Source of the DNA: a virus
Virus record (IMG/VR): IMGVR_UViG_3300034198_011393
Location: 1-21,942 of that record
DNA length: 21,942 nt
Reading direction: 5' to 3' (one strand)
Shown piece after piece: positions 1-21,942 of this stretch; position 1 is the first letter of the stretch; each line of letters starts with the position of its first letter. The position numbers and the translations under genes are program-made. Below the pieces are notes generated by a model. That model had not been told where the DNA came from. It saw only the letters and a program-made list of their open reading frames with translations, and did no database searches.

Positions 1-86
1 ACTGGCAATGCAATACTGAGTGCGTTTTCTTCCGGAAACGTCCCCAGACTAATTCCGGAAAGCTGTGTCCAGATGTTTAACGACAT
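1..86 (-). CDS. Virion structural protein, N-terminal 28 codons only (runs off the window)
   Basis: The minus-strand ATG at 86-84 opens a frame that stays open to the window edge and begins MSLNIWTQLSGISLGTF. A GAGAAA Shine-Dalgarno-like sequence (97-92) lies five bases upstream, and the start is 12 nt after the stop of the preceding gene, so the start is well supported. From memory, openings of the type 'S.NIWTQ.SG.S.GTF.E' are seen in large structural proteins of T4-like aquatic phages, placed just after a gene whose product ends in VLRWGEAQA, which is the arrangement here. Only 28 residues are visible, so no domain or function can be assigned. It is probably another tail or fibre component. 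Confidence 0.65.
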   Translation of the reverse strand, partial: MSLNIWTQLSGISLGTFPEENALSIALP

Positions 87-98
87 TTTATTTTCTCA

Positions 99-2939
99 TT
101 ACGCTTGCGCTTCGCCCCAACGTAGAACCAAGTTAGCCAACACTGGTGCACCTTGTGTTAGGTAAACGTTGATGAACAATACGTCTGGACCGTTAGGGAA
201 TGTACCACGTCCACCGATTGGTGTATTAGTCAATTCCTTAAATGGTGTCAAGTCTAATGAGTCCTTGTTAGCTGGTGAGCTAATGAACGAGAATACAGTT
301 TCACCTGGTATAGCATAAGTGTTACGACTAAATTGTGCAGTTGTTCCTAATATCTGGCCTACCAATAACGGATTGCTAATAACTACTTGGTTAACAGTTC
401 CAGATATTGCAGTACTAGATACAGTAGCTGACTGGTAACTTACCAAATATGTACCACCTGCATTAGCACCTGTACCAGTGTACACACTGTTTTGTGCATT
501 AGTTGCAGTAACTACAGTACTGGCTGCTAAGGTACCGCCAGACAATACTTGTCCAAGCACGACTGTACCGCTAGCATGTGTAGTGTCTGTCAACACCCAA
601 GGGGTAGCTGTCAATGTTCCGCTAGTTACACTTTGACTATTGTTCAACTGCCATGTACTTGTAGCACTTGTAGCATTACCAGTTAAGTTGGCTACAACAA
701 ATGTACCACCGCTAGATATTGTTGTTGTGCCGCCAGTAATTACATAACCAATACCAATACCAGTACCGCCGCTTGGTGCGCTAGTAACTGTTAGTACGTT
801 ACCTGCAATACTAGCAGTAAATGTACAAGCTGTACCAGCTGTTACACCACCAGTTGTGATACTACTTGTTGTAGTTGCTGTCGATACTACTTTAGTACCG
901 CCATAAACTGCCGCAGTGCTTGATGGAAGGAAAACGTCATCGCCTGCTTGAACACCAGTAAGACTATTGACTAATAGTGTAGTAGTACCAGCAGATAATC
1001 CCCCGTTACCTAATGTCGGGCTATTAGTTGCGGCATTAGCGTATGTTACACTAGTACCCGCGGCAATTTGACTAAAGCTAGGTTGCCCAGTTTGTAGTGC
1101 TGAACTATTTAAACTGTTCCAAGTGATACCAGTTGCTGGGTTTGAAGGATAGTTGCTTGGGTTTAGGATACCTTCAATAACCAATGCCGAGTTAGTATTA
1201 CTTGTACCGCCCGCTGTAATCTCAATAGTCTGTAATAACAATTGAGCGCGGTTAATTAAGTCGCGTACTCCTAAGTCTCCCACAATAGCGTTACTTACAC
1301 TTGGGGCTAAACGAATAGCAAACGCTGTAGTTTTCTTAGTTGAAATTTGTGTGTTAGTACTTTGATAGTTAAAGATGTAACCACGGTCTGTATCAAATCC
1401 ACCGTCTTGTAGGAAAGCAGACCCCCAGTGACTAATACTTGGAGTAGATGTTTGCCCAACTAGTATAATACCAGCACCTGCGGAATATCCAGCTGCCGCT
1501 GCCGCCGTAAAGTTGCGGGTAGAACCTGCTACAAAAACTGGCATAGTAACCGCACGAGCTACCCCTGTTAATGTACCTGCTGTAATAGTTTGATTATTAT
1601 TAAGGAATGTAGTAGCACCAGTAGTCTTACCAGTATAGCTAATAAGTTCGTTACCAATATAGCAGTATGCTGGATATGTTGCACTAGGTGTTGGGAAGTA
1701 TGAAACATCTGTTAGACTTAGTGTTGTATCTCCTGCTAGCGCGGCACTGCTTAATGTTGTGCGGGATCCTTCGTTAACTACTTCGTAACGAACAGGCTGG
1801 TTACCAGAACGCATATATGCTTCTGTGTTTAAATTATTACCACGTAAGCGATGTACTGTGATGAACTTGCCGTCTGTCCCGCGAATCATCCAATCAACGA
1901 ATCCTGCACCGTACCATGTCCATTGTAGGCCAATCATCTGCATCTTGTTAGTAACAATTTGGAATCCGCTAGGATTGTATGTGTTGTTGCTTCCATCGCA
2001 ACGATCTGTGTTCCATTGACTTTGCGGAATTAATCGATCGATAGTTTTAACCATCTTAACACCGCTTGCCGCAACTGATCCACGATAGTCTGGAGTCACA
2101 TAAATTTGTGTATCATTAACGACAGAACTTACAACGTGTGTCATGCCTTTAATAACTACACGATCTCCAGATGCTAGTTGACTAGTAAATCTGCTATTTA
2201 ATCCAGTAATGGAGTTTGAATCTGGTGTTACACTTACTGTACCGGCAATTTGGAATGTTGAACTACGGCGTCCAACAGACATTTGTTGACCGTCCCATTG
2301 CCAGAACATACCGTTTTGTTCATCAAATGTTCCTGCACGTACTGTTGATCCCCACCAGTTAATAATTTGCATTGTGCAAGGAGATCCGATGGAGCCTGTA
2401 GTAGAACCTAATGTAGAAATCACTGGTACTAATAAATTACGTTCATCTACAATAGCACCCACAGTCCAGTTTCCGCTATATCCAGAAGTTGATACACCGA
2501 ATACGTTAATAATAGCACCTGGTTGGCAACCGTGATCGGTATCATCTGTTGTAATTAAAATACTTGGTGTAAATGTTACAGTAGTGCCAGCTGTGATAGA
2601 ACTAGTAGTAGCTACATTGATTGTTAGTGTGGTTGAGCCACCACCTGAAATAATGTATGCACCTACGGGAATTCCTGCACCACTGATTAACATATTATTA
2701 AGAGCATTGGTTCCACTAGTAATAGTAATCGATGTTGACCCTGATGCAATAGTACCTGTAGTAGTAGTTGTGTAAGTTGTAGCAGATGTGCTAGTAGCAC
2801 TAATTGCACGAATGTCGTAGTTAGGAGCAAATAATGCACCTGTGTTATAGTTAATACTTTTACCAGATTGGTAACGAATATATTTCTTACTCATACGTAC
2901 GGCCATTGAGCCATGTGCTGGACCACCAGTGCCTAGCAT
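99..2939 (-). CDS. Virion structural protein, C-terminal part of an interrupted 1304-codon frame
   Basis: This open segment of 946 codons starts at the first ATG after an in-frame stop. That ATG is very likely not a true start. The same frame is open for 56 codons upstream (to 3107), the conserved-looking block YSHRPFDGGVMLGTGGPAHG runs straight across it, and no convincing Shine-Dalgarno sequence precedes it (GGCGGTGTC only). In order: the HRPFDGG...KKYIRYQSGK block (residues 1-50); a beta module (about 50-130); a GYSGNWTV module (about 150-175); a GDRVVIKGMTH module (about 245-300); the conserved-looking block KMQMIGLQWTWYGAGF...HRLRGNN (about 330-380); an IGNELISYTGKTTG module (about 430-470); two further beta modules (about 650-840); and the C-terminal block YAIPGETVFSFISSP to VLRWGEAQA. 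From memory these blocks match T4-like cyanophage and pelagiphage structural proteins. The C-terminus looks intact, which argues against long-standing decay. The exact virion position is unknown. Confidence 0.8.
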   Translation of the reverse strand: MLGTGGPAHGSMAVRMSKKYIRYQSGKSINYNTGALFAPNYDIRAISATSTSATTYTTTTTGTIASGSTSITITSGTNALNNMLISGAGIPVGAYIISGGGSTTLTINVATTSSITAGTTVTFTPSILITTDDTDHGCQPGAIINVFGVSTSGYSGNWTVGAIVDERNLLVPVISTLGSTTGSIGSPCTMQIINWWGSTVRAGTFDEQNGMFWQWDGQQMSVGRRSSTFQIAGTVSVTPDSNSITGLNSRFTSQLASGDRVVIKGMTHVVSSVVNDTQIYVTPDYRGSVAASGVKMVKTIDRLIPQSQWNTDRCDGSNNTYNPSGFQIVTNKMQMIGLQWTWYGAGFVDWMIRGTDGKFITVHRLRGNNLNTEAYMRSGNQPVRYEVVNEGSRTTLSSAALAGDTTLSLTDVSYFPTPSATYPAYCYIGNELISYTGKTTGATTFLNNNQTITAGTLTGVARAVTMPVFVAGSTRNFTAAAAAGYSAGAGIILVGQTSTPSISHWGSAFLQDGGFDTDRGYIFNYQSTNTQISTKKTTAFAIRLAPSVSNAIVGDLGVRDLINRAQLLLQTIEITAGGTSNTNSALVIEGILNPSNYPSNPATGITWNSLNSSALQTGQPSFSQIAAGTSVTYANAATNSPTLGNGGLSAGTTTLLVNSLTGVQAGDDVFLPSSTAAVYGGTKVVSTATTTSSITTGGVTAGTACTFTASIAGNVLTVTSAPSGGTGIGIGYVITGGTTTISSGGTFVVANLTGNATSATSTWQLNNSQSVTSGTLTATPWVLTDTTHASGTVVLGQVLSGGTLAASTVVTATNAQNSVYTGTGANAGGTYLVSYQSATVSSTAISGTVNQVVISNPLLVGQILGTTAQFSRNTYAIPGETVFSFISSPANKDSLDLTPFKELTNTPIGGRGTFPNGPDVLFINVYLTQGAPVLANLVLRWGEAQA

Positions 2940-3110
2940 GACACCGCCGTCAAACGGTCTATGAGAATAAAATGCATCTGGACGTGAATATACTGTTCCA
3001 GTAATGGTGCCACTAATTGTACCAGTAGCACGAGCGGTATATGTAAATGCAGTTGGTGAAGTTACAGATTCGACAAAGTATGGACCACTTGCTAGCGGCT
3101 CTGTAGTTTA
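2940..3110 (-). other. In-frame TAA plus 56-codon open link joining the 301-aa and 946-aa segments
   Basis: The codon at 3110-3108 is TAA. The same frame then stays open through 3107-2940 with no ATG until 2939. The translated link contains LASGPYFVESV, TAFTYTARATGTI and SRPDAFYSHRPFDGGV. The first two complete the beta module begun in the 301-aa segment ('NHGFVPGDTIL...GPYFV.....FTYTARA'), and the last begins the conserved-looking block that continues in the 946-aa segment. The coding signal is therefore continuous across the stop. Candidate explanations are a point mutation in this genome, a sequencing or assembly error, or real stop-codon readthrough. Confidence 0.8.
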
Positions 3111-4013
3111 TGTTAAAATTGTGTCACCCGGAACAAATCCGTGATTAGTAGCAAAAGTAACTGTAATAGTACTCGGACTTGAACCGTTACTGTAAGTAAA
3201 TGTTGGAGTTCCTACGCTAGCACCTGTATAGAATCCACCTTGTCTAACTTGGGTATATGTAGTACTTAAAACATCACCGTTGCTAACACCTACTTTAGCT
3301 TTAGCATAGTAGGTAAAACTAGTTGTGGTTGGCACAGAGTTAATAATAAATGAACCTTCTGCACGAGCAAATCCAGTAACTGTGTTTAAATAACCCTTAA
3401 CAGTGATTGGACTACCAACAGCCCAAGATGAGTTAAATGGAATAGAAACTGTAACAGTAATTAAACTTTCGCCCGCGCCACCTGATCCTGTACTTGCGTC
3501 TGTAGTCACCGTCACAACTGATTGATCAGTTCCAGGAACTTCATATACACTTGGATAACCTCGCAATAGGTCATAAGTTAACCATTTAGTTGGTTGTAGT
3601 CCATATTCAAAGTCAGCATCTAGCATCGATGTTGGGTTGCTAGTACGTGTACGCTCAAATGCATCTGTGCCAATTTCTGGCATGCGTACCAGTTGTTCTG
3701 GACGCTCGTATAAAATTTGTAATACATCACTGCTAAGAATACTGTTAGTAGTAATGCTAGCAATTGTGGTAGCGTTTAATTGGATAGTAGTTGTACCGTC
3801 TGTATTGTCTAATGTACTAATAAAATTCGTATCGTTTGCACGGGTGAATGTTACAGTAGTTCCTACAAATGTAGAATCTGCGAAATTGTAAAGTATTACG
3901 TTTTTAGTAGTATCTGTAATAATCAACAATTGTTGTAGGTCGATTTTTCCAGGAAGTTCGATTGTTCCCGCCGATGCGTTGAAAACGTAAGTTCTAAGCT
4001 GTGCTTTTGCCAT
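3108..4013 (-). CDS. Virion structural protein, N-terminal part of an interrupted 1304-codon frame
   Basis: The ATG at 4013-4011 has a strong GGAG (4023-4020) six bases upstream and follows the 442-aa gene by 22 nt. Residues 1-165 (AQLRTYVFNASAG, IDLQQLLIITDTTKNVILYNFAD, DADFEYGLQPTKW, YPSVYEVPG) form a conserved N-terminal domain that I recognise from memory in T4-like aquatic phage structural proteins. Residues 166-301 are a Thr/Ser/Val-rich beta region ending NHGFVPGDTILT, which stops in the middle of a module. The frame continues after the TAA without a shift, so the intended product is probably a 1304-codon protein. If termination is real, the truncated product would lack the rest of its last module. 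A late-promoter-like CATAAATA lies 19 nt upstream of the start. Confidence 0.82.
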   Translation of the reverse strand: MAKAQLRTYVFNASAGTIELPGKIDLQQLLIITDTTKNVILYNFADSTFVGTTVTFTRANDTNFISTLDNTDGTTTIQLNATTIASITTNSILSSDVLQILYERPEQLVRMPEIGTDAFERTRTSNPTSMLDADFEYGLQPTKWLTYDLLRGYPSVYEVPGTDQSVVTVTTDASTGSGGAGESLITVTVSIPFNSSWAVGSPITVKGYLNTVTGFARAEGSFIINSVPTTTSFTYYAKAKVGVSNGDVLSTTYTQVRQGGFYTGASVGTPTFTYSNGSSPSTITVTFATNHGFVPGDTILT

Positions 4014-4023
4014 TTAATTCTCC
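4011..4023 (-). promoter_or_regulatory. Ribosome binding site of the 301-aa segment
   Basis: GGAG at 4023-4020 lies six bases before ATG (4013-4011), in the 22-nt gap after the upstream TAA. It fixes the start of the interrupted structural frame. The first ATG after the internal stop (2939) has no comparable sequence. Confidence 0.75.
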
Positions 4024-4032
4024 GTGATTTTA

Positions 4033-4040
4033 TATTTATG
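4033..4040 (-). promoter_or_regulatory. Candidate late promoter CATAAATA before the 301-aa gene
   Basis: CATAAATA on the minus strand matches 7 of 8 bases of the T4-type late promoter octamer TATAAATA. It overlaps the stop codon of the 442-aa gene and ends 19 nt before the start codon of the next gene. Two other gene starts in the window have a TAAATA-containing octamer at 19-20 nt. The motif is AT-rich and could occur by chance, and the leader would be very short. Confidence 0.35.
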
Positions 4041-5364
4041 CTAGAGCCGCGCTCATTGCAATTGCAAACGATTTAATATTTAAACCGCCTATTGTTTCTT
4101 TTCCTGATACCGATAAATTACCAGTAATTGTTTCGCCTGAATCGGTAATTGTACCAGTTACCGTTAAATTTCCGTAAATTGTGACGTTTTGAGTTTTATC
4201 AATCTTCATAGCTTGTGTTAATACGCCATTAGCTGTAGCAGTTGAAAATACAATAGCTCCAGGAACTTTTCCAGTACTTACAGTACCGTCTGTAAGAATA
4301 TTAATAGTAGCGCCAATAATAGGATTAGCGCCGTCGTAACCTTTACCTGATATAATGCCAAGACTATCACCGGATACTACTGTTGATTGTGTGGCAAAAT
4401 TTCCTCTGTATTTTCTAAAGTCTAAATGCGGCCCGTTTGTGTCGGAGTAGTAATTTCGTAATGATGTATTGTAAGCACCACTGGTTCCTCCAGAAACAGT
4501 TTGAGTAACAACAATTGCTCCAGTACCGCCATCGGTAGAAATACCAGGTCCTAAAAGGAATGTGCCAGCATTACTTAATCGAGCTGTATTTGTTAAAACA
4601 CCGGAAGTATTTGTAACATAAAATACTAAATTTCCCTGAACTTGCCCAGATCCTGATGTAGGATTTGCCTGTACAACACTACCAATATATGCAGTTGTAC
4701 CGTAGGTTGCCCCGTCGTATCCTTGGAAATTAAACTGACCAACCATGTCGCCGGATAGTACGGCTGTAGGAGATACATTTGTTCCCCTGGCTTTTCTCAT
4801 AGTAATTGCATTAGAAGCAACGGCGCTAGAATATGTGTCTGCTAGAATAATACCACGAGAATTATTGTTAGCAATAACCTGAAAAGTTCCGTTAAGATTT
4901 TGTAATATATTGCTAGTTTCATTCCATAACAAATTTTGACTTGGGCTCAATGCAGTTCCATTAGCGGCCCAGTACCCGAGACTGTTTATAGTACCTGATT
5001 GAATTACACTAGGGTTGCTAATTGTAATAGTATGAGTTGTGCTATTGTATGAAATTGTGAGATTACTAAGTACACCACCTGCTAGCATTGAACCTGCGGC
5101 ATCTGCTCCGCGATTCTGTGTGAAATATTGTCCAGCTGTTGGGCCAGTGCCTTCTGGTACGCTGGTAGTAGTTAACGCTACCGCACCATTTAAACCGTTA
5201 ACACTTGTAACACCTGCTGGTCTGCCGCCAGGTGTACTGCCATCGCCTACATAAAGTGGAGATACGTTGTTTGCGGCATAGTCTGTGACATACAATAATT
5301 CTCCTTGTGCAGGAGTTATTGTAGTTAACTGTGCTGTTGTTCCGCGTCTTAGTTGTAATGCCAT
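4036..5364 (-). CDS. Tail-fibre-like structural protein with two tandem repeats
   Basis: This is a 442-aa product. The ATG is preceded by AGGAGA (5378-5373) at eight bases, and the gene begins 20 nt after the 157-aa gene. Residues 1-50 (MALQLRRGTTAQLTTI, PAQGELLYVTD, YVGDGSTPGG) match the common phage fibre N-terminal pattern 'LRRGTTAE...GEL.Y.T....YVGDG.TPGG', recalled from memory. Two tandem units follow at about residues 185-275 and 300-395. Each has 'RKARGT or RKYRGN ... SGD..G.....GYDGA ... G.VQG or G.VPG..VF.T...GVLT...', typical of fibre shaft repeats. The C-terminal stretch (about 395-442) has short repeats such as YGNLTVTGTITDSG and ITGNLSVSGKETIGG, which suggest a trimeric shaft tip. 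It is likely a fibre or appendage subunit. The receptor and the position on the particle are unknown. Confidence 0.85.
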   Translation of the reverse strand: MALQLRRGTTAQLTTITPAQGELLYVTDYAANNVSPLYVGDGSTPGGRPAGVTSVNGLNGAVALTTTSVPEGTGPTAGQYFTQNRGADAAGSMLAGGVLSNLTISYNSTTHTITISNPSVIQSGTINSLGYWAANGTALSPSQNLLWNETSNILQNLNGTFQVIANNNSRGIILADTYSSAVASNAITMRKARGTNVSPTAVLSGDMVGQFNFQGYDGATYGTTAYIGSVVQANPTSGSGQVQGNLVFYVTNTSGVLTNTARLSNAGTFLLGPGISTDGGTGAIVVTQTVSGGTSGAYNTSLRNYYSDTNGPHLDFRKYRGNFATQSTVVSGDSLGIISGKGYDGANPIIGATINILTDGTVSTGKVPGAIVFSTATANGVLTQAMKIDKTQNVTIYGNLTVTGTITDSGETITGNLSVSGKETIGGLNIKSFAIAMSAALA

Positions 5365-5378
5365 TGTATTTTTCTCCT
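5365..5378 (-). promoter_or_regulatory. Ribosome binding site of the 442-aa fibre gene
   Basis: AGGAGA at 5378-5373 is followed by an eight-base spacer and ATG (5364-5362). It is the strongest Shine-Dalgarno match in the window. Confidence 0.75.
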
Positions 5379-5384
5379 ACCTTA

Positions 5385-5858
5385 TTAAAAGGTTCCTAAA
5401 TCGAATATGTTTGGTGATGGTGATGTAAATGTTCCTTGATCACCTAGCCCTGCGACCAGTACTGTTTGAATTTGATTACTAAGAGATCTTACATCGATCC
5501 CCCAAACTGTTGTTTGTACATCGCCAGTTCCGGTAATATTGTGTCCGTTTAAGTTTAGATTTGTACTTAAACGTGGATTGGTATCTGCTAGTAAACTTGT
5601 TGACCCTGCGATGTTTACAGTATTGCTAGTTGATGTCACCGTAACACCATTGCTGCCTGTAATACTTTTAAAACTCATAATTCCAGCAGTATCTGCTGAA
5701 AATATACCCTGCCCAGAACCAATATTTCGACCGTTAAGGGTAGATAACTGCGTATATAAATCGGTAAAATTAGTGTTTACCTTAGTAAACGCCGTGCGCA
5801 AATCGTCGCCTGTACCGTCGTTTGCATAGCTTCCTAAATTGATTTTTTGTTGGGTCAT
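5385..5858 (-). CDS. Small structural protein with the shared N-terminal docking-type module
   Basis: This is a 157-aa product. Residues 1-35 (MTQQKINLGSYANDGTGD, LRTAFTKVNTNFTDLY) are clearly homologous to the N-termini of the next two upstream genes, the 176-aa and 5037-aa products. The similarity to the giant extends further. 'MSFKSITGSNGVTV...LLADTNPRLSTNLNLNG' here parallels 'LTARNLVAGAGISI...LVSDNSPTMAASINAN' in the giant, so this protein resembles the giant's N-terminal region without the long extension. The C-terminal part contains VWGIDVRSLSNQIQTVLV. The start is set by the conserved N-terminus. The Shine-Dalgarno sequence is weak (CGAGC). It is probably a tail or baseplate attachment protein; exact function unknown. 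Confidence 0.82.
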   Translation of the reverse strand: MTQQKINLGSYANDGTGDDLRTAFTKVNTNFTDLYTQLSTLNGRNIGSGQGIFSADTAGIMSFKSITGSNGVTVTSTSNTVNIAGSTSLLADTNPRLSTNLNLNGHNITGTGDVQTTVWGIDVRSLSNQIQTVLVAGLGDQGTFTSPSPNIFDLGTF

Positions 5859-5877
5859 ATTATTATGCTCGTTTTAG

Positions 5878-5885
5878 TATTTACC
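5878..5885 (-). promoter_or_regulatory. Candidate late promoter GGTAAATA before the 157-aa gene
   Basis: GGTAAATA lies in the 32-nt gap between the 176-aa and 157-aa genes and ends 19 nt before the start codon. It matches 6 of 8 bases of TATAAATA, keeping the TAAATA core. It is the weakest of the three candidates and is supported mainly by its spacing. Confidence 0.25.
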
Positions 5886-5890
5886 AATTC

Positions 5891-6421
5891 TTAGTAACCG
5901 CCGGTTAGTGACGACCTTTTCCAGGTATTTGTTGCTGTACATACATAAATGTAGTTTGCATCCCAGCTTATTTGGCCAGGAGTTCCGGTGGCATTTGATG
6001 CTTTTGTTCCTGTAGGAATAACTAATCCGTTTGGCACAGTAACGACTCCGCTGCCATTTATAGTTAAACTGCCAGCATATCCAGGCAAGTTAAAACTCAT
6101 AGTGCTGGCGGTTGCATTATACGGGACATACCCACTTGCATTGTGATTTAATGAATCATTAGCAATACCAAATGATTCATTACCAGTTCCTATACCAAAT
6201 ATAGCACCTGTTATACCATTTGCAATCTTTAGTGTATAATTTGACCCGCCAGTAGTGTCTGTAATAGTTTGACCTGTAGTAGATAGTGCAACATAATTAT
6301 CTACATCTACCGCAGAATATAACTCGGTAAAATTTGCATTTACTTTACCAAATGCTGTACGTAACGGATCTCCGCTTGCATCGTTTGCACTTTGGCCAAT
6401 GTTGATAGTTTGTTGTGTCAT
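5891..6421 (-). CDS. Small structural protein with the shared N-terminal module and a fibre-type C-terminus
   Basis: This is a 176-aa product. Residues 1-35 (MTQQTINIGQSANDASGD, LRTAFGKVNANFTELY) carry the module also found in the 157-aa and 5037-aa products. The C-terminus (about 137-176; GTKASNATGTPGQISWDANY, YVCTATNTWKRSSL) matches a C-terminal block that I recall from phage fibre and appendage proteins. The gene's ATG shares one base with the giant's TAA stop (TAATG), and its AGGGAGA Shine-Dalgarno lies inside the last codons of the giant, so the two are probably translationally coupled. It may be an accessory subunit that docks at the same site as the giant. This is an inference from the shared module. 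Confidence 0.82.
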   Translation of the reverse strand: MTQQTINIGQSANDASGDPLRTAFGKVNANFTELYSAVDVDNYVALSTTGQTITDTTGGSNYTLKIANGITGAIFGIGTGNESFGIANDSLNHNASGYVPYNATASTMSFNLPGYAGSLTINGSGVVTVPNGLVIPTGTKASNATGTPGQISWDANYIYVCTATNTWKRSSLTGGY

Positions 6422-6433
6422 TATACTCTCCCT
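6419..6433 (-). promoter_or_regulatory. Coupled stop/start TAATG with internal ribosome binding site
   Basis: The giant gene's TAA (6423-6421) and the next ATG (6421-6419) share one base. AGGGAGA at 6433-6427 lies within the giant's last codons, five bases from the ATG. This is classic translational coupling geometry. Confidence 0.75.
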
Positions 6434-9400
6434 ACAGCTACTTGGATAACTCCGGCTTCGCCGTAGTCTTTATCTTCTAATGCTTTACCCAGTACAGCAC
6501 CTAATGTTGGATTCAATGCTTTGACAGCATATCCAGGTGTTGCACTAGTTGTCAACATATCACCTTTCTTAACACGGCCAACTACTTTAACAGGAACTCG
6601 TCCAGCAAGTGCAATACAAACTGCAATTCCTGTTTGATCCTTGTTCATCACATACGCTGGATTAGTTGTCACTACACCGGCTAAACGTGTATCGTTGATT
6701 TGATCTGTTGTTGTAACTTCTTTATCTCCTCCAAACACTAAGATAGTTCCTGGTTCGTATTGTTGGTCGCCTTCGTAATTTTCTGCCAAGTCGGCATAGG
6801 TTGCTTGTAAAGAACTATTGGCACCAATTTTCCAAGTTCCTGTAATTTCGCCAATAGTAGCAGGAGATCCAGCATTTAATGATGCTGTATATAATACCCC
6901 AGATCGTACGTCTAACCCAAAGTGTGTGCCAATATTTACATTTCCGTATGTAGTAAACACTAATCCAGTGGTTGTAGTTCCGCTAGTTGTTAAATTTGCA
7001 GTTCCGGCGCATGCATTTATGTATGTATCGGTAATCTGGATAGACGTGTTACTAGTAACAGTCATGATATAATAAGTTGTACCAGAAACAATTCCACCTG
7101 CATTACCTGTTAATGTACCAGATACTGTAATTGCTTGTCCTACTAAGTATGTTCCACTGGTAACAGTTAATTGGCCGGCAACACCTATAACTGTTACAGA
7201 TGATATTGTTGTTGTATTGGCTGCCACAGTACTTGTTATTAAAGTACCAGGGCTCGTATCAATAGAACTATTTGATGCCACAGCCCATGCACCAGTTAAT
7301 GTGCCTGCGGTTGTTGCAGTACCAGTGCTCAACATATTTGAAATTATACTACCGCCGCTACCAGTAATATTTAATACACTACCATTTCCTATAGACCATG
7401 TGCCAGAAAGCTGACCAAGACTACTAGTCAATCCTCCTGTAGCTTGAATAGCACTGGCAAAGAATGTTCCGGTAGAAGTAAGACTTCCGTTGAATGTAGT
7501 AATACTGCTAGGACCAGCTTGATCCTGGGAAGTCATAAATGTAAATTGCCCAGGAGTATAATAGCTTACTGTACTAGAGGCAGACGACACAACTTTGTTA
7601 GAACCAAAGTAATATATGTTTGCCGCAGTAATATTACCGCTTGCATCTGTTTTAACAATTGAACTAACAGCCGCACTAGTAGTAGTGCTTAATACACTAT
7701 AGGTATTTGGACTTCCAGTTGTTTGGGACAGAATACCTGTACCGTTGAATGATGATGCAAGTAAACCGCCACCATCGGTAACTACTTGTAACGGAGTTAC
7801 AGTTGATGGGCTTGCAGTAATTCCACTACGGTTGCCTAATATAGTACCTGTACTAATTTGTTGAATGTTTCCTAAGCTAACACCAGTAACAGATGCACTA
7901 GCAGTTTGCAATCCAACGAATCCATTTGTAGATGTAAATTGTTGACTATTAAATACAGATACTCCTAAGTTAGCCTGTGTAATAGCCGCACCAGTAATTC
8001 CTGTAGCAGATTGACTAGTACTTACAATCCAAGTACTCGAAGCACTAGTTGCAGTGCCTACACTTGGCCCTGAAATAATAGTTGTATTTGCTTGTACTGT
8101 ACCACCGCTTAGTACCATACCAACAGCCAATGTACCTGCATTTGCTGTTACGCTTAATGTAGTACCTGTGATAGTAGCAGAAATAACTACACTATTAGCT
8201 GGCAACGTACTTGCACTAGTTAATGCTAATTTACTTTGAGCAATGGCCGCTGTATTGCTAACCATACTGTTAACAATTACATTTCCTTGGATAGTTGCTG
8301 TCAAGTATCCTGGTGTGTATGTACCGGTGTTATACGGAGTATAACTAATATCTACCTGATTACTATTTGTTGTTCCTGTAGGTCTTACAGCATTGGTCCA
8401 CTGACCTAATATTGCATCATATACTAGGAAGTTTCCAGCCGCAACAGTGGTAAATGTTAATGTTCCGCTAGGTGTAGGACTCCATGTTGCACTAACGGTA
8501 ATAGTACCACTAGAACCACTGCCGCCAGTGCCTGCAACAAGATTTACAGTTAATACATATTGTCCACCAGTAAATCCAGTACCAGTAACTATCATACCTG
8601 GTTCAATAGTACCGTACACATTAACAAGTTGTACAGTAAAGATTGTGCCGCCGCCACTAACACCAGATCCGTTATAAGTAGCAGTTGCTTTAATCGCCAC
8701 ATCATTTAACTTATACAACGAATTTAATGAGCTGGTGTTAGTATCTACATAAGTTCTGTTGACTGCATCATATAACCCGGCGCTTGCCCCAGTAGGCATT
8801 GTAAGATTGCCAATGTTATTACTGGACATGTTAATTGGGCCTTTCATAGCCAACGCACCGTTTAATGGTAAGTAACCTGACCCAAGTAAACTACTTGTTG
8901 CTACTGGATTGCCCTGTGCATCTAGACCCAATCGTAAATTAATATAGCCGACTACTGCGCTTTGAACTGGAACAACATCCGAGCCATTTTCGCTCATTGT
9001 TGCATCTGTTGAAAACTCGGCAACTACAACGCCTTTCTTAAATCCTAAACCGCTCAAATTACTCAACGCAATACTTGCAGAGAATGTAACAGTACCAGTA
9101 CCTTGGTCAACACGGAAAAACTTACCAACGTTGAAAATACCATTTTCGTCTGTGCTTACGTAGAACACACGCCCAATAGTTTCTTCTAAAATTTGTTGCG
9201 CCTGTACTGGTAAAATTGCAGGGTTACCATAAATAGCAGTTGGGTAGTTACTAGTTATGTAACCACCAGTACCAATGAACGCAAAATCATGTCCTGTTGC
9301 ACGACAAGTACTAATGTTTTGTGTAATCTGTGCAGGAGTATTCTGAGCATATCCAACACGTAGTGTAGTTTGGATCTTAGAGTTAAATGGTTTACTAATA

Positions 9401-12400
9401 CCAATGTTAGTAGCACTACCTGTGGTTACCTCTGCTCTAATAGTTGTTAAGGTAGCTCCAAAACTAGTACTGTTAGCATTTGGATTATATGGATACCATA
9501 TTGTAATGCTAGATGTTGAACTAGAGTTACAATAGAAGTGGCCATTATACAAGTTGTTTGAGTTACCACTTATATAATAGTATATGCCAGTAGTTGGCGC
9601 AACACTTTGAGTAGGAATCGTAAAGACAACACTATACCCATTACTGTTATTATAACTTATTGAGTTAGGTGAGCCAGCACTTAATATAGTAATGTTTGTT
9701 CCAAAACCATATGCAGGGCAATAGAAATTCAATGGTGTAGCCGCAGGCGTTCCTGCAATTAATGCAAGGTTTGTTTGCGGATTAGTAGTGCTTATACTAA
9801 TTGTTGCTGTCGCAGAATTTACTTCTGTTATGTAGTAAGTTACTTGCGCAGTACCAGATCCAGAACCTACACCCGTTGCTACAAACGTTGTACCGACATA
9901 GTTGTCGCTTGCGCCAATAGCAGTAAAATCTGTAACAGTAGTTGAGCTAGTTTTTGTACCAAGAGATGCAATGGTATAAACTTGACCTACTACAAACGAT
10001 CCAGCATTGACAACGGTTACACTAATATTACCAAATGTAGTTCCACTAAATGTAATTGGATTACCAACAGACAAGTTAGAAACAGTACTTAATGTTACTA
10101 AATTGTTAGTACCAGTAATAGTGGTACTAGTTACAACAAAGTTAGTACCTTGACTAGTAGTTGTTTGCCATGTAGAACCGTTTCCACTTCCGCTAATATT
10201 GCTGGTAATGTAAGTGTATACGTTACTGATAACAGAACCAGCGCCACTAATAAATCCAGAACTTCCTAAATTAGATCCAGCAGTGGTATATTGTACTGTA
10301 GTTGCAGTGGCCGCTGTTACAAGATAATCACCGTTGTAGCCTACAGGAGTAACGTTGGCCACTGTTATAACTTGGCCTACAGCAAAGTTGGTAGTAGTTG
10401 TTGTGGCAAAAGTTAATGTAGCAGTTGTTCCTGAACTAGCAACACCAGTAATGCTTTGTGTGCCTAATTGGGCAACACCGCTACCAGTTAACACCATACC
10501 AACTGCTATAGCCGCACCGCTTGTAGTTCCAATAGTTAAAATACCAGTGCTAGCAATTGAGCTGGTTGCATTTGTTGCCACTGCCGTAACTGCTGTTGAA
10601 CTTACTGTGCCACTAGACCCAGGATCGGTAGGATAGACTAAAGTCATTTGTATTGTATCAACACTACTTGAGCTGGCTACAACTGATACTGGACTACTAG
10701 TCAATACCGCAGTCAACACACCTTGTCCTGGAGTACTCCAAGTCATTGCAGACCCAGTTGCCGATGTTAATGAAACTGCTACACCAACTAATGAATTTGC
10801 ATATGAGTTACTGACAGTAATATTATTACCAATAATGCTTGCAATGAAATAGTTGGTTGCTGGAACATACCAGCTCATAGCTACGCCAGTTCCACCAGTT
10901 ACTGACTGTGTACTACCTCCAACACTGGTACTAACAGTAATTTGATTAGTTCCATTGTTAATAGTTAAAATATAATAAGTTGCGTTGAGAGTTAGCCCGC
11001 CAATAATTGTTCCACTAAATGTAATTGCCTGATTAACAACTAAGTTGGCAACACTATTTAAAGTAATGTAGCTACCAATAGCAACGGTAGATGTAACAGT
11101 TCCTTGTATTCCTCCGCCTACCAATCCGCCAAATGTAGTTCCACCAAATGTAATAGTTTGATATAAGCTCAACCCAACAGTGCTAGATAGCGCAATGATA
11201 TTAGTTCCAGTCGTAGTACTCAATACTGTACCAGAATTTCCGCTAAGAACAATGGTAGGTACGCTGGTATAACCATAACCAGGGCTTATTAGTGTATAGC
11301 TAGTAATTTGACCATTTGTTATTTTAACTGTTGCTATTGCTTGTGTAGTTGCTCCGCCACCTGTAAATGTAACAATTGGTGCAGAAGTGTATCCACTTTG
11401 TGGCCCAGAATTAGAAATTGTAATACTTTGTACAGTGGCAATAACTTGACAAGTAAGAGTTGTTCCGTTAGGTATCCAAGCCGCTGGACTGATTGTAAAT
11501 GAGTTACTACTATTAATACTTTGAATAATAGTTGCACCGCTTGGGCTAGTTGTTGAACTAGGAATAAATGCACCAGTGGTACTAGTTGTAACAATCATAC
11601 CCACTGACAAATTAGTAGTAGAACCAGATATAGTAACTAACGAAGTACTAGACATTGCTGATACTTGATAGCTTCCATTGTAATTACTATTATTATTTCC
11701 TACAACAGTTAAGTAACTGTCAACGGGAGGATACGAAAGTAATGTACTATATGGTACATTAAACGTTACTAGTTTACTTGTGGTACTACCTGTTACTAGT
11801 GTGTTACCAACATAAGTCAAAGCAGACACATTGGAATTACCATTAGCACCAATATTAACAACTGGGCTGGAATCTATCTGTATGTAACCGTTAGCATTTG
11901 CACCACCAAATGTAATAGTTCCACTAGGAGTTCCACTTGCCGCCGCACTCAATGTAATTGTTGATTGAACATTACTTGAATTAGGTAATGTAATTGTTGT
12001 TACAGTAGTAATAGTTTGTGTACCGTTAAATCCTGTGCCAGTTACAATTTGACCAACAGCAGGTGTTCCAGCAACACTCTGAACAACTAGTGTATATACT
12101 GGACCAGCTGTTACTGTATAGCTATAATAAATTCCTGTTGCCACAAATACTGGTGGCACATAACTGATAATTCTATGTGTACGGCCGTTCCAGCCAAATA
12201 CATAAGTTCCTGTATTAATTTGTGCTATAGTAGGAGCATCGCTAATTTGCAATATAGCAATTTTATTATCACTTAATGTATTACCTTGAGTATATAACGA
12301 GAAGTATACAGTTCCTACTGGTGTGATACTTGGTGTCGGTGTTGCACTTAATGTTATAGTCCAAATGTTACTTGAAACACTAGCTGACAATACCTTTTGT

Positions 12401-15400
12401 CCATTCCAACCATAACCTCCAATGACAGATCCAACAACAATTGGTCCACCAGTAGTAGGAGTTCCTGTAGCACTTTGGTTTAATGACCATGTACTTGTGC
12501 CGCCACCTGAAGCATATGATGATCCAGTCAAATTAGCTGTAATATATGTTCCGCTAGTTACACTAGTACCAGTTATAACCATACCTGGAATAATAGTTCC
12601 AGCACTAATTGCGGTAACTGTTAATGTGCTTCCACTAAATGACCCAGTGAATGTTACAGTAGTTCCTGTAACTCCGGTAAGTGTTAGTACTGGACTACTC
12701 CATGGAGTAACAAGCGATACTGTACCTGTTGCAACAGTAACCGTTGGATCTGCTTGTGTTTGATTAGCAGAGTCTATGTTAAACAAATAGTAGCTAAATG
12801 ACTGATCTGTTTGTAGTACAGCTTGGTGTGCTGGTAATTGTTCGCCGGTTGCTTGCGTTAGTACATAAGCAATAACTCGATAAACAACTCCTAAATTATT
12901 AGAATATTGTAATGCAGTACTTGGACGAACTGGTTTGACGTTACTGATATTATAAAATAAAATTTGCTGTAATGCACGAATACTCACAACTTGCCCATCG
13001 TATAACGGATAAGCTAGGCCTGTGGTGGTAGTATTATCATCACCTGCAGAACTTAGTGTTAATTGTAACACGTTCTGCCCGTTAATAGTAACAGCCGTGT
13101 GACTTATTGTACTAATTTCGTATCGTGTGATTCCTCCACCGGCTAATGTATGATCAATTTCTAATTCGCTTGTACCAAATGGAACGTATGTCCATCCAAT
13201 AACATATACGTTAAGAGATGCACTACTTGCACTACTTGCATTCATTGTTCCGTAGAATGAACCTTGATTATAAACACGAGCACTTTGCATCATGTCGTAG
13301 CTCATGTTCACAGCATTAGGTAATTCAGTTATATCCGATCCAGTCGAGCGTAGTCCGTATATACCGTACCCACTTGATCCAGCAACAGAACGAATTTGCC
13401 CGCCATTCAACGACCAATAACTTGTATAACAGTAGTATGTAAATGTTGAAACTTGTTCTGTTATACCAGTGTTGGCTGCAATAATACCATAGCCTAAATC
13501 GTTAACTTGCGTGAAATCGTTTGCCAACATACTACGATTGCCAGCAGTTTCAAGGTTGATATTTATTCCTGCACCATTGGAAACATACGTGGCAACAGTA
13601 GATAAAATCGATGTTGTATTTGTTGTTATAGTAGTTAGATCGGAATTAGAAACAGTTGGCAATGTTCTAGTATTGAACGATGACACTCCTCCGCCCGATC
13701 CAGCTTGGAATGCCTGATTCACCACGTAGTATGATAATATGCCGGTAACTAGATTAGTCAAATAACTGGATTGTGTAGCAGGAGTCACAGGTGTTTGAAT
13801 ACTTGTAACCTGGCTTATGTTATTTCCTACCGATTTAGAAATTGATGTATTTGAAATAATGTTAGGTAATATTGCAGCCAACCTAGCAAACGCCGCTTGA
13901 CAAGTTGTTGTAGTTGCAGAAGAACCTAGGGTATTTCCGCCTAACCAGTATTGTAATGCAATATCGTAAGTGGCACTATTGCCACCATATAGCAAGTCAT
14001 AAGTTATACCGTCAATAATATATCCAATGTCGCGTTGCGATTTCAATGCACTATAACCGGCTAATACTGACACGTTTGTGTAGCTGGCAATGTATGCACT
14101 GATTTCATTTTGAATAAACGTTCTATTTGCCTGCAAGATTCTTGCAGCCAAATAGTTGTCCGATGTATATGTGCTACCGTTTGGTATAGGATATTGCGGA
14201 GTTGGGATAAACGAAGCCTGCGTAGAATTATTATTAATAGCATTTTGAATAATAGTATTAATAAGTAACGTATCGTTATTAATTGATTGTTTGTCTAGTG
14301 TAGTTAACGACAGTACAACAATCTGCTTACTAGCATACGAAATTGCTTGGGTCAATACTTGTTGAGAAAAACCGCTTACATTGTATGCACTAAATGTATA
14401 ATATATACCAACCTTAACTGTATTGTAAGTAGAATAGTATGTACCAGTAATTGTACCAGAGCTAATATTTAAACTAGCATTAATACTCCATGTACTACCT
14501 GCACCTGCATTACCTGCGCTTGTTTGTCCAGTAATGTAAGTTCCAGCAGGAATAGTTCCTCCTGCGTTGGATAATAGCATACCTACAAATATTGTTCCAC
14601 TTACAGTACCAACAGTTAGAGTAGTACCACTAATGGTACTAGTACTCATAGTTGCAACAGAGCTTAACGCCATATCATATTTTAATGCTTCTATGACTTG
14701 CGATAAATTTTGGCTTAGTGTAATACTTGATCCGCCAAATACAGTTGGTGGAAGTAACGGAGTTGCCGAATCCAATTGGAAAGTTACTGTTGCACTTGGT
14801 TGATTGTAACTAAGGACATTGTCTACTTGATAACGGAAACCTTGTATGTAGAATGCTGTTGGAGTTTGCGGGGCTCTTACATCAAGACCACTGTTTGCCG
14901 AACCAGTAACGGTTAGTGTATATCCACTATTAGCAATTCCTGTAATAGTACCAAATAAGCGACCAGTGAACCCGTCAATCAACATGCCACCAGCAAATGT
15001 TTTTCTGTTTATACTTTGTGAGAAACTTGCCGATTCTTGGGCATATGGGCTCTTACTTAAAATTTGACCTGCTGGGTCAAGTACCATCATGAATCCACCG
15101 TGACCCTGAGCAGTGATCAAACGAATACGGGTAGCATCGTTAACCATGAACACGTCTATTTGTTTATTGTTCAACGGTGTACTATTGATGTCTAGAGGGT
15201 TACTTAGATAATGACGGCCATAGTTTAATGTTCCGTACAGGTGCCATGCACCTGTAGCATACGTAGTTATTGTTGCAAACGGATAGATAACTGTACAACT
15301 CATTGTGTTACCGCTAACAGTATTAATAACCGCTTTACCGTTAACACCTGTATCACTTGTAGCATCGGTAATAACTAGCCCAACCCAGCTGGATTGTGCT

Positions 15401-18400
15401 ATTCCTGCTCCCAGTGTAACAGTGATATTAGTACTAGTTCCGCCTAGCGTTAATGTAGTATTTGCTATAGTAGCATAGTCATAACTGAAATCAATTAAAC
15501 CAGTTTGTAGTCCGTCCCACACAGATTGGCGATAGAAGAATACACTGCGCCAAGGACTTTGACTGATTCGATTTAATGGACGAACAATTGTACGACGGAA
15601 ATCATCGCCTGCGATTGTACATTGTGCTGGCAATCTAATTGGATAATCTTCGTAGTAAATTCCGCTTTCTACATATATTGTTATATTTGTATCTGCAACA
15701 CTAGCGCCAAAATCTAATTGTTCGCCAAATATAACAGAACTGCTATTGATAGTAGAAGTAAGTGCTATACTTAATGTAATAGTAGATCCGCTAATAGATG
15801 TCACGGTAGTACCAAGCGCAATACCAGTACCAGTAACACCCATGCCTACTATAATATTACAAGTTCCTAAATATGGCTGTGTATATGTAGTTGATGCTAC
15901 AGTAATTGTGTTAGTAGCATACGTTCCAGTCGCAGTGGTTGGAACATATTGGAAAAACGACTGCGGACGGCTCATGTTAAACGCTATAGTGTCGTAGCTT
16001 ACACTTGCACCTGGTGTATAACTAATAATGTTACCATAGGCACCGCCTGCATCTCCTACTAAAATCATTGAAGGTAAAAGTCTAGAATCTCCAGGTAATC
16101 CTTGATCAACATACCCGTTACCACCATTAGTAAATGTAACAGTATAATAACCACTTCCATAACTTGGTGTCGGCGCCGCGCCTATCCCATTATTAATAAT
16201 ACTTAAAATAGTAGCAACATTAGAGTTAAGTTGTGTAAGAGCTGTTGCTGTGAATGTCAATGTACCACTAGGAGTTGTATCAGGCGCGGCACTTAGTATT
16301 ACTATGCTAATACTGCTTATAGATTTAATATATTGTCCGCTATTAAACCCAGTACCAGTAACAACCATACCAGGAACCAATACTCCAGATAAATTAGTTA
16401 CTGTTAAGGTATTTCCGCTGATGCTAGAATAAGTTGCACTAGCAGTATTAGTTCCTACAGTTGCATTATAACTATTGCCTAGCGTACCGTTAGTTTGCTG
16501 TGTTACTAATGTTTGATATCTAGATTGTGTTGTTTGTTTTAATACTTGGAATATCAATCCTAGGTTATCGGTAGATCCATTAATAGTTTGCCCATATGTT
16601 CCGTCGCCAAAAGCAAATTCAAATGCATCTAAACTAGGTGTATGATTGAACACATTTAATGCACTTGTATTTTTGTAGAAACTTTTTCCAGATAAAATAC
16701 TTTGGTAAGTGCCATCGGCTAACAAGTCTATAGCAATGGCATTAATAATAGTTCCTATATCTCTATAACACAGTGCAGAGTTATAACTATAACCACCGGC
16801 AAAGTTAGAAATCAAATAATTAATCACATTATTTGAAATAGTATAAGAATCGTTTGTTATAATATTATAAGAATTTACCAAACTATTACTATAGGTAGTA
16901 TTGCTAACAACAGGATAAGTCGGGGCAGATGTTGTGCTGGTATTAATAGCAGTCGTTACAATTCCAAATAATGTAGTAATAGCAGATGCTTGTGCAGAAC
17001 CTGGAGCTGGATTTCCAGCCCACGCACCGTTACCTACTTGTGTTGTAATAATTCCTGGCGAAGTTACAGTGAATGTTAACCCTGAAATTAATCCAGTGCT
17101 GGCAGTTGCTATTGTATTGGCGCCAGTTGGTGTTGACGCTAGACTAAATGTTGTAGTACCATTAGTTGAAGTAATATAATAAATTGCTCCAGATGTATAT
17201 CCAGACAAACTACCAGTACTAAATGTTCCGGTGATAGTTACTTTTTGTCCTACTACTAATGTGTTTGTTGTACCTAATGTAAATGTATTATTATTTGTTG
17301 TTGAAAGAGAAACTGTTCCAGATAGTGTACTAGTACCAATAGAAGCAGTTGCTCCGTTAGTAAAACTTACACTTGTAGGAGTTGGTGCAGGACTTGCTAG
17401 AACAGTTTGGTATCCGTTCATACCAGATGGTGTCAACTGTTGTATCCAAATTCCTTGCCCAACACTATATGGTGCTACAGTATATGTTAAGCCCGTTGGA
17501 GTTCCAGTAGTTGTAGTAACTCCAGCACCGTTAGAAGTTGTACTTAATGTAAATGTTGTTGACCCGTTGGTTGCAACAATAAAATAAGTTGTTGTTGCAC
17601 CAACATATCCAGTTATATTACCAGCACCACCTAATGTACCGCTAATAGTAACGGTTTGTCCAACCGCCAATATTATGCTACTCGCTGAAGTTAAAGTAAA
17701 CTGACCTGCGGTCCCGGTAATAGACACTCCAGATAATACAGTTCCTTGCGAAGCAAAGTTCACGGTAGCAACAGTACCACTACCGCTTGTTCCTGTGATA
17801 GTAGTATAATTTCCTACAGCAGGATATACAACGCTGTTAGTAACTGCCGACAGTGTGGTATTAAGTGCATGGCCTAATCCGGCCACACAATCTGTTAACA
17901 ATGTTCCGCTAAGTGTATTAACACCACTAACTATATAATTGTTAGCGGCTTGTGTAGTAGCCGCATTACCACCGTATGTTAAGTCATACGCAATAGCTTC
18001 TAAAACATAAGATAAATCTCTTGCGGACTTGCTTGCGCTATAACCTGAAATACTAGTTATTGCAGGATAAGTGCTAACCATCCAATCATTAACTTCTGAT
18101 GTAATAAATGGGATGTTGGCAATAATAGCTTGTTGCGCAACTAGTGCGCTGTTGGCTAAGCCCGATGGAGCAGTAAATGTTGGCGTAACACGAGTGGTTA
18201 ATCCGTTTGTTACTAATCCTGTAATTATATTAAACAACGATTTAATTGTTGCTTGCTGACCTGAGTCATTCAACACTGGGTAGCTATTACTGATATAAGT
18301 TTGCGGTCCTGTGGTAGTAAATGCGGTAATGTTACTTGAGTAATTAATAGAGCCACTACTGCCAAATGTAAATGTTAATGTTCCAGAAATTTGACTAGTT

Positions 18401-21400
18401 GCCGGCAAACTCATAGTAATAGTTGTGCCGTTGATAAGTGTTACTGTCGCACCAGTTGCAACGCCATTTCCAACGATATACATGCCAGTAACAATCCCAG
18501 TATTACTTGCAACTACTACAGTAGGGGAAGATTGACTGCCGCCGCTGGAGTATGTGGTTGTTATTACTGGAACAATAGTACCTCCAACAGCTTGTTGCAA
18601 TACTGAATTTGCTACGCTAGTAGTAGGCATAACTGCGGTTCCAGCCGCGGCCACACCTGCGGCATAATTGGCAGCTCCGACTATACTTTGTATTTTGCTG
18701 ACGTTTGCACTGATTGATGCAGAGACAGTTGTTGCACCACCGTTGATCAAACCAGCACCACCACCTGAATATGTACTATTAACATATTGAATTACAGTGG
18801 TTTGGTATAATGTTACCGGTGCATTGTTATTGATAATCGATTGAGCAAGAGTGTTTAAATATCCAATTGCGGACACGCATGCGGCTTGGTGGTAAGTTAA
18901 TAGTTGTGCTTGTCCATTAATCCAGTATTGTAATCCAGCATACACGCTTTGACTATTCCCGCCATACATTAAATCGTAAGTTAAACTCCATACTAAGAAT
19001 TGAATGTCTCTACTACTGTAAGTGTTACTATAATTTACAGTAGGATAATTGGCTAATAGATATGCATTTAATTCTGATTGGATGAACGGAATGTTTTGTG
19101 TTAATAAGAGTGCCGCACTAACCTGACCTGAAGTTGTACTAGATGTCGAAGGAAATACTGGTGTAGGTATTGTTGCTCCAGCAACAATAGCACTACTAGT
19201 AGCACCAGAAGTAATAATACTAATTATATTGTTTATAATTTTATTAACACTAGATGTTGCAGTGGCACTAATTGCCACAGCTGATAACGAATTAATGTTG
19301 CTTGCTAAGTTTGTCAATACTCCTGCAATTTCGCTTGGAGCACTTGTAGTGGCTTCTACTAACGTTGATGGTGTTACTGTGTTTAAATTAAATGGAGTTC
19401 CAGTTGCAGAAGTTCCAATGCTGATACTATTATAATTAGAATTAATTGATAAAATATAATAAACAGAACCAGATACAATGTTACTATTGATACCACCATT
19501 GGCAATGGTGCCGTTGAATGTAATAGCATTTCCTTGCACTAGTCCTGTCACACTTGATAGTAGTACAGTATTATTAGTACCAACCATTGCAATAGCAGAC
19601 ACATTCTGTGATACACTAACAGTATAAGTGCCCAATCCACCGCTTCCGCTTCCAAATGATATAATAGTAGTATTAGCGGCTACCGATACAGCTCCAAAGC
19701 TACCTGTGATAGTCATACCAATTGCAAATGTACCAGTGATAGTTCCGCTTATTGTTAAAGTTGTTCCTGAAATAGCGCACACTGTTGCAGTAGCAACACC
19801 GCTTGTTTTAATAACTGTAGGATTAATAACTGTAGGAATAGTTCCTAAACCTACATTGTATTGTCCGTATGCTAATGCTACTTGTGTATTAGCATAGTTA
19901 GAACCAAACAATAAATCATAACTCAAAGCATTTATTACTAGGCCCAAGTAAGTTTGTAAATTACTTGTACTATAGCCAAAGTTTAAAATTTGAGATTGAG
20001 CATTGCTAATTGCGGCAAGTACAGTTGTTAAGTTCCCCGAAATGTCACTGTTATTAGGTAATAATAAAATACTACCTTGTGTAGTACTATTAAAAGTTGT
20101 GCCTAGTGCTAAGTCGTATGCAATGCCATTGACAATATTCTCCATAAGTTGAAGATATCGGGGCTGATTAAAAGTAAACGAATTAACATATTTTTGATTT
20201 AAATAAGCAATAGTTTCTGCTTGAATAAATGTTTGGTTAGCTAATAACAAGCTGGCCGCATCATTAAATCCTTGAACGCCACTATTGCCTCCGGTGAAGC
20301 CTACACTTAAGATTTGGCTTTTATATTGATTAGGTCCGATGGTGTATTCAATAGTTTGTTGATAAGGCCCTGGAATCCCAAAAGATAAATTAATTAAACT
20401 TTCTGCTTGTAAACAAGCCGCACTGATTGTTTTATAAGCATATTGCCAAGCTCTACCGTTTCGACCTACTGGAGTATTCTTTTGTGTGTCATCACCTTTA
20501 GTAGTAGATACATATAGATTTACATTACTATAATATGTGTTGCTATCTACGTAATATTTTGTTGCCGCTTGTAAATCATCCGAACCGTTGACAACACCAG
20601 CCCCACTTAATGTTCCTGGGTGGTCGCTAAGTGTCAATGCACCAGTCATTTTGTCGCCGCCACGTAGTACAGCATCTCGGCGTTGTATAGCTTCTGTAGC
20701 AACGTAATTTCCGCTTAACGTAGAATCGTAATCTGGATCGTTTACCTGGGCAGAACTAGGCTCATTTCGAATACGTAATGCACCGACAACTTGCCCGTTA
20801 ACTGCTTGTAAATAGTTGCTGTTGGCATAATTTACCGTAACTGGCAATTGTCCTAGTGTTGTTGTTACACCTACACTTGCGTATGTTGCATTAAATGCCG
20901 CCACCAAGTTGGCACTAGGATCTCCTAGTCGCCCAAGGGTTAAGAAGTTAGCATTTATCGATGCAGCCATAGTTGGAGAATTATCTGACACAAGTCCGGC
21001 TGCTGTACTAGTAAGTCTAATTTGTTGGTTGTTGCTAACATCAATACTAATGCCTGCACCAGCTACAAGATTTCTTGCAGTTAGAGTAGTACCTGTAGTG
21101 CTAGCCATAATAACTTGATTAGCACTATAACTAGTTCCTTTAATGAACCCAGTTTGAGTTAATATGCCTGTTGTAGCATTGAGGTAAGTTACGCTAGTTG
21201 CAGTAGCATAGGTAACATTATATGTACCGTTATATCCGGAAGGAACCAACCCAGTAACAATAATGTTCTGCCCAATGTTAAATGGTAAACCTAACCCAGG
21301 GTTTGCATTGGTAAAATTAAGTGTAACTTGTCCGCTACCTGTGCTAACAGAAGATACAATATAAGAACCGGTACCTGGAGCATCTGATAAATTACCAAAG

Positions 21401-21534
21401 CTAATACTCCCGCCGGCACCGAATATGGCATAAAGTTCGTTAAAGTTGCTGTTAACTTTATTAAACGATGCACGAATACTATCGCCTGTACCGTCATTAC
21501 CTTGTATACCAATATCAATTATTTGTTGTGCCAT
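6421..21534 (-). CDS. Giant modular virion structural protein (5037 aa)
   Basis: This single uninterrupted frame has an ATG eight bases after GGAG, three nt after the erpA stop (TAATAAATG). Layout, by rough residue: N-terminal module shared with two neighbours (1-37); SGYNGTYNV insert (60-132); fibre-type repeat MTGALTL...AATKYYVDS (about 290-330); GDDTQKNTPVGRNGRAWQYAYKTI block (about 335-400); six helical RDI/YDL modules between about 425 and 2540; beta-helix-like block IYVESGIYYEDYPI...TIAGDDFR with NNKQIDVFMVNDA...QGHGGF (about 1945-2270); NRSMLANDFTQVNDLGYG block (about 2655-2890); GYTS repeats (about 3370-3435); CRATGHDF...GRVFYVSTDENGIFNVGKFF...FSASIALSNL block (about 4055-4245); C-terminal domain (4911-5037). 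The spaces are filled with Ser/Thr/Gly-rich beta modules. The conserved blocks match very large T4-like cyanophage structural proteins, from memory. There is no signal peptide or membrane segment. It is likely a tail- or baseplate-attached fibre or scaffold of about 0.5 MDa. No enzyme motif was recognised. Confidence 0.88.
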   Translation of the reverse strand: MAQQIIDIGIQGNDGTGDSIRASFNKVNSNFNELYAIFGAGGSISFGNLSDAPGTGSYIVSSVSTGSGQVTLNFTNANPGLGLPFNIGQNIIVTGLVPSGYNGTYNVTYATATSVTYLNATTGILTQTGFIKGTSYSANQVIMASTTGTTLTARNLVAGAGISIDVSNNQQIRLTSTAAGLVSDNSPTMAASINANFLTLGRLGDPSANLVAAFNATYASVGVTTTLGQLPVTVNYANSNYLQAVNGQVVGALRIRNEPSSAQVNDPDYDSTLSGNYVATEAIQRRDAVLRGGDKMTGALTLSDHPGTLSGAGVVNGSDDLQAATKYYVDSNTYYSNVNLYVSTTKGDDTQKNTPVGRNGRAWQYAYKTISAACLQAESLINLSFGIPGPYQQTIEYTIGPNQYKSQILSVGFTGGNSGVQGFNDAASLLLANQTFIQAETIAYLNQKYVNSFTFNQPRYLQLMENIVNGIAYDLALGTTFNSTTQGSILLLPNNSDISGNLTTVLAAISNAQSQILNFGYSTSNLQTYLGLVINALSYDLLFGSNYANTQVALAYGQYNVGLGTIPTVINPTVIKTSGVATATVCAISGTTLTISGTITGTFAIGMTITGSFGAVSVAANTTIISFGSGSGGLGTYTVSVSQNVSAIAMVGTNNTVLLSSVTGLVQGNAITFNGTIANGGINSNIVSGSVYYILSINSNYNSISIGTSATGTPFNLNTVTPSTLVEATTSAPSEIAGVLTNLASNINSLSAVAISATATSSVNKIINNIISIITSGATSSAIVAGATIPTPVFPSTSSTTSGQVSAALLLTQNIPFIQSELNAYLLANYPTVNYSNTYSSRDIQFLVWSLTYDLMYGGNSQSVYAGLQYWINGQAQLLTYHQAACVSAIGYLNTLAQSIINNNAPVTLYQTTVIQYVNSTYSGGGAGLINGGATTVSASISANVSKIQSIVGAANYAAGVAAAGTAVMPTTSVANSVLQQAVGGTIVPVITTTYSSGGSQSSPTVVVASNTGIVTGMYIVGNGVATGATVTLINGTTITMSLPATSQISGTLTFTFGSSGSINYSSNITAFTTTGPQTYISNSYPVLNDSGQQATIKSLFNIITGLVTNGLTTRVTPTFTAPSGLANSALVAQQAIIANIPFITSEVNDWMVSTYPAITSISGYSASKSARDLSYVLEAIAYDLTYGGNAATTQAANNYIVSGVNTLSGTLLTDCVAGLGHALNTTLSAVTNSVVYPAVGNYTTITGTSGSGTVATVNFASQGTVLSGVSITGTAGQFTLTSASSIILAVGQTVTISGTLGGAGNITGYVGATTTYFIVATNGSTTFTLSTTSNGAGVTTTTGTPTGLTYTVAPYSVGQGIWIQQLTPSGMNGYQTVLASPAPTPTSVSFTNGATASIGTSTLSGTVSLSTTNNNTFTLGTTNTLVVGQKVTITGTFSTGSLSGYTSGAIYYITSTNGTTTFSLASTPTGANTIATASTGLISGLTFTVTSPGIITTQVGNGAWAGNPAPGSAQASAITTLFGIVTTAINTSTTSAPTYPVVSNTTYSNSLVNSYNIITNDSYTISNNVINYLISNFAGGYSYNSALCYRDIGTIINAIAIDLLADGTYQSILSGKSFYKNTSALNVFNHTPSLDAFEFAFGDGTYGQTINGSTDNLGLIFQVLKQTTQSRYQTLVTQQTNGTLGNSYNATVGTNTASATYSSISGNTLTVTNLSGVLVPGMVVTGTGFNSGQYIKSISSISIVILSAAPDTTPSGTLTFTATALTQLNSNVATILSIINNGIGAAPTPSYGSGYYTVTFTNGGNGYVDQGLPGDSRLLPSMILVGDAGGAYGNIISYTPGASVSYDTIAFNMSRPQSFFQYVPTTATGTYATNTITVASTTYTQPYLGTCNIIVGMGVTGTGIALGTTVTSISGSTITLSIALTSTINSSSVIFGEQLDFGASVADTNITIYVESGIYYEDYPIRLPAQCTIAGDDFRRTIVRPLNRISQSPWRSVFFYRQSVWDGLQTGLIDFSYDYATIANTTLTLGGTSTNITVTLGAGIAQSSWVGLVITDATSDTGVNGKAVINTVSGNTMSCTVIYPFATITTYATGAWHLYGTLNYGRHYLSNPLDINSTPLNNKQIDVFMVNDATRIRLITAQGHGGFMMVLDPAGQILSKSPYAQESASFSQSINRKTFAGGMLIDGFTGRLFGTITGIANSGYTLTVTGSANSGLDVRAPQTPTAFYIQGFRYQVDNVLSYNQPSATVTFQLDSATPLLPPTVFGGSSITLSQNLSQVIEALKYDMALSSVATMSTSTISGTTLTVGTVSGTIFVGMLLSNAGGTIPAGTYITGQTSAGNAGAGSTWSINASLNISSGTITGTYYSTYNTVKVGIYYTFSAYNVSGFSQQVLTQAISYASKQIVVLSLTTLDKQSINNDTLLINTIIQNAINNNSTQASFIPTPQYPIPNGSTYTSDNYLAARILQANRTFIQNEISAYIASYTNVSVLAGYSALKSQRDIGYIIDGITYDLLYGGNSATYDIALQYWLGGNTLGSSATTTTCQAAFARLAAILPNIISNTSISKSVGNNISQVTSIQTPVTPATQSSYLTNLVTGILSYYVVNQAFQAGSGGGVSSFNTRTLPTVSNSDLTTITTNTTSILSTVATYVSNGAGININLETAGNRSMLANDFTQVNDLGYGIIAANTGITEQVSTFTYYCYTSYWSLNGGQIRSVAGSSGYGIYGLRSTGSDITELPNAVNMSYDMMQSARVYNQGSFYGTMNASSASSASLNVYVIGWTYVPFGTSELEIDHTLAGGGITRYEISTISHTAVTINGQNVLQLTLSSAGDDNTTTTGLAYPLYDGQVVSIRALQQILFYNISNVKPVRPSTALQYSNNLGVVYRVIAYVLTQATGEQLPAHQAVLQTDQSFSYYLFNIDSANQTQADPTVTVATGTVSLVTPWSSPVLTLTGVTGTTVTFTGSFSGSTLTVTAISAGTIIPGMVITGTSVTSGTYITANLTGSSYASGGGTSTWSLNQSATGTPTTGGPIVVGSVIGGYGWNGQKVLSASVSSNIWTITLSATPTPSITPVGTVYFSLYTQGNTLSDNKIAILQISDAPTIAQINTGTYVFGWNGRTHRIISYVPPVFVATGIYYSYTVTAGPVYTLVVQSVAGTPAVGQIVTGTGFNGTQTITTVTTITLPNSSNVQSTITLSAAASGTPSGTITFGGANANGYIQIDSSPVVNIGANGNSNVSALTYVGNTLVTGSTTSKLVTFNVPYSTLLSYPPVDSYLTVVGNNNSNYNGSYQVSAMSSTSLVTISGSTTNLSVGMIVTTSTTGAFIPSSTTSPSGATIIQSINSSNSFTISPAAWIPNGTTLTCQVIATVQSITISNSGPQSGYTSAPIVTFTGGGATTQAIATVKITNGQITSYTLISPGYGYTSVPTIVLSGNSGTVLSTTTGTNIIALSSTVGLSLYQTITFGGTTFGGLVGGGIQGTVTSTVAIGSYITLNSVANLVVNQAITFSGTIIGGLTLNATYYILTINNGTNQITVSTSVGGSTQSVTGGTGVAMSWYVPATNYFIASIIGNNITVSNSYANSLVGVAVSLTSATGSAMTWSTPGQGVLTAVLTSSPVSVVASSSSVDTIQMTLVYPTDPGSSGTVSSTAVTAVATNATSSIASTGILTIGTTSGAAIAVGMVLTGSGVAQLGTQSITGVASSGTTATLTFATTTTTNFAVGQVITVANVTPVGYNGDYLVTAATATTVQYTTAGSNLGSSGFISGAGSVISNVYTYITSNISGSGNGSTWQTTTSQGTNFVVTSTTITGTNNLVTLSTVSNLSVGNPITFSGTTFGNISVTVVNAGSFVVGQVYTIASLGTKTSSTTVTDFTAIGASDNYVGTTFVATGVGSGSGTAQVTYYITEVNSATATISISTTNPQTNLALIAGTPAATPLNFYCPAYGFGTNITILSAGSPNSISYNNSNGYSVVFTIPTQSVAPTTGIYYYISGNSNNLYNGHFYCNSSSTSSITIWYPYNPNANSTSFGATLTTIRAEVTTGSATNIGISKPFNSKIQTTLRVGYAQNTPAQITQNISTCRATGHDFAFIGTGGYITSNYPTAIYGNPAILPVQAQQILEETIGRVFYVSTDENGIFNVGKFFRVDQGTGTVTFSASIALSNLSGLGFKKGVVVAEFSTDATMSENGSDVVPVQSAVVGYINLRLGLDAQGNPVATSSLLGSGYLPLNGALAMKGPINMSSNNIGNLTMPTGASAGLYDAVNRTYVDTNTSSLNSLYKLNDVAIKATATYNGSGVSGGGTIFTVQLVNVYGTIEPGMIVTGTGFTGGQYVLTVNLVAGTGGSGSSGTITVSATWSPTPSGTLTFTTVAAGNFLVYDAILGQWTNAVRPTGTTNSNQVDISYTPYNTGTYTPGYLTATIQGNVIVNSMVSNTAAIAQSKLALTSASTLPANSVVISATITGTTLSVTANAGTLAVGMVLSGGTVQANTTIISGPSVGTATSASSTWIVSTSQSATGITGAAITQANLGVSVFNSQQFTSTNGFVGLQTASASVTGVSLGNIQQISTGTILGNRSGITASPSTVTPLQVVTDGGGLLASSFNGTGILSQTTGSPNTYSVLSTTTSAAVSSIVKTDASGNITAANIYYFGSNKVVSSASSTVSYYTPGQFTFMTSQDQAGPSSITTFNGSLTSTGTFFASAIQATGGLTSSLGQLSGTWSIGNGSVLNITGSGGSIISNMLSTGTATTAGTLTGAWAVASNSSIDTSPGTLITSTVAANTTTISSVTVIGVAGQLTVTSGTYLVGQAITVSGTLTGNAGGIVSGTTYYIMTVTSNTSIQITDTYINACAGTANLTTSGTTTTGLVFTTYGNVNIGTHFGLDVRSGVLYTASLNAGSPATIGEITGTWKIGANSSLQATYADLAENYEGDQQYEPGTILVFGGDKEVTTTDQINDTRLAGVVTTNPAYVMNKDQTGIAVCIALAGRVPVKVVGRVKKGDMLTTSATPGYAVKALNPTLGAVLGKALEDKDYGEAGVIQVAVGRV
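6424..6804 (-). other. C-terminal domain of the giant (ADLAENYEGD ... GRVPVKVVGRV)
   Basis: Residues 4911-5037 differ sharply from the Thr/Ser-rich body. They are charged and compact, with ADLAENYEGD, YEPGTILVFGG, DTRLAGVVTTNPA, ALAGRVPVKVVG, KKGDMLTTSATPGYA and GVIQVAVGRV. From memory, similar endings close other phage fibre or appendage proteins and resemble intramolecular-chaperone or peptidase_G2-like C-terminal domains. That family link is tentative. No cleavage site is demonstrated. Confidence 0.5.
8740..8870 (-). repeat. Second fibre-type repeat in the giant (LPLNGALAMKGPINM ... DAVNRTYVDT)
   Basis: This segment near residues 4222-4265 follows the common phage fibre pattern 'LPL.G.LAM.G.I.M....I.NL..P....DAVN..YVD'. 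It pairs with the N-terminal copy at about 20550-20665. The two copies lie on either side of most of the protein. Confidence 0.65.
8800..9370 (-). other. Conserved C-proximal core block of the giant
   Basis: Residues about 4055-4245 contain STCRATGHDFAFIGTGGY, GRVFYVSTDENGIFNVGKFF, GTGTVTFSASIALSNLSGLG and FSTDATMSENGSDVVPVQSA. The block has few of the repetitive Thr/Ser modules and matches, from memory, a highly conserved section of T4-like cyanophage structural proteins. It is probably part of the ancestral core of the protein. Confidence 0.65.
9841..10017 (-). repeat. VNAGSF...GSGSGTAQV module inserted into another beta module
   Basis: About 59 residues (3840-3898: VNAGSFVVGQVYTIASLG, TDFTAIGASDNYVGTTF, GVGSGSGTAQV) form a unit common in aquatic phage proteins (from memory). 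It sits inside a second repeat type. The flanks 'LVTLSTVSNLSVGNPITFSG' and 'TYYITEVNSATATISIST' are the two halves of the module seen uninterrupted at about 10910-11080. Confidence 0.6.
10910..11210 (-). repeat. Tandem ITFSG...YYIL beta modules in the giant
   Basis: Two adjacent related units run from NIIALSSTVGLSLYQTITFG (partial) into YITLNSVANLVVNQAITFSG...NATYYILTINNGTNQITVSTS (complete). Related units occur at about 6980-7180, 9780-10120, 17100-17320, 17520-17735 and 19390-19580. The shared pattern is a hydrophobic-turn-'V(G/N)QxITxSGT'-loop-'YYI...N..T..F.(L/V)S', consistent with a small beta-sandwich. Protein similarity is clear, but the DNA copies have diverged. Confidence 0.55.
11235..11420 (-). 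repeat. Two GYTS-type glycine-rich repeats in the giant
   Basis: Residues about 3371-3435 contain two units, 'ITISNSGPQSGYTSAPIVTFTGGG' split over SGYTSAPIVTF and PGYGYTSVPTIVLSG, linked by ATTQAIATVKITNGQITSY. This 'GxGYTSxPTVxxSG' repeat is widespread in phage and bacterial adhesive proteins (from memory). Confidence 0.65.
12870..13565 (-). other. Conserved core block NRSMLANDFTQVNDLGYG of the giant
   Basis: Residues about 2657-2888 contain NRSMLANDFTQVNDLGYG, STFTYYCYTSYWSLNGGQIR, LRSTGSDITELPNAVNMSYD, FGTSELEIDHTLAGGGITRY and YPLYDGQVVSIRALQQILFY. It is a non-repetitive, aromatic-rich block that I recognise from memory in T4-like cyanophage virion proteins. The pattern of repeated polar and aromatic residues is compatible with a beta-helix continuing from the upstream block. 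Confidence 0.65.
13925..14160 (-). repeat. Helical RDI/YDL.YGGN module, last copy
   Basis: Residues about 2459-2537: NRTFIQNEISAYIASY, YSALKSQRDIGYIIDGITYD, LLYGGNSATYDIALQYW. This is the clearest copy of a predicted all-helical unit found six times in the giant. It directly precedes the NRSMLANDF core block. Confidence 0.6.
14725..15695 (-). other. Central beta-helix-like conserved core of the giant
   Basis: Residues about 1947-2270 contain TNITIYVESGIYYEDYPIRL, CTIAGDDFRRTIVRPLNR, NNKQIDVFMVNDATRIRL, TAQGHGGFMMVLDPAG, SINRKTFAGGMLIDGFTGRL and APQTPTAFYIQGFRYQVDNV. 'I.VESG.Y.E..PI..P....I.GDD.R.T.V.P' is the usual opening of a pectate-lyase-like right-handed beta-helix. No lyase catalytic set is identifiable, so I call it structural. 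The middle (about 2025-2097) is occupied by a beta module, which looks like another loop insertion. Confidence 0.6.
16670..16880 (-). repeat. Helical RDI/YDL module, divergent copy
   Basis: Residues about 1552-1620: SYNIITNDSYTISNNVINYL, YRDIGTIINAIAIDLLADGT. It keeps the RDI...I.(Y/I)DLL core but lacks the YGGN turn seen in other copies. It is followed by the SGKSFYKNTSALNVFNHTP segment. Confidence 0.5.
17100..17735 (-). repeat. Pair of related beta modules separated by a GYNG-type unit
   Basis: Two copies of the VGQ.VTI(S/T)GT...Y(F/Y)I.(A/S)TNG(S/T)TTFSL-type unit (17735-17520 and 17320-17100) flank a segment with LTPSGMNGYQTVLASPAPTP. The two copies are similar as protein but clearly diverged as DNA, so the duplication is old. 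Alternatively they were acquired separately. Confidence 0.55.
17915..18130 (-). repeat. Helical RDL/YDL.YGGN module
   Basis: Residues about 1135-1205: IPFITSEVNDWMVSTYPA, YSASKSARDLSYVLEAIAYD, LTYGGNAATTQAANNYI. It is the fourth copy counted from the N-terminus. Confidence 0.6.
18830..19110 (-). repeat. Helical RDI/YDLMYGGN module
   Basis: Residues about 809-904: IPFIQSELNAYLLANYP, YSSRDIQFLVWSLTYDLMYG, GNSQSVYAGLQYWINGQ, HQAACVSAIGYLNTLAQSII. It is the third copy from the N-terminus, with a longer helical tail than the others. Confidence 0.6.
19590..19795 (-). repeat. ISGTTLT...GM.ITG...GTYTVS.SQ beta module
   Basis: Residues about 580-650: CAISGTTLTISGTITGTF, IGMTITGSFGAVSVAANTTI, GLGTYTVSVSQNVSA. 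This is the type example of a unit repeated at about 7980-8200, 8450-8670, 11900-12120, 12465-12655, 14450-14650, 15725-15930 and 16250-16430. A related copy is in the 946-aa segment (residues about 700-770). It reads as a two-strand-rich Ig-like unit. Confidence 0.55.
19850..20262 (-). repeat. First two helical modules of the giant (tandem, divergent)
   Basis: The first unit (20262-20095) has LLLANQTFIQAETIAYLNQK and YLQLMENIVNGIAYDLALGT. The second (20010-19850) has YSTSNLQTYLGLVINALSYD and LLFGSNYANTQVALAYGQYN. Both share the 'I...A..YDL..G...' helical core of the later copies but lack the RDI motif, so they are the most divergent copies. Confidence 0.5.
20550..20665 (-). repeat. Fibre-type repeat MTGALTL ... 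AATKYYVDS in the giant
   Basis: Residues about 290-328: LRGGDKMTGALTLSDHPG and DDLQAATKYYVDS. It matches the common phage tail-fibre repeat ('MTG.L.LSG.P....QAATK.YVD'). It is followed at once by LYVSTTKGDDTQKNTPVGRN. Confidence 0.7.
21130..21358 (-). other. GYNGTY beta module inserted in the N-terminal region of the giant
   Basis: Residues about 60-132 (TGLVPSGYNGTYNVTYATAT, SVTYLNATTGIL) separate 'GNLSDAPGTGSY' from 'SANQVIMASTTGTTLTARNL'. In related proteins (from memory) and by comparison with the 157-aa neighbour, these two halves should be close together. The unit recurs elsewhere (NVTPVGYNGDYLVTAATATT at about 10300-10360, GNNNSNYNGSYQVSAM at about 11650-11710). Confidence 0.5.
21418..21534 (-). 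repeat. Shared N-terminal module of the giant (copy 1 of 3 in the window)
   Basis: Residues 1-39: MAQQIIDIGIQGNDGTGDSI, RASFNKVNSNFNELYAIFG. The pattern 'M.QQ.I.(I/L)G...ND..GD.(L/I)R..F.KVN.NF.(E/D)LY' is shared with the starts of the 176-aa gene (6421-6317) and the 157-aa gene (5858-5754). A short helical, probably oligomeric attachment module at the extreme N-terminus is inferred. Confidence 0.75.
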
Positions 21535-21546
21535 TTATTAAACTCC
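21532..21546 (-). promoter_or_regulatory. Ribosome binding site of the giant gene, inside the erpA end
   Basis: GGAG at 21546-21543 lies within the last erpA codons, eight bases before the ATG (21534-21532). The junction reads TAATAAATG, with tandem stops and a three-base gap, so reinitiation after erpA is likely. Confidence 0.7.
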
Positions 21547-21861
21547 GAAACTGCTGCCGCAGCCACATGTGGTTGTCGCATTTGGGTTCTTAATGCTAAA
21601 ACTACTACCCATTAAATCTTCTTTATAATCTATTTCAGCGCCAGTGAGATACTGCATACTCATAGCATCTACTAGTACCCGATATTCATCTAAGGGTATT
21701 TCAAAATCGTCTTCGTTTGCTATTTCGTCAAAGGTAAATCCATAGCTAAAACCGCTACATCCGCCACCTTGGACAAATGTACGCAATGCTAATTGTGGGT
21801 TATTTTCTTCTAGGAGTAGATCTTTAATCTTTGTTTTTGCTGATTCTGTAATTGTAATCAC
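21538..21861 (-). CDS. erpA: ErpA-like A-type iron-sulfur cluster carrier (phage-encoded)
   Basis: This is a 107-aa HesB/IscA-family protein. The family holds and passes Fe-S clusters to apo-proteins in the cytosol, usually as a dimer or tetramer. The three expected ligand cysteines are present: Cys35 in [11 protein letters not shown], and Cys99 and Cys101 in CGCGSSF. The text is closer to ErpA than to IscA, as judged against the E. coli ErpA sequence recalled from memory ([47 protein letters not shown]). Length matches the family, E. coli IscA being 107 aa and ErpA 114. The start is GTG, chosen because AGAGGG lies eight bases upstream and the N-terminus [16 protein letters not shown] fits the family. 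It lies directly upstream of the giant structural gene and is probably co-transcribed with it. It is an auxiliary metabolic gene or a virion-maturation helper. It is intact. Confidence 0.93.
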
Positions 21862-21875
21862 GGTTTTGGCCCTCT
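21859..21875 (-). promoter_or_regulatory. Ribosome binding site deciding the GTG start of erpA
   Basis: AGAGGG at 21875-21870 is followed by an eight-base spacer and GTG (21861-21859). No in-frame ATG gives the conserved family N-terminus, so GTG is the best start. Confidence 0.7.
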
Positions 21876-21942
21876 ATATGATATTTATCAAAGGCATTTT
21901 ATAACCTTAATGTAAATACAAGTATGTACATAGGAACAGAAT
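21862..21942. other. Leader upstream of erpA, no complete gene seen
   Basis: These 81 bases hold the candidate late promoter, the erpA ribosome binding site and a perfect 10-bp palindrome, TATGTACATA (21923-21932). Minus-strand frames contain stops at once. One minus frame (SVPMYILVFTLRL then TAA at about 21903-21901) could be the tail of an upstream gene, but too little is visible to say. No clear hairpin terminator was found. Confidence 0.4.
21882..21889 (-). promoter_or_regulatory. Candidate late promoter GATAAATA before erpA
   Basis: GATAAATA matches 7 of 8 bases of the T4-type late octamer TATAAATA and ends 20 nt before the GTG start. That is almost the same geometry as at the 301-aa and 157-aa genes. 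If real, erpA and the giant are expressed late, with the virion proteins. Confidence 0.4.

Follow-up and report, generated by a model that had tools for sequence, protein, structure and literature searches.

Gene content of the window

The window, i.e. the whole stretch of DNA analyzed here, spans an entire linear virus record of IMG/VR (21,942 bases), and all of its large genes are located on the minus strand (Table 1). Translation of positions 4013 to 99 gave 1305 residues including stops, with stops at codons 302 and 1305 only. The TAA at codon 302 (3110-3108) is the sole internal stop of a frame of 1304 codons, and it divides this frame into two open reading frames (ORFs) of 301 and 946 aa, as the earlier note had described. 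The 56 codons between the TAA and the ATG at position 2939 were likewise open; they contained no ATG, GTG or TTG, the ATG at 2939 being the next usable start. In a random frame with the base composition of the window, about 6.1% of codons would be stops. Under this base-composition model, the probability of finding 1002 open codons past the TAA by chance is about 4 × 10−28, and the continuity of the frame is therefore real.

Table 1. Features of the 21,942-nt window
Feature	Position	Strand	Basis or remark
Small gene	21861-21538	-	
5037-codon gene	21534-6421	-	
Two short tail-fiber-like genes	between 5037-codon gene and split gene	-	
442-aa fiber-like gene, Mtd_N domain	just before split gene	-	
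N-terminal 301 codons, virion structural gene	3108-4013	-	phrog_5838 profile positions 1-275; GGAG ahead of start
19-codon hairpin stretch HGFVPGDTILT*TTEPLAS holding the TAA	3087-3143	-	at least 24 residues in almost every close relative
In-frame TAA, codon 302 of 1304-codon frame	3108-3110	-	translation
56 open codons (303-358), end of beta-module and HRPFDGGV block	2940-3107	-	conserved in relatives
Remainder of gene, callable as 946-aa ORF from an internal Met	99-2939	-	phrog_5838, best stretch at profile positions 381-758

The 5037-codon gene was uninterrupted and is very large for a phage; repeated modules rich in Thr, Ser and Gly are abundant in it. Its N-terminal third showed a weak match to a short tail fiber (phrog_4527), and its C-terminal end showed weak matches to tail fiber families and families of unknown function. 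At positions 1-86 (minus strand), 12 bases past the end of the split gene, another gene begins (MSLNIWTQLSGISLGTFPEENALSIALPV...), which is cut by the end of the contig. In S-CAM1, the corresponding place is occupied by gp13.

Gene family and related phages

Both parts of the split gene matched the same family, phrog_5838, with E-values of 1.7 × 10−49 (301-aa part) and 2.3 × 10−170 (946-aa part), and the two matches were collinear along the profile. The predicted product is a large modular virion structural protein of the phrog_5838 family of T4-like phages. The earlier note had spoken of a tail protein; this label is uncertain, as the family is classed in PHROGs as head and packaging, virion structural protein.

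The window is a phage fragment related to the T4-like cyanophages. Its nearest named relatives were Synechococcus T4-like phages of the Kyanoviridae, among them S-CAM1 and S-CAM3; their identity to the window was about 42-49% in the N-terminal part. In S-CAM1 (SXBG_00214) and S-CAM3 (gp146), the family member is annotated as a single long gene, located between a tail-fiber gene and gp13. The window gene resembles these members in the collinear profile match of its two halves and in the adjoining tail-fiber genes, but its codon 302 is a TAA and its hairpin is shorter. S-PM2 and S-H9-1 also possess the family gene as a single unit, although a shorter one.

Continuity of the gene in relatives

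Relatives were collected by scanning IMG/VR with the 946-aa and the 301-aa parts (80 loci each). All fetched loci were searched by tblastn, for which an intact frame is unnecessary, and each C-terminal part was paired with the N-terminal part preceding it. This yielded 187 pairs (110 distinct). All 110 distinct pairs formed one uninterrupted frame, and neither a stop, nor a frameshift, nor a separate second gene was detected between the two parts in any of the 187. Together with the coverage of both halves by a single PHROG, this answers the question of the earlier note whether homologs continue across the stop, and it bears out its view that a genuine second gene is unlikely. An uninterrupted frame, which is not part of the profile match, was thus seen in all relatives and is lacking in the window gene. 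Judged from its sequence, the window gene is best filed as a putatively damaged or mis-assembled member of phrog_5838.

In the aligned relatives, the column of the TAA was occupied by varied sense codons specifying many different residues; in the closest relatives, a single transition would turn the sense codon at this place into TAA. Conservation past the stop was that of an intact family member. Over codons 303-358, the identity between the window and its relatives was 0.593, compared with 0.600 among the relatives; over codons 359-408, the respective values were 0.742 and 0.741. No sign of long decay past the TAA was seen, there being no excess divergence over codons 303-408. Therefore, the stop either arose recently, or does not exist in the actual phage, or is overcome in some way. 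Searches for near-identical contigs (allowing any codon at the TAA position, or using another exact anchor) gave no match, nor did a search with the short loop peptide or one against a plasmid collection.

The stretch from the N-terminal to the C-terminal part varied in length between 364 and 1076 codons among relatives L002-L156. A putative hot spot for module insertion follows approximately residue 267, immediately ahead of the TAA-bearing hairpin. Some phages carried more than one family member: at L082/L083 (G001:82694-93878, and G002), two members of 2305 and 1439 codons are adjacent to each other in one phage, and the contigs of L017/L074 and L018/L072 likewise contain two copies. A gene in L082 that appeared to consist of the C-terminal part only (profile match from 355) was discarded: the impression arose from the edge of the locus, and in the full record a continuous frame of 2305 codons includes an N-terminal part.

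Position of the stop in the predicted structure

Codons 1-408 were modeled with AlphaFold, with relatives included and the stop read as one residue. The confidence of the model was moderate (mean 66.8, pTM 0.42). Codon 302 fell into a strand (298-303) of a predicted beta-domain spanning approximately residues 271-344 (pLDDT about 73-89), so that a product of 301 residues would break off midway through this domain. Comparison with the PDB gave chance-level matches only by sequence and none below 1 × 10−3 by fold; the best fold match, a riboflavin synthase with a TM of 0.18, was not used.

The hairpin bearing the TAA comprised 19 residues in the window and was shorter by 5 to 12 residues than its counterparts in almost all close relatives (24-31 residues). 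A stretch of the type S..(D.G).NNH, present in the hairpin of nearly all close relatives, was missing. The window thus departs from its close relatives twice within one loop, by the TAA and by the short hairpin. Since the distant phages S-H9-1 and S-PM2 have loops of about 20 residues, shortness on its own does not have to indicate a lesion. The loop of the window could be naturally short, or it could stem from a local collapse of the assembly or from a small in-frame deletion.

Origin of the stop codon

Because the TAA is absent from all relatives, an ordinary nonsense mutation or a sequencing or assembly error is the most likely explanation, rather than a programmed device for making two proteins. 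We consider it very probable that the window contains a single large virion gene of the phrog_5838 family with one isolated premature TAA, which arose either by a recent nonsense substitution or by an error in the metagenome consensus. From the continuity in relatives and the lack of decay, we infer that the TAA serves no programmed function and either arose recently or does not exist in the phage. The earlier note had listed nonsense mutation and assembly error among its options; as a class these are supported, while the weights within the class are a matter of judgement, not of measurement. By that judgement, a substitution in the sampled phage has about an even chance and an error in the consensus a somewhat smaller one. 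If the sequence is taken at face value, translation would terminate within the beta-domain after residue 301 and would give a truncated, probably non-functional protein. Automatic gene calling would report two genes here and lose 56 conserved codons, even though the gene is single in every relative.

Three further groups of explanations were weighed. The first is a real pseudogene, i.e. a gene in the process of being lost, its loss being tolerated owing to another family copy in the same phage. The presence of two family copies in some related records would fit such a scenario, and the short hairpin beside the TAA could be a second lesion. Nevertheless, we regard it as very unlikely: approximately 1000 codons follow with no further stop or frameshift and with no excess divergence, and a second copy was not seen in the 21.9-kb fragment.

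Still harder to credit is a genuine split, in which a 301-aa N-terminal protein and a C-terminal protein re-initiated at the ATG at 2939 would be made as two chains. The earlier note had stated that this ATG has no Shine-Dalgarno sequence. Taken literally this does not hold, as a GGCGGTG upstream of it is predicted to pair with the anti-Shine-Dalgarno sequence about as well as other starts of the window do (−6.3 kcal/mol), which speaks for a split. However, only 2 nt separate the motif from the ATG, and its bases code for the last residues of the invariant DGGV, so it is not evidence for a start. A Met at residue 359 was found in only 8 of 42 relatives, so the ATG is not a conserved start. A restart at 2939 would moreover forgo the 56 conserved codons and cut through the beta-domain. 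None of the relatives is split, including a tandem paralog in two records that is continuous over 2305 codons.

Finally, the stop might be passed during translation. Programmed readthrough of the TAA, giving a short form of 301 aa and a long form, had been suggested in the earlier note by analogy to the coat protein and A1 of phage Q-beta. The minor coat protein A1 is made by readthrough of a UGA at a frequency of about 1/15 (PMC8067240). The window gene shares with this system an in-frame stop in a virion gene with open coding sequence beyond it, here conserved over the 1002 codons. In Q-beta, however, the stop is a leaky UGA and the shorter product serves as the functional major coat protein, whereas the TAA of the window lies in the middle of a domain, in a predicted beta strand, and was found in one contig only. 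The RNA offered no stimulating structure beyond chance in the 88 nt past the TAA (z = −0.26 relative to shuffled sequences), and Rfam gave no match. To our knowledge, TAA followed by A is not a known leaky context. With no stop in this region in any of the pairs checked, the suggestion is not supported, and we give it hardly any credence.

Reassignment of TAA by an alternative code or a suppressor tRNA is unlikely, because all seven large ORFs checked, and all complete ORFs of the window other than the split gene, end in TAA and no tRNA was found in the window, a genome fragment of 21.9 kb; in addition, the 5037 codons of the neighboring gene contain no in-frame TAA.

The Thr codons flanking the stop (ACA-TAA-ACT-ACA) would permit a Thr tRNA to hop over it in frame. 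That such a hop (ACA-TAA-ACT), or readthrough, occurs often enough to supply the phage with a virion protein in a short and a long form is very unlikely; if true, either would be a new case of recoding in a structural gene of a DNA phage. According to a review (PMC5009743), in-frame stop hops are not known to occur naturally. As in the bypassing of T4 gene 60, the phage is T4-like and the stop comes directly after an ACA that could serve as take-off codon, and ACT and ACA follow it. In contrast to gene 60, the window shows no inserted gap, the relatives have coding sequence and no stop at this place, and the frame is the same before and after the stop. In this Thr-rich protein, the pattern Thr-x-Thr occurs at 3.5% of positions and flanks of the same residue at 8.8%, against which the codon pattern around the TAA would be unremarkable.
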